From Rhizobium leguminosarum bv. trifolii WSM1325 (lineage in GTDB: Bacteria > Pseudomonadota > Alphaproteobacteria > Rhizobiales > Rhizobiaceae), in NCBI GenBank assembly GCA_000023185.1, contig CP001622.1:62001-126000 (forward strand): a DNA stretch of 64,000 nucleotides, written 5' to 3'. Every line of letters starts with the position of its first letter. Position 1 is the stretch's first letter. Positions 1 through 64,000 of the stretch are shown here, piece after piece. A program made the translations under genes and the position numbers. The notes below the pieces were generated by a model. That model searched no databases and was not told the origin of the DNA. It saw only the letters and a list, made by a program, of their open reading frames with translations.

Positions 1-146
1 ACCACAATGTCCGCGAGACGCTGGGTCTCATCGACCGCGCCTACATCATCCATGCCGGTGAGGTACTGACCCATGGCCGGGCGAACGACATCGTCAACAA
101 TCCGGAAGTGCGCCGGCTCTACCTCGGCGACAATTTCAGCCTCTGA
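1..146 (+). CDS. lptB: LPS export ABC transporter ATPase LptB, C-terminal end
   Basis: Only the last 48 codons are inside the window, reading in the frame that begins at base 3. The visible tail (HNVRETLGLIDRAYIIHAGE, then a RRLYLGDNF ending) is the typical C-terminus of LptB/YhbG: the switch-region histidine plus the helical end that contacts LptF/LptG. The protein is the cytoplasmic ATPase that drives lipopolysaccharide transport from the inner to the outer membrane. rpoN follows 173 bases later on the same strand, the standard proteobacterial order lptB-rpoN-hpf-ptsN, which supports the call. Upstream domains (Walker A and B) lie outside the window and cannot be checked. Confidence 0.9.
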   Translation, partial: HNVRETLGLIDRAYIIHAGEVLTHGRANDIVNNPEVRRLYLGDNFSL

Positions 147-319
147 CGTCAGATCCGGATGATTTTAGGCCGGATCGGCAGAAATTCACTATGCCGGCAT
201 AGTTCCGCTTGACCAAATACAATAAAAAAGCAATTTTTGGGCCAACTTGGATTTCCGTGGCCTGAAGCCTTGATCGGACGCGGTTTCCCGGAGGAATCGA
301 GGGGAGTTTTGCGTCCGTC

Positions 320-1879
320 ATGGCACTGTCCGCCAATCTTTTCCTGCGCCAGACTCAGTCTTTGGTGATGACGCCGCAACTGATGCAATCCATCCAGTTG
401 CTGCAGATGACGCATTTCGAACTCAACCAGTTCATCGCCCTGGAAGTGGAGAAGAACCCGCTGCTCGAATTTCCGTCGAATGACGGCGAGGCGGGCGGCG
501 AACGCGGCGAAGCCGAAGATGGAGAGTATGCTCATCAGCCGGAGGATGCCGGGTCGGACGACGGTTACGATAACCGCACCGAGGCGCTCTCCAGCGACTG
601 GTATGACAATGGCGGCAGCGCCAGCACCAGCCGGCTGAACGACGAGCTCGACGCCAATTACACCAATGTCTTTCCTGACGACGGTGCCCCGCAGCGCCTC
701 GATGCGCCGGAGCTCGTCAGCCAGTGGAAGTCGATGCCGGGCAGCGGCGAGGGCGCCGACTACGATCTCGACGATTTCGTCGCCGGCCAGGTGTCGCTGC
801 GCGATCATCTCGCCCAGCAGATCCCCTTCGTCCTGCCCGACATGGCCGACCGGCTGATCGCGCAGAATTTCGTCGACCAGCTCGACGACTGCGGTTATCT
901 GCAGGCCGATATCGTCGAGGCGGGCGAGAGGCTGGGCACGAGCCTCGCACAGGCAGAGCGCGTGCTCGCCACCCTCCAGAGCCTCGATCCGCCGGGTGTT
1001 TTCGCCCGCAGCCTCGCCGAATGCCTGGCGATCCAGCTGAAGCAGAAGGACCGATATGACCCGGCCATGCAGGCTCTGGTCGAAAATCTCGAACTGCTTG
1101 CCCGGCGCGATTTTGCCACGCTGAAGCGGCTTTGCGGCGTCGACGAGGAAGATCTTCTCGACATGCTCGGCGAGATCCGCCAGCTCAATCCGAAGCCCGG
1201 CAGCGGTTTCGAGGCGGGTATTTCCGAAGCGATCATGCCCGATGTGGTCGTCAGAGCCTCCTCGGATGGCGGCTGGCTGGTCGAGCTCAATCCGGATACG
1301 CTGCCGCGAGTGCTGGTCAACCAGTCTTATTTTTCCCGGGTGACAAAGAACGGCGAGGATCACGCCTTCCTCTCCGATTGCCTGCAGACCGCCAACTGGC
1401 TGACGCGCAGCCTCGATCAGCGGGCTAAAACCATCATGAAGGTGGCAAGCGAAATCGTCCGCCAGCAGGACGCCTTCCTGCTGCACGGCGTCGACTATCT
1501 GCGCCCGCTGAACCTGAAGACGGTCGCCGAAGCGATCAAGATGCATGAATCCACCGTCAGCCGGGTCACGTCGAACAAATATATGCTGACGCCGCGCGGC
1601 CTCTTCGAACTCAAATATTTCTTCACCGTCTCGATCAGCGCCGTCGCAGGCGGCGACAGCCATTCGGCCGAAGCCGTGCGTCACAAGATCCGCGCGCTGA
1701 TCCTGCAGGAGAGCCCGGAGGCGGTGCTTTCCGACGACGATATCGTCGACATGCTGAAGAAGGGCGGGGTCGATCTCGCCCGCCGCACGGTTGCGAAATA
1801 CAGGGAGGCGATGAACATTGCCTCTTCGGTCCAGCGCCGCCGCGAGAAGCGGGCGCTCGCCAAGGTCGCCGGTTTCTAA
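320..1879 (+). CDS. rpoN: RNA polymerase sigma-54 factor RpoN
   Basis: A 519-residue sigma-54, the usual length for rhizobia. Region I at residues 1-50 is the glutamine/leucine-rich activator-interacting segment (LRQTQSLVMTPQLMQSIQLL). An acidic linker fills about residues 50-130, followed by the core-binding domain and the DNA-binding domain. The RpoN box ARRTVAKYRE is present near residue 490 and recognises the -24 promoter element. RpoN directs transcription of nitrogen assimilation, dicarboxylate transport and, in rhizobia, nitrogen-fixation genes, always with an enhancer-binding ATPase. It lies between lptB and, after one transporter gene, hpf and ptsN. R. etli is known to carry a second, plasmid-borne rpoN; whether this organism does cannot be seen here. 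A long antisense reading frame overlaps the gene and is a codon-bias shadow. Confidence 0.97.
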   Translation: MALSANLFLRQTQSLVMTPQLMQSIQLLQMTHFELNQFIALEVEKNPLLEFPSNDGEAGGERGEAEDGEYAHQPEDAGSDDGYDNRTEALSSDWYDNGGSASTSRLNDELDANYTNVFPDDGAPQRLDAPELVSQWKSMPGSGEGADYDLDDFVAGQVSLRDHLAQQIPFVLPDMADRLIAQNFVDQLDDCGYLQADIVEAGERLGTSLAQAERVLATLQSLDPPGVFARSLAECLAIQLKQKDRYDPAMQALVENLELLARRDFATLKRLCGVDEEDLLDMLGEIRQLNPKPGSGFEAGISEAIMPDVVVRASSDGGWLVELNPDTLPRVLVNQSYFSRVTKNGEDHAFLSDCLQTANWLTRSLDQRAKTIMKVASEIVRQQDAFLLHGVDYLRPLNLKTVAEAIKMHESTVSRVTSNKYMLTPRGLFELKYFFTVSISAVAGGDSHSAEAVRHKIRALILQESPEAVLSDDDIVDMLKKGGVDLARRTVAKYREAMNIASSVQRRREKRALAKVAGF

Positions 1880-2006
1880 CGCGGCAACGCTTCGGCCTCG
1901 ATCGAAGCATCCGGCCCGCAAATCCCGTTGTTCCTCTCCAGCGCCCTGCGTCTTAGACATGCAAACGGCGCCGAAACCCTGTGAATTGTCTTCAACGAAT
2001 ATCGAA

Positions 2007-2930
2007 ATGCCGACCATGATGCGGCAAAATTCCAACCTTGCCAGGGAGCTTTTCCTGCTGCTGGTGCTGGCGACCCTTTGGGGTTCCTCCTATAGCTTCA
2101 TCAAGATCGGCGTCGAGACGATCCCGCCGATAACGTTGATCGCCGCTCGCACGCTGATTGCCGGCGGCATTCTGCTGGCCGTCCTGCGCCACCGGCGTGT
2201 CCGCCTGCCGCGCGATCTCGCCACCTGGCGGCGGTTTTTCGTTCAGGCCTGTCTGAACAGCGTCGTCCCCTTCACTCTGATCGCCTGGGCGGAACAGTCC
2301 GTCGATGCCGGACTGGCGGTGATCCTGAATTCGGCAACGCCGATCTTCACCTTCCTGCTGACCGTGCTGATCACCCGCCATGAGCAGGTGACGTTGCGAA
2401 GGCTTTTTGGCGTCATGGCCGGGCTTGCCGGCATCTGCCTCGTCATCGGCGTCGAAGCGCTCGGCGGTCTCGGCGAAAGCCTGATGGCGCAGCTTGCCAT
2501 CATCCTGGCGACCATCTGCTATGCAGGTGCCGCGATTTTCAGCAAGAACTTCAAGGGGCTCGACCCCGCGGTGCCGGCGGCCGGCTCGTTGATCTCAGGC
2601 GCGGTTGTTCTCTTGCCGATGAGCCTCGTCGTCGATCGGCCGTGGGAAATCGATCCTTCGCCGGCATCGATGCTGGCGCTGCTGGCCCTCTCCGCCTTTT
2701 CGACGGCGCTCGCCTTTGTGATCTATTTCCGTCTCGTCCAGACGCTGGGTTCGGTCGGAACCACCGCGCAAGCCTATCTCAGAGTGCCGATCGGGGTTGC
2801 GATCGGCATCGTTTTTCTCGGCGAAAGGCTGAGCCCGACGGCCTGGATCGGGCTCGTCTGCGTCATAGCAGGTGTCGCCGCCATGACGATCCCTGCAAGG
2901 AGGGGCACAACGCAGGCACGAAACGCCTAA
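2007..2930 (+). CDS. DMT-superfamily (EamA) permease
   Basis: A 307-residue inner-membrane protein with about ten predicted hydrophobic segments arranged as two EamA repeats (roughly residues 10-140 and 155-300), the pattern of drug/metabolite exporters such as RhaT or YdcZ-type carriers. The first helix carries the family-typical LATLWGSSYSFIKIG. The frame is open further upstream, but the translation before base 2007 is arginine/serine-rich and unlike the family, so the ATG at 2007 is preferred. It sits between rpoN and hpf, separating two genes that are adjacent in many proteobacteria. That position says little about its substrate, which cannot be deduced from sequence; amino acids or related metabolites are typical of the family. 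Confidence 0.85.
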   Translation: MPTMMRQNSNLARELFLLLVLATLWGSSYSFIKIGVETIPPITLIAARTLIAGGILLAVLRHRRVRLPRDLATWRRFFVQACLNSVVPFTLIAWAEQSVDAGLAVILNSATPIFTFLLTVLITRHEQVTLRRLFGVMAGLAGICLVIGVEALGGLGESLMAQLAIILATICYAGAAIFSKNFKGLDPAVPAAGSLISGAVVLLPMSLVVDRPWEIDPSPASMLALLALSAFSTALAFVIYFRLVQTLGSVGTTAQAYLRVPIGVAIGIVFLGERLSPTAWIGLVCVIAGVAAMTIPARRGTTQARNA

Positions 2931-3022
2931 ACTGTATGGGGTGGCGATCGGCGGCATGCCTTGCCCGACTGGGTATCCGCCACACGTTGACCGAGTGCCG
3001 CCGACGGTGATTCGGCGCCCTA

Positions 3023-3051
3023 TTGACTTTTCGGCAAGCTCTGGCTAGAAG
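3023..3051 (+). promoter_or_regulatory. sigma-70-type promoter upstream of hpf
   Basis: TTGACT and TAGAAG are separated by exactly 17 bases, a good vegetative-sigma promoter. It lies about 165 bases before the hpf start, so the transcript would carry a long leader, or a short RNA could begin here. The 292-base gap between the transporter gene and hpf has no other clear element. Confidence 0.5.
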
Positions 3052-3222
3052 CCCGCCGCAATCGATGCCGTGAACGGCGTCTGGAGTTATCCCCAGCATC
3101 AGAAGGGCACTAAGGACCCGCAGGCCTAAGCCGATCTTGCTTGAGATTGTGCGAAGTGCTTGGATGAACCTGAGGCTTGGCGTAAACTGATACCCGCAAA
3201 CGACCATAAGAAGGGAAACTCC

Positions 3223-3798
3223 ATGAGTGTGCGTGTATCCGGGAAACATATGGAAATTGGTGAATCTTTCCGTCAAAGGATCGAGGACCAAATTGGTATG
3301 GCCATCACGAAATACTTCGACGGGGGATATTCCGGCCAGGTGACCGTGGAAAAGGCGAGTTCTCGTTACTCGGCGGATTGCAAGCTTCATCTCGACAGCG
3401 GGGTGGTGCTGCATGCGGCCGGCGAGGCGACCGACCCGCAATTGGCTTTCGACGCCGCCTCCCAGCGGATCGAAAAACGGCTGCGGCGTTACAAGCGCAA
3501 GCTGAAGGACCATCACGCCGGAAACCATCTGAATGGTTTTGCAGAGGTCTCCTACACGGTTATGGATTCCGTTCCTGATCACGATGATGAAATCGCTGAC
3601 GATTTCGCTCCGGCGATCGTCGCTGAAAGCACGAAGCAGCTGAAGACCATGTCGGTCGCCACCGCAGTGATGGCGCTCGACATGACCGACGAGCCGCTTC
3701 TCCTGTTCCGCAGCCCCGGCAAGGAACATCTGAACATCGTTTACCGTCGGCACGACGGAAATATTGGCTGGATCGATTCAGCCAGTATCAAAGGCTGA
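3223..3798 (+). CDS. hpf: ribosome hibernation promoting factor, long form
   Basis: A 191-residue protein. The N-terminal S30AE/RaiA fold (residues 1-100, beginning SVRVSGKHMEIGESFRQRI) binds the 30S decoding site. A linker leads to the C-terminal dimerisation domain (about residues 130-191) found in long HPF, which drives 100S ribosome dimers in stationary phase or stress. The ATG at 3223 is chosen because the family alignment begins at MSVRVSG and an AAGGGAAACTCC ribosome site precedes it; an upstream in-frame ATG at 3160 would add unrelated residues. The position between rpoN and ptsN is conserved in proteobacteria, where the product is often called the sigma-54 modulation protein. Confidence 0.95.
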   Translation: MSVRVSGKHMEIGESFRQRIEDQIGMAITKYFDGGYSGQVTVEKASSRYSADCKLHLDSGVVLHAAGEATDPQLAFDAASQRIEKRLRRYKRKLKDHHAGNHLNGFAEVSYTVMDSVPDHDDEIADDFAPAIVAESTKQLKTMSVATAVMALDMTDEPLLLFRSPGKEHLNIVYRRHDGNIGWIDSASIKG

Positions 3799-3868
3799 GA
3801 TCAGGGTGGTGAGCGGCGGTATTGCCGCCGCTCCTTGCATTTGATCCCGGCGACAGAAGGAAAAAGAA

Positions 3869-4333
3869 ATGGCATTGGCAGATTTGCTCCATCAGGATGC
3901 GATCATTCCCGCCCTCAGAGTAAATTCCAAGAAACAGTTGCTTCAGGAATTGGCTGCAAGAGCCTCCAGGATCACCGGGCTTTCCGAACGGGAGGTCTTC
4001 GACGTCATCCTGCAGCGCGAACGCCTGGGCTCGACCGGAGTCGGCAACGGCATAGCCATTCCCCACGGCAAGCTGGGAAACATCCATTCGATCGTCGGCA
4101 TCTTCGCCCGGCTGGAGCAGCCGGTCGATTTCGAGGCGCTGGACGACCAGCCTGTTGATCTCGTGTTCCTGCTGCTTGCGCCGGAGGGCGCGGGCGCCGA
4201 TCATCTCAAGGCTCTGTCGCGTATCGCCCGCGTGCTACGCGATCACGATCTGGTCGCCAAGCTGCGCGCCACCGAGTCCGCCTCGGCGATCTACGCCTTC
4301 CTCAACGAAGAGCAGACGTCGAACGCTGCCTGA
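3869..4333 (+). CDS. ptsN: nitrogen-PTS EIIA protein PtsN
   Basis: 154 residues forming a single PTS EIIA type-2 domain. The phosphorylatable histidine is His66 in GIAIPHGKL, and the surrounding RERLGSTGVGNG loop is typical of EIIA-Ntr. It receives phosphate from NPr as the last member of the nitrogen phosphotransferase chain (PtsP-NPr-PtsN), with no sugar transported. In rhizobia the chain influences potassium transport, ABC-transporter activity and carbon/nitrogen balance. It lies 70 bases after hpf on the same strand and is probably co-transcribed with it; a hairpin terminator follows directly. Length and motifs are complete. Confidence 0.95.
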   Translation: MALADLLHQDAIIPALRVNSKKQLLQELAARASRITGLSEREVFDVILQRERLGSTGVGNGIAIPHGKLGNIHSIVGIFARLEQPVDFEALDDQPVDLVFLLLAPEGAGADHLKALSRIARVLRDHDLVAKLRATESASAIYAFLNEEQTSNAA

Positions 4334-4360
4334 GCGGCATTAATTCCTTCCCGAAATGCA

Positions 4361-4390
4361 AAAAGGCGCCTGATCTCCCAGGCGCCTTCT
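4361..4390 (+). terminator. terminator after ptsN
   Basis: A perfect 10-bp inverted repeat (AAGGCGCCTG / CAGGCGCCTT) at 4363-4372 and 4379-4388 with a six-base loop. It lies 30 bases after the ptsN stop and before the convergent chemoreceptor remnant, and could serve either strand. Confidence 0.75.
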
Positions 4391-4393
4391 GCA

Positions 4394-4636
4394 TTATGAG
4401 GGGCGGAAAGATCGAGGCGAAGGGGCTGAAGTCGCCGGTGCCCGCATCTTTCGGGCGACAGAGGCGAGGACTACGGCGTTGCCCGAACCCGAGACGCTGA
4501 AACGCGTGGCCAGCGCCTTCAGCGTTTGTGCCTCGTCGTTGAGTGCGACGCTCGCAGCGGTCGCTTCCTCCACCATCGCCGCATTCTGCTGTGCCCCCTG
4601 GCCCATCTGCATCATGGCCTGGTTGATTTTCTTCAA
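4394..4636 (-). pseudogene. C-terminal remnant of a methyl-accepting chemotaxis protein
   Basis: The minus-strand frame encodes about 80 residues that match the very end of a chemoreceptor signalling domain: LKKINQAMMQMGQGAQQN, then AAMVEEATAAS and DEAQTLKALATRFSVSG. The same motif order is seen at the ends of the two intact chemoreceptors in this window ([17 protein letters not shown] in the gene at 29668). The frame stays open upstream to 4717, but that stretch does not resemble a receptor, and a RIME repeat begins just beyond it. The sensor, HAMP and most of the signalling domain are missing, so this is read as a decayed gene end. Expression as a short protein is unlikely. Confidence 0.7.
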
Positions 4637-4717
4637 GCCAACGACGATGAAGAGCCTGAGCGGAACTTGTTGAGCAAACTCGGTGCTGGAAGTCCACTCA
4701 TCGACCCTTCGGGCCAC

Positions 4718-4808
4718 CGTCTCCCCGCTGGGGAGAAGGGGGAATCGAGACGTTGCCGCAAATCTCTTCTCCCCTCGAGAAGACGGTGCCGGCAGGCGTA
4801 TGAGGGGG
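4718..4808. repeat. RIME-like palindromic repeat, copy 1 (partial)
   Basis: Contains the CTCCCCGCTGGGGAG hairpin and the segment GGTGCCGGCAGGCGTATGAG (from 4785), nearly identical to parts of the repeats at 44742-44889 and 51296-51418. This is the mosaic palindromic repeat known in rhizobial intergenic regions. It sits between the chemoreceptor remnant and the 3' end of the ribokinase gene. Confidence 0.7.
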
Positions 4809-4832
4809 CTGCCGCCGTCTATCCTTCAAGAT

Positions 4833-5732
4833 TTATATCCTGTCTGCGACTTCCTCGCTCAAGGGGATCGACGGTTGCGCTCCGGCCTTGAGGCAGGCGA
4901 GCGAACCGGCGACTGCCGCACGGCGCAACGCCGAGACAAAATCGAGGCCGTCGTCGAGGCTGGCGGCGAAATAGCCGCAGAAAGTGTCTCCCGCACCGAC
5001 CGTATCGACAGGTTGGATTTTGAGACCCTGCGCCCTCGAAATCGACCCGTCGCGAATGGCGATGACACCGTCGGCGCCGAGCGTCACGATCAGCGTCTGC
5101 CCCGTCTCCGCATGCAGACGCACAAGGGCTGCCTCCCGCGCTTGGGCGTCCATGCCCTCTTGTCCGGCGAGCCGCTCGAACTCGGTCTCGTTGGCAATGA
5201 CGATATCGGCGAGCCGGCCGAGACGCGGGGCATCGGGGATCAGCGGCGCAAGGTTGAGGATGCTGGTGACGCCCTTGGCGCGGGCGGCCGACAGCGCGCC
5301 TTCGACGGCAGCAGCCGGCACTTCGAGCTGCAGCATCAGGACATCGCCTTCGTCCATGCGGCCGATCGCGGTCTCGGCATCGGCAGGCGTGACCTGGCCA
5401 TTGGCGCCGGGAACGACGGCGATCATGTTTTCTCCGTCGCCGCCGACGAGGATCAGCGCCGTGCCTGTTGGACCGTCGACATGTTTGATCAGAGAAAGGT
5501 CGGTGCCTGCATCATCGAGCAGGGCCAGCGCTTCCGCAGCAAAAGCATCCTTGCCGACGGCGCCGGCCATATGCACGTACCGGCCGGCGCGGCGCGCTGC
5601 CAGCGCCTGGTTGGCGCCCTTGCCGCCGGCGGCCGTGGCAAAGCCGTTGCCGGCCACCGTCTCGCCGGGCTTCGGCAGGCGCTCGGTCGTGGCGATGAGA
5701 TCCATGTTGATGGACCCGAAAACTGTGATCAT
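4833..5732 (-). CDS. rbsK: ribokinase (PfkB family)
   Basis: A 299-residue PfkB-family sugar kinase that phosphorylates ribose at O5. The N-terminal FGSINMDLIATTERLPKPGE and the glycine motif AAGGKGANQALAARRAG (about residues 37-53) are ribokinase signatures. The C-terminal PVDTVGAGDTFCGYFAASL contains the catalytic aspartate and anion hole. The ATG at 5732 matches the family start; the frame extends 13 codons further without similarity. No ribose transporter gene is adjacent, and rmuC follows upstream on the same strand after 80 bases. A related specificity, such as deoxyribose or another pentose, cannot be excluded. Confidence 0.9.
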   Translation of the reverse strand: MITVFGSINMDLIATTERLPKPGETVAGNGFATAAGGKGANQALAARRAGRYVHMAGAVGKDAFAAEALALLDDAGTDLSLIKHVDGPTGTALILVGGDGENMIAVVPGANGQVTPADAETAIGRMDEGDVLMLQLEVPAAAVEGALSAARAKGVTSILNLAPLIPDAPRLGRLADIVIANETEFERLAGQEGMDAQAREAALVRLHAETGQTLIVTLGADGVIAIRDGSISRAQGLKIQPVDTVGAGDTFCGYFAASLDDGLDFVSALRRAAVAGSLACLKAGAQPSIPLSEEVADRI

Positions 5733-5812
5733 GAATGTGTCCCGTCTTCTGGAGCATGCTGACGACATCATGCTCCTACTGTTTCATGCGGGCGCGACAC
5801 TGCCCGAAGCGG

Positions 5813-7036
5813 TCACTCCTCGTCAACCACCCGCAGCTTCAGAAGACCAGTGCGGCTCTCCACCGATTTGGCTGCGGCTTCGCTGTCGCGGGCAGGCTTG
5901 GCATCGCCGCCGGCCTCGAATTCCAGCGCTTCGATCCTGGCGCCGCGCCTGGTGAGCTTGTCGGCTGATGTGACCACCATGTCGATATCCTTCTGCGCCA
6001 TGGCGAAATGGCCCTGCAGCTTGCGCACCCGCTCGTCGAGGCGGCTGAGATCGTCCATCAGGATCGCCACTTCGCCCTGGATCAGATGCGCCTGCGCCCG
6101 CATGCGCTGATCCTTGAGCACGGCCTGGATGACCTGGATCGACAGCATCAGCAGCGACGGTGAGACGATGACGATGCGCGCACGGTGCGCCTTCTGCACC
6201 ACCGGCTCGAAGTGCTCATGGATCTCGGCGAAGATCGATTCGGACGGCACGAAGAGAAAGGCCGTATCCTGGGTTTCCCCCTGGATCAGATATTTCTCGG
6301 AAATATCCCTTATATGGACCTCCATGTCGCGGCGGAATTGCTGGCCGGCGATCTTGCCGGCCTCGGGGCTGCCGGCGTCTCGGATAGCGTTCCAGGCTTC
6401 GAGCGGAAATTTTGCGTCGATCACCAGCGGCGGCGCGCCGTTCGGCATGCGGATCGTGCAGTCCGGCCGCGAACCGTTGGACAGCGTCTGCTGGAAGGCG
6501 TAGGCGCCCATCGGCAGACCGTCGGCGACGATCGTTTCCATTCTCGACTGGCCGAAGGCGCCGCGCGTCTGCTTGTTGGACAGAATGGCCTGCAGCCCGA
6601 CGACATCCTTGGCGAGCGTCTGGATATTGTTCTGCGCGGCATCGATGACCGCCAGCCGCTCCTGCAGCCGCTGCAGGTTCTCATGCGTCGATTTGGTCTG
6701 CTCGGTGATCGTCGAGCTGACTCGCTGCGACATGCCGTCGAGGCGTTGGCTGATCGTCTGGTTGAGTTCGCTCTGCCGCGCGCCGAAGACCTCGGTCATC
6801 GCCGCGATGCGGCCCTGCATCTCTGCCTGAATCTTCAAAAGCTCGCCCATGCGCGCTTCGTTTTCCTCAGCGCGAAAGTTCGCTTCCTCCGCCTGCTCGC
6901 GGCGAAGGCCGGAGCCGCGCAGCAGAAGCACGATCACCAGCAGGACGAGGACGGCGAGACCCCCGCCGACAAGCGCCAGCATGGCCGGGCTGATCGAGGC
7001 AAGGGAAAGGGCGAGCGATTCGGAATGGACGGTCAT
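5813..7036 (-). CDS. rmuC: DNA recombination protein RmuC
   Basis: 407 residues. One N-terminal membrane segment (about residues 15-40, LALVGGGLAVLVLLVIVLLL) is followed by a long coiled coil (about 45-150). The RmuC nuclease-like domain follows (about 170-370) with characteristic DAKFPLEAW, FVPSESIFAEIHE and VVIVSPSLLMLSIQVIQ segments; the family belongs to the PD-(D/E)XK-like fold. In E. coli, RmuC limits inversions between short inverted repeats. The gene is not obviously in an operon with rbsK. Length and domain order are normal for the family. Confidence 0.92.
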   Translation of the reverse strand: MTVHSESLALSLASISPAMLALVGGGLAVLVLLVIVLLLRGSGLRREQAEEANFRAEENEARMGELLKIQAEMQGRIAAMTEVFGARQSELNQTISQRLDGMSQRVSSTITEQTKSTHENLQRLQERLAVIDAAQNNIQTLAKDVVGLQAILSNKQTRGAFGQSRMETIVADGLPMGAYAFQQTLSNGSRPDCTIRMPNGAPPLVIDAKFPLEAWNAIRDAGSPEAGKIAGQQFRRDMEVHIRDISEKYLIQGETQDTAFLFVPSESIFAEIHEHFEPVVQKAHRARIVIVSPSLLMLSIQVIQAVLKDQRMRAQAHLIQGEVAILMDDLSRLDERVRKLQGHFAMAQKDIDMVVTSADKLTRRGARIEALEFEAGGDAKPARDSEAAAKSVESRTGLLKLRVVDEE

Positions 7037-7242
7037 GCCGCAAGCATAACAGAAGAAGCGGCGATTTATAGATCAAAACGTGAACAGAATGGACGATCCT
7101 CAATATCTTCGCAAGCCGTTGCTCTTCCGCGTCCACCGAAAAGAAATGTCGCCGCGGCTTAACGATTGCTCAACCATATTGGCCAAAACCTGCGGCGCTG
7201 AAATCCCCTCCCGCGCGCGTCGCGCCAAGTACAGAGATCCCC

Positions 7243-8727
7243 ATGACCGCCCAGCAGACCGACAATGCCCTCAGGCAGCGCCTCGATTTCATCGAGCTGG
7301 ATGAAGCGGCGCGCAAGTCGATGCGGGATCTGCGCCCTGTCATATCAGAGCTGATCGGCGGCGCCCTCGATAAATTCTACGCCAAGATCGCCAAGACCCC
7401 CGCTGTCGCCGACAAGTCCCAACTGGGCCATGCCAAGAAGCGTCAGCAGGATCATTGGGTCAATCTTACTGGCGGCACGTTCGACGAGAGCTATGTCGAC
7501 GGCGTGACCGCCGTCGGCCGCATGCATGAGCGCATGGGGCTGGAACCGCGCTGGTCTATCGGCGGTTACGCCATCGTCATGTCCGAACTCGTCAAGGGCA
7601 TCATGGAAAAGCAGTGGCCTTCGATCTTCGCGCGCCAGCAAGGCAAGCTGTTGGCCGAGAAGCTATCGGCGGTCGTCAAATCGGGCATGCTCGACATGGA
7701 TTATTCCATCTCGGTCTATCTCGAGACGCTGGAAGCCAAGCGCCGCGCCTTGGAAGAGCAGCGCGCTGAGGCCCAATCCGACCAGGCGATCGCGCTGGAG
7801 CAGCTGCGCCGCGGTCTAGAAGCGCTGTCGAACGGCGATCTCGAAGCCACTTTACCGTCCGATCTGCCGGGCAATTTCCGGCAGATGGCCGAGGACTATA
7901 ATCGCGCCGTCAGCGCCCTTCGCCAATCCTTCGCCTCCGTGCGCGAGACCTCCGGCCATATCAAGACCGGCGCCGACGTCATCTCCAACGCGACCAACGA
8001 TCTGGCGCTGCGCACCGCCCAGCAGGCGGCAGGCGTCGAGGAGAGCTCGGCCGCGCTGCAGCAGCTGTCCGTCAGCGTCGGCCAGACGGCCGCCAATGCC
8101 GAGAAGGCGTCGGATGCCGTGCGCGAGACACAGCAGAAGGCGAAGAACTCCGGCGAACTCGTCACCAGCGCCGTCTCGGCGATGGCCGGCATCGAGAAAT
8201 CCTCGACCGGGATCTCCAAGATCATCGGCGTCATCGATGAGATCGCCTTCCAGACCAATCTGCTGGCGCTAAACGCCGGTGTCGAGGCGGCCCGTGCCGG
8301 CGATGCCGGCAAGGGTTTTGCCGTCGTCGCCCAGGAAGTTCGCCAGCTCGCCCAGCGTACCGTGGAAGCAGCCAAGGAGATCAAGAACCTGATCTCGCAG
8401 AGCTCGACCCAGGTCAATCAGGGTGTCGGCATCGTTTCCAGCACCGGCGAGGCGCTGAACGACATGATCAGCCGCATCGACATCATCAACCGTTTCGTCG
8501 CCGATATCGCCGCCGCCGCCCGTGATCAGGCGACCGGCGTCAACGAGGTCAGCCTCGCCGTCCGCAACATGGGTGCGATCACCCAGCAGAATTCGGACAT
8601 GGTCGAGCACTCTTCGGCGGAAACCCGCCGCCTCAAGGACGAGGTGGAGACCCTGATCGAGCTGCTGCAGCACTTCCGTGCCCGGCCGGAGGGCCGTTCC
8701 GCGGGTGCTGCCCGCCGGGCGGCCTGA
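7243..8727 (+). CDS. globin-coupled methyl-accepting chemotaxis protein
   Basis: A 494-residue soluble receptor with no membrane segment. Residues 1-165 form a protoglobin-type sensor domain. His95 in RMHERMGLEPRWSIGGY fits the proximal haem ligand seen in HemAT-type oxygen sensors. A short linker is followed by the MCP signalling domain (about 235-480), with the hairpin tip [20 protein letters not shown] and [21 protein letters not shown]. The C-terminus has no CheR-docking pentapeptide. It is predicted to signal oxygen or another haem ligand to the chemotaxis kinase from the cytoplasm. Flanking genes (rmuC, def) are unrelated, so it appears to be a stand-alone gene. Confidence 0.9.
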   Translation: MTAQQTDNALRQRLDFIELDEAARKSMRDLRPVISELIGGALDKFYAKIAKTPAVADKSQLGHAKKRQQDHWVNLTGGTFDESYVDGVTAVGRMHERMGLEPRWSIGGYAIVMSELVKGIMEKQWPSIFARQQGKLLAEKLSAVVKSGMLDMDYSISVYLETLEAKRRALEEQRAEAQSDQAIALEQLRRGLEALSNGDLEATLPSDLPGNFRQMAEDYNRAVSALRQSFASVRETSGHIKTGADVISNATNDLALRTAQQAAGVEESSAALQQLSVSVGQTAANAEKASDAVRETQQKAKNSGELVTSAVSAMAGIEKSSTGISKIIGVIDEIAFQTNLLALNAGVEAARAGDAGKGFAVVAQEVRQLAQRTVEAAKEIKNLISQSSTQVNQGVGIVSSTGEALNDMISRIDIINRFVADIAAAARDQATGVNEVSLAVRNMGAITQQNSDMVEHSSAETRRLKDEVETLIELLQHFRARPEGRSAGAARRAA

Positions 8728-8824
8728 GGCGAATATGGCGAAATTCCAGGCGGGGATGCAAAAAAGCGTATTCCCCGGCTGCCGGATAATTCCATAGTCG
8801 GAAAAGATGGGTTATGGGAACGCC

Positions 8825-9340
8825 ATGACCATCAAGCCACTCATCATTCTTCCCGATCCCGTTCTCCGCCAGCTGTCCAAGCCGATCGAGCGGGTGGATT
8901 CCGACCTGCAGCGTCTTGCCGACGATATGCTGGAAACCATGTATGACGCGCCGGGCATCGGCCTCGCTGCCATCCAGATCGGCGTGCCGCGCCGCATGCT
9001 CGTCATCGACATCGCTCGCGAGGGCGAGGAAAAGCAGCCGCAGGTCTTCATCAACCCGGAGGTCGTCAAATCCTCCGACGAGCGCTCCGTCTATGAGGAA
9101 GGCTGTCTTTCGATTCCGGATTATTATGCCGAGGTGGAGCGCCCGGCTGTCGTCTCGGTCAAGTATCTCGACCGGAACGGCAAGGAACAGACCGTGGAAG
9201 CCGACGGCCTGCTCGCCACCTGCCTGCAGCACGAGATCGACCACCTGAACGGCGTGCTGTTCATCGATTACATCTCGCGGCTGAAGCGGGAGATGGTGAT
9301 CAAGAAATTCACCAAGGCGGCGAAGTCGAAGGCGCTCTGA
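8825..9340 (+). CDS. def: peptide deformylase
   Basis: 171 residues. All three deformylase motifs are present: [10 protein letters not shown] (residues 44-53), EGCLSIP with metal ligand Cys94, and QHEIDHLNG with metal ligands His136 and His140 and catalytic Glu137. The enzyme removes the formyl group from nascent proteins. The ATG at 8825 gives the usual rhizobial start [12 protein letters not shown]; an upstream in-frame ATG at 8807 adds six atypical residues. fmt, the enzyme that adds the formyl group, and truA lie downstream, but a toxin-antitoxin pair separates def from fmt. Confidence 0.97.
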
Positions 9341-9371
9341 CACTGCGTTGAAAATCCAGCGGCGACGCACT

Positions 9372-9390
9372 ATGATATCACTGATATCAT
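9372..9390. promoter_or_regulatory. palindromic operator candidate for the toxin-antitoxin pair
   Basis: ATGATATCA-C-TGATATCAT is a perfect 19-base palindrome, ending 15 bases before the antitoxin start and just ahead of its GGAGG ribosome site. FitAB/VapBC complexes repress their own operons by binding such inverted repeats through the antitoxin's ribbon-helix-helix dimer. Autoregulation here is inferred from position and symmetry. Confidence 0.65.
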
Positions 9391-9405
9391 GATGGAGGTG
9401 CCGAA

Positions 9406-9666
9406 TTGGGCGACTTGCTTATTCGAGACGTTCCGGATGCGATGAAGCGGCAGCTTCAGGAAAGCGCACAACGCAACGGCCGCAGCCTTTCGGAAGAGGC
9501 GATTGAAATCATGCGCCGACAGATTGCGGTGGAGCGCTCGAGGGATTCCGCCGGGCAGCGCCTGCGTTCCCTGATGAGTGAGGAAAGATTGAGCGAAGAT
9601 GAGGTGGAGGCCATTGCCGCATCCCGCCATGAACGGGACCGTGAACCGCCGCGTTTCGACACATGA
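9406..9666 (+). CDS. FitA/VapB-type ribbon-helix-helix antitoxin
   Basis: 86 residues starting at a TTG preceded by GATGGAGGTG. The N-terminus (GDLLIRDVPDAMKRQLQESA, then NGRSLSEEAIEIMRRQI) is the FitA-like ribbon-helix-helix DNA-binding fold. The C-terminal half (about 45-86), rich in charged residues, would bind and block the toxin. The stop overlaps the toxin start by four bases (ATGA), so the two are translationally coupled. A perfect palindrome sits directly upstream. Binding to that site is inferred from family behaviour. Confidence 0.88.
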   Translation: MGDLLIRDVPDAMKRQLQESAQRNGRSLSEEAIEIMRRQIAVERSRDSAGQRLRSLMSEERLSEDEVEAIAASRHERDREPPRFDT

Positions 9667-10082
9667 TCGTTCTCGATACGAATGTGATTTCAGAAATGCA
9701 GGGGAGGATCCACAGCGATCGGATATTGAACTGGCTGGACGCCTATGACGTCGAGACGCTTTTCCTGACGACGATTGCCGTCGCGGAAATGCGTTACGGT
9801 CTTGAACTCCTTGATGATGGCAGGCGAAAGACAGCACTGGTGTCCGACTTCAACCGGATCGAGTCTGAATTTGCCGGCCGCATACTCGGTTTTGCCCTCA
9901 GTGCAGCGCATCGCTACGGCCTGCTGGCGGCCGAGCGTAGAAAGGCGGGACGACCGATGGAAACCAAGGATGCCATGATTGCCGCCATCTGCCTTGCAAA
10001 CGGCGCGACGCTTGCGACCCGCAACACCAGAGATTTCGAAGGGCTTGATCTCAAGCTCGTAAACCCGTTTGAAGACGGTTGA
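9663..10082 (+). CDS. FitB/VapC-type PIN-domain toxin
   Basis: 139 residues forming one PIN domain. The acidic residues expected at the metal site are present: Asp5 in [11 protein letters not shown], Glu in [15 protein letters not shown], and the aspartates in [15 protein letters not shown] and [15 protein letters not shown] toxins are Mg2+-dependent ribonucleases, often cutting tRNA or rRNA when freed from the antitoxin. The gene overlaps the antitoxin gene by four bases. Twenty bases separate its stop from fmt, so read-through from the def/TA region into fmt-truA is possible. The target RNA cannot be predicted. Confidence 0.9.
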
Positions 10083-10102
10083 TCCTCAATTGGCGAGATA
10101 AA

Positions 10103-11038
10103 ATGTCTCTTCGCATCATCTTCATGGGAACGCCGGAGTTCTCGGTTCCGACCCTGCGCCTGCTCGTCGATGCCGGCCACAGGATCGTTGCGGTCTATAC
10201 GCAGCCGCCGCGGCCGGGCGGGCGGCGCGGCCTCGATCTGCAGAAATCGCCGGTGCATCAGGCCGCCGAACTGCTCGGCCTGCCGGTCTTCACCCCGGTC
10301 AATTTTAAGGACCCCGAGGAGCGCGAGAGGTTTCGTGGCTTGAATGCCGATGTCGGCGTCGTCGTTGCCTACGGGTTGCTGCTGCCGGAGGCGATTTTGA
10401 ACGGCACCCGCGATGGCTGCTACAACGGTCATGCCTCGCTGCTACCGCGCTGGCGCGGTGCGGCACCCATCCAGCGGGCGATCATGGCCGGCGACGCAAA
10501 GACCGGCATGATGGTGATGAAGATGGACAAGGGTCTGGATACCGGCGCCGTGGCACTCACCCGCGAGGTCGAGATCGGCCCGAACATGACGGCTGGCGAG
10601 TTGCACGACCGGCTGATGCTGGTCGGCGCCAAGGCGATGGCGGAAGCCATGGTGAAACTCGAAATGAACGACCTTCCGCTGACGCCGCAGCCGGAAGACG
10701 GCGTGCTCTATGCCGCCAAGATCGACAAGGCCGAGACGCGCATCGATTTTTCCAGGAACGCCGGCGACGTGCACAATCACATTCGCGGCCTGGCGCCGTT
10801 TCCGGGTGCCTGGTTCGAGCTCGAAATCGGCGGCAAGCCGGAGCGGGTCAAGGTGCTGGCGTCCGAGCTGGCTGAAGGGCAGGGTGCTGCCGGGCTATTG
10901 CTGACGGACGATCTCGTGATCGCCTGCGGCTCGGGCGCGCTGCGGCTGACCAGGCTGCAGAAGGCCGGCGGCAAGCCGCTGGCGGCGGCCGATTTCCTCA
11001 GGGGCACGCCGCTTGCGGCGGGCACGAGGCTCACCTGA
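10103..11038 (+). CDS. fmt: methionyl-tRNA formyltransferase
   Basis: 311 residues. The N-terminal Rossmann domain begins [17 protein letters not shown]. The catalytic region reads [22 protein letters not shown], containing the Asn/His pair and the [11 protein letters not shown] signature. The C-terminal OB-like domain (about 205-311) binds tRNA. It transfers a formyl group from 10-formyltetrahydrofolate to initiator Met-tRNA. The start at 10103 gives the family N-terminus. The stop overlaps the truA start by one base. In many alphaproteobacteria def-fmt-truA are contiguous; here a toxin-antitoxin pair separates def from fmt. Confidence 0.97.
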
Positions 11039-11856
11039 TGCCGCGTTTCCGCATGACCGTCGAATATGACGGCGGCCCCTATGTCGGCTGGCAGCGGCAG
11101 GAAAACGGCCACTCGGTGCAGGGCGCGATCGAGGCGGCGGTGCTGTCGCTGACCGGTGAGACGGTCTTGGTGCGCGGCGCGGGCCGTACCGATTCCGGCG
11201 TCCACGCCATGGGGCAGGTGATCCATGCCGATCTTTCGAAGGAGTGGTCGCCCTACCAGTTGCAGAATGCCTTGAACGCGCATCTGAGGCTCGCCGGCGA
11301 GCGGGTCTCCATTCTCGAGGTCGAGGCGGCTCCCGAGTTCTTCGACGCCCGTTTTTCGGCGCTGCGGCGCCATTACCTCTATCGCATCGTCAGCCGCCGG
11401 GCGCCGCTGGCGCTCGAAGCCGGCAAGGCCTGGTGGGTGCCGAAGGTGCTCGACCACGAGGTCATGCATGCCGCCGCCCAGAGGCTGGTCGGCAAGCACG
11501 ATTTCTCCACCTTCCGCGCCGCCCATTGCCAGGCAAACAGCCCGGTGCGCACCCTCGACCGGCTGGATGTGACGCGCAACGGCGAACTGATCGAGATCCG
11601 TGCCACGGCGCAGAGTTTTCTTCACAACCAGATCCGCTCCTTCGCCGGCACGCTGAAGCTCGCCGGCGAAGGCAAATGGACGCCTGATGATGTCGAGGCG
11701 GCGCTTGAAGCGCGCGACCGCAAGGCCTGCGGCCCAGTGGCGCCGCCGGACGGGCTCTATTTCATGCAGGTGGATTATCCCGACGTGATCCCCGATCGCC
11801 GAAGGCCGGTCACCGATACCGATGCCAATGACGGGGATGCTGACGATCCCTCGTAA
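11038..11856 (+). CDS. truA: tRNA pseudouridine(38-40) synthase
   Basis: 272 residues. The catalytic motif [14 protein letters not shown] holds the nucleophile Asp52. The second conserved block [12 protein letters not shown] and the [10 protein letters not shown] segment are also present. It converts uridines 38-40 of the tRNA anticodon arm to pseudouridine. Translation is coupled to fmt through a one-base overlap (TGATG). The last 20 residues are acidic and variable, as in other rhizobial copies. It converges on a minus-strand gene ending only seven bases later. Confidence 0.96.
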
Positions 11857-11862
11857 ACTTGG

Positions 11863-12459
11863 TCAGACGGGATAGATGCCGAGGAAGTGCTGCAGATATT
11901 CCGAAAGGATCATCGATGGCACGAGCAGCACCAGTGTCAGCGCCCCGGTCATCAGCGCGTGACCGTGGCAGATCATCCGGATAATGCGGGCCAGCACGAA
12001 GACCTGCGCCAGCATGAAGGCGAGCAGCAGCAGCGAGACGAGGCCGATGGATCCAGGCAGGAAGAACACCAGCGCCAGCAGCAGCCCGTTGATATAGGAG
12101 AGCGGCACGCCGAGCCAGTTGACGCTGACGACGACGGGCGCGAAACGCTCGCCCATCCGGAAGGCAAGCAGCAGAACCCCTGCAAAGACCAGCGGCACGA
12201 ACCAGTTGGCGACCTCGACGAGGCCGAGCCTGATATAGAAGGGAAAATCGACATCGGCTTCCGGCGGCATCGACCGCAGGAAGGCCTGCCGCCACCAGAG
12301 CCAGGAAATACCCATCGGCGGCAGGCACCAGAGCATCGCCCAGAACGAGCGATTGACGCCGCGCTCGGACATATCGAGGTAGCGGAAGCCGCGCGGATCC
12401 AGCCGGATCAGCAGCCAGAGGCCGGCCAGGTAATATTGAACCTCCCTAAAGCCCGGCAT
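11863..12459 (-). CDS. integral membrane protein of unknown function
   Basis: 198 residues with four or five hydrophobic segments (about residues 40-60, 82-105, 112-140, 142-165 and 170-188), so an inner-membrane protein. The N-terminus ([34 protein letters not shown]) is amphipathic and probably cytoplasmic. I do not recognise a named family; the shape loosely resembles Yip1-type small membrane proteins. Its start overlaps the end of dapE by 14 bases on the same strand, so the two are translationally coupled and probably co-transcribed. That does not define its role. Confidence 0.75.
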
Positions 12460-13639
12460 TGGCGAACCAGCGGGCGATGAAAGTTTCGTAGATTGCCGTC
12501 AGCGTCTCCAGATCAGCGACAGCGACGCGCTCGTCGACCATGTGCATGGTCTGGCCAACGAGGCCGAACTCGACGACCGGGCAATAATCCTTGATGAAGC
12601 GCGCATCCGATGTGCCGCCGGTGGTCGAAAGCCGCGGCGACTGGCCGGCAACACTTTCGACGGCTGAAGACAGTGAGGCGATCAGCGCATTGTTGCGCGT
12701 CAGGAAGACATGGCTCGGCCGGTCGGCCCAGACGATATCATAGGCCACCGGATCGCGGCCCGGCCGCAATGCGCCGTTGCCGGCGGCGGCTTCCAGACGG
12801 CGCAGGATTTCGGCCCGCAGCGTTTCGACGGTCCAGCTATCGTTGAAGCGGATGTTGAAGCTTGCCGATGCCTTGGCCGGAATGACGTTGGTCGCCGGGT
12901 TGCCGACGTCGACCGTGGTCACTTCGAGGTTCGAAGGCTGGAAATCGCCGGTGCCGGCGTCAAACGGCGGGTCCATCAGCGCCTGCGTCAGCTGCAGCAT
13001 GCCGCGCACCGGATTGTCGGCAAGATGCGGATAGGCGGCATGGCCCTGCACGCCGTGCACGGTGATTTTACCCGACAGCGAGCCGCGCCGGCCGATCTTG
13101 ATCATGTCGCCGAGCCTGTCCGGATTGGTCGGCTCGCCGACAAGGCAGGCATCCCAGCGCTCGCCGCGCTCGGCCGCCCATTGCAGCAGCTTGATCGTGC
13201 CGTTGATCGCCGGGCCCTCTTCGTCGCCGGTGATCAAAAAGGAAATCGAGCCGTTGGGCGGCCCGTTTTTCTCGATATGGCGGGCGACGGCGGCGACGAA
13301 ACAGGCGATGCCGCCCTTCATGTCGACGGCGCCGCGGCCGAAAAGCTCGCCCTTCGAAATCTGGGCCTCAAACGGTGGATGCGTCCAGGCAGCTTCGTCG
13401 CCGACCGGCACGACATCGGTATGGCCGGCAAACATCAGATGCGGGCCGTCCTTGCCGAGGCGGGCATAGAGGTTTTCGATCTCGGGTGTTCCCTCTTCGC
13501 TCGCCTTCACCCTGTCGAGCGCAAAGCCGAGCGGCGCAAGCATCGCCTCCAGCGCCGTGAGCGCGCCGCCTTCGGCGGGCGTCACGGACGGGCAGCGAAT
13601 CAGCGTCTGGAGATTGGCGACGGGGTCGGTAGCGGTCAT
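12446..13639 (-). CDS. dapE: succinyl-diaminopimelate desuccinylase
   Basis: 397-residue M20-family zinc enzyme of the lysine/diaminopimelate pathway. It hydrolyses N-succinyl-LL-diaminopimelate. Metal-site motifs are visible: [12 protein letters not shown] (first zinc ligand and catalytic aspartate), [11 protein letters not shown] (bridging aspartate), GDEEGPA (catalytic glutamate) and a C-terminal histidine in [12 protein letters not shown]. The start at 13639 matches the rhizobial N-terminus [19 protein letters not shown]; the frame opens 12 codons earlier. dapD, encoding an earlier enzyme of the same succinylase branch, lies 101 bases upstream on the same strand, so an operon dapD-dapE-membrane protein is likely. 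Confidence 0.96.
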
Positions 13640-13740
13640 GGCGGTCGAACTATCCGGCGGGAATGGCAAAGACATGGCAAGGCGGGGCCGCCTCGCGTAA
13701 AAAGACGCCGTCTGTTTACCGGATCAATGTCCCGGTGTCA

Positions 13741-14601
13741 TCAATCTCTGAGCAGCTCGTTGATGCCGGTCTTCGAGCGGGTCTTTTCATCGACGCGCTT
13801 GACGATGACGGCGCAGTAGAGATGCGGCGCCGGCTGGCCGTTGCCCATCGTCGCATTACCCGACGGCATCGAGCCGGCGACGACGACGGAATAGGGCGGC
13901 ACTTCGCCGTAGCTCACCTCGCCCGTGGCGCGGTCGACGATCTTGGTCGACTTGCCGATAAAGACGCCCATGCCGAGCACCGAGCCTTCGCGGATGATGC
14001 AGCCTTCGACCACCTCGGAACGGGCGCCGATGAAGCAATTGTCCTCGATGATCGTCGGGCCCGCCTGCATCGGTTCCAACACGCCGCCGATGCCGACACC
14101 GCCGGAGAGATGCACATGCTTGCCGATCTGCGCACAGGAGCCGACCGTCGCCCAGGTATCGACCATCGTGCCTTCGCCGACATAGGCGCCGAGATTGACG
14201 AAGGAGGGCATCAGGATGGCGTTCGGGGCGATATAGGCCGAGCGGCGCACGACGCAGTTCGGCACGGCGCGGAAGCCGGCGGCGCGGAAATGGTTCTCGC
14301 CCCAGTTTTCGAACTTCGAGGGAACCTTGTCCCACCAGGTCGAGTTGCCCGAGCCGCCCTCCACCACGTCCATGTCGTTGAGGCGGAAGGACAAGAGCAC
14401 GGCCTTCTTCAGCCACTGATTGACCGTCCAGGCGCCGTCGGCGGAGCGTTCGGCGACACGGGCCTTGCCGGCATCGAGCAGATCGAGCGCTGCTTCGACC
14501 GCATCGCGAACCTCGCCCTTCGTCGACGTGTTCACATTGTCGCGATTGTCGAAGGCGGATTCGATGATCTTTTCGAGGGATGCGAGGTCGGTGGCGCTCA
14601 T
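13741..14601 (-). CDS. dapD: tetrahydrodipicolinate N-succinyltransferase
   Basis: 286 residues. A helical N-terminal domain (1-105) precedes a left-handed beta helix of hexapeptide repeats (about 108-230), visible as [40 protein letters not shown] and [19 protein letters not shown]. It transfers succinate from succinyl-CoA to tetrahydrodipicolinate, committing carbon to meso-diaminopimelate and lysine. dapE follows downstream on the same strand. Length is normal for the family. About 190 bases separate its start from the divergent LOG-family gene, so this shared gap must hold both promoters; I did not find convincing -35/-10 boxes. Confidence 0.96.
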
Positions 14602-14793
14602 GAGAATTCCTTAAACTTCGATCTTTATCGTGGAGACGGGGTGTCTCCGGAATTGCGGTTGGCGGGGTTTACCCTGCTCTACAGCATGAAGCCGTAGAAC
14701 GGAATGATTTTTCCGACAAGATCATACCTGGATTCAAGGCGTTATAGCGACATATCCGGCTTCGTAGCCGGCAATACCGAAAGGCATTTCGAC

Positions 14794-15660
14794 ATGGCGA
14801 AGGGACGAAACGGCGGTTCGAGGCGCAAGGATGGCGTATGGGACCCGCTGAAGAGCAGTTCGACCGACAAGCAGCGCGCCGAAGCCGTGCCGAAGACGCC
14901 GCAGACGATGTCGCCTGCCTACCGCCTGGCCTATGTCGACCAGGATTTCCTCTGCCGCGAGGAGTTGCGGCCGATCCGTCTGCAGCTGGAGCTGTTGAAG
15001 ACGGAAATGATGCTGACCGAACGCGGCATCAAGTCGACCGTCGTCATGTTCGGCGGCGCCCGCATTCCCGCCCCCGGCCAGAGCGCCTGGGCAGCCCGCA
15101 ACGATATCCAGCGCGTCAACCTGGAGGCGGCCTCGGTCTATTATGACGAGGCGCGCAAATTTGCCCGGCTCTGCTCGAAATATTCAGCCACCTTCAATTT
15201 CCACGAATATGTCATCGTCACCGGCGGCGGGCCGGGCGTGATGGAGGCCGGCAATCGCGGCGCGGCCGACGAGGGCGCCCCTTCGATCGGCCTCAACATC
15301 GTGCTGCCGCATGAGCAGGCGCCGAACGCCTATGTGACGCCGGAGCTCAGCTTCAACTTCCACTATTTCGCCATCCGCAAGATGCATTTCATGGTGCGCG
15401 CCAAGGCGATCGCGGTCTTTCCCGGCGGCTTCGGCACGCTCGACGAATTCTTCGAATGCCTGACGCTGATCCAGACCGGCCGCATGGAGCGCCTGCCGCT
15501 GATCCTTTTCGGCGAGACCTTCTGGAGGAGCATTATCAATTTCGAGGCATTGGCCGAATTCGGCACGATCGCGCCCGACGACGTCAAGCTGATCAGCTTC
15601 GTCGATACGGCTGAAGCTGCTTGGAAGATCGTCCAGGACTTCTACGAACACCGCGAATAG
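14794..15660 (+). CDS. LOG-family protein (putative nucleotide 5'-monophosphate phosphoribohydrolase)
   Basis: 288 residues in the large subgroup of the LOG/TIGR00730 family, formerly annotated as lysine decarboxylase. The signature motifs are TGGGPGVMEAGNRGA (about residues 145-160) and FPGGFGTLDEFFE (about 210-222). Family members release bases from nucleoside monophosphates; plant LOG enzymes activate cytokinins. The start at 14794 (MAKGRNGGSRRKDG) is preferred; the frame is open for 30 more codons. Whether this protein makes cytokinin is not shown by sequence; housekeeping nucleotide turnover is the safer reading. Confidence 0.85.
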   Translation: MAKGRNGGSRRKDGVWDPLKSSSTDKQRAEAVPKTPQTMSPAYRLAYVDQDFLCREELRPIRLQLELLKTEMMLTERGIKSTVVMFGGARIPAPGQSAWAARNDIQRVNLEAASVYYDEARKFARLCSKYSATFNFHEYVIVTGGGPGVMEAGNRGAADEGAPSIGLNIVLPHEQAPNAYVTPELSFNFHYFAIRKMHFMVRAKAIAVFPGGFGTLDEFFECLTLIQTGRMERLPLILFGETFWRSIINFEALAEFGTIAPDDVKLISFVDTAEAAWKIVQDFYEHRE

Positions 15661-15690
15661 GAGCCAGAACGCGGCGTTTCGACGAATCTC

Positions 15691-15724
15691 CCACTCTTTC
15701 CCCGCTGGAGCAGGGAAAGAGTGG
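15691..15724. terminator. hairpin between convergent genes
   Basis: Twelve-base perfect arms (CCACTCTTTCCC / GGGAAAGAGTGG) with a ten-base loop lie between the ends of the LOG-family gene and the EF-hand gene. It could terminate both; no strong T-run follows on either strand. Confidence 0.5.
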
Positions 15725-15746
15725 AGATACATCGGCTCGTCCGGCC

Positions 15747-16385
15747 TTACAGAAGCGGCCGGTCCGGCATGTCATCGATCGAGATGACGCCGTCCTTGTT
15801 GCGGTCCATCCGAGTGAACAGCTTGTCCATGCCGGCTTCGGCTTCCTGTTTGGAAATCCGGCCGTTCTGGTCGGTGTCGACCCGGTGCATCATGATCGAG
15901 GCACGCATGATGTTGCCGCCATGGCGCATCCAGCGATGTCCGTCACGACCCTCGTGACCACCCTGAGGCGGCCGGCCCTGGTCGTTATTATCAGGCGTCG
16001 CGTCTGCGGTCTTCGCATCCTTGTTATTGCTGGCATCCTGCTTGCGCTGATCTCTCATCGCCTGCATCTGCGCTTTCTGGTATGCGCCGATTTCGCCTGG
16101 GGTCAGCGAGCCGTCCTTGTTGGTGTCGATCGCAGCGAAGATCTTGTCGATGCCGGCGGTCGCCTCGTCCTTGGAGATCTGTCCGTCCTTGTTGGTGTCG
16201 AACTGCTTGAGCATGCGGACATAGGTGATTTCGCGGAAGGCGGCAGGCCCCGGACCGTGCATGGGACCGTGCCTGCCGGGGTGTTGACGCGGCCCGTCAC
16301 CGGGCGCTGCATAGCCGGCTCCGGCGGCTGCGCCGAAGATGAGGGTGGAGGAAAGCGCTGCCAGTATCAGCTTGTTGCGGTACAT
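15747..16385 (-). CDS. exported EF-hand calcium-binding protein
   Basis: 212 residues. A Sec signal peptide (about 1-26, ending AGAGYAA) is followed by two EF-hand pairs. The first pair includes DTNKDGQISKDE and DTNKDGSLTPGE, and the second DTDQNGRISKQE and DRNKDGVISIDD. All four loops keep Asp/Asn at positions 1, 3 and 5, Gly at 6 and Ile/Leu at 8; position 12 is Glu in three and Asp in the last. A Gly/His/Asn-rich linker (about residues 125-160) joins the pairs. It should bind calcium in the periplasm or outside the cell. Rhizobia have a symbiosis-related EF-hand protein, calsymin, but this one is shorter and differently arranged, so I do not equate them. Confidence 0.85.
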   Translation of the reverse strand: MYRNKLILAALSSTLIFGAAAGAGYAAPGDGPRQHPGRHGPMHGPGPAAFREITYVRMLKQFDTNKDGQISKDEATAGIDKIFAAIDTNKDGSLTPGEIGAYQKAQMQAMRDQRKQDASNNKDAKTADATPDNNDQGRPPQGGHEGRDGHRWMRHGGNIMRASIMMHRVDTDQNGRISKQEAEAGMDKLFTRMDRNKDGVISIDDMPDRPLL

Positions 16386-16489
16386 CGTGTTTGCCTTTCG
16401 TAAGGTGTCCCCTCACGAAAGAAGCTATGGCAGCAGGCCCGCAAGACCCAGTTAAACATCGGTAAGCTAAGTGAAAACTTGGTAATGCT

Positions 16490-17197
16490 TCAGCCGGTAA
16501 TCTTGCCGAGAAAAGCGGCAAGGTCGTCGGTGACAAAATCGATGTGATCCTCATCGCCGCTGGTCTTTTCCCACCATTCGACGACCGTCTCTTCCAGATT
16601 GCGCGGCACCAGCAGCACAGTCTGCATGCCGAGCGCCTTCGGCACCGTCAGGTTGCGCGGTAGATCTTCGAACATGGCGGCCTTGGTGGTTTCGACCCGC
16701 TTCAGCGCCATGAACTTGTCGTAGGTCGCCTGCGCCGGCTTCGGCACGTAGTCGGCGGCGACGATATCGAAAATGTCGTCGAAATGCTCGAGAATGCCGA
16801 GCGCCTCCGCCGTCATCTCTGCATGTTTGACGCTGCCATTGGTGAAGATGAACTTGCGCCCCGGCAGCGCCTTGATCGCCTCGCCGAGTTCCGGCTGCGG
16901 CGTCAGCGCCGTGTAGTCGATCGCATGCGCCTTTTCGAGAAAGTCGTTCGGGTCGATGCCGTGATGGATCATCAGGCCCTGCAATGTCGTGCCATGCTCG
17001 AGATAATATTGCTTCTGCAGCTTGCGCGCCTCTTCCCGCTCCATCTGCAAGAGTGCCGCGACATAGGCAGTCATGTTCTTGTCGATCTGCGCGAAGAGAT
17101 TGACATGATGCGGATAGAGCGTGTTGTCGAGGTCGAAGACCCAATCTGTAACGTGCTCGAAATCGGCTTTATCAGGCGTACGGTCGATCTTGGTCAT
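16490..17197 (-). CDS. HAD-family pyrimidine 5'-nucleotidase
   Basis: 235 residues of the haloacid dehalogenase superfamily, Sdt1/YjjG-like subgroup. Motif I is WVFDLDNTLYP with nucleophile Asp, motif II is FIFTNGS, and motif IV is AMFEDLPRNL. The cap region lies between motifs I and II (about residues 25-105). It is expected to dephosphorylate pyrimidine nucleotides, including damaged ones. The start at 17197 gives MTKIDRTPDKADFEHV; the frame is open much further upstream but with no coding resemblance there. It is divergent from ada, 102 bases away. Confidence 0.85.
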   Translation of the reverse strand: MTKIDRTPDKADFEHVTDWVFDLDNTLYPHHVNLFAQIDKNMTAYVAALLQMEREEARKLQKQYYLEHGTTLQGLMIHHGIDPNDFLEKAHAIDYTALTPQPELGEAIKALPGRKFIFTNGSVKHAEMTAEALGILEHFDDIFDIVAADYVPKPAQATYDKFMALKRVETTKAAMFEDLPRNLTVPKALGMQTVLLVPRNLEETVVEWWEKTSGDEDHIDFVTDDLAAFLGKITG

Positions 17198-17299
17198 GGC
17201 GGTCTTATGGCACGGCTTATCCGCCAAGGAAATCGGCAAGAAAGAATAGACGCCCGATTTTCGGCGGACGGCGCAGGCACGGAATGCTAGAAAGCGCTC

Positions 17300-18376
17300 A
17301 TGCTTTTCGAACGCCCCAATGACGATACGCTCTATGATGCCCTGATCGCGCGCAGCGCCGATTATGAGGGCCAGGCCTATGTCTGCGTCAAGACGACAGG
17401 CATCTTCTGCCGCCTGACCTGCCCGGCGCGCAAGCCGAAGCGGGAAAACACGCTCTTTTTCGATACGATCGCCGCCTGCATGCATTCCGGCTTCCGCCCG
17501 TGCCAGCGCTGCAGGCCGCTGGAGCAGCCGGGCAGGGAGCCGATCGTCGACGAGCTGCTTGCCGCGCTCGACCGCGAGCCGCAGTTGCGCTGGAGCGAGG
17601 ATGAGCTTGTGCGCCGGGGCCACGATCCCTCGACCGTGCGCCGCGCCTTCAAACGCGGGCTCGGCATGACCTTCCACGATATCGTCCGCTATCGCCGACT
17701 GGGCGAGGCGGCCCGGCAACTGGCCGATGGCGCGCGCGTTATCGATGCTCAGCTTGAGGCCGGATATGACTCCCCAAGTGGTTTCCGGACGGCTTTTCAG
17801 CGGCTCGTCGGCAAGGCGCCGGCGCTGTCGCAAAACCGTGAACTTCTGTTTGCCGACTGGTTCGAGACGCCGCTCGGACCGATGGTGGCCGTTGCCGACC
17901 GGACGCATCTGCACCTTCTCGAATTCCACGACCGCAAAGCGCTGCCCACCGAACTCGAGGCACTGCAGAAGCGTGTCCGCTCTTCGGTCGCAATCGGCCG
18001 CACGCCGGCGATCGACCAGATCGAGGCAGAAATCCGGGATTATTTCGAAGGGCGGCTCACCGTCTTCAAGACGCCATTGGCGCTTGGCGGCACGCCCTTC
18101 GAAAAACATGTCTGGGCAAAGCTCATGGACATCACTGCCGGCCAGACGCGCGCCTATGGCGATCTTGCAAGGGAGATGGAAAGGCCGGAGGTCGTGCGTG
18201 CCGTCGGCCGCGCCAATGGCGCCAACCAGCTTGCCATCATCGTGCCCTGCCATCGCATCCTCGGCGCGGATGGTTCGCTGACCGGCTATGGCGGCGGGCT
18301 CTGGCGCAAGCAATGGCTGTTGCGGCATGAAGAGAAGATCAGAGCACAAGCACCTAACGTGGAGGAGACGGCATGA
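17300..18376 (+). CDS. ada: bifunctional DNA alkylation repair protein / regulator Ada
   Basis: 358 residues with the full E. coli Ada layout. The N-terminal zinc domain has Cys37, Cys41, Cys68 and Cys71 in GIFCRLTCPAR and GFRPCQRC and removes methyl groups from phosphotriesters. An AraC-type helix-turn-helix occupies about residues 85-180. The C-terminal O6-methylguanine methyltransferase (about 190-345) has active Cys317 in IIVPCHRIL. Methylation of the first cysteine should turn the protein into an activator of its own regulon. The stop overlaps the next gene by four bases (ATGA), an unusual partnership. Confidence 0.93.
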   Translation: MLFERPNDDTLYDALIARSADYEGQAYVCVKTTGIFCRLTCPARKPKRENTLFFDTIAACMHSGFRPCQRCRPLEQPGREPIVDELLAALDREPQLRWSEDELVRRGHDPSTVRRAFKRGLGMTFHDIVRYRRLGEAARQLADGARVIDAQLEAGYDSPSGFRTAFQRLVGKAPALSQNRELLFADWFETPLGPMVAVADRTHLHLLEFHDRKALPTELEALQKRVRSSVAIGRTPAIDQIEAEIRDYFEGRLTVFKTPLALGGTPFEKHVWAKLMDITAGQTRAYGDLAREMERPEVVRAVGRANGANQLAIIVPCHRILGADGSLTGYGGGLWRKQWLLRHEEKIRAQAPNVEETA

Positions 18377-19143
18377 ACCAGAGTGAAAAGGCCAAGGCAT
18401 TCGGAGCATTGCACCGCAAGGGCGACCCGGTTGTTCTTTACAATATCTGGGATGCCGGCACGGCCAAGGCGGTGACCGATGCCGGCGCCAAGGCGCTTGC
18501 AACAGGAAGCTGGTCGGTCGCCGCTGCCCATGGTTATGCCGACGGTGAGAAGCTGCCGATGTCGGTGCTGGTCGAGACGGCAAAATCCATCACCGCTGTC
18601 GTCAATCTGCCGCTTTCGGTCGATTTCGAAGGCGCTTATTCGGCTGAGCCTGAGGGTGCCGCCGCCAACGTCGCCAAGCTGGTGGAGGTCGGCGCTATCG
18701 GCATCAATTTCGAGGATCAGGTGGTCGGCGGTGGCGGGCTTTATCCGGCCGAGAGGCAGGCGGCCCGCATCCGCGCCATTCGCGCCATGGCGGAAGGCGA
18801 GGGCATTCCCTTCTTCATCAACGCTCGCACCGATCTCTTCCTGGCGGAGAGCGATCTTTCCAAACATGCCGGTCTGGTGGAAGAGGCGATCGAGCGGGGC
18901 AAGGCCTATGCGGCCGCCGGCGGCAGCGGCTTCTTCGTTCCTGGCTTGATTGATCCCGCCTTGATCGAGAAGATCTGCGCCGCATCGCCGCTGCCGGTCA
19001 ACATCATGATGCGGACAGGCGCCCCTGACGTGAAGACGCTCGCCAAGCTCGGCGTCGGCCGCATCAGTTATGGTCCGGGGCCTTACCGATCGATGATGGA
19101 AAAGTTGAAACAGGAGGCGGCGGCGATTTATAGCCCGCTCTGA
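18373..19143 (+). CDS. isocitrate lyase / PEP mutase family protein
   Basis: 256 residues with the PEP mutase/isocitrate lyase TIM barrel: NIWDAGTAKAVTDAGAKALATGS near the start, SVDFEGAYS, GINFEDQ (metal site) and FFINARTDLFL. The KKCGH active-site motif of true isocitrate and methylisocitrate lyases is absent. The substrate is therefore unknown; related enzymes cleave or rearrange oxaloacetate-like or phosphonate compounds. The start overlaps the ada stop by four bases, implying coupled translation. Whether it belongs to the alkylation response is inference only. Confidence 0.85.
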   Translation: MNQSEKAKAFGALHRKGDPVVLYNIWDAGTAKAVTDAGAKALATGSWSVAAAHGYADGEKLPMSVLVETAKSITAVVNLPLSVDFEGAYSAEPEGAAANVAKLVEVGAIGINFEDQVVGGGGLYPAERQAARIRAIRAMAEGEGIPFFINARTDLFLAESDLSKHAGLVEEAIERGKAYAAAGGSGFFVPGLIDPALIEKICAASPLPVNIMMRTGAPDVKTLAKLGVGRISYGPGPYRSMMEKLKQEAAAIYSPL

Positions 19144-19208
19144 CGTCGAATGTCCGAGGGCCGCAGATGTGGTGCGAAGCTGCGGCCCGCAATGAAATCC
19201 CGTTCCGC

Positions 19209-20357
19209 TCAGGAACGGAAGCGCAGATTCCGCCGGCTGAGCTGGCTGACCGAGGTGCAGCCCATCAGCTTCATGCCGCGCTCGATCTCGGTGCGCATCG
19301 TCTCCAGCGCCCGTTCGACGCCGGGCTGTCCGGCCGCGGCAAGCGGGAAGAGATAGTAGCGCCCGAGCCCGACGGCCTTCGCCCCCAGCGACAGCGCTTT
19401 AAGAACATGCGTTCCCCGCTGCACGCCGCCATCCATCATCACGTCGACCCGGTCGCCCACGGCGTCGACGATCTCGGCCAACTGGTCGAAAGCGCTGCGC
19501 GAGCCGTCGAGCTGGCGCCCGCCATGATTGGAAAGCACGATGCCGCTGCAGCCGATCTCGGCCGCGCGCTTGGCGTCTTCGACCGACATGATGCCCTTCA
19601 GGCAGAATGGCCCGCCCCATTCGCGCACCATCTCCGCCACGTCGTCCCACGACATCGAGGGGTCCAGCATCTCGGTGAAGTATCGGCTGATCGACAGCGC
19701 GCCGCCATCCATCTTGACGTGGTTTTCGAGCTGCGGCAGCCGGAAGCGCTCATGCGTCAGCCAGTCGATCGCCCAGGAAGGCTTGATCGCGAACTGGGTC
19801 ATGCCGGCAAGATTGAGCTTGAAGGGAATGGCAAAGCCCGTGCGCTTGTCGCGCTCGCGGTTGCCGCCGGTGATGCTGTCGACCGTCAGCATCATCGCCT
19901 GCACGCCGGCATTTTTCGCTCGCGCCATCATCTCGCGGTTGAGGCCACGGTCCTTGTGGAAATAGAACTGATAGACCTGCGGCCCGTTGCTGATCTGTCT
20001 GGCTTCCTCCAGGCTGATCGTGCCGAGCGAGGAGACGCCGAACATCGTGCCATGTTTTGCCGCCGCCGCCGCGACCGCCCGCTCCCCCTGGTGGTGAAAA
20101 AGCCGCTGCAACGCCGTCGGCGAGCAATAGACCGGCATTGCGAGCTTCTGGCCCATGACAGTTACCGACATGTCGACATCGGCCACACCGCGCAAAACGT
20201 CGGGCACCAGATCGCAGGCCTCGAAGGCCGCGGTATTGCGCCGGTACGTCACCTCGTCGTCGGCACCGCCGTCAATATAGTCGAATATCGGTCCGGGAAG
20301 ACGCCGTTTGGCCATGCGCCGGAAATCGTGAAAATTATAGCAGTCTGTCAGGCGCAT
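19209..20357 (-). CDS. lldD: FMN-dependent alpha-hydroxy-acid dehydrogenase, probably L-lactate dehydrogenase
   Basis: 382 residues, one FMN-binding TIM barrel of the lactate oxidase / glycolate oxidase / cytochrome b2 family. Visible blocks are FDYIDGGADDEVTYRRN at the N-terminus, the flavin site in GTMFGVSSLGTISLEE, and the catalytic SNHGGRQLDGSRSAFDQL with the active-site histidine and arginine. It likely oxidises L-lactate to pyruvate, passing electrons to the respiratory chain from the membrane face. Related 2-hydroxy acids such as glycolate or mandelate are possible. Seventy bases separate it from argB; no functional link is evident. Confidence 0.87.
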   Translation of the reverse strand: MRLTDCYNFHDFRRMAKRRLPGPIFDYIDGGADDEVTYRRNTAAFEACDLVPDVLRGVADVDMSVTVMGQKLAMPVYCSPTALQRLFHHQGERAVAAAAAKHGTMFGVSSLGTISLEEARQISNGPQVYQFYFHKDRGLNREMMARAKNAGVQAMMLTVDSITGGNRERDKRTGFAIPFKLNLAGMTQFAIKPSWAIDWLTHERFRLPQLENHVKMDGGALSISRYFTEMLDPSMSWDDVAEMVREWGGPFCLKGIMSVEDAKRAAEIGCSGIVLSNHGGRQLDGSRSAFDQLAEIVDAVGDRVDVMMDGGVQRGTHVLKALSLGAKAVGLGRYYLFPLAAAGQPGVERALETMRTEIERGMKLMGCTSVSQLSRRNLRFRS

Positions 20358-20395
20358 TTGTTTCCTCGATACCCTGTTTCCGCGTCAGGAAGATC

Positions 20396-20417
20396 CGCCC
20401 TTCGCAAGTGAAGGGCG
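20396..20417. terminator. weak hairpin between argB and lldD
   Basis: Eight-base arms CGCCCTTC / GAAGGGCG with a six-base loop lie ten bases beyond the argB stop. There is no clear T-run, so termination of argB transcription is only a possibility. Confidence 0.35.
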
Positions 20418-20426
20418 CAGCCTGGT

Positions 20427-21314
20427 TCAGGGAACGATCAGCGTTCCGACGCCGTGCTCGGTGAAGATCTCGAGCAGCACGGAATGGGCGGTCTTGCCGT
20501 TCAGGATGACGACGCCCTGCACGCCGGCCTTGATCGCATCGATGCAGGTCTCGACCTTGGGGATCATGCCACCCGAAATCGTGCCATCGGCGATCAGCGC
20601 ATGTGCTTCGGCGACAGAAAGCTCCTTGATGAGCTGGCCGTTCTTGTCGAGCACGCCCGGCACATCGGTCAGGAACAGCAGCCGGGTGGCGTTCAGCGCA
20701 CCGGCAATGGCGCCGGCGAAGGTATCTGCATTGATATTGTAGGTGGCGCCGTCGCGGCCAGGCGCCACGGGGGCGATGACCGGGATCATCTCGGAGCGGG
20801 CAAGCAGATCGAGCAGCGTCCGGTCGACCTCGACCACTTCGCCGACGAAACCGAGATCGAGCACGCGCTCGATGTTCGAATCCGGATCTTTGATGGTCTT
20901 GCGCGCCTTTTCGGCGAAGACCATGTTGCCGTCCTTGCCGCAAAGGCCGATCGCCCATTCGCCGGTCTGATTGATGAGCGCGACGATTTCCTTGTTGATC
21001 GAGCCGGCGAGCACCATTTCGACGATCTCGACCGTTTTCTGGTCGGTGACGCGAAGGCCGCCCTCGAATTTCGATTCGATGCCCATCTTGCTCAGCATGG
21101 CGCCGATCTGCGGGCCGCCGCCGTGAACGACGATCGGGTTGACGCCCGATTGCTTCAACAGCGCGATGTCGCTGGCAAAGGCCTTGCCGAGCTCGGGATT
21201 GCCCATGGCGTGACCGCCATATTTCACGACAATCGTTTTGTTCTCGTAACGCTGCATGAAGGGCAGAGCTTTGGCCAGAAGCCGTGCCTGCATTTCGCTT
21301 TCGGTTTCGTTCAT
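20427..21314 (-). CDS. argB: acetylglutamate kinase
   Basis: 295-residue amino-acid kinase. The N-terminal helix [20 protein letters not shown] is followed by [11 protein letters not shown] (phosphate-binding lysine and glycines), [13 protein letters not shown] (acetylglutamate site) and a C-terminal [14 protein letters not shown] block. It catalyses the second step of arginine synthesis. The N-terminal helix before the core is typical of the hexameric, arginine-inhibited ArgB type, so feedback control by arginine is likely. The ATG at 21314 fits the family; the frame opens 62 codons earlier, overlapping the region upstream of the ECF sigma gene. Confidence 0.96.
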
Positions 21315-21457
21315 GGGAACCCCGCAGAATTGTTCGCGGCCTTTTATCGCAAGTTTCTGACCGAGGGAATAATCCAGAGGGCAACAGTTTTTCGTATCTG
21401 GCGCGGAGCCGGACGCCGTTACCGTCTGGCGCACGTAAGCTTGAGATGAGGAACGGC

Positions 21458-21997
21458 ATGCAAGGCGATGACATCGCAGACCTGATCGGCCGCGTCGCAC
21501 TCGGCGATCGCAGGGCTTTCGTGGCCCTCTACAATCAGACCGGACCGAAACTTTTCTCGATCTGCCTGCGTATCTTGAAGGATCGCACGGAAGCCGAGGA
21601 AGCCCTGCAGGAAGCCTATATCAGCATCTGGCAACGCGCTCGCAGCTTCTCCGTCGCCTCGGGTTCGTCCTCGGCATGGCTGGCTGCAATTGCCCGCAAC
21701 CGGTCGATCGATGCGCTGCGGGCGCGCAAGCCCGTCGCCGACGAATTGGACACGGTCTATGATCTGGCCGATGCCGGAGCCGACCCGGAAATGCAGACGG
21801 TGACCAAGGATGAAGGAAGGCGGATTGACACCTGCATGGAAGAGTTGGAAGCTGATCGTGCGGTCGCCGTGAAACGGGCTTATGTCGAAGGGCTGAGCTA
21901 TCAGGAACTGGCCGATCAGTTTGGTATTCCGCTGAACACGATGCGGACCTGGCTCAGGCGCAGCCTCTTGAAACTGAGAGAGTGCATGGAACGATGA
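21458..21997 (+). CDS. ECF-type RNA polymerase sigma factor
   Basis: 179 residues with sigma region 2 (about 10-80, [19 protein letters not shown] and [16 protein letters not shown]) and region 4 (about 120-175, [29 protein letters not shown]). A region 3 is absent, as expected for the ECF class. The ATG at 21458 is preferred because GAGGAACGGC places a ribosome site eight bases before it; an ATG at 21446 is the alternative. The stop overlaps the anti-sigma start by four bases. The pairing with a RskA/ChrR-like anti-sigma and a fasciclin gene resembles sigma-K/SigK-type loci, so a stress role is inferred. Confidence 0.9.
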
Positions 21998-22713
21998 CAT
22001 CGCCCGATAAAAGCAAGGGAGACCGCTCCCGCGACGAGGTTCTCGCCGGCGAATATGTGCTTGGCGTCCTGTCGTTGCAGGATCGCCGGGTGGTGGAAGA
22101 GCGCATGCGCCACGACCGCCCCTTCGCTGCGATCGTCAGCCGCTGGGAAACCAACCTCTCCGCCTTCAACGACGAGTATGAAGGCGTTGCTCCGAACCGG
22201 GAAACCTTCAAGCAGATCGAGGCACGGCTGTTCGGCGATGGCCAAAAGCCCCCATCCTTTTCGCAGGGGCTCTGGAATTCCGCCGTTTTCTGGCGCTCGC
22301 TGAGCTTCGCCTGCATCGTCGTCGCCGTCAGCGCTGTCATCTTCGCCTCCGGCGTGGTGCCGGAGCCGCAGGGGCCGGCACCACTGGTAGCCTCGCTTTC
22401 GGGCCAGAACAGCACCATCAATCTTCTCGCCTCCTATGAGCTGCAGAGCGGCCGGCTGAAGATCGTGCCGGTCGCCGCCGGCAAGCCGGAGGAGAAGTCG
22501 CTGGAACTCTGGCTGGTACCGGGCAGCGGCATGACGAGATCGCTCGGCGTCTTCCAGCCGGGCGAGAGCGGTGAACTTGTCATCCCCGCCGATCTGCGCA
22601 GCCAGGTCGCCGATGGCGCAACGCTTGCCGTCAGCCTCGAACCCTTCGGCGGTTCGCCGACCGGCCAGGCGACCGGTCCGGTGATCGCAAGCGGTCCCCT
22701 GCACCGACCATAA
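21994..22713 (+). CDS. membrane anti-sigma factor (RskA-like)
   Basis: 239 residues. The N-terminal cytoplasmic part (1-95) starts with the zinc-less anti-sigma fold, recognisable by EVLAGEYVLGVLSLQDRRVVEERM. One transmembrane segment follows at about 100-122 (SLSFACIVVAVSAVIFASGVV). The periplasmic C-terminal domain (about 125-239) is the RskA/anti-sigma-K type, with KSLELWLVP and SVEPFGG-like strands (read here as SLEPFGGSPTG). It should hold the upstream ECF sigma inactive until an envelope signal releases it. Translation is coupled to the sigma gene by an ATGA overlap. Confidence 0.88.
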   Translation: MTSPDKSKGDRSRDEVLAGEYVLGVLSLQDRRVVEERMRHDRPFAAIVSRWETNLSAFNDEYEGVAPNRETFKQIEARLFGDGQKPPSFSQGLWNSAVFWRSLSFACIVVAVSAVIFASGVVPEPQGPAPLVASLSGQNSTINLLASYELQSGRLKIVPVAAGKPEEKSLELWLVPGSGMTRSLGVFQPGESGELVIPADLRSQVADGATLAVSLEPFGGSPTGQATGPVIASGPLHRP

Positions 22714-22835
22714 CCGTCTCGGCCATAAATCATGTCTCCTCACTGAAACTCTTCGGCGCGGCCCTCCGTAGTTCGAAATGTCCGGACGACGCTCAGGCAT
22801 AAAGCCCGCGGATGGTGTCCGGTGAGGAGAAAATC

Positions 22836-23390
22836 ATGATCAAGTCCGTATTGCGCGGCGTCGCGCTCGCCACAGCCATGTCCGCCGTCGCCTTTGCCGC
22901 CGCCAAGAATCCAGTGGTCGGCGGCGCTGCGATGTTCGATAGCAAGAACATCATCGAGAACGCCGTGAATTCCAAAGATCACACGACGCTGGTCGCAGCC
23001 GTCAAGGCGGCAGGCCTGGTCGGCACGCTCGAAGGCAAGGGCCCCTTCACCGTCTTTGCGCCGACCAACGAAGCTTTTGCCGCGCTGCCGAAGGGCACCG
23101 TCGATACGCTGCTGAAGCCGGAAAACAAGGCGACGCTGACCAAGGTTCTGACCTGCCACGTCGTTGCCGCCGATGCGATGGCCAAGACCGTTGCCAAGAT
23201 GATCAAGGATGACGGCGGCGAGCACGACATCAAGACCGTCGGCGGCTGCGTGCTGAAAGCCAAGGAAAACATGGGCAAGATCACCCTGACCGATGAAAAC
23301 GGCGGTGTCTCCCATGTGACGATCGCCGACGTCAAACAGTCGAACGGCGTCATCCATGTCGTCGACAAGGTGCTGCTGCCGAAGATGTAA
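22836..23390 (+). CDS. exported fasciclin-domain protein
   Basis: 184 residues: a signal peptide (about 1-20, AMSAVAFAAA) and one FAS1 domain. The two conserved blocks are GPFTVFAPTNEAFAALPKGTVDTLL and NGVIHVVDKVLLPKM. Such proteins are secreted or periplasmic and can mediate adhesion; the S. meliloti homologue is known as a nodule-expressed protein. It lies 122 bases after the anti-sigma gene on the same strand and is a natural candidate target of that sigma factor. I could not identify a convincing ECF promoter in the gap. Confidence 0.88.
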   Translation: MIKSVLRGVALATAMSAVAFAAAKNPVVGGAAMFDSKNIIENAVNSKDHTTLVAAVKAAGLVGTLEGKGPFTVFAPTNEAFAALPKGTVDTLLKPENKATLTKVLTCHVVAADAMAKTVAKMIKDDGGEHDIKTVGGCVLKAKENMGKITLTDENGGVSHVTIADVKQSNGVIHVVDKVLLPKM

Positions 23391-23427
23391 GCCCGCTCGT
23401 ATCGCCAGACGCATTGGGGCGCTCCTA

Positions 23428-23596
23428 GAGCCATTCCAGGAAAAGCGCAGAGCGGTTTTCCGTCCGGAATTGCGCAAAAACAAAAGGTTAGAGCGGTTCT
23501 GCGCTTCCATAAAAAGCTGAACGCTCTAAGGGCCCCCCAAACACAAATTGATGAGGTGGCTAGCGCATAACCCCGAAAATCGGAATCGATTTTCGG
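23428..23596. repeat. rhizobial intergenic repeat cluster
   Basis: Bases 23428-23496 closely match 46665-46735 (shared segments include AGCGGTTTT and GGAATTGCG). A second palindrome, CCGAAAATC / GATTTTCGG, lies at 23573-23596. The cluster fills most of the 270-base gap between the fasciclin gene and the convergent kinase gene. No gene is seen in it. Confidence 0.65.
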
Positions 23597-23662
23597 AAAG
23601 GATTACGCGCAGATTCAAAATGATAGAGCGTCCCTAGTGCGTCTGAAAAGGCGCGCGGCGCT

Positions 23663-24739
23663 CTATTGGGCCGCTTCAGCTCTCGGGAAGACGAGGGAGA
23701 CACTCATGCCGGTGTCAGGGGATGAGCTGACTTCAACCTCGGCGCGGGCATTCTGTTTCAGTGACTGTACGATCATCGCGCTCAGCTTTCCCGGCTGCGG
23801 CCAGGTCACATCCTGGGGAAGACCGACCCCGTTATCAGCAACGGTGATCCTGCAGCCGGTTTCGCTGACGACACAGCGGAGTGTGATTTCGCCGCCATCA
23901 CGCCCCACGAAGGCATGCTTCAGCGTATTGGTGAGGAGTTCGTTGATGACGAGGCCGGCCGGCATGGCGACATCGACCGAAACCGGCCAGGTATCGACCT
24001 TCATGTCCAGCCGGATCCCTTCCACGGCATGGGCCGCCATCACCGAGGCGGCAATCTGGCTGACATAGGTGCCAAGATCGACAGTGGCGCCTTTCTCTTC
24101 GTCTGACAGCGAGCGATAGAGCAGGGCCAAGGCTTCAATCCGCCCGGCAAGCCGTGCAAATCTTTCGCTTTCCTCATTCTGTTGAGCATTGCGCGCCTCC
24201 ATTCGGATGAGCGCCGTGATCATCTGGAGATTGTTCTTCACGCGATGCTGTAGTTCCCGCAGAAGGACATCTTTCTCCGTCAGCAGTTCGCTGAAGCTCT
24301 CGGCGGCTGTCGCCTCACTGCGGGCAGCAAAGGCCACCAATCGGAAAAGCGGCGTGTCATCATCGTCGACGATCGTATTCGACCAGACATCGATAATGAC
24401 GGTGCTCTCGGGTTCGGCCACCAGCGAGAAGGCACCAATATATTCCTCAGCAGAGGTCACAGCTGCCGTGAGCGGCACCTCTCCGGAGACGGCGGTGGAA
24501 TTCAATTCAATGTCCGGCCAGGGTTTCCCCTGGACCTCGGTTGCCCCAAGCGCCGTCAGCCGTTCGAATTCGAGGTTGACGTAAATCAGCGGCTCGTTCC
24601 CACCGAGTTCGGAGACAGCCACCGCGAATGGCACATGATCGAGAAAGTGTCGAAACCGGTCATCGTCAAGGGCTTCGGCAAGGTGGGGCAAGTTGCCGAC
24701 GCCTTCGGGCGAAATCGGCTGGTCTTTGCTATCGGTCAT
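23663..24739 (-). CDS. HWE/HisKA_2-type sensor histidine kinase with PAS domain
   Basis: 358 residues, soluble. A PAS-like domain occupies about residues 25-145 (FLDHVPFAVAVSELGGNEPLIYVNLEFERLTAL). The HisKA_2 dimerisation helix has phospho-acceptor His in LLRELQHRVKNNLQMITALI (about residue 170), and an HATPase domain follows (about 250-355, NELLTNTLKHAF and ITVADNGVGLP). The PAS core lacks the NCRFLQ cysteine motif of LOV photoreceptors, so light sensing is not supported. The ATG at 24739 is used; an overlapping TTG one codon earlier is the alternative. No response regulator gene is adjacent, so the partner is unknown; proteins of this class in alphaproteobacteria often feed the PhyR general stress response. 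Confidence 0.87.
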   Translation of the reverse strand: MTDSKDQPISPEGVGNLPHLAEALDDDRFRHFLDHVPFAVAVSELGGNEPLIYVNLEFERLTALGATEVQGKPWPDIELNSTAVSGEVPLTAAVTSAEEYIGAFSLVAEPESTVIIDVWSNTIVDDDDTPLFRLVAFAARSEATAAESFSELLTEKDVLLRELQHRVKNNLQMITALIRMEARNAQQNEESERFARLAGRIEALALLYRSLSDEEKGATVDLGTYVSQIAASVMAAHAVEGIRLDMKVDTWPVSVDVAMPAGLVINELLTNTLKHAFVGRDGGEITLRCVVSETGCRITVADNGVGLPQDVTWPQPGKLSAMIVQSLKQNARAEVEVSSSPDTGMSVSLVFPRAEAAQ

Positions 24740-24860
24740 CAAATATTACTCTTGGACGCGGCTTTTCCCGCACAGCAGGAGAACTAGGGTTGCTTTAAAA
24801 ACTGCTGGGACGCAAGCGTTGATCGGCGGCGCGTCCATCGATTTCCGGCCACAGGGTGAT

Positions 24861-25136
24861 TTAAGCCCGGTCATAGGTAAATGACGTCAGCAGGGTCGTG
24901 ACGAAATTGCTCGCCCTTTCCTTGACCAGCACTTCCGTCCATTCATCAGTCCCGCGCAGCCGCAAATCCGTGTAAATACTGTCGACGGCCGCTTCTTCGA
25001 TACGCTTGATATGCGTCTTGAACGAAGCCTCGCCGCCGCCGTGATACATGTCTCTGATCACCATGCGCAGAATTTCCTGAATGGCGATCTGCCAGGCCGT
25101 ATTGATCGACTGAAGTTCCTGCGGAGTCTCTGCCAT
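24861..25136 (-). CDS. small protein of unknown function
   Basis: 91 residues, soluble, mostly helical by composition (MAETPQELQSINTAWQIAIQEILRMVIRDMYHGGG...). No signal peptide or known motif is recognised. The start at 25136 is chosen over a frame opening 11 codons earlier because the N-terminus then begins after a plausible ribosome site region (TGCGAGTGAA lacks a strong site, so this is tentative). It lies between the sensor kinase and another small gene on the same strand. Codon use matches its neighbours, which supports it being real. Confidence 0.6.
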   Translation of the reverse strand: MAETPQELQSINTAWQIAIQEILRMVIRDMYHGGGEASFKTHIKRIEEAAVDSIYTDLRLRGTDEWTEVLVKERASNFVTTLLTSFTYDRA

Positions 25137-25256
25137 TGATGCTTCCTTGATGCGAGTGAATATCAGCACGCTTTGGGTCGTGTGCAGCGCGCGATCTGTA
25201 AGCCCGTCATTTCAGACGCGTTTTAAGTCTCGAGCCTTGGCGATCGGGTTGTGATC

Positions 25257-25481
25257 TCAGCGGGCCCTGGCGCGTTTTGCAATGAGGGCAGAGGTTGCCG
25301 ACACCCGGTCACTCTGTTCCCTGGCAAGCCGGGCCTCCCGAAGCCGCAACGTCTTTGCCTGTTGCGACTGGGCGTCGGATTCGAGCTCTTCGGCCGCCTG
25401 GTTCTTCGCGAAGAACTGGGTCTGGACGTTGCCGAAGGCAATCTCCGCCCGCTGTCGAGATTTGCTGTATGTCTCTGTCAT
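25257..25481 (-). CDS. small charged helical protein of unknown function
   Basis: 74 residues beginning MTETYSKSRQRAEIAFGNVQ, then strongly charged and alanine/glutamine-rich (AEELESDAQSQQAKTLRLREARLAREQ), probably a long helix or coiled coil. I recall similar short proteins in other rhizobia but know no function. It lies downstream of cspA on the same strand, past a clear terminator, so it would be transcribed separately or by read-through. The start is set at 25481 by the N-terminal composition; the frame is open upstream. Confidence 0.65.
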   Translation of the reverse strand: MTETYSKSRQRAEIAFGNVQTQFFAKNQAAEELESDAQSQQAKTLRLREARLAREQSDRVSATSALIAKRARAR

Positions 25482-25520
25482 GTTGGCTCCGATACGGGTG
25501 GGCTCGACGCGCGAGCGAAA

Positions 25521-25551
25521 ACAAAAAAGGCCAGGCAAATCGCCTGGCCTT
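25521..25551 (-). terminator. rho-independent terminator of cspA
   Basis: Ten-base arms AAGGCCAGGC / GCCTGGCCTT at 25527-25536 and 25542-25551, with a run of T on the minus-strand 3' side (TTTTTTGTTTT). It lies about 60 bases after the cspA stop. Confidence 0.85.
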
Positions 25552-25614
25552 GGATTGATAACGTGCTTCCGGCAGTGCCAGTACATCCGTGGTCAAAGGG
25601 AAGCAGATACCGAT

Positions 25615-25824
25615 TTAAGCGTTCTGGAGATTGCAAGCGGACATCTTGCCCGACTTGTTGTCGCGCTCGAGGTCGAAGCCGATCTTCTGGCCTTCGACGA
25701 GTTCGCGCATTCCGGCGCGCTCGACGGCGGAGATGTGAACGAAGGCGTCGTCGCCGCCATTATCAGGCTGAATGAAGCCGAAGCCTTTGGTGGAATTGAA
25801 CCATTTAACTGTGCCAGTGGCCAT
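25615..25824 (-). CDS. cspA: cold-shock protein CspA
   Basis: 69-residue single cold-shock domain. RNP1 is KGFGFIQPD and RNP2 is DAFVHISAV, both intact. The protein binds single-stranded RNA/DNA and acts as an RNA chaperone and antiterminator. The start at 25824 gives [14 protein letters not shown]. Its transcript probably starts near 25963, giving a leader of about 140 bases, as in cold-inducible csp genes whose leader RNA responds to temperature. A terminator follows downstream. Confidence 0.96.
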
Positions 25825-25969
25825 GATGATGAACCCTTTCATAGCAATATTGAAGAACCGCAACGCCAAGGCGATGCGGATGGTGATAGCGATTTTTGAA
25901 AGGAAGTTCGTTCAGAGCGCGGTGCCAATCGCGCGATAACCAAGCCAGCAAGCAAAATTCGATGCTCGC

Positions 25970-25998
25970 TATCTAGCTCATCAAAGCTGCTTCGTCAA
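25970..25998 (-). promoter_or_regulatory. cspA promoter
   Basis: On the minus strand TTGACG (25998-25993) and TAGATA (25975-25970) are 17 bases apart, a near-consensus vegetative promoter. It lies about 146 bases before the cspA start codon, defining a long 5' leader. Confidence 0.7.
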
Positions 25999-26091
25999 CC
26001 TTTAGTTTTCAACTGTAAGCAGATTCAACTGTTGGATGTCGCTGAGGCCTTTACACCAGACAAGTCGCCGCGTCCGGCGCGCGTATGCCCT

Positions 26092-26745
26092 CTACTTCCA
26101 GCGGGCGATACCGACGGTTTCGGCGATCGCCTGGCGCAGTTCGTCCAGTCCATCGCCCTTTTCCGAGGAGGTGGACAGCACGCCGGGATAGGCGGCCGGG
26201 CGCTTGCGGATCTTTTCTGCCGTTTCGGCAAGCAGCTTCGGCACGCCAGCCGCCTTGATCTTGTCGGTCTTGGTCAGCACGATCTGGTAGGAGACGGCGG
26301 CCTTGTCGAGCAGATCGAGCACGTCGTCGTCGTTCTTCTTGATGCCGTGGCGGCTGTCGATCAGCACATAGACGCGCTTCAGCGTCGCGCGGCCGCGCAG
26401 GTAATCGAAGACGAGCTTGGTCCATTTGTCGACCTGCTCTTTCGGCGCCTGCGCATAACCATAGCCCGGCATGTCGACGATCGCCGTCGGCGGCAGGTCT
26501 TGGCCTTCGCCGGAATAACCGTCCGGAACGAAATAGTTCAGTTCCTGCGTGCGTCCCGGCGTGTTCGAGGTGCGCGCCAGGCCCTTCTGACCGACCAGCG
26601 CATTGATCAGCGAGGATTTGCCGACATTCGAGCGACCGGCAAAGGCCACTTCCAACGGCCCTTCCGGCGGCAGGAAGTTCAGGGACGGTACGCCGCGGAT
26701 GAAGATCCACGGGTGGCCGAAGAGCGGCTTTTCGGTTTCGGGCAT
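26092..26745 (-). CDS. engB: ribosome biogenesis GTP-binding protein EngB (YihA/YsxC)
   Basis: 217-residue small GTPase. G1 is [14 protein letters not shown], the switch region is [12 protein letters not shown]3 is DMPGYGYA, and G4 is LTKTDKIK. It acts in late assembly of the 50S subunit and is essential in many bacteria. It follows yidC on the same strand after a terminator hairpin. In several rhizobia the order rpmH-rnpA-yidC-engB is followed by argB; here argB is about 5 kb away, with the sigma/anti-sigma and cspA genes in between. Confidence 0.95.
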
Positions 26746-26868
26746 GCGGGCTCTGCAATCTCTGGGTTGGGTCTTTTACCGGGCTTCGTGGTTTTGCAGG
26801 CGGATGTCAAGCTTCGAGGCCGTTTGCAGGCTATGGCTTTGCCTCCTTCTTCCGCTGCCGCAAAAGAA

Positions 26869-26890
26869 AAGCCCCGCCGGAGCGGGGCTT
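26869..26890 (-). terminator. terminator after yidC
   Basis: Nine-base arms AAGCCCCGC / GCGGGGCTT with a short loop, followed on the minus strand by TTTTCTTTTG. It lies nine bases beyond the yidC stop and would reduce read-through into engB. Confidence 0.8.
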
Positions 26891-26898
26891 GGCAGGCA

Positions 26899-28695
26899 TC
26901 ATTTCGACGGTGCCGTTTTTCGTCGGAACAGACCCTTCAGATTGTCGAAGAGTTCGACCTTGACGCCGTGGCGCTTCATGATCACCGACTGCTGCGCCAC
27001 CGAGAGCGTGTTGTTCCAGGCCCAGTAGATGACCAGGCCGGCCGGGAAGCTTGCCAGCATGAACATGAACACCAGCGGCATCCAAGTGAAGATCATCGCC
27101 TGCGTCGGATCGGGCGGCGTCGGGTTCATGCGCATCTGCAGGAACATCGTGACGCCCATGATCAGCGGCCAGACGCCGAGATGCAGAATGGTCGGCGCCT
27201 CGAAGGGCAGCAGGCCGAACAGATTGACGATCGTCGTCGGATCGGGCGCCGAAAGGTCCTTGATCCAGCCGAAGAACGGCGCATGCCGCATCTCGATGGT
27301 GATGTAGATCACCTTATAGAGCGAGAAGAAGATCGGGATCTGCAGCGCCACCGGCCAGCAGCCGGCGATCGGATTGATCTTCTCTTCCTTGTAGAGCTGC
27401 ATCGTCGCTTGCTGCAGCCCCATGCGGTCGTCTGCGAATTTCGCCTTCAGTTCCTCCATCTTCGGCTGCATGCGCTTCATGTTCGCCATCGAAGCGTACT
27501 GCTTGCTGGCGAGCGGGAAGAACAGGAGCTTGACGACGATGGTGGTGCACAGGATCGCCACGCCGAAATTGCCGAAGTAGCGGAAGAAGAAGTCCATCAG
27601 CTTGAACATCGGCTTGGTGATGAAATAAAACCAGCCCCAGTCGATCAGCCGGTCGAACTTCGGGATCGAGTAGCTGGCCTCATAACCGTCGATGACGGGC
27701 ACTTCCTTGGCGCCGGCGAAGACGAGGTTCTTCAGCTCGATCGATTGGCCAGGCGCAACGGTGAAGGCATCTTCCTTGTAGTCGGCCTGATAGCGCGGCT
27801 GACCGTCGGCAAAATGCGAGAAGCTTGCCTCATAGGGAGCGCTCTGCGGTGGAACGATCGTCGCGGCCCAGTATTTGTCGGTGATGCCGAGCCAGCCACC
27901 GGTGGATTTGGCCGGCTTGACGGCTTCCTTTTCGGCGGCGGTATATTTGGTTTCGACGAGGCCGTCGTCGCCGATGACGCCGATGAAGCCTTCATGCAGC
28001 ACGTAGACCGAGGGCGTCGTCGGCTTGTTGTAACGCGTGACACGGCCGTAAGAATTGAGCGAGGCGGGAGCCTGGCCGGCATTCTCGATCTTGTCGGCGA
28101 CGGTGAACATGTAGCGTTCGTCGACGGAGATGGTGCGGGTGAAGGTCAGACCCTTGTCATTGGTGTAGGAAAGCGTCACCGGCGTCTTTTCGGTGAGCTT
28201 GGCGCCCTCCGGAGCCGTCCAGAGCGTCGAGGGACCGGGAACGCTGCCTGTCGCGTCACTACCGATATAGCCGAGCTCGGTGAAGTAACCGTCCTTGGTT
28301 TCGGCCGGGCTGAACAGCGTGATGATCGGGCTCGAGTCGTCGACGGTCTCGTGGTAGCCCTTGAGCTTCAGGTCGTCGAGGCGGGCGCCGGCAAGATTGA
28401 TCGAGCCGGAGAGGGCAGCAGTGTCGATGACGACGCGCGGGCTCTTTGCCAGCGCCTGCTCGAGCGTCGCCGTTGCGGCCGCCTGGCTGGTAGGTGCCGC
28501 ACCGCTCGGCTGGGCCGGCGTCTGACCGCCTGCTGCCGGCTGCTGCACCTGCTCGGTCTGCTGCTGCGCCTTCTGGGCTTCCTGCACCTTGCGCTGGGCC
28601 TCGATGCGTGGATTCATATAGAGAAATTGCCAGCCGAGGACGATCAGCACCGAGAGAGCGATCGCAATGAAGTAATTGCGGTTGTTTTCCATCAT
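26899..28695 (-). CDS. yidC: membrane protein insertase YidC
   Basis: 598 residues, the long Gram-negative form. There is an N-terminal membrane anchor (residues 5-24, [20 protein letters not shown]). A Gln/Ala/Pro-rich linker follows, then the large periplasmic beta domain (about 85-355) and the conserved 60KD_IMP insertase core with five membrane segments (about 370-580). The core includes [27 protein letters not shown]. It inserts and folds inner-membrane proteins, alone or with SecYEG. The start codon overlaps the rnpA stop by four bases, so the two are coupled. A long frame on the opposite strand is only a shadow. Confidence 0.97.
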
Positions 28696-29093
28696 ACGTT
28701 CCTGGGGCGTCCGTCTCCGGAGCGCCGGTGTTTCGGCCTGGTTTCCACGCGGGATTTCAGTTCCGCGGCCAATTCCTGGAAGGACGCGTCTAGCACGTCC
28801 CTGCGCGCGACAACCACATAGTCGTGTCCGGGCTGCATTGCAAACCCCGCATGAAGCCGCACCGCCTCTTTCAGGCGGCGGCGCATGCGGTTCCGTTCGA
28901 CCGCGTTGCCATGTTTTTTGGTGACTGTAAAACCGACGCGTGCCTGGCTGTCGGGTTCCTTCCGGTCGAGGACTTCGAGAAGGAAGAGGCCGCCCCGGCG
29001 TTTTTCGCCCTCGCGCGCGGCAAGAAACTGCGGGCGGCTCTTCAGCCGCCCGACAGTGTGTTTTTTCTCACTGATCGTCAATTCGCCCGCCAT
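28692..29093 (-). CDS. rnpA: ribonuclease P protein component
   Basis: 133 residues with the RNase P protein signature [29 protein letters not shown] (the RNR motif that contacts the catalytic RNA). It assists RNase P RNA in 5' processing of tRNA precursors. It lies 20 bases after rpmH, the near-universal rpmH-rnpA order, and overlaps yidC by four bases. The C-terminal 30 residues are basic and variable. Confidence 0.95.
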
Positions 29094-29113
29094 CTCTTAC
29101 CGGGCAGCCCGGC

Positions 29114-29248
29114 TTACGCCGACAGACGATTGCGGCCCTGCGCGCGGCGGGCTGCGATGACCTTGCGGCCACCCTTCGTGGACATGCGCGCACGGAAACC
29201 GTGGCGACGCTTGCGAACAAGCTTGGATGGTTGGTAGGTACGCTTCAT
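29114..29248 (-). CDS. rpmH: 50S ribosomal protein L34
   Basis: 44 residues, very basic: [20 protein letters not shown], then [19 protein letters not shown] and RLSA at the end. This is the standard L34 sequence. It is the first gene of the rpmH-rnpA-yidC transcription unit, with a strong promoter about 110 bases upstream. Confidence 0.97.
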
Positions 29249-29358
29249 TTATTTTAAACACCGCGGAGTGCGGCCCTTCTTGAATTTGCATAATGCAAGG
29301 AGCGTTGTTTTTCGAACGGGCGGGCCATGAAAGGCTTAAGTGACCGAACGTGCGCGGG

Positions 29359-29387
29359 CTTATAAGGATGAAGCCTGTAAAAGTCAA
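29359..29387 (-). promoter_or_regulatory. rpmH promoter
   Basis: On the minus strand TTGACT (29387-29382) and TATAAG (29364-29359) are separated by 17 bases, close to consensus, as expected for a ribosomal protein operon. The 419-base gap between rpmH and the next plus-strand gene holds this promoter and otherwise no gene. Confidence 0.8.
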
Positions 29388-29667
29388 TTATGCCGGATAA
29401 TTTCGCTCTGCGCTGCCGGCCCCTAAAGTAATTTCGCACTCTGGTGTTAAGAAATGAGGCATGCCCCGAGTGGTTGTAGTTTTCGTCGTGGCAGATCGAT
29501 TGCCCCTGTTTTCAGGCGCTTAGGTCGGACAACCGTATTCGGCATGGATCATTTCCGAAGCCACAATCGTAAATATTAGAAATCGAACTTTAATAAATTT
29601 CGCCGATATTCAACGCATCGACTGGGAATTTGCTTTCCAGGCAGTAGCGTAGCTAGGAGGCATTGCA

Positions 29668-31665
29668 TTGAAGATCCGGGGCAAAATTAATCTGCTGGTT
29701 TGCGTGATGGGCGCGGTGGCGCTTTTGATCGGCGCAACGGCGTTGTCCGCCATGCACGAATACAGTCGCAACCTGACGGCTTACGAGCATGCCGCAGCCC
29801 GTGCCTATGCGGGCGAACGCCTCAACCGTTTCGTCACGGCGGTGGTCATGGAAGCGCGCGGCATCTATGCCGCCAAAACGATCAAGGATACGCCGAACTT
29901 CGCCAAGGGCCTGATGGCCGATCTCGACGAGATCGACAAGGTCATCTCGGGCTGGGCGCCGCTCGTTCCCGAGAGCCAGAAGGCCGACTTTGCCAAGCTC
30001 GTCGCCCGCGCCGCGGAATTCCGCACCTTCCGCACGGAAACGGTCCGTCTCGGCACGGAAGTCGGCCCCGAAGCCGCTGGCCAACAGGGCAACAATGACG
30101 CCAACCGCGCCAACCGCAAGGCGTTCCAGGCGGAAATCGATGCGGTCGTCGCCACCGACAAGGCAGCGCTGGAGACCGTCAACGCCGAGATCGAGAGCTT
30201 CCGCTCCTGGGTGCTGATGCTTGTACTCAGCATCACCGGCATCGGCATCGCGGTCGGCGTCGGCATGGGCTTCTATATCGGCACCAGCCATCTCAGCCGC
30301 CCGATCAAGCGCGTCACCCATGCGATCAAGGAAGTTGCCGACGGCAATTTCGACGCCGAGGTCCCCTTTGCCGGCCGTCCGGATGAAATCGGCGAGATGG
30401 CCGCAGCGGTTGCGGTCTTCAAGGCGAACGGCCTGGCCATCAAGCGCCTGAACGCCCAGGAGGCGGCGATGCGCGCCAAGAGCGACGACCTGCAGTCGAG
30501 CATGTCTGTCGTCGTGGCAGCGGCAGCAGCCGGCGATTTCGGCCACCGCATCAGCAAGGATTACGAGGACGATAACCTCAATCAGTTCGCCGGCAACATC
30601 AACATGCTGCTATCGAGCGTCGATGCCGGCATCGGTGAGACCCGCCGCGTCATCGCAAGCCTTGCCGAAGGCGACCTCACCCAGACGATGAGCGGCAACT
30701 TCCAGGGCGCCTTCGCCGAGCTGCAGCAGAACGTCAACAATACCTTCGTTACCCTGCAGGCGACGATGCGCGAAGTGCGCGAGACGACGGAGGCGATGAA
30801 CGGCAACACCGCCGAGCTGCGCAATGCCAGCGACGACCTGTCGAAGCGCACCGAGCAGCAGGCAGCCGCCCTCGAAGAGACCTCGGCGGCACTCGACGAG
30901 ATCACCGCCGTCGTCCAGAATTCCACCGAGCGGGCGCATGAAGCCACCATCATGGTATCCGAAGCCAAGGAGAATGCCGGCCGCTCCGGCGTCGTCGTTC
31001 GCAATGCCGTCGAGGCCATGGGCCGGATCGAGCAGGCCTCGCGCGAAATCAGCCAGATCATCAACGTCATCGATGAGATCGCCTTCCAGACCAACTTGCT
31101 GGCGCTGAATGCCGGTGTCGAGGCGGCACGCGCCGGCGATGCCGGAAAGGGTTTTGCGGTGGTGGCGCAGGAAGTGCGCGAACTCGCCCAGCGTTCGGCG
31201 ACGGCTGCCAAGGACATCAAGGCGCTGATCACCAAATCCGGCAACGAGGTGCAGGTCGGCGTCAAGCTGGTCCAGGCGACTGGCGAGGCGCTGGCCGAAA
31301 TCGGCACCCGCGTTATCGCCATCAATGACCATATCCATTCGATCGCGACGGCTGCGACCGAACAGTCGACCGGCCTCAAGGAAGTCAATACCGCCGTCAA
31401 CCAGATGGACCAGGTGACACAGCAGAACGCTGCGATGGTGGAAGAGACCTCCGCCGCCACGCACAGGCTTTCGGCCGAAGCCGGTGGCCTGGTGCGCCTC
31501 ATTGCCCGCTTCAAACTGTCGGATGATGCGCCGGCACCCGCGGCGCTCGTCCGCAACGAGCCGCATCGGCCGGTCGCCTCGCCCGCCCGCCGCGCAATCG
31601 CCAAGGTCGCACGCGCCTTCGGCGGCAATGCCGCCGCAGCCGAACAGAGCTGGGAAGAGTTCTGA
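29668..31665 (+). CDS. HAMP-containing methyl-accepting chemotaxis protein
   Basis: 665 residues. Two membrane segments (about 7-29 and 190-215) flank a roughly 160-residue periplasmic, mostly helical sensor domain. HAMP domains follow (about 213-266, and a second HAMP-like stretch near 275-360), then the MCP signalling domain (about 390-630) with [20 protein letters not shown]. The C-terminus ends SWEEF, resembling the CheR/CheB-docking pentapeptide. The TTG at 29668 is chosen because TAGGAGG lies seven bases upstream and the first membrane helix begins right after it. The ligand is unknown. A terminator follows the gene. Confidence 0.92.
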
Positions 31666-31687
31666 TCTTTCCTGATCACGTGCCTTC

Positions 31688-31714
31688 AAACGCCGCCTCC
31701 GGGCGGCGTTTTCT
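31688..31714 (+). terminator. terminator after the chemoreceptor gene
   Basis: Ten-base arms AAACGCCGCC / GGCGGCGTTT with a four-base loop followed by TTCTT, 23 bases beyond the stop codon. Confidence 0.8.
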
Positions 31715-31822
31715 TGTGGCGACATGACGCTGCTCGCAAAGATTTGAAAGCGGAGCATCTTGGTCTAATATAGAGCTCAACGGTAAGGGCGGCCTGGGTG
31801 CTGCCGATCGGGCGAGACCAGA

Positions 31823-33343
31823 ATGCCGATTCAAGATCAGGGCGATAATCCTTCGGCGGAAAGCCCGGCCGCCGGCGAGGCTGCAAGGGCGCCGTGCCCG
31901 TCTGCCGGCCTGTTCGGCGGCCTTTCCGGCAAGCTGCTCTGGCTCACCGTCTTCTTCATCATGCTCGCCGAAATCCTGATCTTCTTTCCCTCGGTCGCCA
32001 GCATGCGCGTGCGCTGGCTGCAGGACAGGCTGAATACGGCCGCTGCCGCCGCCATCGTCATCGATGGCCTGCAGCCGGTCGAGCTGCCGCGCGCGCTGCA
32101 GAAAGAGACGCTGGAGGCGACCGGCACCAAGGCGATCGTACTGCGCAAGGACGGCACCTCGCGGCTGCTGGCGACGACCGATATGCCGACCTCCGTCGAT
32201 GAGGCCTACGATCTGACCGACGTGCCGCCGGTAACGGCAATCCGCGATGCGCTCGACACGCTGGTTTTCGGCGGCGGCAGGATGATCCGCGTCTATGGTC
32301 CCGTCGGCGACACCAATACCGGCGTCGAGGTGGTGATGAAGGACAGGCCGCTGCGTAGGGCGATGTTCGTCTATTCCCGCAATGTCCTGTTGCTGTCGGT
32401 GCTGATCTCGTTGTTCACGGCGACGCTGATCTTCTTTGCGATTAACCGCATCCTCATCGGCCCGATCCGCCGGCTGACCGGCAGCATGCAGCAATTCTCC
32501 TCCGATCCCGACAACCCGGCCCATATCTATATCGGCGACGGCGGCCGCGACGAACTGGCGGTCGCCGGCCGCAACCTCACCTCGATGCAGATGGAGCTGC
32601 AAAAGACGCTGAAGCAGCAGAAGAACCTGGCAGCGCTCGGCCTCGCCGTTTCCAAGATCAATCACGACATGCGCAATATCCTGGCGTCTGCGCAGCTGAT
32701 GTCGGACCGGCTGGTCGATGTCGATGACCCGATGGTGAAAAGCTTCGCCCCGAAGCTCTTGCGCACCATCGACCGCGCCGTCGGCTACACCACCGAGGTG
32801 CTGTCCTACGGCAAGGCGAGCGAATCCGCACCGCGCCGCCGCCATATCCGCCTGTTGGAACTGACCCAGGACGTCAAGGACATGCTGGCGATCGATCCGC
32901 AAAGCGGCATCGAATTCGCCGAGCAGATCGGCGCCGAGCTTGAGGTTGATGCCGATGGCGAACAGCTTTTCCGCGTCATCCACAATCTCTGCCGCAACGC
33001 GCTGCAGGCGCTGACCTCGCCGGGCGAGGGCGGCCCGGGCTCCGTCAGGCGCATCACCGTTTCCGCCCAGCGTGTCGGCAGCGTCGTCAGCATCACCGTG
33101 GATGATACCGGTCCCGGCATGCCGCTGAAGGCGCGCCAGAACCTCTTTGCCGCCTTCCGCGGCTCGGCCCGCTCCGGCGGCACCGGCCTCGGCCTCACCA
33201 TCGCCCGCGAGCTGGTGCTCGCCCATGGCGGCACGATCGCGCTGGTGGAAAAACCGACGGTCGGCACGCAGTTCCGCATCGAGATCCCCGATCGCCCGGT
33301 TTCGCTGGAGGATTACCGCAGCCGGGCGCACATTGAAAAGTGA
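31823..33343 (+). CDS. membrane sensor histidine kinase
   Basis: 506 residues. A cytoplasmic, Ala/Pro-rich N-terminal tail precedes two membrane segments (about 37-57 and 185-210) bounding a periplasmic domain of about 125 residues. HAMP follows (about 211-265), then a HisKA-like helix with His in VSKINHDMRNILASAQLMSDRL (about residue 282). The HATPase domain is complete: N box HNLCRNALQAL, G1 DDTGPGMP and G2 GGTGLGLTIAREL. No response regulator gene is next to it, so it is an orphan kinase. The signal is unknown. tRNA-Arg follows 122 bases later. Confidence 0.9.
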   Translation: MPIQDQGDNPSAESPAAGEAARAPCPSAGLFGGLSGKLLWLTVFFIMLAEILIFFPSVASMRVRWLQDRLNTAAAAAIVIDGLQPVELPRALQKETLEATGTKAIVLRKDGTSRLLATTDMPTSVDEAYDLTDVPPVTAIRDALDTLVFGGGRMIRVYGPVGDTNTGVEVVMKDRPLRRAMFVYSRNVLLLSVLISLFTATLIFFAINRILIGPIRRLTGSMQQFSSDPDNPAHIYIGDGGRDELAVAGRNLTSMQMELQKTLKQQKNLAALGLAVSKINHDMRNILASAQLMSDRLVDVDDPMVKSFAPKLLRTIDRAVGYTTEVLSYGKASESAPRRRHIRLLELTQDVKDMLAIDPQSGIEFAEQIGAELEVDADGEQLFRVIHNLCRNALQALTSPGEGGPGSVRRITVSAQRVGSVVSITVDDTGPGMPLKARQNLFAAFRGSARSGGTGLGLTIARELVLAHGGTIALVEKPTVGTQFRIEIPDRPVSLEDYRSRAHIEK

Positions 33344-33465
33344 CGGGGTTTCGCAAGGTGCGGCTGCTGGCAGACAAAGACGCGATTTTTTCAGAAATGC
33401 TCTTGCATTGTCCCGAAGGACGTTTTAGAGGATCGCCACGCAAGCGGCTCCGCCGCATTTTGCAC

Positions 33466-33542
33466 GCACCCGTAGCTCAGCTGGATAGAGCACCAGACTA
33501 CGAATCTGGGGGTCAGGAGTTCGAATCTCTTCGGGTGCGCCA
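33466..33542 (+). tRNA. tRNA-Arg (anticodon ACG)
   Basis: A 77-nucleotide cloverleaf including an encoded CCA end. The acceptor stem pairs GCACCCG with CGGGTGC. The D arm is GCTCAGCTGGATAGAGC. The anticodon stem CCAGA/TCTGG carries loop CTACGAA with anticodon ACG, and the T arm contains GTTCGAATC. ACG is the arginine anticodon normally deaminated to ICG. It borders a region of small accessory genes; no second copy of its 3' end was found in the window. Confidence 0.97.
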
Positions 33543-34023
33543 TTTCTCTTTTCATCGAAAGTCTGCCACGACCTGTTGAACCGCGGGAAGAAATTTGCCG
33601 TTCCAGGTGCTTTGCCGACGCTATCCTTCGTTCGGGCGATCAGGTGGAAGTTTCATTAGCAACAGAGCGAGCAGCGCTGCTCGATTGATTGATTTGGGTT
33701 TTTGGCTTTGCAGTAATTTGCCTAAGGATATCTTCAACCCCGCGGAAAATGCCTAAACACCGCTATCGCAGGTGTTTCGGAAAACGATATTACATATAGA
33801 ATTATTCTAAAGCTAACCGGCAATAAGCTGGTTTGCGAAAAATCTATTCGTAATGGCGAGGATCTCAAGCATAGCGCAACCTTTGCGTCTCTCGCGCATA
33901 TTGAATTTCGTAGGACATTGGGACAAAGTGCCCGCCGCATAACGAATTCGCGACTTTATTATTGCAGTGCGTGCATTTCACTTTTCATGTGAATACCCGG
34001 GTACGTGGTGACGTAAAGGCAAA
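33543..34023. other. 481-base AT-richer spacer
   Basis: No convincing gene. Base composition is noticeably lower in GC than the flanking genes. The last 60 bases, upstream of the SARP-like regulator, contain TTCAC...GTGAA and CCCGGG symmetric elements that could be operator sites. Confidence 0.5.
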
Positions 34024-35955
34024 ATGGCTTTTGTTCTAAACACCTTTGGCAGGTTGCAGCTCGTTGACGGGGAGGGGAGCCTCGTCGCCTTTCCCGAGAA
34101 AGGTTTGCTGCTTCTCGTCTATTTGTTGACGACCGGTGAAGGTTCGGCGGATCGAACGACCTTGGCGCGTTTTCTGTGGGGCGATGCCGATAGGGACGTT
34201 GCGCTTTCGACGTTGCGTAAGCTGATTTCGAGAGTGAAGGCCCGTCAAGCCGAACTCGGAATAAACATTCTCTCATCCCAGGGCAACATGGTCTCTCTCG
34301 ACCGAAAGTCCTTGTCTTCCGACCTCCTGCTATCCGAGACCGACGAAGCGGTCGCGTCGTTCTCTCTGCTTAAACATCTTGTGAAGCTGCTGAACCAACC
34401 CTTTCTGGGGCCGGTTCACTGCCACAGCCGCGAGTTTCAACAGTGGCTTGCCGAGCGCGAAAAATGCCATATCGACCTTCTCGCAAATACATTGAAAACG
34501 GTATCGCGACGAGCGCAGTCGAGAGCGGAATCAGAACTCCTGCGAAAGGCCGCCATTATCCTGTTTCGGACGGAACCGAAGGATCCGGATACGCTGCAGT
34601 TGCTGATAGAGATATTCAAGGCGGAGGAAGAGGTTGAATCGCTTCGGACCTATTTCGAACAGCGGCGTAATTCGATTTCGCGAGGGATCGCGGTACGCGG
34701 CGCATCCGACGGCGCTGACACAAAACCCGTTCGCCCGGCGTTAGTGCCGTCAAGGGAAAAACACGTAACCGCTGCTTCCCTTGAGCCCGAGGACGTCAGC
34801 ATTGCAATTCCTCGCCTGGTGCTGCTTCCACCCAGAAATCAATCCATTCATCCCCAAGCCGGTTTTTTAGCTGCGTCTTTGGTGGAGGATATCACGATTG
34901 GATTTTGCGCCTTCAACAGCCTGCAGGTCATAGCCCCATATTCGGCGGTGCAAATTGGCCACCACATGGAGACCCAGAAGGCCTTCTTTGAACGACATCA
35001 CGTCAATTACATTCTCGACACTCGGATCAGCAATGCGGGCGATGACGTCACCCTGTTCGCCCAACTGATCTTTTTTGACCAGAATCAAATTGTCTGGGCA
35101 GAGAGGTTCAGCCTTGATCATCGGGATCTTGTCAAAGACAGGAGGACTGTCTCTCGACGGATTGCTCTTTCCATATCCAGCGAAATCGAGCGCCATGAGG
35201 CGTTGCGCGAGGATTTGAACCCGGCTGCCTACCATCGATATCTCGTTGGCAGGCGGCATCTGGCGCGGCTGACACTTCCGAATCTACGGCGTGCGCGCAA
35301 GGAGATGAAAGCCGCGCTCAGCCTCAGCCCCGATTTCGCACCGGCGCTGAGTTCAATGGCGCGGACTTACTCCAAGGAATGGTTGTTGACCGCGCGGGGT
35401 GATATCGATCTGTTGAAAACGGCAGAGATCTTGGCAAAGCAGGCCACCGAAACGCGTCCAGATTTTGCCGATGGATATCGCGAGTTCGGCGTGGCGAAAT
35501 TGTTGCAGGGTGCATTTGACGAAAGCGCCGAGGCAATGGAAGTGGCGGAGAGCCTTGCCCCGCACTATGCGGATGTTATTGCCGACTACGCCGACACTTT
35601 GGTTCATTGTTCGCTCCCTGCCATCGCCTTGCGAAAGATCGAGCGGGCAATCGAGCTGAACCCGCTCAGCCCCGACACCTATTTCTGGACCGCTGCCGGC
35701 GCAAATTATGCCCTTGGCGAATTCGAAGCTTCGCTGGATTACATTGGGCAGATGGCCGATGCCAGTTTGGCCGACAGGCTAGCGGCCGCAAGCTGGGCCA
35801 TGTTGGGCCACCAGGACAAGGCGCGGATCTTCGTCAGGAGGTTTCGCGAAGTCAATCCGGACTTCGACGTGGACAAATGGCTGTCTGCGGTTCCGAGTAA
35901 GGAGCAATGGCATAAGGATCTTTACCGAGAAGGCCTGAAGAAAGCTGGATTTTAA
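34024..35955 (+). CDS. SARP-like winged-helix regulator with TPR domain
   Basis: 643 residues, soluble. Residues 1-95 look like an OmpR/SARP-type winged helix (LNTFGRLQLVDGEGSLVAF, then DRTTLARFLWGDADRDVALSTLRKLISRVK), with the characteristic logic of SARP activators. A helical region (about 100-225) resembles the bacterial transcriptional activation domain. A middle domain (about 255-390, PRLVLLPPRNQS... and DTRISNAGDDVTLFAQLIF) resembles the output segment of CadC/adenylate-cyclase-like regulators. The C-terminal half (about 400-600) forms TPR-like repeats (ALSLSPDFAPALSSMARTY, AIELNPLSPDTYFWTAAGA). It probably activates nearby genes; the 72-residue gene starting 28 bases downstream is the obvious candidate. 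Codon use is less GC-biased than in core genes. Confidence 0.75.
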   Translation: MAFVLNTFGRLQLVDGEGSLVAFPEKGLLLLVYLLTTGEGSADRTTLARFLWGDADRDVALSTLRKLISRVKARQAELGINILSSQGNMVSLDRKSLSSDLLLSETDEAVASFSLLKHLVKLLNQPFLGPVHCHSREFQQWLAEREKCHIDLLANTLKTVSRRAQSRAESELLRKAAIILFRTEPKDPDTLQLLIEIFKAEEEVESLRTYFEQRRNSISRGIAVRGASDGADTKPVRPALVPSREKHVTAASLEPEDVSIAIPRLVLLPPRNQSIHPQAGFLAASLVEDITIGFCAFNSLQVIAPYSAVQIGHHMETQKAFFERHHVNYILDTRISNAGDDVTLFAQLIFFDQNQIVWAERFSLDHRDLVKDRRTVSRRIALSISSEIERHEALREDLNPAAYHRYLVGRRHLARLTLPNLRRARKEMKAALSLSPDFAPALSSMARTYSKEWLLTARGDIDLLKTAEILAKQATETRPDFADGYREFGVAKLLQGAFDESAEAMEVAESLAPHYADVIADYADTLVHCSLPAIALRKIERAIELNPLSPDTYFWTAAGANYALGEFEASLDYIGQMADASLADRLAAASWAMLGHQDKARIFVRRFREVNPDFDVDKWLSAVPSKEQWHKDLYREGLKKAGF

Positions 35956-35983
35956 ACACCAATCATTAGAAGAGGGAAAAAGC

Positions 35984-36202
35984 ATGGCTAGAGTTGTTGT
36001 TATTAGTGTTGAAGGCGACGATGATCTCTGGGTCGCTGATCTGGACGCCGGCACGGTGGTGCCTCTTCCGTCTCCCAAGTCGGGCGGGCTGAAAGCGGTA
36101 ACCGACCTTCGAGCAACCGGGGCAATCGTGACAAAGGGCGTCAATCTGGCCGTGGTGGTCAAGTCTGCGGACGCGGCATTGTCGGGCCATTATGATGGCT
36201 GA
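35984..36202 (+). CDS. small protein of unknown function downstream of the SARP-like regulator
   Basis: 72 residues with a good ribosome site (AGAGGGAAAAAGC) before the ATG. It begins MARVVVISVEGDDDLWVADL and ends HYDG. The composition is rich in Val, Ala, Asp and Gly, with no cysteine, no signal peptide and no membrane segment. It starts 28 bases after the regulator stop on the same strand, so co-transcription is likely. I do not recognise a family. It might be a small effector, a partner of the regulator, or a precursor peptide; nothing in the sequence settles this. Confidence 0.65.
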   Translation: MARVVVISVEGDDDLWVADLDAGTVVPLPSPKSGGLKAVTDLRATGAIVTKGVNLAVVVKSADAALSGHYDG

Positions 36203-36294
36203 TCGCGCATAATCTCTGCATCATCACGCTGGATGGCGGGCCGAGATGATCGCTCGCCTTCCAGCGCCAGATAGGCGCCGCACGGGTCGTGGCC

Positions 36295-36540
36295 TCATTC
36301 CTTAATCGGGATTCCGGCTTCGATCGCAGCGTCGATGAACGCCTGCCGCGCCTCTTCCCGGTTTCGTTTGCCCGACATCACATCGGCGCAAACCGCACAG
36401 GCTCTATCCAGGGCAGGACCCTCTTCGGTCGGCCAGTCTTCGACCAGCGCCCATGTCGCGGCTTGGGTCGTCTGGATCACCACCCACTGATCCGGCCCTT
36501 CAAGGGCAAGCGTCACCGGCTTCTTCCAAATGGTTTGCAT
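36295..36540 (-). CDS. DUF982 family protein
   Basis: 81 residues. The pattern WKKPVTLALEGPDQWVVIQTTQAA, then W-ALVEDWPTEEGPALDRACAVC and EARQAFIDAAIEAGIPI is that of DUF982, a small family expanded in Rhizobiaceae with many paralogues per genome. Function is unknown. The frame is complete with a normal start. It stands alone between spacers of roughly 90 and 240 bases, convergent with the SARP-linked small gene. The region 36541-36778 downstream of its start holds nothing recognisable. Confidence 0.8.
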   Translation of the reverse strand: MQTIWKKPVTLALEGPDQWVVIQTTQAATWALVEDWPTEEGPALDRACAVCADVMSGKRNREEARQAFIDAAIEAGIPIKE

Positions 36541-36778
36541 GATCTCAGCACCTCCGCTGCGTGCTCTCTATAGGCTGCTCACATAGCGCGGTTCATCCAG
36601 CGTGGCGAGGTGAGCGGGTGAACGAGATAGTTTCTCCAGCAGCGAGGACATCGTCGCCCGCCTTATAGGACCCATGTCTTGCCCGGAAACTCATGGCCGC
36701 CCCCACGACAGTCTCTGTGTGAGCCCTCGAAGCAATGAAACCCGCAGTCGAATATAACCGCGCATTTGCATGCGACGC

Positions 36779-37300
36779 CTAGAACTCCTGAACGAATTCA
36801 CACGCCAGCAATGTCTTTCCTGGCAAGGCGTTGCCTTGGCGGGCAACGATGGAGACCTTTCCAGGCCCGGCCATTCCGGGTTCCGGCTGCAGATCTGCCG
36901 GCAGCTCGCGCGAATAGCCCTTGGTGGATGTGCCCAGTAGATCCGAGGTCTCCGGCTTCAAACCGTATTTTACGGCCAGATCGTCGGCGCGTTCGCCCTC
37001 GACCAAGACGCCAACAGCGTTGTTAGCAAAGAAAATCTCGGTCGATTTAAAGCCGTCGCGGCCTATCTGGTTCGGGAGTTTGTAGATCGCCGCGCCCAAG
37101 GATGACGTGTCCGGCTTGGCCAAAGCTTCCACGACATCATAGACCTTCATTGCCGATGTCATCGTATAGGGTGGTTTGCAAAGGGCTGCGTCAAAGAATT
37201 TGTCATTGGCCGAATCGGCCAGAACCTGCCCGGCCTGAAATGCCGCAAAAGCGACGCATGCGGAGACGGCAGCGTGGCGAATGAATTTGGCGTTGTGCAT
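36779..37300 (-). CDS. exported protein of unknown function
   Basis: 173 residues. The N-terminal signal peptide (about 1-29, AAVSACVAFAAFQAGQVLA) predicts Sec export. The mature part has two cysteines (in ALCKPPYTM and LLACEFVQEF) that could form a disulfide. The rest is a mixed alpha/beta composition with no motif I recognise. It stands alone, with spacers of about 240 and 205 bases on its two sides. Codon use is less biased than in the core genes, in keeping with an accessory region. Confidence 0.7.
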   Translation of the reverse strand: MHNAKFIRHAAVSACVAFAAFQAGQVLADSANDKFFDAALCKPPYTMTSAMKVYDVVEALAKPDTSSLGAAIYKLPNQIGRDGFKSTEIFFANNAVGVLVEGERADDLAVKYGLKPETSDLLGTSTKGYSRELPADLQPEPGMAGPGKVSIVARQGNALPGKTLLACEFVQEF

Positions 37301-37505
37301 GGAATATTTTCCCGAGAGAGTGGCTGTCGCGGATTGGCGCGTTGCGAGTTTCGAATGCCTAGGGGATTCGAAGTAATTATGCTACCCCAAGTTTAATCTC
37401 TCAGCTCCACTCTTCTCTTCCGTCTGGCCGTGCTGATGGGTAGGATGAGTGGCATCGGGCGCGGAGACGGAGATATCGTCGAGCCCTTCCGAAGGCAGGA
37501 AAGTC

Positions 37506-37688
37506 ATGATCGCAGCCTATATTGATGAAATCATCATGTTTTGCGCCGGCCTGTGGATGACATCAGTCGGCTTTGGTTATCTGCCATATCCAGGCAAGCC
37601 GGCCAGCCGGCCACCGTTGATTCGCCATTTCAAGTGGATGGGTCCCTTGCTGCTCGCGATCGCAGTGGTTCTGGCGGCTGCCTCATAA
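37506..37688 (+). CDS. small two-helix membrane protein
   Basis: 60 residues with two hydrophobic stretches, about 5-25 (YIDEIIMFCAGLWMTSVGFG) and 43-60 (MGPLLLAIAVVLAAAS), joined by a proline-rich polar loop. The ATG at 37506 follows GAAGGCAGGAAAGTC, a plausible ribosome site. No family is recognised. It precedes the zinc-ribbon-like gene by 27 bases on the same strand, so the two may be co-transcribed. Confidence 0.6.
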   Translation: MIAAYIDEIIMFCAGLWMTSVGFGYLPYPGKPASRPPLIRHFKWMGPLLLAIAVVLAAAS

Positions 37689-37715
37689 GCTGCGTGCTCA
37701 GGCTGGGGTGAAGCA

Positions 37716-38012
37716 ATGACCGATATGTTGGCCTGCCCGTCCTGCGGATTGGACAAAACAGAATCGATCGTCCACCGCGGTTTCTACATTCTCCGATGCG
37801 CCGCCTGCGGCGAAGCGATTGTCGCCACATCATTCATGGCGATGCGCGACTCGGATCACCTGTGTTCGGCCTTTATCGATCCGGGTCCCGGAAAACCTCC
37901 TCCGCCAGAGATGCTCGTCGCGCGTGGACCGCTCCGGCAGATCGCAACGGCAATTAGCGCTGCGGCGAATGATGGAACTCTGATACGTCTGATTTCTGAA
38001 GTGAAAGATTGA
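37716..38012 (+). CDS. small protein with zinc-ribbon-like cysteines
   Basis: 98 residues. The N-terminus has CPSCG at residues 7-11 and a second pair RCAACGEAI near residue 30, spaced as a zinc ribbon. The remainder is unremarkable, with a proline-rich stretch (GPGKPPPPEM). I recognise no named family; a nucleic-acid or protein-binding role would fit but is not shown. It follows the small membrane protein gene by 27 bases. Confidence 0.6.
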   Translation: MTDMLACPSCGLDKTESIVHRGFYILRCAACGEAIVATSFMAMRDSDHLCSAFIDPGPGKPPPPEMLVARGPLRQIATAISAAANDGTLIRLISEVKD

Positions 38013-38274
38013 AGCCCGCCTTTACACAGCTGGCGCCCTCATGGGCGTAACCGGACGAGAATCTTCGCCCCGGGAACTCTCAACTGTTCCGCCAGCGGCG
38101 CCTTCCGGCTGCCGGCCGCGAGCTGATTGGCTGACGAAGAGGATGGGTAGTACCGACACTGTGATAATCGTTTTGCGCGAAACTGCTTCAGGTTTTCAAG
38201 ATGGAGATCGGGAGATCAACGATAAGCACTTCTCGTCGGCCGCTCCAGTCTCACCAAGGCAGCGAAGGGAAAAA

Positions 38275-38700
38275 CTATTGAGCGGTCGGGTGGTCTCTCA
38301 AATAGTCTTCCCTTTCTTCCTTCCCGACCAAAGATGAGTAATAGCCGCTGCAAACCAGATATGAGCACTCATCCGGGTTGCCCGTTTGCCATCCCGGCTG
38401 GCAGAGTACGACGTGATGGAATTTGGCGTTGCAAAGTCCGTGGTTTGCTAGGAGCCGCGGATCGTTTCCGAAATACGCGCTTATGGCTTTCTCGCGAGTC
38501 CAGGCAGGAACGACTTTCCAATCAGCGTCGCCGCCCTCTTCGCTCACGTTGGCGAGCGCACAGAACGACCAATTGGATATGACAATCGGCTGATCGCAGG
38601 AAAAAGCCTGGACGGCGCTTCCCAGCACGATCGAAATCAATGCCAACAATCGCCGGACGCAAACGGCCACGCTCTTCTCCCCCATACAGCTTATTCGCAT
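38275..38700 (-). CDS. exported cysteine-containing protein of unknown function
   Basis: 141 residues from the ATG at 38700. A signal peptide (about 1-33, VCVRRLLALISIVLGSAVQAFS) precedes a mature domain with six cysteines (CDQP, FCALAN, GLCNAK, VLCQPG, DECSYLVCSG), probably forming disulfides in the periplasm. GGGGGTAG precedes the start at a slightly long distance; an ATG at 38685 is an alternative. No family is recognised. The 260-base gap before it on the window's left (38013-38274) shows no gene. Confidence 0.65.
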   Translation of the reverse strand: MRISCMGEKSVAVCVRRLLALISIVLGSAVQAFSCDQPIVISNWSFCALANVSEEGGDADWKVVPAWTREKAISAYFGNDPRLLANHGLCNAKFHHVVLCQPGWQTGNPDECSYLVCSGYYSSLVGKEEREDYLRDHPTAQ

Positions 38701-38977
38701 CGCGCTTCTACCCCCGAGATTCATTGCAGGGATCCTATCAGAAGGGACTGGATAATAGAAGATCATAACTAAGAATATTTTCCTAGTTCACGGATCGTTC
38801 TTGCGCTAGGTTTGCCGCAATTGCAACCACGGACTGTTAGATGTTGAGCAAATTTTTTCTCCGAGGTCAGGTGATGGTGTGGACGAGCTTTGGCCGTCAC
38901 GCGCGGCATGAACGGAGTTCCCGCAACAGGCTCCGGAGGGCGGGCGGATACCGATCGACAACACGGGCGAGGGGCTG

Positions 38978-39565
38978 ATGGCGGAATTCAACCCTCGCGA
39001 CAAAAGCCGAACCAGTCAAGGAAAGACGCGGGCGATGGTGCGCAGGCATACCGCTCCGCCGAGCGGCATGGATGACGGCAGTCTTCGCTGGCAATGGTTC
39101 ACCATTCAGTTGCTGGAATCTGCGGCCTTCACGACATTGAGTGCGAATGCCTGCCGCGCCTTCTTCCGCATCGTCATCGAGCACACGTCGCACGCCGCCT
39201 TGGAAAACGGCAAGCTTGTCGTGACCCATCCTCAGTTCGTGTCTTACGGCGTGACCGGCGAATATGTGGCCGATGCGATCGATGAGCTCGAATATAAGGG
39301 GCTGATAAAAGTTCGCCGCGGCCGGGCGGGCAGCGGTGTCGCGCATCCCAACCGGTTCACGCTGACTTTTGTCGGTGACCATGAAGGTGCGCCGCCCACC
39401 GACGAGTGGAAGCGATGCACGGCGGAAAGGTGCCGGAAATGGTCCGAGACCGACCGCAAGATTGCCGCCGACAAACGCGGACGCGTCGGCAGGAAGAAAA
39501 AAACCCCACTTCGGAATCCCGAAATCCCCCCGCTTCGGGATTCCGAAATTCGCCGCGCTTCGTGA
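38978..39565 (+). CDS. helix-turn-helix protein resembling replication-type regulators
   Basis: 195 residues. The central part (about 30-130) has a winged-helix look: SANACRAFFRIVIEHTSH, then TGEYVADAIDELEYKGLIKVRRGRAGSG ending in FTLTF. This resembles the N-terminal domain of plasmid/phage replication initiators and small HTH proteins common in Rhizobiales. The C-terminal tail is basic (DKRGRVGRKKKTPLRNP) and ends in a repeated PLRNPEI/PLRDSEI motif. That repeat is produced by palindromic DNA running past the stop codon. There is no partition or origin cluster nearby, so a plasmid origin is not claimed. Confidence 0.6.
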   Translation: MAEFNPRDKSRTSQGKTRAMVRRHTAPPSGMDDGSLRWQWFTIQLLESAAFTTLSANACRAFFRIVIEHTSHAALENGKLVVTHPQFVSYGVTGEYVADAIDELEYKGLIKVRRGRAGSGVAHPNRFTLTFVGDHEGAPPTDEWKRCTAERCRKWSETDRKIAADKRGRVGRKKKTPLRNPEIPPLRDSEIRRAS

Positions 39566-39629
39566 GCTGCGCAGGTGAAGAAACAGGCAATGATTTCAAT
39601 GCCGCAACCAATTTCGGGATTCCGAAGTG
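39507..39629. repeat. three copies of a TTCGGnATnCCGAA palindromic motif
   Basis: Copy A at 39507-39525 (CACTTCGGAATCCCGAAAT) is an exact reverse complement of copy C at 39611-39629. Copy B (39533-39550) lies between them in the same orientation as C. Each core is itself nearly palindromic. A and B encode the end of the helix-turn-helix protein; C lies beyond its stop. Confidence 0.75.
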
Positions 39630-39655
39630 CTATATAGATCTTGGTGGGGCTGTCC

Positions 39656-40354
39656 CTAACGAAGGCACTTTGCCACGATCAGGAACTCCGTCTCCCGCCC
39701 CCCGATCTTCCCAGCCGAAGTCGTGCGAAGCAGAAGGCCGAAAGCTTCATAGAGCCAATAAAGTGGGGGAATTCGGTCCTTGAGCGCGTGCACCTGTGTC
39801 GACACATATTCGCCGACGAAGACGACATCCATGCCGAGGTCCTTCAATGTCCCGGCAATCTCCGAATGGGATGCCTCTGCGGCGTGCTCGACGCGGAATG
39901 GGGCGTAGCCCGGCTTTCCGGCGTTTTTCTGCCTGAGAACGTAGCGATAAAACAAGACGTGGGTCCACCAGGGCGTCAGATCGGTGAAGATCCCCTTGGC
40001 TGAGTTCAGGATCGGACCCTTGACGAACACCAGACCACCGGGAGACAGGGTGTCATGGGCTCTCAACAAGGCAGAGCGCGGGCTTTCCAAATGCTCGAGA
40101 ACGTCCCAGAAGACGCAGGCGTCGAAGTGACGATCTCCATAGTCGATGGTTTGAGCATCGCCGAGGATCCGCTCGGCCGCGTCCCTGTTCTTCTCCAGCT
40201 GCTCCTTGGAGATATCAACGACGGTATATCTCGCACCTTTCAAGGGGATATGCGTGCGGGAGCCGCCTCCAACCTCAAGGATATCTGTGTTGCTGTTGCC
40301 GGAAAACGCAGATTGTGCGTGCGACAGCGCGTCGTTTACCCACGGCGAAGCCAT
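39656..40354 (-). CDS. class I SAM-dependent methyltransferase
   Basis: 232 residues. Motif I is DILEVGGGSRTHIPL, motif II is YTVVDISKEQLEKN, and the post-II acidic segment is DACVFWDVLEHLESPRSALLRAHD, the Methyltransf_11/UbiE-like pattern with typical DVLEH. The C-terminal third (about 150-232) is variable and probably binds the substrate, which is unknown. It is an isolated gene; the sequence before its start (40355-40553) holds no recognisable gene. Confidence 0.8.
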   Translation of the reverse strand: MASPWVNDALSHAQSAFSGNSNTDILEVGGGSRTHIPLKGARYTVVDISKEQLEKNRDAAERILGDAQTIDYGDRHFDACVFWDVLEHLESPRSALLRAHDTLSPGGLVFVKGPILNSAKGIFTDLTPWWTHVLFYRYVLRQKNAGKPGYAPFRVEHAAEASHSEIAGTLKDLGMDVVFVGEYVSTQVHALKDRIPPLYWLYEAFGLLLRTTSAGKIGGRETEFLIVAKCLR

Positions 40355-40553
40355 AATCCTTCCCTCCTGAAAGATTAACGTCTACGACTATAAGTAAGCA
40401 TTAATATACTATTTTAGAAATATTTTAAACATCTCTGGGACGGGCGGCGCCGTCCGGCCGGAATTGAGGCAAGCCGTCAGCCTAGTTTCGCGCAACCTTC
40501 CTGATGTATCCGCAGGTTTGATGATCTTTGAGGCGCTTCAGCCGGAGGAATGC

Positions 40554-40874
40554 ATGACGGTGGGAATTTTTCGGGCTCTGGCTGCCCTGGCGATGATGAC
40601 GGCCCTTGGCGGCTGCATCGACCATGCCAATGATCCCGTACTCCTGGCGGTCGGCGTGCCGGTCAATCCGCCTGTTGTTGCGCACGGCATTTGCATGACC
40701 GACGGCAACGCCATGTATGACGAGGCAAGGAAGCAGTATCAGCTGCGCGCCCAACTGACCGGATATGCCGGGGCCGATGAGCTGGAGGCCGAAACGATAG
40801 CGCGCGCCGCCGCCCATCGCCAATATGTCGCCTGCCTCTCCGGCCAGGGCTACCGGACATTATACGCGAATTGA
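40554..40874 (+). CDS. putative lipoprotein
   Basis: 106 residues. The N-terminal segment (FRALAALAMMTALGGC) ends in a lipobox with Cys at about residue 20, so lipid attachment is predicted. The mature part is short, polar, and has a Glu/Ala-rich helix (ADELEAETIARAAAHRQYV). The ATG at 40554 is chosen for the lipobox position; the frame is open 30 codons upstream. No family is recognised. It stands alone. Confidence 0.6.
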   Translation: MTVGIFRALAALAMMTALGGCIDHANDPVLLAVGVPVNPPVVAHGICMTDGNAMYDEARKQYQLRAQLTGYAGADELEAETIARAAAHRQYVACLSGQGYRTLYAN

Positions 40875-41065
40875 GAACAGAGAATTCAGCTTTCCTCACC
40901 AGCGCCGTTTGAGCCCTCTTCCTGATCGCGACTTTTCACGTTTTTCGGCGATTTAGTCACGCCGGATCGCCTGCAATCACGAGTTTTGGAAGCTGCAGGC
41001 AACGGCGGAACTCCGCACGCGGGAAAGGCATTCTCTCGAGATAAATCCAGTAAGGAGGGTTTATC

Positions 41066-41437
41066 ATGAAAATGCTCAGACTTGCCCCTTCCACCGTCGC
41101 GCTTAGCGCCCTTCTCGCCCTCACATCGATCATCCCCGCGCAGGCGGCGCCCGCCCAGGCGGTTCGGCCGCCTGCTGTCTCGGGCGTGAAAATGGTGCAA
41201 TATAAACCACATCCCGGGTCCTGGCATGGCTATCAAGGTTTCCGCACCGAGCGCCCCGGCACCCGCCGCCATTCCGATGGCTACTGGTATCCGCTTGCTG
41301 CTTTCGGCGTCGAGGCCGGCACCACAGGCTCCATCGTCCGCCCGCCGGTGAACAGGCCGGCAGCTCCGGAAATGTGCAACCCTACGTTTTCTGGATCGAT
41401 CGGTCCCGGTAGCATGCCTTGCGATAACGGCTATTGA
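41066..41437 (+). CDS. small exported protein of unknown function
   Basis: 123 residues with AAGGAGGGTTTATC as a strong ribosome site before the ATG. A signal peptide (about 1-28, ALLALTSIIPAQAAPA) is followed by a Pro/Gly/Arg-rich mature part with GSWHGYQGFRTERPGTRRH and SDGYWYPLAAFG, the look of small rhizobial BA14K-type or similar exported proteins, though I cannot assign it firmly. Two cysteines lie at the end. A hairpin terminator follows 11 bases after the stop. Confidence 0.72.
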   Translation: MKMLRLAPSTVALSALLALTSIIPAQAAPAQAVRPPAVSGVKMVQYKPHPGSWHGYQGFRTERPGTRRHSDGYWYPLAAFGVEAGTTGSIVRPPVNRPAAPEMCNPTFSGSIGPGSMPCDNGY

Positions 41438-41448
41438 GCCGGCAAATG

Positions 41449-41475
41449 AAAAAGGCGGCGATGAGCCGCCTTTTT
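41449..41475 (+). terminator. terminator after the exported protein gene
   Basis: Eleven-base arms AAAAAGGCGGC / GCCGCCTTTTT with a five-base loop and a T-run. Confidence 0.88.
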
Positions 41476-41591
41476 CTCGATCGGGCCGCCGCTCACATGT
41501 CCGTGACCTCTGCTTTCGCACCGTAGTATGTGACAGATCGCCTTCCTAACTCCGGGGCGTAAATTCCCCGAATCCTCCCAAGGAGACGATG

Positions 41592-41894
41592 ATGACCACG
41601 ACTTTCAAGAACGGCCTGATGGCCGCTGCCTTCGGCACAATTCTCGGCCTCTCGGCCTTCTCGGCAACGGCAGCTCCCCTTCAGTCGAGCGCGACGGAGC
41701 AGGGTGCGACGACGCGTCCGGTTGCCCAACAGGAAACCAAGGTTGAGCACGACAGGCGCACCACCGGTTCGATCGGCGAGCGCGCCTCGGAAACCACGGG
41801 CTCGACACATTATATGATGAACCCGAAGAAGCCGCTCAACCAGGATTGCAAGCTCGGCTTCAACCCGACGAGCAGCTCTAGCTGCAACTACTGA
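41592..41894 (+). CDS. small exported protein of unknown function
   Basis: 100 residues. The signal peptide (about 1-27, GTILGLSAFSATAAP) is clear. The mature part is polar and Thr/Ser-rich, with HDRRTTGSIGERASETTGST and two cysteines near the end (DCKLGF, SSCNY). The ATG at 41592 is preferred over the adjacent one at 41589 because AAGGAG is then at a normal distance. It resembles the previous gene in architecture (signal peptide, TTGSI motif, C-terminal cysteines), so the two may be distant relatives. Confidence 0.68.
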   Translation: MTTTFKNGLMAAAFGTILGLSAFSATAAPLQSSATEQGATTRPVAQQETKVEHDRRTTGSIGERASETTGSTHYMMNPKKPLNQDCKLGFNPTSSSSCNY

Positions 41895-42190
41895 CAAGGC
41901 GCTTCGGCGTTTTCGCGATCGTGAGCGGCCCGCAATGGGCTGAAGGGGCGGCCTCAGGGTCGCCCTTTCGCATGCGGGGTGACTGGTTGCGCTGGGTCCA
42001 TTGTCGCCCGTTTGGAAAATGTTGCATCGAATGCAAAAATGCAATAAGTACAGAATCATGCAAACTGGTGACAGTGGGTGTTGCGAAAAGCCGCAGCCAA
42101 GAGCGATTGACGCGTCTGCCTTGGAATTGCCATGCTCGCCGCGATGGTCGCATTTTATAATCAATCGAATTTCAGACAGGTGGGATAGTC
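41895..42190. other. 296-base spacer with a hairpin
   Basis: Contains an imperfect hairpin around 41942-41971 (AAGGGGCG / CGCCCTTT) that may terminate the preceding gene. The rest, with several ATGCAAA-like stretches near 42020-42065, probably carries the promoter of the downstream methyltransferase gene. No gene is seen. Confidence 0.4.
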
Positions 42191-42862
42191 ATGACTGCAA
42201 AGGCCGCATGCTCCGATTTCCTGCATTTTTTCCGCTCCTGGATCAGCAACCCGCTTCGGGTCGCGGCCATCGCGCCGTCGGGGGATTCGCTTGCCAGGAT
42301 CATGACCAGTGAAATTGCCGCACTCGACGGTCCGATCATCGAACTCGGCCCGGGAACCGGCGTCTTCACCCGGGCGCTGCTGGCGCGCGGCGTCAGCGAA
42401 GCGGATCTGACCCTGATCGAGTACGGCCCGGAGTTCATCACCTCGCTGCAGGCACGGTTCCCGACGGCGCGCGTGTTGCAGATGGATGCCGCCCATCTCG
42501 CCCATGCCGATATTTTCGAGGGCGAACCGGTCGGCGCAGTCGTCAGCGGCCTGCCTCTGCTCTCCATGTCGCCCCGCAAGATCGCCTCGATCATGGCCGG
42601 CGCCTTCGCCTATATGCGCCCGGGCGGGGCCATTTATCAGTTTACCTATGGTCCGCGCTGCCCGGTGCCGCGGCCGATCCTCGATCGTCTCGGCCTGAAG
42701 GCGGTGCGCATCGGCGGCACGGTGCGCAACCTGCCGCCGGCCTCCGTCTACAGGATTTCACGCCGCAAGCCGCTGGAACTGTCGCGCGAGCGCATCAGCT
42801 ATCGCCAGAGCGAGACTGAAATCGACGACGTCGCCGCCTTTTCCAACGAAACCGGCGGCTGA
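42191..42862 (+). CDS. SAM-dependent methyltransferase, phospholipid N-methyltransferase (PmtA)-like
   Basis: 223 residues. The N-terminus FLHFFRSWISNPLRVAAIAPSG and motif I IIELGPGTGVFTRALLARG match the COG3963-type enzymes that include rhizobial PmtA. These make phosphatidylcholine from phosphatidylethanolamine. Further blocks are LIEYGPEF (motif II) and AVVSGLPLLSMSP. Rhizobia need phosphatidylcholine for symbiosis, but they carry several related methyltransferases and this could be a paralogue with another substrate. The TetR gene begins 20 bases downstream and may be co-transcribed. Confidence 0.75.
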   Translation: MTAKAACSDFLHFFRSWISNPLRVAAIAPSGDSLARIMTSEIAALDGPIIELGPGTGVFTRALLARGVSEADLTLIEYGPEFITSLQARFPTARVLQMDAAHLAHADIFEGEPVGAVVSGLPLLSMSPRKIASIMAGAFAYMRPGGAIYQFTYGPRCPVPRPILDRLGLKAVRIGGTVRNLPPASVYRISRRKPLELSRERISYRQSETEIDDVAAFSNETGG

Positions 42863-42881
42863 ACGATGATGCCGGGCCGGA

Positions 42882-43517
42882 ATGGCTGAGAACAAGCGGA
42901 CGGAGACAACCGAAGGCAGGCGGGAACGCAAGCGGCGGCAGACGCGCGAGCGCATTGAGCATGCGGCGATGTCCCTCTTTCTGCAGCGCGGCTTTGAGGG
43001 CACGACGATCGAGGACATCACCGAGGCGGCCGATGTATCCAAGCGCAGTTTCTTCGATTATTTCCCCTCCAAGGAAGAGGTGGTTTTCGCCTGGCAGGAT
43101 GCCTTCGCCGATCGCTTGATGGCGGCGGTCGCCGCAAGGCCGGCGGCAGAATCCTCGGTCGCCGCCGTCGAGGCGGCGATCACGGCAACCGTCATCGCTG
43201 CCGTCGACGAGCCTGGCCTGGCGCTTGGCGAACTCATCCATCGCACGCCGGCGCTGAAGGCCCGCGACCAGCTGAAATACGCCAGGCTCGAACAGAAGCT
43301 CGCCGAGGCGCTGCTGCTGCGCAAGGGAGGTGATCCGCTTGAGCGGCCCCGCATGCGCGTCCTTGCGGCCGTCGTCATCGGTGCGCTGCGCGTCGGGGCG
43401 GAACTCTGGCAGCAGCGCCCGCCGGGCGCCTCGCTTGAGGATTTCGCCCGGGAGATCTTCGCCGACCTCTGGAAGATGCTGGCGGAATTCGGCGACGAGG
43501 CGAAGACCAGGCTTTGA
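42882..43517 (+). CDS. TetR-family transcriptional regulator
   Basis: 211 residues. The N-terminal helix-turn-helix (about 17-65) reads TRERIEHAAMSLFLQRGFEG, then TTIEDITEAADVSKRSFFDYFPSKEEVV, the classic TetR signature. The C-terminal helical domain (about 75-211) binds an unknown ligand. It follows the PmtA-like gene by 20 bases and may regulate it or be autoregulated. The 307-base gap after it (43518-43824) contains the promoter region of the aldo/keto reductase gene and no other gene. Confidence 0.9.
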   Translation: MAENKRTETTEGRRERKRRQTRERIEHAAMSLFLQRGFEGTTIEDITEAADVSKRSFFDYFPSKEEVVFAWQDAFADRLMAAVAARPAAESSVAAVEAAITATVIAAVDEPGLALGELIHRTPALKARDQLKYARLEQKLAEALLLRKGGDPLERPRMRVLAAVVIGALRVGAELWQQRPPGASLEDFAREIFADLWKMLAEFGDEAKTRL

Positions 43518-43824
43518 CCCAGCCCGCCTGAGGATCACTGCGCTCGCCCGATGCGTCGGTTCGATGTCGATGTTTCCACTCATCCCTGTCATCGGGCCCT
43601 GTTATCGGGACTGGGCCGTCCTATATCTGCAAGCGTCGTAGCGGCCACATTCTGCTGATCCCGCGATAGGCGGATCATCACCATGCCGGGCATCGCTTTC
43701 GATCAGGGCAGACATTCGCGCTCGAAGGCATCTCCGAAAGCCTCGGCATTCGTGCCGCCGCTGTTTAACCGCCTCCGACCGTTCCACCGAATTTCAATGA
43801 TTGATTGATAAGAGAGGAAAGACC

Positions 43825-44706
43825 ATGTCCAATTACAACGCAGCAAAGTCAGGCACCTTCAAGATCGGCGGCAATATCGAGATCAATCGTCTCGGTTTCG
43901 GCGCCATGCGCGTCACCGGCAAGGGCATCTGGGGCGAGCCTTCCGATCATGCCGAATCCATCCGTACGCTGAAGCGCCTGCCGGAACTCGGCGTGAACTT
44001 TATCGATACGGCCGATTCCTACGGCCCCGATGTCTCCGAATGGCTGATCAAGGAAGCGCTGCATCCCTATGGCGGCAAGTCGGTCATCGCCACCAAGGGC
44101 GGCCTGACCCGCCACGGACCCGATATCTGGCTGCCTGTGGGACGTCCGGAATACCTGATCCAGCAGGCGCATAAGAGCCTGCGCAATCTCGGCGTCGAGC
44201 AGATCGATCTCTGGCAGCTGCACAGGATCGATCAGAAGGTGCCGGCCAAGGAACAGTTCGATGCGATCAAATCGCTGCTCGATACCGGCCTCATCCGCCA
44301 TGCGGGTCTCAGCGAAGTGTCCGTTGCCGACATCGAGGCCGCCTCGAAGCACTTCAAGGTCGCGACCGTCCAGAACCGCTACAATCTCGTCGATCGCACC
44401 AGCGAGGACGTGCTCGATTATTGCACCAAGCACAATATCGGCTTCATCCCCTGGTACCCGCTCGCCGCGGGCGATCTCGCCAAGCCCGGCTCGCTGCTCG
44501 ATACGATCGCCAAAAAGCACAATGCCGCACCCAGCCGGATCGCGCTCGCCTGGGTGCTGAAGCGCAGCCCGGTCATGCTGCCGATCCCCGGCACCTCCAA
44601 GGTCAAGCATCTTGAGGAAAACGTGGCGGCGGTTGATATCGCGCTGTCAGACGAGGAATTCTCCGCCCTCGACGCCGAGGGCAGCAAAGTCTTCAAGGCT
44701 GCTTGA
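43825..44706 (+). CDS. aldo/keto reductase
   Basis: 293 residues, an (alpha/beta)8 NADPH-dependent oxidoreductase. The catalytic tetrad is visible: Asp and Tyr in [14 protein letters not shown], Lys in VIATKGGL, and His in LWQLHRID. The C-terminal cofactor region reads [16 protein letters not shown]. It probably reduces aldehydes or ketones; the substrate is unknown. The start at 43825 follows AGAGAGGAAAGACC; an ATG eight codons upstream is less likely. Confidence 0.9.
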
Positions 44707-44741
44707 CGGGCAAACCGGCGAAAGATGTCTGTGCCGATGGC

Positions 44742-44889
44742 AGCCCCTCACCCTCACCCTCTCCCCGTAAAAACGGGGCGAGGGGACGTGCCCTGCGATG
44801 GTGCGATCGGTGGTGGGGAACGGAGAGGGTGCGGCATATCCCCTTCGCCCCGCGAGCGGGGAGAAGGTGCCGGCAGGCGGATGAGGGGC
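44742..44889. repeat. RIME-like palindromic repeat, copy 2 (complete)
   Basis: Begins GCCCCTCACCCTCACCCTCT and contains CCCCGTAAAAACGGGG and CCCCGCGAGCGGGG hairpins, ending GGTGCCGGCAGGCGGATGAG. It is the most complete copy in the window and matches the split copy around the insertion sequence at 49911-51284. Confidence 0.85.
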
Positions 44890-45065
44890 GAGTCTATCGG
44901 CGATCCGAGAGGGCCACAATTTTCGGCATAATTTTGACCATCTGGTCAAACATGCTGCAAAATGAGGCGGATACCTGTTATTTTGAGGGCAAGCTTTGCA
45001 TCTAGCGCATTGCTGCATTGCGGTATTTTCGCTATTCCGAATCAAAAGAATTGGCTATTACTATC

Positions 45066-45184
45066 TTCGTAAGCAGCGCACTCCTCCTCCCAGTGCTCTT
45101 ACATCGGACTGACAACACTCCTCCTCCCAGTTGTCAGTCAGGATCAAGAGCCCGGCGCACCTCCTCCCGCGTCGGGCTTTTTTC
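45066..45184 (+). ncRNA. alpha-r14 family small RNA (NfeR1/Smr14C type)
   Basis: Three consecutive hairpins each expose the anti-Shine-Dalgarno sequence CCTCCTCCC in the loop. The loops lie at about 45082-45091, 45119-45128 and 45160-45168. The stems are AGCGCACT/AGTGCT, ACTGACAAC/GTTGTCAGT and AGCCCGGCGC/GCGTCGGGCT. The last hairpin is followed by TTTTTT and is the rho-independent terminator. This is the defining architecture of the alpha-r14 sRNAs of Rhizobiales, which pair with ribosome-binding sites of transporter mRNAs. The 5' end is estimated; the 3' end is the T-run at 45178-45183. Confidence 0.9.
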
Positions 45185-45376
45185 TTTTCCCCCCCAAATC
45201 TTCCGCCCTAAATCGAAATCGATCGGTTGCCGATCCGCGCAACGCCAGTCCTGCGTTTTCACGAGGGATTGCGCAAAACAAAGGCTTCCACCGCCCGCGG
45301 TTTGACTCGGCAAGCCTCGTCGGACTATTTGAACGGGCGCCGCCTGTCCGGTGCGTGAACCGATTGGAGTTTGGTC

Positions 45377-46654
45377 ATGATCGGCAAAAGAGGCGGCTTG
45401 CCCGCGGCTCTGACAGGTCTTCTGATTGCAACGATGGCGCTCGCCGGCTGCGGCGGCAGGCCGGTCGGTGTCATGCAGGCGGCCGGCACCGCGGCCCCCG
45501 GCACCTCCAAGGTCGACCTGCTCGTCGCGACGACGCGCGCTGCCGACGACAATCCCGCCGTGCTTTTCTCCGGCGAACGCGGCACCGGGCTTGCCGTCAA
45601 TGCCGTCGACGTCTCCATTCCGCCGGAAGCCAATCGCAAGGTCGGCCAGGTGCAATGGCCAAGCCGCCTGCCGGCCGATCCGCTGCGCGATTTCGTCACA
45701 GTTTCTGTCGATCCGCTGGAAGGCGAGCGGGCCGGCGAGACGTGGCTGAAGTCCCATATGCCGAAGAGCCGCCGCGTACTGGTCTTCGTCCACGGCTTCA
45801 ACAATCGTTATGAGGATGCCGTCTACCGCTTCGCGCAGATCGTCCACGATTCGCATGCCGACGTTGCGCCCGTCGTCTTCACCTGGCCTTCGCGCGGCAG
45901 CATCTTCGATTATAATTACGACAAGGAAAGCACCAACTATTCCCGCGACGCGCTGGAGGAATTGTTGACCCGCACCGCCGCCAATCCCGCCGTTAGCGAC
46001 GTCACCATCATGGCCCATTCGATGGGCACCTGGCTCACCGTCGAAGCGCTGCGGCAGATGGCGATCCGCAACGGTCATGTCGCCTCGAAGATCAACAATG
46101 TCATCCTCGCTTCGCCGGATCTCGATGTCGACGTTTTCGGCCGCCAGTTCGCCAGCCTCGGCAAGGAAAGGCCGCACTTCACCATCTTCGTCTCGCAGGA
46201 CGATCGCGCTTTGGCGCTGTCGCGGCGCATCTCCGGCAATGTCGACCGGCTCGGCCAGATCGATCCTTCCGTCGAACCCTATCGCAGCAAGCTCGAAGCG
46301 GCCGGCATCACCGTGCTCGACCTCACCAAGCTCAAGGGCGGCGACCGGCTGAACCACGGCAAATTCGCCGAAAGCCCCGAAGTGGTGAAGCTGATCGGCG
46401 ACCGGCTGATTGCCGGCCAGACGATCACCGATTCCAATGTCGGCCTCGGCGAGGCCGTCGGCGCCGTGGCGATGGGCGCTGCCCAGACCGCCGGAAGTGC
46501 CGTCAGCGTCGCCGTCAGCACGCCGATTGCGATCTTCGATCCGCGCACCCGGCGCAACTACGATGCCCAGCTGAAACGTCTCGGCCAGTCGATGAACAAT
46601 ACCGTCGGTTCGGTCGGCGACAGCGTCGGCGCCGGCCTGCCGGCAAGCCAGTAA
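45377..46654 (+). CDS. lipoprotein alpha/beta hydrolase (DUF900 family)
   Basis: 425 residues. The signal sequence ends in the lipobox MALAGC (lipid Cys near residue 24). The catalytic core (about 125-330) is an alpha/beta hydrolase: oxyanion region VLVFVHGFNNRYEDAVYRF, nucleophile Ser in MAHSMGTW, and a conserved LASPDLDVDVF. This is the DUF900 subgroup. A glycine/alanine-rich C-terminal tail (about 360-425) is low complexity. It should act as an esterase or lipase at the cell envelope. The ATG at 45377 follows TTGGAGTTTG; a TTG two codons earlier is possible. Confidence 0.85.
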   Translation: MIGKRGGLPAALTGLLIATMALAGCGGRPVGVMQAAGTAAPGTSKVDLLVATTRAADDNPAVLFSGERGTGLAVNAVDVSIPPEANRKVGQVQWPSRLPADPLRDFVTVSVDPLEGERAGETWLKSHMPKSRRVLVFVHGFNNRYEDAVYRFAQIVHDSHADVAPVVFTWPSRGSIFDYNYDKESTNYSRDALEELLTRTAANPAVSDVTIMAHSMGTWLTVEALRQMAIRNGHVASKINNVILASPDLDVDVFGRQFASLGKERPHFTIFVSQDDRALALSRRISGNVDRLGQIDPSVEPYRSKLEAAGITVLDLTKLKGGDRLNHGKFAESPEVVKLIGDRLIAGQTITDSNVGLGEAVGAVAMGAAQTAGSAVSVAVSTPIAIFDPRTRRNYDAQLKRLGQSMNNTVGSVGDSVGAGLPASQ

Positions 46655-46664
46655 AAATTCCACA

Positions 46665-46766
46665 GAGCAATTCCAGCAAAAGTGCACAGCGGTTTTGCGT
46701 TTCGGAATTGCGAAAAAAACAAAGAAATAGAGAATTTCCGTGATTCGGAAAAAACGGAAATTCTCT
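46665..46766. repeat. rhizobial intergenic repeat with hairpin
   Basis: Bases 46665-46735 match 23428-23496. The end forms a 13-base inverted repeat AGAGAATTTCCGT / ACGGAAATTCTCT (46729-46741 and 46754-46766), probably terminating the hydrolase transcript. Confidence 0.7.
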
Positions 46767-46838
46767 AGGCATCGCATCTTGATGTGATATATCAGATTCA
46801 CGACGGCAATTTTGTCTGCCGTGCGATGGGTTGATGGC

Positions 46839-48089
46839 ATGGCGGATGAGACGAAGAAGACGGTAGCGGTCGTCGGCGCAGGCGTGATCGGCGCTTCGAT
46901 CGCTTTCGAGCTGCAGCGGCGCGGGTTTGATGTGACGCTGATCGACAAGGGCGAGCCGGGTCGCGGCACCTCTTTCGGCAATATGGCAAGCATCGCGCTC
47001 GATTTTGCCGCCGGTTCCGGCCCTTCGACCTGGAAGAAGATCCCCGGCTGGCTGCTCGATCCGGAAGGTCCCGTCTGGCTGCGGCCCTCCTATGCCGCCA
47101 GGATGCTGCCCTGGTTCCTGCGCTTCCTCGCTGCCGGCCGGCCCTCGCGCCTCCGAGAGATCGAGGATGCCGGCATGCGCCTGTCGAACCGGGCGCTCGG
47201 CGATTTCAGGCAGATGCTCCAGGCGATTGGCGCACCCGAGTTGATGACCGAGGAGGGTTGTCTCGCGATCTACGAGACCGAGGCGGAATTTGCCGCCGAC
47301 CGTGGCCATCTCGCCATGATGCAGCGCTACGGCCTCGAATTCGAGGTTTTGAGCAACGGCGCCATCCAACATTACGAACCCACTTTGTCACCGGCGATCG
47401 CCAAAGCCGTACTGCTCCCCGACAACAAGTCGATCCGCGACCCCTACAAGCTGGTGGTCAAACTCGCCGATGCCGCAAAGGCTGCGGGCACGACCTTCGT
47501 CTCCGGCACTGTCAGGAATATCGAGCGCAGGGGCGATGGCACGGCCGTCGTTCTCCTCGAGGATGGCAGGCGGATCGAGGCCGGTTCGGTCGTGCTTGCC
47601 GCCGGCGTCCACACCCGTTTCCTCGCCGAAAAGCTCGGCGAGCCGATCCCGCTCGAAACTGAGCGCGGCTATCACACGCAGATCATGAAGCCCGGCATCG
47701 CGATGCGTTATTCGGTGATCTGGCCGCATCGCGCCTTCATGGTGACGCCGACGGCGGGCGGCATCCGGGTTGGCGGCAATGTCGAGCTCGCCGGCCTCGA
47801 TGCCGCGCCCGATTTCCGCCGTCCGCGGGTGCTGGTGCGCCATGCCCAGCGCGCGCTGCCCGGCCTGAAGGTCGAGGAGACGACGGAATGGATGGGGCAC
47901 CGTCCGGCGCTGCCCGATACGATCCCGATCATTTCGCCGTCGTCGAAACTGCCCGGCGTTTTTTATGCGACCGGCCACGGCCATCTCGGCCTGACCTTTT
48001 CGGCAACGACAGCGCTGGTGATCGCCGATATGGTGACCGGGCTCAAACCATCCCTCGATATGACCCCGTTCCGCATAGACCGTTATTAG
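46839..48089 (+). CDS. FAD-dependent amino-acid dehydrogenase (DadA-like)
   Basis: 416 residues. The N-terminal dinucleotide motif is VAVVGAGVIGASIAFELQRRG and the C-terminal flavin segment is YATGHGHLGLTFSATTALVIADM. The DAO-type fold, close to D-amino-acid dehydrogenase DadA and D-hydroxyproline dehydrogenase, suggests oxidation of a D-amino acid with transfer to the respiratory chain. The start at 46839 gives MADETKKTVAVVGAG. It leads a three-gene set with an SDR (9 bases later) and a proline-racemase-family enzyme. The set suggests epimerisation then oxidation of hydroxyproline or a related amino acid. Confidence 0.87.
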   Translation: MADETKKTVAVVGAGVIGASIAFELQRRGFDVTLIDKGEPGRGTSFGNMASIALDFAAGSGPSTWKKIPGWLLDPEGPVWLRPSYAARMLPWFLRFLAAGRPSRLREIEDAGMRLSNRALGDFRQMLQAIGAPELMTEEGCLAIYETEAEFAADRGHLAMMQRYGLEFEVLSNGAIQHYEPTLSPAIAKAVLLPDNKSIRDPYKLVVKLADAAKAAGTTFVSGTVRNIERRGDGTAVVLLEDGRRIEAGSVVLAAGVHTRFLAEKLGEPIPLETERGYHTQIMKPGIAMRYSVIWPHRAFMVTPTAGGIRVGGNVELAGLDAAPDFRRPRVLVRHAQRALPGLKVEETTEWMGHRPALPDTIPIISPSSKLPGVFYATGHGHLGLTFSATTALVIADMVTGLKPSLDMTPFRIDRY

Positions 48090-48098
48090 GAGGCCCCG

Positions 48099-48809
48099 AT
48101 GTCCGATACCGCCAAACCCGTAGCGCTGATCACCGGCGGCGGCCGCGGCATGGGCGAGGCGATCGCCCGCGAGCTCTCGGCCCAGGGCTATCGGCTGGCG
48201 CTGATGTCGCCTTCGGAAAGCTGCGAGAAGCTGGCGGCTGAACTTGGCGGCGTCGCTTCGCGCGGCGTGGCCGAAAAGGCCGAGGATCTCAAGGCGATCT
48301 TCGACCTGACGATGAAGACCTATGGCCGCATCGATGCCGTCGTCAACCTGAGCGGCCATCCGCCGAAGGGCGACCTGCTCGATATTTCAGACGAGAACTG
48401 GACGCTCGGTTCCGACATGATGATCCTGTCGCTGGTGCGCATGGCCCGCCTGGTCACACCGGTTATGCTGAAACAGGGCAAGGGCGCCTTCGTCAACATC
48501 ACCACCTTCGCCGCCTACGAGCCGACGCTGGTCTTCCCGGTTTCCTGCACCTACCGCGCCGCTGCCGGCGCCTTCACCAAGCTCTATTCCGATCGTTATG
48601 CGGCCGATAATATCCGCATGAACTGCATCCTGCCGGGTTATATCGATAGTCTCAACCACAAGCCCGAGACCGCCGAGAAGGTGCCGATGAAGCGCATCGG
48701 CCATGTGGAGGAGATCGCCAAGACCGCGGCCTTCCTGCTCTCCGACGGCGCGGGTTATATCACCGGCCAGAATATCCGCGTCGATGGCGGCGTCACCCGT
48801 CACGTCTGA
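48099..48809 (+). CDS. short-chain dehydrogenase/reductase with altered active site
   Basis: 236 residues with the SDR fold: nucleotide motif ITGGGRGMGEAIA (TGxxxGxG) and C-terminal SDGAGYITGQNIRVDGGVT. The usual NNAG segment is VNLSG. The active site is unusual: Tyr152 is in SCTYRAAAG, so the lysine expected four residues later (YxxxK) is Ala156. The family Ser is in a TT pair at 135-136. It is tightly placed between the FAD oxidoreductase and the racemase-family gene, so the three are probably one operon. A non-standard reaction or a binding role is possible. Confidence 0.85.
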   Translation: MSDTAKPVALITGGGRGMGEAIARELSAQGYRLALMSPSESCEKLAAELGGVASRGVAEKAEDLKAIFDLTMKTYGRIDAVVNLSGHPPKGDLLDISDENWTLGSDMMILSLVRMARLVTPVMLKQGKGAFVNITTFAAYEPTLVFPVSCTYRAAAGAFTKLYSDRYAADNIRMNCILPGYIDSLNHKPETAEKVPMKRIGHVEEIAKTAAFLLSDGAGYITGQNIRVDGGVTRHV

Positions 48810-48824
48810 TCTGGAGTTTTCGAT

Positions 48825-49862
48825 ATGAGATGGAAGCGCACGATCCAGCTGCTGGATGTCCACGCCGAAGGTGAGATCGGCCGCGTCGCGATCGGCGGCG
48901 TGCCGAAGATCCCCGGCGAGACCATCGCCGCCCAGCTGCATTGGCTGAACACCGATCCGAAGGGCGACGAACTGCGCCGCTTCCTTTGCCTGGAGCCGCG
49001 CGGCGCGCCGATCGGCTCGGTCAACCTGCTGCTGCCGGCACGGCACCCGGAGGCCGACGCCGCCTTCATCATCCTGCAGCCCGATCAGGCGCATGCGAGC
49101 TCCGGCTCGAACTCGATCTGCGTCACCACGGCACTGCTCGAATCCGGCATCGTCGAGATGAAGGAGCCGGAGACGATCGTGACGCTCGAAACCGCCGCCG
49201 GCCTCGTCAAGGCGACGGCAACCTGCCGAGACGGGCGCTGCGAGAAGGTCAAGCTCACCATGGTGCCCTCCTTCGTGCATGAGCTCGATGTCGCGATCGA
49301 CACGCCGCATTGGGGAAGGATCAAGGCCGATATCAGCTATGGCGGCATCTTTTATGCGCTCGTCGATGTCGGCCAGATCGGTCTGACGATCGAGAAGGCC
49401 AATGCCGCCGGCCTCGTCCAGGCCGGCATGATCCTCAAGGAGCTGATCAACCGCGACATCAAGGTCGTCCATCCCGAGATCCCGGCGATCTCGGGCGTCG
49501 CCTATGTGATGTTCCGCGACACGGAAGCCGATGGCACGGTGCGCACCTGCACCACCATGTGGCCGGGCCGGGCCGACCGCTCGCCCTGCGGCACCGGCAA
49601 TTCCGCCAATCTCGCCACCCTTTATGCCCGCGGCAAGGCCAAGGTCGGCGACACCTTCACCTCGAAGTCGATCATCGGCTCCGAATTCGAAGTCGGCCTC
49701 CAGGCGGTGACCGAGGTGGCCGGCCGCCCCGCCGTCATCCCCACCATCACCGGCCGCGGCTTCACCTTCGGCCTGACCCAGGTAGCACTCGACCCCTTTG
49801 ACCCGCATCCGAACGGTTTTGCGCTGACGGATGTGTGGGGGCCATCGGCTGGGGAGATTTGA
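48825..49862 (+). CDS. proline racemase family enzyme (hydroxyproline epimerase or dehydratase)
   Basis: 345 residues. The family normally uses two cysteines as acid/base. Here the first site reads ASSGSNSICVTTALLE, putting Ser93 where proline racemase has Cys (MCGHNS). The second is intact in DRSPCGTGNSANLATL. A Ser/Cys pair is known among 4-hydroxyproline epimerases and trans-3-hydroxy-L-proline dehydratases, so plain proline racemase is unlikely. The adjacent DadA-like oxidase fits an epimerase-oxidase pathway for trans-4-hydroxyproline. It is the last gene of the set; an insertion sequence follows 48 bases after the stop. Confidence 0.87.
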   Translation: MRWKRTIQLLDVHAEGEIGRVAIGGVPKIPGETIAAQLHWLNTDPKGDELRRFLCLEPRGAPIGSVNLLLPARHPEADAAFIILQPDQAHASSGSNSICVTTALLESGIVEMKEPETIVTLETAAGLVKATATCRDGRCEKVKLTMVPSFVHELDVAIDTPHWGRIKADISYGGIFYALVDVGQIGLTIEKANAAGLVQAGMILKELINRDIKVVHPEIPAISGVAYVMFRDTEADGTVRTCTTMWPGRADRSPCGTGNSANLATLYARGKAKVGDTFTSKSIIGSEFEVGLQAVTEVAGRPAVIPTITGRGFTFGLTQVALDPFDPHPNGFALTDVWGPSAGEI

Positions 49863-49899
49863 CTGCGAGGAGCATGGTTCGCGCCGATGGTTGCCCCTC

Positions 49900-49910
49900 A
49901 CCCTAACCCT
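49900..49910. repeat. target-site duplication, left
   Basis: ACCCTAACCCT, repeated exactly at 51285-51295 on the other side of the insertion sequence. Eleven bases is typical for the IS4 family. Confidence 0.88.
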
Positions 49911-51284
49911 CATATGCGCTAGGTTTAGCCCTGGACATAAGGAATCTGGTTGTGATTCAAGCTTTGGATGAAGATTCGTCCTGAGGTTTTGGATCATTGG
50001 CCGGAAGTGCGCGAGCGGCTTCCGGCGGGTTTTGACTTGGAAGCAACGGCGCGGTTGCGCGGTGCTTTTACGCGGGTGCGGGAAATCAAGAATGCCGAGA
50101 CGCTGTTGCGGCTGGCACTTGCCTATGGCGGCCTTGGCATGTCGCTACGCGAGACCTGTGCATGGGCCGAAGCGGGCGGGATCGCCCGTTTGTCAGACCC
50201 ATCGCTGCTCGAGCGGCTGTGCAAAGCGGCGCCTTGGCTTGGCGACATCGTGGCCGCGCTGATTGCCGAACAGGCCAAAGTGCCGACGGGGCGCTTTGCG
50301 GGATATCGCTTGCGTGTGCTCGATGGAACGTCGATCTGCCATCCGGGCGCTGACCGCACGACATGGCGGTTGCATGTCGGCTACGATCTGGCAACGGCTC
50401 AGGTCGATCAGCTTGAGTTGACCGACATCCATGGTGCCGAGAACCTTCAGCGCCTTACCTACGCACCCGGCGATATCGTGCTGGCCGATCGCTACTATGC
50501 AAGACCGCGCGACCTGCGGCCGGTGATCGACGCCGGTGCAGACTTCATCGTGCGGACCGGCTGGAACTCGTTGCGCCTGTTGCAGACGAATGGCGAGCCC
50601 TTTGATCTGTTTGCCGCACTCGCCGCTCAGCAAGAGCAGGAAGGCGAGGTGCAGGTTCGTGTCCACGAAGGCATGACGGGGACGCCGCCACCACCGCCGC
50701 TGGCCCTGCGCCTCATTGTCCGACGCAAGGATCCGCAACAGGCCCAAGCCGAGCAGGAGCGTCTGCTCAAAGCCGCCCGCAAGCACGGCAAAAAACCCGA
50801 TCCGCGCAGTCTCGAGGCGGCGAAGTACATTCTGCTGCTGACCTCGCTGCCGGCCACCACCTTCCCGCCGGCCGATATCCTCACCCTCTATCGCTTCCGC
50901 TGGCAAATCGAGCTGGCGTTCAAACGGTTCAAGAGCCTGGCCGGCCTCGACAGCTTGCCGGCCAAGAAGCCGGAACTGGCCCGGGCATGGCTCTACGCCA
51001 GACTGATCGTCGCCATCATCGCCGAACAGATTGCCGGGCAAGTCCCGGACTCTCCCCCCTCTGGATGTGGCAACCCCACTGGCTAGCCCCCCATTGGCAA
51101 GCCCATCGCGCTGGCGTCTCATGAAGATCGCCCTGGCCACCATTTGCGCCGCCATCCGCGGACCACTTCTGTGGCAGGCCGTCTGTAATCTCGTCACGCG
51201 AAGTCGTCGCCACCTCTGTGAGCCGCCGCGACGACGCCGAAAACAATGCGACGATCTACACGCTCGCTTAACCTAGCGCATATG
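49911..51284 (+). mobile_element. IS4-family insertion sequence
   Basis: A 1374-bp element with terminal inverted repeats CATATGCGCTAGGTT (49911 on) and its complement ending at 51284. The match covers about the first 15 bases and continues imperfectly to base 19. It is flanked by an 11-base direct repeat. It encodes a DDE transposase with a frameshift near its 3' end. It inserted into a RIME repeat between the racemase-family gene and a TetR gene, so no gene is interrupted. Confidence 0.92.
49968..51086 (+). CDS. IS4-family DDE transposase, C-terminus frameshifted
   Basis: 372 residues in this frame. The catalytic residues are Asp in RLRVLDGTSI, Asp in VLADRYYAR, and Glu in the YREK-type motif YRFRWQIELAFKRFKS. 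At the run CCCCCC (51053-51058 region) the frame changes: the expected tail (PSRWRLMKIALATICAAIRG...) continues in the +1 frame to the stop at 51276, just before the right end. Removing one C restores one frame of about 435 residues. So the copy is either slightly damaged, uses frameshifting, or has a base-count error. All catalytic residues are upstream of the shift. Confidence 0.9.
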   Translation: MKIRPEVLDHWPEVRERLPAGFDLEATARLRGAFTRVREIKNAETLLRLALAYGGLGMSLRETCAWAEAGGIARLSDPSLLERLCKAAPWLGDIVAALIAEQAKVPTGRFAGYRLRVLDGTSICHPGADRTTWRLHVGYDLATAQVDQLELTDIHGAENLQRLTYAPGDIVLADRYYARPRDLRPVIDAGADFIVRTGWNSLRLLQTNGEPFDLFAALAAQQEQEGEVQVRVHEGMTGTPPPPPLALRLIVRRKDPQQAQAEQERLLKAARKHGKKPDPRSLEAAKYILLLTSLPATTFPPADILTLYRFRWQIELAFKRFKSLAGLDSLPAKKPELARAWLYARLIVAIIAEQIAGQVPDSPPSGCGNPTG

Positions 51285-51469
51285 ACCCTAACCCTCTCCC
51301 CGTAAAAACGGGGAGAGGGGACGTGCCATGCAAGAGGCCAATGGGGAACGGAAAGGTCGCGGCATATGCCCTTCTCCCCGCAGGCGGGGAGAAGGTGGCG
51401 GCAGCCGGATGAGGGGCAGCGGCACGCTCCAACGATCCTACGGAGCTTCCGCGACCGACTGCCTAAAGG

Positions 51470-52153
51470 TTACGCATGATCGGCGTAAGTCTGCCTGCGC
51501 TCAGAATCCCCGGTTCGAGTGTCCCAACCCAGCATGGCCAACTCGGCGACTGCCTCCAGTTCGCCGCGGGTCGCGCCGTCGCGGGCCAGGATCGACATGC
51601 CGTTCTGAACGGTCTGGACGAAACGGGCGAGTGCATGGACGTCGGTCGAGACGGGAATTTCGCCCTCTGATATCGCCTGGTTCAGGCGCAGCTTCAGGCG
51701 GTCGAGCGTGACGGCGCGGGCGGCTCGCACGAGTTCGCCGAGTTCCACATGGCCCTCGCTGCCGACCGAAGAGAGCGCCACCATGCAGCCGCGGGGAATA
51801 TCCACGACACAGCCGGTCAGGGCAGCGGCCGAATCCATCAGAAACGACCTCACCGCCTCACGGGCCGTGCCCGCGGAAAAGAAGCCTCCCCAGACGAGCG
51901 CCTCGTTGTTGTCGCGATAGTGGCGCAGCGCCTCGGCATAGAGCGCCTCTTTCGAGCCGAATGCCGCGTAAAGGCTCGGCGATCCGATCCCCATCGCCTC
52001 GGTGAGGTCGGCGATCGAGGTCGCCTCGAAGCCCTTGATCCAGAACAGGCGGGTCGCCTGCGCCAAGGCTGCTTCCCGATCGAACGCCCGCGGCCGTCCG
52101 CGCCCGCGGGTCGGGGTTTCATCGACGTTCGAGGTCTCATCCGATTTTTGCAT
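51470..52153 (-). CDS. TetR-family transcriptional regulator
   Basis: 227 residues. A basic GRGRPRAFDREAALAQAT start leads into the helix-turn-helix TRLFWIKGFEATSIADLTEA and MGIGSPSLYAAFGSKEALYAEAL (about residues 35-80). The C-terminal helical ligand domain follows. It is divergent from the SDR gene 81 bases away, the common arrangement in which the repressor controls its neighbour from the shared gap. The inducing ligand is unknown. Confidence 0.92.
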   Translation of the reverse strand: MQKSDETSNVDETPTRGRGRPRAFDREAALAQATRLFWIKGFEATSIADLTEAMGIGSPSLYAAFGSKEALYAEALRHYRDNNEALVWGGFFSAGTAREAVRSFLMDSAAALTGCVVDIPRGCMVALSSVGSEGHVELGELVRAARAVTLDRLKLRLNQAISEGEIPVSTDVHALARFVQTVQNGMSILARDGATRGELEAVAELAMLGWDTRTGDSERRQTYADHA

Positions 52154-52234
52154 CGATCATTATATAAACCCATTGACACCCCATCGCAACGTGCCTAGCT
52201 ATTTATGTGTCGATCACTACAGAAAGAGAAGATC

Positions 52235-52975
52235 ATGACAGAACTGGCTGGAAAGCGTGCCCTGGTCACAGGTGGCTCGCGTGGCATCGGTGCCGCCATC
52301 GCATTGGCGCTTGCCGACAAAGGCGCGGATGTCGCCATAACCTATGAGCGTTCGGCCGATCGCGCCGCCGAAGTCGTCCGAGCGATCGAGGGCAAGGGCC
52401 GCAAAGCGCTTGCCATCCAGGCCGACAGCGCCGATCCGGCGGCCGTGAAGCGCTCGGTCGACGAGGCCGCCCAGGCACTTGGCGGTCTCGACATTCTCGT
52501 CAACAATGCCGCAATCGCGCTTTACGGTGCGATCGCCGACGTCAGCGTCGAGCAGATCGATGCGCTGCTGGATGTCAATGTGCGGTCGCCTCTGCTCGCT
52601 TCGCAGGCCGCCATTCCCTATCTGCAGGCGGGAGGCCGCGTCATCACCATCGGCTCGGTCGGCGCCGAACGCATCGTCGGCGACACCGGCACGGTCTATT
52701 ACATGACAAAATCCGCGCTCCACTCGTTTACCCGCGGCCTCGCGCGGGAACTCGGATCTCGCGATATCACCGTAAACCTCGTTCAGCCGGGTTCGACCGA
52801 CACCGATATGAATCCCGCCGATGGCGACTTCGCCGATTTCCAGCGTGCCCTGATCCCACTTGGCCGTTATGGCGAGCCGGAAGATGTGGCGGCTGCTGTG
52901 GCTTTCCTCGCAAGCCCTGCTGCAAGGCACATCACCGGCACCATCCTCACAGTGGATGGCGGCTTGAACACCTGA
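52235..52975 (+). CDS. SDR-family oxidoreductase
   Basis: 246 residues with a complete classical SDR active site: cofactor motif VTGGSRGIGAAIA, ILVNNAAIA, the catalytic Ser in IGSVGAERI, YYMTKSA (Tyr and Lys), and VQPGSTDTDMN. The C-terminus ITGTILTVDGGLNT is typical of 3-oxoacyl-ACP-reductase-like enzymes. The substrate is unknown. It is divergently paired with a TetR repressor gene. The ATG at 52235 follows AGAAAGAGAAGATC. Confidence 0.9.
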   Translation: MTELAGKRALVTGGSRGIGAAIALALADKGADVAITYERSADRAAEVVRAIEGKGRKALAIQADSADPAAVKRSVDEAAQALGGLDILVNNAAIALYGAIADVSVEQIDALLDVNVRSPLLASQAAIPYLQAGGRVITIGSVGAERIVGDTGTVYYMTKSALHSFTRGLARELGSRDITVNLVQPGSTDTDMNPADGDFADFQRALIPLGRYGEPEDVAAAVAFLASPAARHITGTILTVDGGLNT

Positions 52976-53114
52976 ATCGGGATCTGTTGCCTGCGTCGGC
53001 AAAAACGGGGGGTCGACAGATGTTGGTCCCTCTTTTCGTCCCGATGACCCCCTCACTCCAACCCGGACCCCGTTGAGGAGAAGAGAGAGCTAAGCCGCGG
53101 CACCCTCCAATATA

Positions 53115-53241
53115 CCTCATCCTGAGGTGCGATCCGCAGGATCGCCTCGAAGGACACGCCGCAACGCCGCTCCTTGCATGATCCGGCGCCGCAATACCCG
53201 CCTCGTCCTTCGAGGCCCCTGCGGGGCACCTCAGGATGAGG
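53115..53241. repeat. 127-base nested palindromic repeat
   Basis: Outer arms CCTCATCCTGAGGTGC / GCACCTCAGGATGAGG (53115-53130, 53226-53241) and inner arms CCTCGAAGGAC / GTCCTTCGAGG (53145-53155, 53205-53215) are perfect. It lies in the 500-base gap (52976-53477) between the SDR and the GGDEF-EAL gene; the rest of the gap shows no gene. Confidence 0.8.
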
Positions 53242-53477
53242 CTCTCTTAAACGCCGCCGCTCCGGGCGCTGGCGAGGTGTCAGCGTCCGCACGATGCTTC
53301 GTTGGATGCGCCGCTTGACCCGAGGATGTCACGGAGGCGACGACGGCCGGCGTGCTTCTCTCTTAAGCTTTAAGATGATGTTTCGGAGAGCATGGACGGC
53401 CGGTCGGCCAGGTGGACAGCGCTTGTTCGACGACAGCCTCGAGCATCTCGCGGCTGAATCCGACACGCCGCGGCCCA

Positions 53478-55025
53478 TCAACCGCGTTGCAAAATTCTAG
53501 TGCTGACGTGATCTGTGGCAAGCTCCGCGGCCGGGGCTGGCCTACCAAGCAGATATCCTTGGCCGATGTCGCAACCCAGATCCTGAAGCCGCTGAAGCTG
53601 GCTCTCTTCTTCGATACCCTCGGCGGTTATCGTCACGCCAAGTCCCGCACCGAGAGCGATGATGGCCTTGATCACCTTGTCCTGCTTATCATTGGTTTCG
53701 AATGAAGAGACGAAACTCCTGTCGATCTTGATCTTATCGAACCGGTAGTTGGATAGTTGTGAGAGGCTGGAATAACCTGTTCCAAAGTCGTCGAGAGCAA
53801 TCCTGACGCCGGCGTTCACCAGATCGTCGAGGACGATTCGCGCAGTGACGGCGTCTTGGATGATGGCGCTCTCCGTCACCTCAAGCTCGACCCTGTGCGC
53901 CGGCAGACCGACATCGCCCAATATCTTGAGAATTCTAAGCCCCAGCAGTCGGTCGCTTAGTTGGATCGGAGAAAGGTTGAATGACAGGACGAGCTCATTT
54001 GGCCAGGAAAGCGCATCGGCGCAGGCGTGGCGAAGCAGCTGGTCTGTCAATTCGACGATCAGACCGGCTTCCTCTGCCACCGGAATGAATTCGTTCGGTG
54101 GGATGAATTCGCCGGAGGCCGTCTTCCAGCGTGCCAAGGCCTCGAAGCCGATAATCCTATTCGTTTTCAGGTCCACGAGCGGCTGATAGTAGGGAACGAT
54201 CTCTGCCTTCTTGATGGCTGCTCTCAGATCAGCTTCCAGCCGGACCCGCTTCGCCAACTCGTCCTGCATCGAAGGCACGAAGGGCTTCACCAGATTGCGC
54301 CCCTGCTTTTTGGCGACATACATCGCACAGTCGGAATGTCGAATGACCTGACCGAGGTCATCGCCGTTCTCCGGAAAAAGCGCGAAGCCGACACTGGCGC
54401 CGAGGTCGACGGCGACACCATTGAATGTGAACGGCTTGCCGATCACGGTCACGATGCGGTTCCCCAACGCAACAAGATCGGGATTTCCAGTGCGCCGCGC
54501 CAGAACAACGAACTCGTCTCCCCCAAGGCGGAAAACGCGCTCACGGGGAAAGAGGGAAGAGAGCCGCTGAGCAACAGTCTTCAGCACCGCATCACCGTGA
54601 TCATGCCCCAGGAGATCATTGACCTTCTTGAAGCCGTCGAGATCGATGCTGAACACGGCATAGGTCTCTTGTGCCCTCTGATCGCTCATCGCCTGCGCGC
54701 ATATAGAATCCAGAAATCTGCGGTTAGGCAGTTCGGTCAGCGTGTCGTGACAGGCAATCCAGTCTACGTTCTTTTCGGCCTGCAGCCTGCGATGAACCTC
54801 CCTCGAAAGATCCCGGATCCTCAGCGCGGAATAGATGAGCCCGAGAAACCCGGAGATATTCAGGGCGAGGAGCGCGTGGTCCAGCGGATAGTCATGATGC
54901 TTCTCGATAAACTCATCCAGCCCTTCATGCCATTGGAAGAGCCAAGATAGGCAGAAGAGAAGCAGGAAGATCGCGAGCCAGGCAACGATCTCGATCTGCG
55001 GTCTGGTTGGTTGGCTGCGAGGCAT
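53478..55025 (-). CDS. GGDEF-EAL cyclic-di-GMP protein
   Basis: 515 residues. Two N-terminal membrane segments (about 10-30 and 48-66) and a short linker precede a GGDEF domain (about 90-240), with RLGGDEFVVLARR intact and no RxxD inhibitory site visible before it. An EAL domain (about 260-500) has the catalytic set intact: FEALARW, NLSPIQL, ELEVTESAI, DDFGTGYSSL and KIDRSFV. It may make, degrade, or switch between making and degrading cyclic di-GMP. No separate sensor domain is seen. Gap 55026-55456 after its start has no convincing gene. Confidence 0.92.
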   Translation of the reverse strand: MPRSQPTRPQIEIVAWLAIFLLLFCLSWLFQWHEGLDEFIEKHHDYPLDHALLALNISGFLGLIYSALRIRDLSREVHRRLQAEKNVDWIACHDTLTELPNRRFLDSICAQAMSDQRAQETYAVFSIDLDGFKKVNDLLGHDHGDAVLKTVAQRLSSLFPRERVFRLGGDEFVVLARRTGNPDLVALGNRIVTVIGKPFTFNGVAVDLGASVGFALFPENGDDLGQVIRHSDCAMYVAKKQGRNLVKPFVPSMQDELAKRVRLEADLRAAIKKAEIVPYYQPLVDLKTNRIIGFEALARWKTASGEFIPPNEFIPVAEEAGLIVELTDQLLRHACADALSWPNELVLSFNLSPIQLSDRLLGLRILKILGDVGLPAHRVELEVTESAIIQDAVTARIVLDDLVNAGVRIALDDFGTGYSSLSQLSNYRFDKIKIDRSFVSSFETNDKQDKVIKAIIALGAGLGVTITAEGIEEESQLQRLQDLGCDIGQGYLLGRPAPAAELATDHVSTRILQRG

Positions 55026-55456
55026 ATGAACAGGCTCCTGTTGTGTGAAGAGCCGTCATGGCCAGTTTGGTACGCTCGTATCACCGAATGCCGATGACGG
55101 ATGGCGCAACTTCACGGCATCGGCGGTCCTACGCCGTGATCGAAGACCGCCTCAATTCATTCGGGCGGAATTAAGAGGGCCGGTATCGCAGTGGCTGATG
55201 AAGCCGCGCAGCACCGACAAATCCCAAAGATCGTCTATGCGCCTGGTAGGTTAATGGTGGATTGCCTTTGCGAAGGCACGGGAGTTTCGCTGCGCACAAT
55301 GGATATCTTTGCCGCAAATTGGATGAGGATTCGGTTCCGGTCCATCGGTCGCTGCACACAGCCATTCTTTCGATCGGCTGAAGAATCCGCCGGAGGATCG
55401 GCATCGAACCGACCGCCGTCAGACCCCGGATGGGTGCCGGGCGCATCCCGGAGCGA

Positions 55457-56131
55457 TCAATCTGCCAGCATGGTATCCGCCAGGCTGTAGCAGTGGCTCG
55501 CCTGATAGGCGTTCCGACCTCGGTTCATGTGCGTCACATTGAAAGTCCGAATGGCGCGCAAGATGCGGCGCTCCGCGAGGAATTTGCGGATCGAGGCCGA
55601 GCCCCGCACAGTGATGCCGAAAATGTCCTCGCCGCGCGGAAAAAAATAACCGACGTCTTCGGGCGTCGTGACGCAGTCCTCGAGAAAAGGCTCGTCGACA
55701 TCGCCCTGCGCGGGTGAATGGTCCGTAGTGAAATGCGAAAGATGCACGAGGAATCGTGCACGCAGGCCCTCGCCGTCGGCATAGAGCGTGAAAAGCTCCA
55801 TCCAGCTCGCATTGACGCGGATGAGCGGCTTGTCTGAGGTCGAGGGCAGACAAGAAACCGACCAGTAGTGACGCTCGGTCTTGCGAGGGATGGGGATGCA
55901 GGTTTGCCCATATACCCTGAGAATTTCCAGAACGTCTTGCGCCTGCGGGCGACGAAGCAGCTTCTCGTACCGGGCGACGTATTTGAACCGCTGTTCCAGG
56001 GACTCCGAGCGCTCTTCGGCGTCGATCAAATCCGCCTCGCCTTCTACCCAATCGCGCTGCTGCTCAGGATCCAGAAACTTGCGCAGACCAGTGGTGCTGC
56101 GACGAGGGACCGTGCTCATGTCTGGTGCCAT
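55457..56131 (-). CDS. protein of unknown function
   Basis: 224 residues, soluble, no signal peptide. The N-terminal 75 residues are charged (DPEQQRDWVEGEADLIDAEERSESLEQRFKYVARYEKLL), probably helical. The rest (about 80-224) is mixed alpha/beta with PRKTERHYWSVSCLPSTSDKPLIRVNASWMELFTLY. I recognise no family. The start may be the ATG at 56131 or the one at 56119. The gap 56132-56383 before it holds nothing identifiable. Confidence 0.6.
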   Translation of the reverse strand: MAPDMSTVPRRSTTGLRKFLDPEQQRDWVEGEADLIDAEERSESLEQRFKYVARYEKLLRRPQAQDVLEILRVYGQTCIPIPRKTERHYWSVSCLPSTSDKPLIRVNASWMELFTLYADGEGLRARFLVHLSHFTTDHSPAQGDVDEPFLEDCVTTPEDVGYFFPRGEDIFGITVRGSASIRKFLAERRILRAIRTFNVTHMNRGRNAYQASHCYSLADTMLAD

Positions 56132-56383
56132 GTGAGACCCGTCTCCTCATCGCTTCACCGGCCTGATCCCGCACGTGTCCATAGAGCCGCGCGACGTCCG
56201 CTCCTGGTGGTGAGGCGCCGTTCGCAGCATTTGGCTTGCCGAGCGGTTTGCCGGCGCGGCGGACCAACGCAACCGCCGCACCATAACATCCATCGAACGA
56301 ATGGCGAAAGACTGACCTTCAGCAGGACCGAAAGCCAAAGCTTACCGACGACCAAACCGCTGTGCACTTTTGCCGGAATTATT

Positions 56384-56860
56384 CTAATAGACGAACGGAT
56401 CGACTCCGGCCGCGGCATGGGTGCCCGGCTCTTTCGGATAGATCACGCCCTTGCGCAGGATGATGTTCGCATAGAGCCTGGGCTCGCCAGTCTGGATCAA
56501 CGCATGGGCGGTCTTCACCCTTCCGTAGAAATCCTGGCCGATCAGCGGCACCACCTGCCGGTGCGGCTCGTGGCGGGCGCAGCAGTCGATCATCTCCTCA
56601 TGCACCGGGTCGAGCTTGTCGCGCTCGGCCTTGACGGTCGAGCGGAAGATCGCTTCCGCCACGAAGTCGTCGATCGGCAGCACGCTGAGCACGGCATTGA
56701 GGACCGGGATGAGGTGGTGGCCGTCGAGCCGGATCAGCCGGCGGGCATGTTCGACGCCCGGATAATTGCCGTCGACGATGGCGATCTCGTCGCCGTGACC
56801 CATGGCGCGAAGCGTCAAAAGCAGCTCCGGGCTCAGCAGCGGGTCAAGTCCTTTCAGCAT
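56384..56860 (-). CDS. RbsD/FucU-family sugar mutarotase
   Basis: 158 residues with the RbsD/FucU signature: GLDPLLSPELLLTLRAMGHGDEIAIVDGNYPG (catalytic His in MGHGDEI) and a C-terminal YANIILRKGVI segment. Such proteins convert anomers of ribose or fucose and related sugars. Its start overlaps the ROK regulator's end by 17 bases, so translation is probably coupled. Beside a fructose ABC transporter it may supply the right fructose anomer for uptake or phosphorylation; that is inference. Confidence 0.88.
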   Translation of the reverse strand: MLKGLDPLLSPELLLTLRAMGHGDEIAIVDGNYPGVEHARRLIRLDGHHLIPVLNAVLSVLPIDDFVAEAIFRSTVKAERDKLDPVHEEMIDCCARHEPHRQVVPLIGQDFYGRVKTAHALIQTGEPRLYANIILRKGVIYPKEPGTHAAAGVDPFVY

Positions 56861-58091
56861 GGTCTACCTCCTTGAAGAGTACGTTCTGGTCGGTGAGGTA
56901 ACGCGCAAAGATCGGCAGGCTGGCGCCGCCGATGGCGCGCGCCTGCGCGCCGACCGCGCCCTCGATGATTTCGGGCATGACGACGCCCTGCAGGTCGAGC
57001 TTGGCGGCTTCGTCGATCGTGGCCTGCACCACCCGGCTGCGCACCCAATCGGGAAAGCCGCCGTCGATCACAGCCGCGCTGAAATCGACGATCGAGGCGG
57101 CGGCAACGATCGCCTGCGCCAGCGCCTTGGCGCTGTCCTGGATCCAGGCTTCCATCGGCTCGCCGAAATCCACCCAGCCGTCGGCCGAATACCAGAGCGG
57201 CTCGGGATCGATGCCGCGCTCGCGCAGCATGTTTTCGAGCACGAAGATCGAGGCGATTTCGAGCAGCTGCATCGTCTCGCCGTTCTTGCCGCGCACCGGC
57301 AGCGGCCCGATCGCGCCCGCCGTGCCGGTGCGGCCGGAAAAGATCGCCGAATTGAGCACGATGCCGCCGCCGATGAAGGAGCCGATGAAGAAATAGACGA
57401 AATCTGGGTAGGACGGTCCGACGCCGAAGACCAGTTCGGCGCCGCAGGCGCTGGTCGCATCGTTCTGCATGAAGACCGGATGGGAGACGCGGGCGGCGAT
57501 GTCGGCCTGCAGGTCGACGTCGCGCCAGACCTCCATGGCGCCCGGCGGGGCGCCCACCTCTTCGGCCCAGTTCCAGAGCTCGAAAGGGGCGGCGATGCCG
57601 AGGCCGGCGATGCGGCTACGTTGCTTGTCGTCGAGCCGGTCTTCCAGCTCCCGGATGCCCGAGGTGACGAAGGCGAGGATTTCATCCGGCAGCGGATAGG
57701 CATAGGTCCGGTGCAGCTGCATGCGGATGCGGCCGACGAAATCCATCAGCACCAGATCGGCGCTGCGCCGGCCCATCTTCAGGCCGAAGGAATAGACGGC
57801 ATCGGGATTGATATGCATCGGGATCGACGGCTGGCCGACACGGCCGCGCACCGGTTCCCCGCGCGACAGCAGCCCTTCCTTTTCCAGCACCCGCATGATG
57901 ACGGAGACGGTCTGCGCCGACAGTCCGCTGCGACGCGCGATATCGGCCTTCGACAGCGTGCCGTAGAGACGCACCAGCGACAGCACGAGCCGTTCGTTAT
58001 AGGCTCGCACCCTGACCTGGTTCGCACCTCCGGCCGGATTCAGAATTGGTGGCGGGACCGGCGTGTGTTCCGGTCCATCCAAGGTCGACAT
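56844..58091 (-). CDS. frcR: ROK-family transcriptional regulator of the fructose locus
   Basis: 415 residues. The N-terminal winged helix (about 30-85) has NERLVLSLVRLYGTLSKADIARRSGLSAQTVSVIMRVLEKEGLL. The ROK sugar-binding domain (about 95-400) follows, with a GIVLNSAIFSGRTGTAGAIGPLPV core. It is divergent from frcB with a 228-base gap that must hold its operators. In S. meliloti the homologous ROK gene lies next to frcBCAK and is called frcR. The start at 58091 is preferred; the frame opens 18 codons earlier. It probably represses the transporter until fructose or a derivative binds. Confidence 0.87.
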   Translation of the reverse strand: MSTLDGPEHTPVPPPILNPAGGANQVRVRAYNERLVLSLVRLYGTLSKADIARRSGLSAQTVSVIMRVLEKEGLLSRGEPVRGRVGQPSIPMHINPDAVYSFGLKMGRRSADLVLMDFVGRIRMQLHRTYAYPLPDEILAFVTSGIRELEDRLDDKQRSRIAGLGIAAPFELWNWAEEVGAPPGAMEVWRDVDLQADIAARVSHPVFMQNDATSACGAELVFGVGPSYPDFVYFFIGSFIGGGIVLNSAIFSGRTGTAGAIGPLPVRGKNGETMQLLEIASIFVLENMLRERGIDPEPLWYSADGWVDFGEPMEAWIQDSAKALAQAIVAAASIVDFSAAVIDGGFPDWVRSRVVQATIDEAAKLDLQGVVMPEIIEGAVGAQARAIGGASLPIFARYLTDQNVLFKEVDHAERT

Positions 58092-58174
58092 GGCCGCTCC
58101 TCCCGATCGTTGGCCTATGCCCGAATTCGATGGAGCATGCCACATCGAATTAATAATTCAATTGGATTTATTTA

Positions 58175-58204
58175 TTGACAAGCCGATTTCTTTTCGCTCT
58201 TAAT
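58175..58204 (+). promoter_or_regulatory. candidate frcB promoter
   Basis: TTGACA at 58175-58180 followed after 18 bases by CTTAAT, preceded by an AT-rich tract (58146-58172) suited to operator binding. It lies in the frcR-frcB gap, about 115 bases before the frcB start. Confidence 0.5.
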
Positions 58205-58319
58205 TGCCGTCGTCAAGGGCACGGGACCGCTGGGAGGCATTAGCGATCCACGGCGAAGTGTCATATCTTAAGCTTCCGGCCCCGCAGGGGCGGCGCCGGC
58301 AAACTCTGGGAGGAGTTCC

Positions 58320-59339
58320 ATGAAGAAATCTGTTCTCGCTTTCGGCGCGCTCGCGCTTGGTGTCACCTTTTCCGCTCCTGTTATGGCGGCTGACGTTGCT
58401 GCCTGCCTCATCACCAAGACCGACACCAACCCCTTCTTCGTCAAGATGAAGGAAGGTGCGACGGCCAAGGCCAAGGAACTCGGCGTCTCGCTGAAGTCCT
58501 ATGCCGGCAAGGTCGACGGTGACAGCGAAAGCCAGGTGGCCGCGATCGAAAGCTGCATTGCCGACGGCGCAAAGGGCATCCTGATTGCTGCTTCCGACAC
58601 CAAGGGCATCGTGTCTTCGGTCAAGAAGGCCCGTGATGCCGGCCTGCTGGTCATCGCGCTCGACACGCCGCTCGAGCCGGCCGATGCCGCCGACGCCACC
58701 TTCGCCACCGACAACCTGCTCGCCGGCAAGCTGATCGGCCAGTGGGCCAAAGAAACGATGGGCGACAAGGCCAAGGATGCCAAGGTCGGCTTCCTCGACC
58801 TGACGCCGTCACAGCCGACGGTCGACGTTCTGCGCGACCAGGGCTTCATGATGGGCTTCGGCATCGATCCGAAGGACCCGAACAAGATCGGCGACGAGGA
58901 CGATGCTCGTATCGTCGGTCATGACGTGACCAACGGCAATGAAGAAGGCGGCCGCAAGGCCATGGAAAACCTTCTGCAGAAGGATCCGAGCATCAACGTC
59001 ATCCACACGATTAACGAGCCGGCCGCTGTCGGCGCCTATCAGGCGCTGAAGGCCGTCGGCATGGAAAAGAACGTGCTGATCGTCTCGGTCGACGGCGGTT
59101 GCCCGGGCGTGAAGTCGGTCAAGGAAGGCGTCATCGGCGCTACCTCGCAGCAATATCCGCTGATGATGGCAGCCCTTGGCGTCGAAGCGATCAAGAAGTT
59201 CGCCGACAGCGGTGAAAAGCCGAAGCCGACCGAAGGCAAGTCCTTCTACGACACCGGCGTCTCGCTCGTCACCGACAAGCCGGTTTCCGGCGTCAAGTCG
59301 ATCGACACCAAGGAAGGCACGGACAAGTGCTGGGGCTGA
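58320..59339 (+). CDS. frcB: fructose ABC transporter substrate-binding protein FrcB
   Basis: 339 residues. The signal peptide (about 1-23, [12 protein letters not shown]) predicts periplasmic location. The mature part is a sugar-binding type-4 (ribose/galactose-like) periplasmic fold, with [20 protein letters not shown] at its start and [19 protein letters not shown] in the hinge region. It closely matches the S. meliloti FrcB as I recall it, the high-affinity fructose receptor. GGGAGGAG precedes the start. A hairpin lies 22 bases after the stop, before frcC, which would favour high expression of the binding protein. Confidence 0.93.
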
Positions 59340-59361
59340 GCCCTGATTGTTGAAAGCAGAC

Positions 59362-59389
59362 CGGCCGGGGCTTGATCCCCGGCCGTTTT
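59362..59389 (+). terminator. hairpin between frcB and frcC
   Basis: Nine-base arms CGGCCGGGG / CCCCGGCCG with a six-base loop and a following TTTT. It probably stabilises the frcB transcript or terminates part of transcription, as is common after periplasmic binding protein genes. Confidence 0.8.
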
Positions 59390-59494
59390 CGACGGACGAT
59401 GTGCCGTCGCCTCACGAACCGGCTAATCAAAGACCGGATGGATATCGGTGACGGCCCCCGCGCGAGTTCGGCGCGCGGATGCGGAGGAGGAACC

Positions 59495-60559
59495 ATGACC
59501 GGAACACAGGAATTCGAACGTGTCCTCGACGGCAGCGACAAGAGCGTTGCCTCCTTCGAGCACGAGAAAGTCTCGCTGATCAAGCGCGCGCAGCATTTTC
59601 TGCACTCGACGCCGGCCGCCGTGCCGCTGATCGTGCTGGTGCTGGCGATCGTCATCTTCGGGATCACCATCGGCGGACGGTTCTTCTCGTCCTATACGCT
59701 GACGCTCATCCTGCAGCAGATCGCCATCGTCGGTATTCTCGGCGCCGCCCAGACGCTGGTCATCCTGACCGCCGGCATCGATCTTTCGATCGGCGTCATC
59801 ATGGTGATCTCGGCGGTCATCATGGGCAATGTCGCCATCACCTACGGCATACCGACGCCGATCGCGGTCGCAGCCGGCATGCTTGTCGGCGGCCTTTGCG
59901 GATTGCTGAACGGCTTCCTCGTCGCCTACATGAAGCTGCCGCCCTTCATCGTCACGCTCGGCACCTGGAACATCGTCATGGCGACGAATTTCATCTATTC
60001 CGCCAATGAGACGATCCGCGATACCGACGTCGACGAAAAGGCGCCGCTGCTGCATCTTTTCGCCGTGAGCTTCAAGCTCGGCAGCGCCGTGCTGACCCTC
60101 GGCGTCATCGCCATGGTGCTGCTCGTCCTGGTGCTCTGGTATGTCCTCAATCACACCGCCTGGGGCCGGCATGTCTATGCCGTCGGCGACGATCCGGAGG
60201 CAGCCAAGCTCTCGGGCATTCAGACCAAGAAGGTGCTGCTGACCGTTTACGCCATCTCGGGTGTCATTGCCGGCTTGGCCGCCTGGGTCTCGATCGGCCG
60301 CAACGGCTCGATCTCGCCGTCGTCGGCCGTCACCGATTTTAACCTCCAGGCGATCACCGCGACGGTGATCGGCGGCATCTCGCTGTTCGGCGGCCGCGGC
60401 TCCATTCTCGGCACGCTCTTCGGTGCGATGATCGTCGGCGTCGTGTCGATGGGCCTCAACATGCTCGGCGCCGACCCGCAATGGAAAGTCCTTTTGACAG
60501 GCGTGCTGATCATCGCCGCCGTCGCCATCGATCAGTGGATCAGAAAGGTTTCGGTGTAA
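59495..60559 (+). CDS. frcC: fructose ABC transporter permease FrcC
   Basis: 354 residues with about ten hydrophobic segments, RbsC-type permease. The ABC-2-like sugar permease signatures LTAGIDLSIGVIMVISAVIMG and TLGTWNIVMATNFIYS are visible. A cytoplasmic N-terminal tail (about 1-35) precedes the first helix. The ATG at 59495 follows CGGAGGAGGAACC, a very good ribosome site; an in-frame start at 59372 overlaps the hairpin and is rejected. It forms the membrane channel with FrcA as ATPase and FrcB as receptor. Confidence 0.93.
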   Translation: MTGTQEFERVLDGSDKSVASFEHEKVSLIKRAQHFLHSTPAAVPLIVLVLAIVIFGITIGGRFFSSYTLTLILQQIAIVGILGAAQTLVILTAGIDLSIGVIMVISAVIMGNVAITYGIPTPIAVAAGMLVGGLCGLLNGFLVAYMKLPPFIVTLGTWNIVMATNFIYSANETIRDTDVDEKAPLLHLFAVSFKLGSAVLTLGVIAMVLLVLVLWYVLNHTAWGRHVYAVGDDPEAAKLSGIQTKKVLLTVYAISGVIAGLAAWVSIGRNGSISPSSAVTDFNLQAITATVIGGISLFGGRGSILGTLFGAMIVGVVSMGLNMLGADPQWKVLLTGVLIIAAVAIDQWIRKVSV

Positions 60560-60561
60560 TC

Positions 60562-61344
60562 ATGGCTCGCGAACCCCTTCTCACCGCCCGCGGTCTCGTC
60601 AAGCGTTATGGACGCGTGACCGCGCTCGACAATGCCGATTTCGACCTCTATCCGGGTGAAATCCTCGCCGTCATCGGCGATAACGGCGCCGGCAAATCCT
60701 CGCTCATCAAGGCAATATCGGGCGCGGTTACCCCGGACGAGGGGGTGATTACCCTCGAAGGCCGGCAGGTGCAGTTCCGCTCGCCGATGGAGGCGCGCGA
60801 CGCCGGCATCGAGACCGTCTATCAGAATCTTGCTTTGTCGCCGGCGCTGTCGATCGCCGACAACATGTTCCTCGGCCGCGAGATCCGCAAACCGGGCGTG
60901 CTCGGCTCGATGTTCCGCATGCTCGACCGGCCGGCCATGGAAAAGCTGGCGCGCAACAAGCTGTCCGAACTCGGCCTGATGACCATCCAGAACATCAACC
61001 AGGCAGTGGAAACGCTCTCCGGCGGTCAGCGCCAGGGTGTTGCGGTCGCCCGTGCCGCCGCCTTCGGCTCGAAGGTCATCATCATGGATGAACCGACGGC
61101 CGCGCTTGGCGTCAAGGAAAGCCGCCGCGTGCTGGAGCTGATCCTCGACGTGCGCGCCCGCGGCCTGCCGATCGTGCTGATCTCCCACAACATGCCGCAT
61201 GTCTTCGAGGTGGCCGACCGGATCCATATCCACCGTCTCGGCCGGCGGCTGACGGTGATCGATCCGAAGGAATACACCATGTCCGACGCCGTCGCCTTCA
61301 TGACCGGCGCCAAGGCGGTGCCGACGGAGCCCGTCGCCGCATGA
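60562..61344 (+). CDS. frcA: fructose ABC transporter ATP-binding protein FrcA
   Basis: 260 residues, one nucleotide-binding domain. Walker A is GDNGAGKSSLIKA, the Q loop is ETVYQNLALSP, the signature is LSGGQRQGVAVARA, Walker B is VIIMDEPTAALG, and the switch His is in LISHNMPHV. Unlike RbsA/MglA-type sugar transporters, which fuse two domains, this has a single domain and presumably acts as a homodimer. It starts two bases after the frcC stop and overlaps frcK by four bases. Confidence 0.94.
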   Translation: MAREPLLTARGLVKRYGRVTALDNADFDLYPGEILAVIGDNGAGKSSLIKAISGAVTPDEGVITLEGRQVQFRSPMEARDAGIETVYQNLALSPALSIADNMFLGREIRKPGVLGSMFRMLDRPAMEKLARNKLSELGLMTIQNINQAVETLSGGQRQGVAVARAAAFGSKVIIMDEPTAALGVKESRRVLELILDVRARGLPIVLISHNMPHVFEVADRIHIHRLGRRLTVIDPKEYTMSDAVAFMTGAKAVPTEPVAA

Positions 61345-61973
61345 ATGCACGCATCGATGAAATCGCCGGCGAGGTGCTTGACCGCGCCGGCCATTCCAAG
61401 CGTTTCCTGGTCGCCATCGCCGGACCGCCGGGTGCCGGCAAATCGACCATGGCCGACAATCTGGCGGAAGCGCTGAAGGCCAAGGGCGAAAGTGCCGAAG
61501 TCCTGCCGATGGATGGCTTCCACATGGACAACGCCATCCTGATCGAACGCGGCCTGCTGGCGCGCAAGGGGATTCCCGAGACCTTCGATGTCCGCGGTTT
61601 CCTCGATATCATCCGCGCCGTCAGGCTGGCCGATCAGGAGGTTCTGGTGCCGGTCTTCGACCGCTCGCGTGAACTCGCCATTGCGTCGGCTCGCCCCGTT
61701 TCCCCGGATCACCGCTTCATCATCGTCGAGGGCAATTATCTGCTCTTTTCGCTGGGCAAATGGGCCGAACTCGAAGGCGTCTTCGACTTTTCGATCATGC
61801 TGGCGCCGCCGATCGAGGTGCTCGAGGAGCGGCTCTGGGCGCGCTGGCGCGGTTACAACCTCACCGAGGAGGCCGCCAACGCCAAGGTCTACGGCAACGA
61901 CCTGCCGAACGGCCGGCTGATCCTCGAAAACCGCCGCCCGGCCGATGTGACGCTGGAGATCGCGCTGGCGTAA
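61341..61973 (+). CDS. frcK: kinase FrcK of the fructose operon
   Basis: 210 residues, P-loop kinase related to uridine kinase/phosphoribulokinase (PRK/URK-like). Walker A is AGPPGAGKSTMADNL. The substrate-loop region reads VLPMDGFHMDNAILIERGL with the typical Asp, and FIIVEGNYLLFSLGKWAEL follows. It belongs to the frc transport operon, so fructose phosphorylation is expected but not proven by sequence; known rhizobial fructose metabolism also uses a separate fructokinase. The ATGA overlap with frcA couples translation. Confidence 0.9.
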   Translation: MNARIDEIAGEVLDRAGHSKRFLVAIAGPPGAGKSTMADNLAEALKAKGESAEVLPMDGFHMDNAILIERGLLARKGIPETFDVRGFLDIIRAVRLADQEVLVPVFDRSRELAIASARPVSPDHRFIIVEGNYLLFSLGKWAELEGVFDFSIMLAPPIEVLEERLWARWRGYNLTEEAANAKVYGNDLPNGRLILENRRPADVTLEIALA

Positions 61974-62000
61974 TACCGCGCGACACGCAGGAAAAAAGAG

Positions 62001-62044
62001 CTAAAGCGCGTCGCATGATTCAATTTCAATGCGGCGCGCTTTAG
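62001..62044. repeat. palindromic intergenic repeat / terminator after frcK
   Basis: Arms CTAAAGCGCG-T-CGCAT and ATGCG-GCGCGCTTTAG (62001-62015, 62029-62044) form a long hairpin with one bulged base. It lies in the 111-base gap between frcK and pyrC and would separate their transcripts. Confidence 0.72.
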
Positions 62045-62084
62045 TGTTATCGAGACGGCAGACGCATCGCTTCGGAGGCCTGCC

Positions 62085-63131
62085 ATGCAATCGATCACCA
62101 TCCGCCGTCCTGATGACTGGCACCTGCATCTGCGCGACGGCGCCATGCTGGAGGGCGTGATCGCCGATACGAGCCGCACCTTCGCCCGCGCCATCATCAT
62201 GCCCAATCTCGTGCCGCCGGTCGTCACGTCAGCTGACGCCAAGGCCTATCGCGAACGTATCCTCAAGGCCTTGCCTGATGGCCATCGCTTCCAGCCGCTG
62301 ATGACGCTTTATCTGACCGAACATACCAGCCCCGATGACGTCGAGGAGGGGAAGAACAGCGGCCTCATCACCGCCGTCAAGCTTTATCCCGCCGGCGCCA
62401 CGACCAATTCGCATGGCGGCGTCCGCGATATGGAAAAGGCGATGCCGGTGTTGGAGCGCATGGCAAAGATCGGCCTGCCGCTCTGCGTCCATGGCGAGGT
62501 GACGACGCCGGAGGTCGATATCTTCGATCGCGAGGCCGTCTTCATCGAAACCGTGCTCGATCCGCTGCGCCAGCGCCTGCCGGAGCTGAAGGTGACGATG
62601 GAGCATGTGACGACATCCGATGGCGTCGATTACATCAAGACGGCCAAGGGCAATCTCGCCGGTTCGATCACCACCCACCATCTGATCATCAACCGCAACG
62701 CCATCCTCGTCGGCGGCATCCGCCCGCACTATTACTGCCTGCCCGTCGCCAAGCGCGAAAACCACCGGCTGGCCTTGCGTGCGGCGGCCGTCAGCGGTGA
62801 TGCCCGCTTCTTCCTCGGCACGGATTCCGCCCCGCATGTCGATCCGCTGAAGGAATGCGCCTGCGGCTGCGCCGGCATCTATACCTCGGTCAATACGATG
62901 AGCTGCCTCGCCCATGTCTTCGAGCAGGAGGGCGCTCTGGAGCGGCTCGAAGCCTTCGTGTCGCTGAACGGGCCGGCCTGGTACGGGCTTCAGCCGAACG
63001 AGGAGCGCATCACCCTGGCGAGGCAGGCCGACCCGGTCGTCTTTCCCGCGAGGATTGAAACCGGCGCCGGTCCCGTGACGGTGTTCGATCCGATGTTTCC
63101 CCTGCATTGGCAGGTGGTACAGCAGGCGTAA
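62085..63131 (+). CDS. pyrC: dihydroorotase
   Basis: 348 residues, class II dihydroorotase. The metal-binding [10 protein letters not shown] (two His) is followed by [13 protein letters not shown] with the carbamylated lysine, the metal His residues in [13 protein letters not shown] and TMEHVTTSD, and catalytic Asp in LGTDSAPH. It closes the dihydroorotate ring in pyrimidine synthesis. Length and motifs are complete. It follows the frc operon after a hairpin repeat; no functional link is expected. Confidence 0.96.
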
Positions 63132-63304
63132 GCTTTCAGATTTCAATTTTAAATAGAATATTCATCTTAAACTTCGGCGCGACGTTAAACGCGTAACATT
63201 TGTATTGTGCGGTGCATCATTTGTTAACGGATGCATAAGACATTCCTCCTCGCGGACCCATAAGCTGCCATTCGAAGCGACAATAGCTGCGGAGACTGAA
63301 AAGC

Positions 63305-64000
63305 ATGATGCTTGACTATAACTCCCTCCTGTTGGCGCTCGGCGTCTCCGCGGCCTGCCTTGCGGTGACGCTGATGGGCAGCTGGCTTGTCCGTCGCTCG
63401 GAAACCGTGCTGCTCACCGCCACCGTCGGCCTTGTCCTCGTCGTCAGCGGCATTTTCGTCTATAGCGCCTATGTCGATACGCCGGAGACATGGCTCGGCG
63501 TCGCCAATTTCGTGCTGTTTCATGCCGGTTTTGCCACCATCTGGGGGGCCGGCAAACAATTCCTCACCGGCCGGGTGTCTCTCCCCGCCATCGCGATCCG
63601 CGCGCTTGCGGCGATGGTCTTCTCCGTCGTGCCGATGCTGTCAGGCTATGACGGCCTGGCCTTCATCGCCGACAATCTTGCCATCGCCCTTTTGCTCTTT
63701 GCCACCGCCCGGCAATACTGGCTCGCCCGTGCCGAAGCACCGGCGCCGCTCCTCGGCATCACGGTGCTCTATACGTTGACGGCGATCTCCTTCGTTCTCT
63801 GCGCCGCGGTGCTGATTTCAGACGGCAAGCTGGTGCTCGGCAAAGCCCCCAGCAACTGGGCCGAAGATCTGAGCCTTGCCGTCTGCATCGCCGGCATGAC
63901 CGGGATCGGCGCGCTGTCGCTGGCGCTGCATCAATGGCGGCTCGCTGCCCGCCATCGCCTCGATGCGATCACCGATCCGCTGACCGGCCTGCTCAACCGC
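63305..64000 (+). CDS. membrane diguanylate cyclase, N-terminal part (runs off the window)
   Basis: 232 codons are visible, starting at the ATG pair 63305/63308. Six or seven hydrophobic segments (about residues 5-28, 35-55, 65-85, 92-130, 140-165 and 185-207) form a membrane domain. The frame then reaches DAITDPLTGLLNR, the canonical start of a GGDEF domain, at the window's edge. It is predicted to make cyclic di-GMP, but the catalytic GGDEF motif itself lies outside. The 173-base gap before it is AT-rich and probably contains its promoter. Confidence 0.85.
   Translation, partial: MMLDYNSLLLALGVSAACLAVTLMGSWLVRRSETVLLTATVGLVLVVSGIFVYSAYVDTPETWLGVANFVLFHAGFATIWGAGKQFLTGRVSLPAIAIRALAAMVFSVVPMLSGYDGLAFIADNLAIALLLFATARQYWLARAEAPAPLLGITVLYTLTAISFVLCAAVLISDGKLVLGKAPSNWAEDLSLAVCIAGMTGIGALSLALHQWRLAARHRLDAITDPLTGLLNR

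Follow-up and report, generated by a model that had tools for sequence, protein, structure and literature searches.

The locus and its small RNA gene

Between a gene for an aldo/keto reductase and a downstream gene for a DUF900 hydrolase, the analysed window (64,000 nucleotides of the Rhizobium leguminosarum bv. trifolii WSM1325 genome, contig CP001622.1) carries a small RNA gene of the Rfam family ar14. The match to RF02344 reaches 115.3 bits against a gathering score of 58.8 (E 1.2e-20), and a default Rfam scan suffices to detect it. The same family name had been given in a first-pass annotation of this DNA and was correct, which illustrates that a reading of the sequence without tools can name a non-coding RNA family correctly. 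That annotation placed the transcript at 45066..45184; its end agrees with the Rfam match, while the match begins 3 bases earlier, at 45063. The window RNA is an ordinary, apparently intact member of a published family, and its kind is already known: RNAs of three hairpins with CCUCCUCCC loops appear in a 2011 description, and work on NfeR1 was published up to 2023. The gene and its structural parts lie as follows.

45063..45184, plus strand: ar14 (RF02344) small RNA gene, by covariance model, whole model (1-123 of 123)
45069..45102, plus strand: hairpin 1, stem 45069-45079 with 45093-45102, loop holding CTCCTCCTCCC
45107..45139, plus strand: hairpin 2, 10-pair stem, loop holding CTCCTCCTCCC
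45146..45181, plus strand: hairpin 3, predicted intrinsic terminator, CCTCCTCCC loop and T run at the 3' end
45083..45091, plus strand: anti-Shine-Dalgarno motif 1, CCTCCTCCC, by sequence search
45120..45128, plus strand: anti-Shine-Dalgarno motif 2, CCTCCTCCC, by sequence search
45160..45168, plus strand: anti-Shine-Dalgarno motif 3, CCTCCTCCC, by sequence search

All window copies of CCTCCTCCC lie on the plus strand and inside 86 bases; three were found against 0.62 expected, and three or more appeared in 3 of 100 shuffles. The RNA strand folds at -49.4 kcal/mol, compared with a mean of -25.4 (sd 3.05) for shuffled sequences, none of 200 being as good, which corresponds to a z of -7.9 for the three-hairpin fold against dinucleotide shuffles. 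Every one of the three hairpins bears CCUCCUCCC unpaired in its loop, as expected of an ar14 member, and the repeat shared by loops 1 and 2 extends beyond CCTCCTCCC to CTCCTCCTCCC. The threefold motif and the strength of the fold thus bear out the earlier description of three successive hairpins with the same nine-base anti-Shine-Dalgarno loop. The accompanying remark that the loops are identical and the stems different applies to the window copy, but some paralogues in the same genome deviate: the third loop reads CCTCCCCC in two of them (L002 and L003), and in another (L008) one of the three motifs is perfect. Hairpin 3, previously proposed as a rho-independent terminator, can probably act as one because its stem is GC-rich and a T run stands behind it. 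It is absent from the output of a simple terminator scan, probably because that scan permits loops of 3-8 and the loop of hairpin 3 is 10.

Conservation of place and structure

Relatives of the locus were fetched with the DUF900 hydrolase encoded downstream as the query, and the best 80 of 517 loci were compared. The triple motif stands upstream of the hydrolase in 55 of these 80, in records labelled Rhizobium or Rhizobiales. The 25 loci in which it is missing comprise all those labelled Agrobacterium, Sinorhizobium and Metarhizobium, together with one Hyphomicrobiales MAG, one Rhizobiales record and five Rhizobium-labelled loci (L064, L086, L092, L101, L104); an Rfam scan of all 25 returned ar14 above the cut-off in none. 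In five other loci (L042, L046, L047, L048, L049) the distance between RNA and hydrolase is about 500 bases greater than in most, as if there were an insertion between them. L042 is the copy of Rhizobium johnstonii 3841 and likewise precedes this hydrolase gene.

An alignment of 39 rows, made up of 38 distinct orthologous sequences and the window, was used to examine the stems. Measured on the fold of the window RNA, 99.6% of cells are paired; sliding the partner lowers this to 29.5-43.4%. Changes on both sides of a pair that leave it intact, whose absence had been named beforehand as one of two results that would refute the RNA reading, occur in all three stems, in 9 of 33 pairs against 6.1 in shuffles, and the covariation score was reached by 0 of 500 shuffles, in which relatedness is not preserved. 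Further pair types are no more numerous than in the shuffles (20 against 20.1, with 440 of 500 shuffles as high). Individually, hairpin 1 (10 pairs) has 99.0% of cells paired and two-sided changes in 2 pairs, hairpin 2 (10 pairs) 100% and changes in 4, and hairpin 3 (13 pairs) 99.8% and changes in 3. Since the motif itself served to select the 55 loci, the unchanging loop octamer is in part a product of that selection. A degenerate repeat was also considered and dropped, given that the stems covary in this alignment.

Promoter and upstream DNA

In S. meliloti, the NfeR1 promoter binds LsrB at a box of the TGCA-N6-GCAT type (PMC10746234). A box of this form and a possible core promoter precede the window RNA.

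44997..45010, plus strand: LsrB-like box TGCA-N6-GCAT (wider form TGC-N7-GCA-N-TGCTGCA), by sequence
45031..45060, plus strand: proposed -35/-10, GCTATTC-N17-CTATTA, by inference, with spacing equal to that in L285 and L288

The candidate -10, CTATTA at 45055-45060, lies 58 nt from the LsrB-like box, and transcription would start near 45067. The same 58 nt separate box and -10 in L285 and L288 (S. fredii and S. glycinis), where the box stands at -71 and the core promoter reads CCTAYAC-N17-CTATCT; judged from their promoters, these two loci are probably the counterparts of NfeR1. Across 56 orthologous upstreams the strict TGCA-N6-GCAT form is present in 16 and the wider form in 53, at -66/-67, compared with 0 of 11200 shuffles that preserve single-base content only; because the wider form was written after the alignment had been seen, the figure of 53 out of 56 is descriptive and no independent test.

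Compared with NfeR1, the core promoter of the window RNA is weaker. The published core promoter CTTAGAC-N17-CTATAT has no good match before the window RNA (the best free match carries 5 mismatches in 13), and GCTATTC-N17-CTATTA, at the expected spacing, is a weak match to it. The proposed -35/-10 is also missing from the output of a sigma-70 scan, whose single listed sigma-70-like site falls at 44934-44963. The NtrC site TGC-N11-GCA, which in NfeR1 lies near -116 to -100, has no exact match upstream of the window RNA and is present only with one mismatch, at -114 from the assumed start, this being one of at least 4 equally good matches.

Two further elements were observed in this intergenic DNA. 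A perfect inverted repeat, TTTGACC-ATCT-GGTCAAA at 44933-44950, lies upstream of the promoter box and is possibly an operator, and a palindromic intergenic repeat, with GGGGAGAAGGTGCCGGCAGGCGGATGAGGGG at 44858, occupies approximately 44745-44895, in the interval from the aldo/keto reductase gene to the RNA.

Family copies and related systems

The genome holds eight ar14 copies above the cut-off on five of its six contigs: C1 carries three, C2 two, and C3, C5 and C6 a single copy apiece, while C4 has none. Four of them (L004, L005, L006 and L007, on contigs C6, C3, C5 and C2) have a fourth motif about 38 nt upstream; in these copies the promoter element GCAT-N-GCTGC is moved 37-38 bases upstream, about one hairpin length. 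At the level of the genus, ar14 matches were found in 40 of 40 genomes (own included), and a family-wide draw gave a match in 57 of 61 genomes, above the cut-off in 56. In other genera of the family, ar14 copies were also seen in tandem, in runs of three and four (G078:C10:168153-168608 and G066:C45:28034-28528).

A below-cut-off match in the own genome (L010, 31.8 bits) was also recorded. At L010:1582-1725 on the minus strand (C1 near 1696579-1697156) lies a 48-aa DUF1127 gene in a CIN1-like locus, whose stop codon runs directly into a single anti-Shine-Dalgarno hairpin with terminator and which adjoins the ar14 copy L002.

Among characterized RNAs, NfeR1 of S. meliloti (Smr14C2, SmelC397) belongs to the same Rfam family as the window RNA and likewise has three hairpins with CCUCCUCCC loops. 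It is under LsrB and NtrC control and silences ntrB, and single S. meliloti targets were named in 2023, as stated in the cited parts of that work (PMC10746234). The two RNAs appear to differ in genomic place, the hydrolase neighbour being without the RNA in three of three Sinorhizobium loci (L103, L108 and L116, none of which is S. meliloti). The window RNA is an ar14 member for which orthology with NfeR1 is a candidate relation.

The loop motif, the three- and four-hairpin forms and copies on several replicons had all been printed in 2011, when R. leguminosarum copies were already named (PMC3927594). Among the SmelA075/SmelA099 RNA family models of that year, the window copy corresponds to the form with three hairpins and L004-L007 to the form with four. 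These models have the loop motif and the multi-replicon copies in common with the own genome; within the cited parts of the 2011 description, nothing of substance sets these models apart from the copies found here. The additions made by the present analysis are modest, consisting of the count of eight copies, the four with a fourth hairpin, the two candidate target sites in the window and the excess of solute-binding proteins behind such sites, and no long-standing question is opened.

The CcsR or cuckoo RNAs of the CIN1 locus in Rhodobacter sphaeroides, whose loops carry this anti-Shine-Dalgarno motif, represent a related motif RNA beside a DUF1127 gene, whereas the window copy has no DUF1127 neighbour and is preceded by its own promoter box. 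In Rhodobacter, the CcsR RNAs arise by cleavage of the ccaF1 transcript (PMC10253847). AbcR1 and AbcR2 form another family than ar14; their anti-Shine-Dalgarno motifs are similar, not identical, to those of NfeR1, their regulon consists mostly of transport and metabolic mRNAs, the AbcR1 promoter has an LsrB site, and NfeR1 is Hfq-independent while AbcR1/2 are not, all according to the cited parts of one source (PMC10746234).

Proposed mode of action

With a probability of roughly 90%, we read the locus as the gene of a trans-acting ar14 RNA that silences mRNAs with GGGAGGAG sites from an LsrB-type promoter and by means of three redundant loops. The RNA belongs to the family, its stems are kept, its promoter box stands at an NfeR1-like spacing, and the matching ribosome sites are rich in binding proteins. 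By analogy with S. meliloti NfeR1, which silences transporter mRNAs and ntrB, the window RNA would be transcribed, regulated and active in silencing. A trans-acting RNA of about 120 nt would be made from the LsrB-type stress or nutrient promoter, and the transcript would be ended by its own third hairpin. Each of the three loops would offer CUCCUCCC for pairing with mRNAs whose ribosome-binding site is GGGAGGAG, the loop complement; such pairing would keep ribosomes off these mRNAs, and the three loops would be redundant. The targets would largely be solute-binding proteins of uptake systems, possibly including, 13 kb downstream, the paired genes of a sugar transporter and a ROK regulator. The locus also serves as a comparative case: this ar14 copy has held its position within Rhizobium, its stems covary, an LsrB-like box precedes it, and two candidate targets lie close by as a pair.

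It is unlikely, yet deserving of consideration, that the window RNA is a conserved but poorly expressed paralogue and that the work is done by one of the other seven copies. Any given ar14 copy may be nearly silent, because in S. meliloti, according to the cited part of a review (PMC7143759), Northern blots reliably showed just one copy out of six, and both the eight copies above the cut-off and the weak core promoter would fit such an explanation. The two-sided changes in the stems and the upstream box, kept at a fixed distance in 53 of 56 cases, nevertheless speak for use over long times, and the copy itself is present in 55 of the best 80 of 517 hydrolase loci. Under the preferred reading of an active silencing RNA, the phenotype of a single copy may still be small, because the eight genome copies have the motif in common.

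The class of matching ribosome sites

Across the genome, the pattern GGGAGGAG-N3-9-ATG occurs at 60 sites, compared with 10 for the pattern read backwards. Among the matches listed, solute-binding proteins account for 13 of 46 ORFs behind GGGAGGAG and 0 of 45 behind AAGGAGG (p 9e-5), and for 5 of 22 against 0 of 45 when the chromosome only is considered (p 0.003); among chromosomal ORFs of at least 250 aa the figures are 5 of 18 and 0 of 13 (p 0.058). The 46 ORFs are the 60 sites minus 13 with ORFs below 60 aa and minus L200, which is the same gene as L199, and the 45 controls derive from 70 of 195 AAGGAGG sites, all on contig C1, once 23 sites with short ORFs and 2 duplicate proteins had been taken out. 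Individual scans covered the 13 binding proteins, all 13 controls of at least 250 aa and one shorter control, the other 31 shorter controls being judged among the matches listed. The excess of binding proteins appears as a trend that fits the published NfeR1 targets, confounded by length and replicon and weaker when these are matched.

These figures also bear on the idea that the RNA is a decoy for ribosome sites at large, or a stress brake, and lacks a defined set of targets; its loops would then mimic the 16S rRNA tail and bind any purine-rich leader. The motif is a plain anti-Shine-Dalgarno repeat, as many as 60 start sites in the genome match it, and regulation by ribosome-site blocking in stress adaptation was presumed in 2011 (PMC3927594, cited in part). 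We regard such a decoy as quite improbable, given that by base count the loops are more complementary to GGGAGGAG than to AAGGAGG, that binding proteins stand behind GGGAGGAG sites and none behind AAGGAGG among the matches listed (a difference that weakens on matching), and that the cited parts of the S. meliloti work name single targets (PMC10746234). A further alternative is that the element has no part in regulation and is a mobile palindromic repeat or a stacked terminator. In its favour are the multiple copies in each genome, spread here over five of six contigs, the tandem copies in other genera of the family and the palindromic repeat just upstream. It is nevertheless very improbable in view of the same gene neighbour in 55 of 80 loci, the covarying stems and the RNA's own promoter box.

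Candidate targets in the window

If the RNA silences GGGAGGAG-site mRNAs as proposed, candidate targets lie in the window itself, in which GGGAGGAG octamers are not above chance overall (5 against 2.86 expected, with 12 of 100 shuffles as many). Three of the five are the RNA itself, and two are the ribosome sites of a divergent gene pair.

58308..58315, plus strand: candidate target site GGGAGGAG, ribosome site of the sugar-binding-protein gene 58320-59339
58097..58104, minus strand: candidate target site GGGAGGAG, ribosome site of the divergent ROK-family regulator, start codon 58091-58089

The product of the 58320 gene matches Pfam Peripla_BP_4 and reaches no NCBIfam cut-off. The first-pass annotation had called this gene frcB and suggested its ribosome site as a possible target; the suggestion gains some support from the GGGAGGAG site, from the best predicted duplex and from the conservation of GGGAGGA there, but the gene name has no NCBIfam support. 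The duplex of loops 1 and 2 with the 58320 site is calculated at -20.7 kcal/mol, with the next best start region at -15.0, in energies that ignore the folding of either partner. It is the best of 22 start regions, hand-picked from the ORF list on the plus strand only, and none of 500 random stretches was as good.

In at least 29 of 40 genomes the transporter gene is preceded, on its own strand and at a distance of 3.2 to 28.5 kb, by an ar14 copy; in the remaining 11 none is so placed among the matches listed, one genome (G037) having a copy nearby on the opposite strand. This linkage of RNA and transporter may be plain common descent. We put forward only tentatively, and with more doubt than confidence, that the RNA controls the nearby sugar-uptake module at both heads, that is, at the binding-protein gene and at the divergent ROK-type regulator, because both heads carry a full-match GGGAGGAG and ar14 copy and transporter are neighbours in much of the genus. 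If true, two-headed control would tie small RNA, regulator and transporter into one linked circuit, of a kind not met in the cited parts of the ar14/NfeR1 literature.

The target sites were also compared across the best-scoring 30 of the 40 genomes searched. A divergent ORF, assigned to the ROK type in the window only, has GGGAGGAG at its start in 22 of the 30 genomes, a feature missing from the other 8. The 58320-type gene has kept the full GGGAGGAG in 19 of 30 (own included) and GGGAGGA in all 30.
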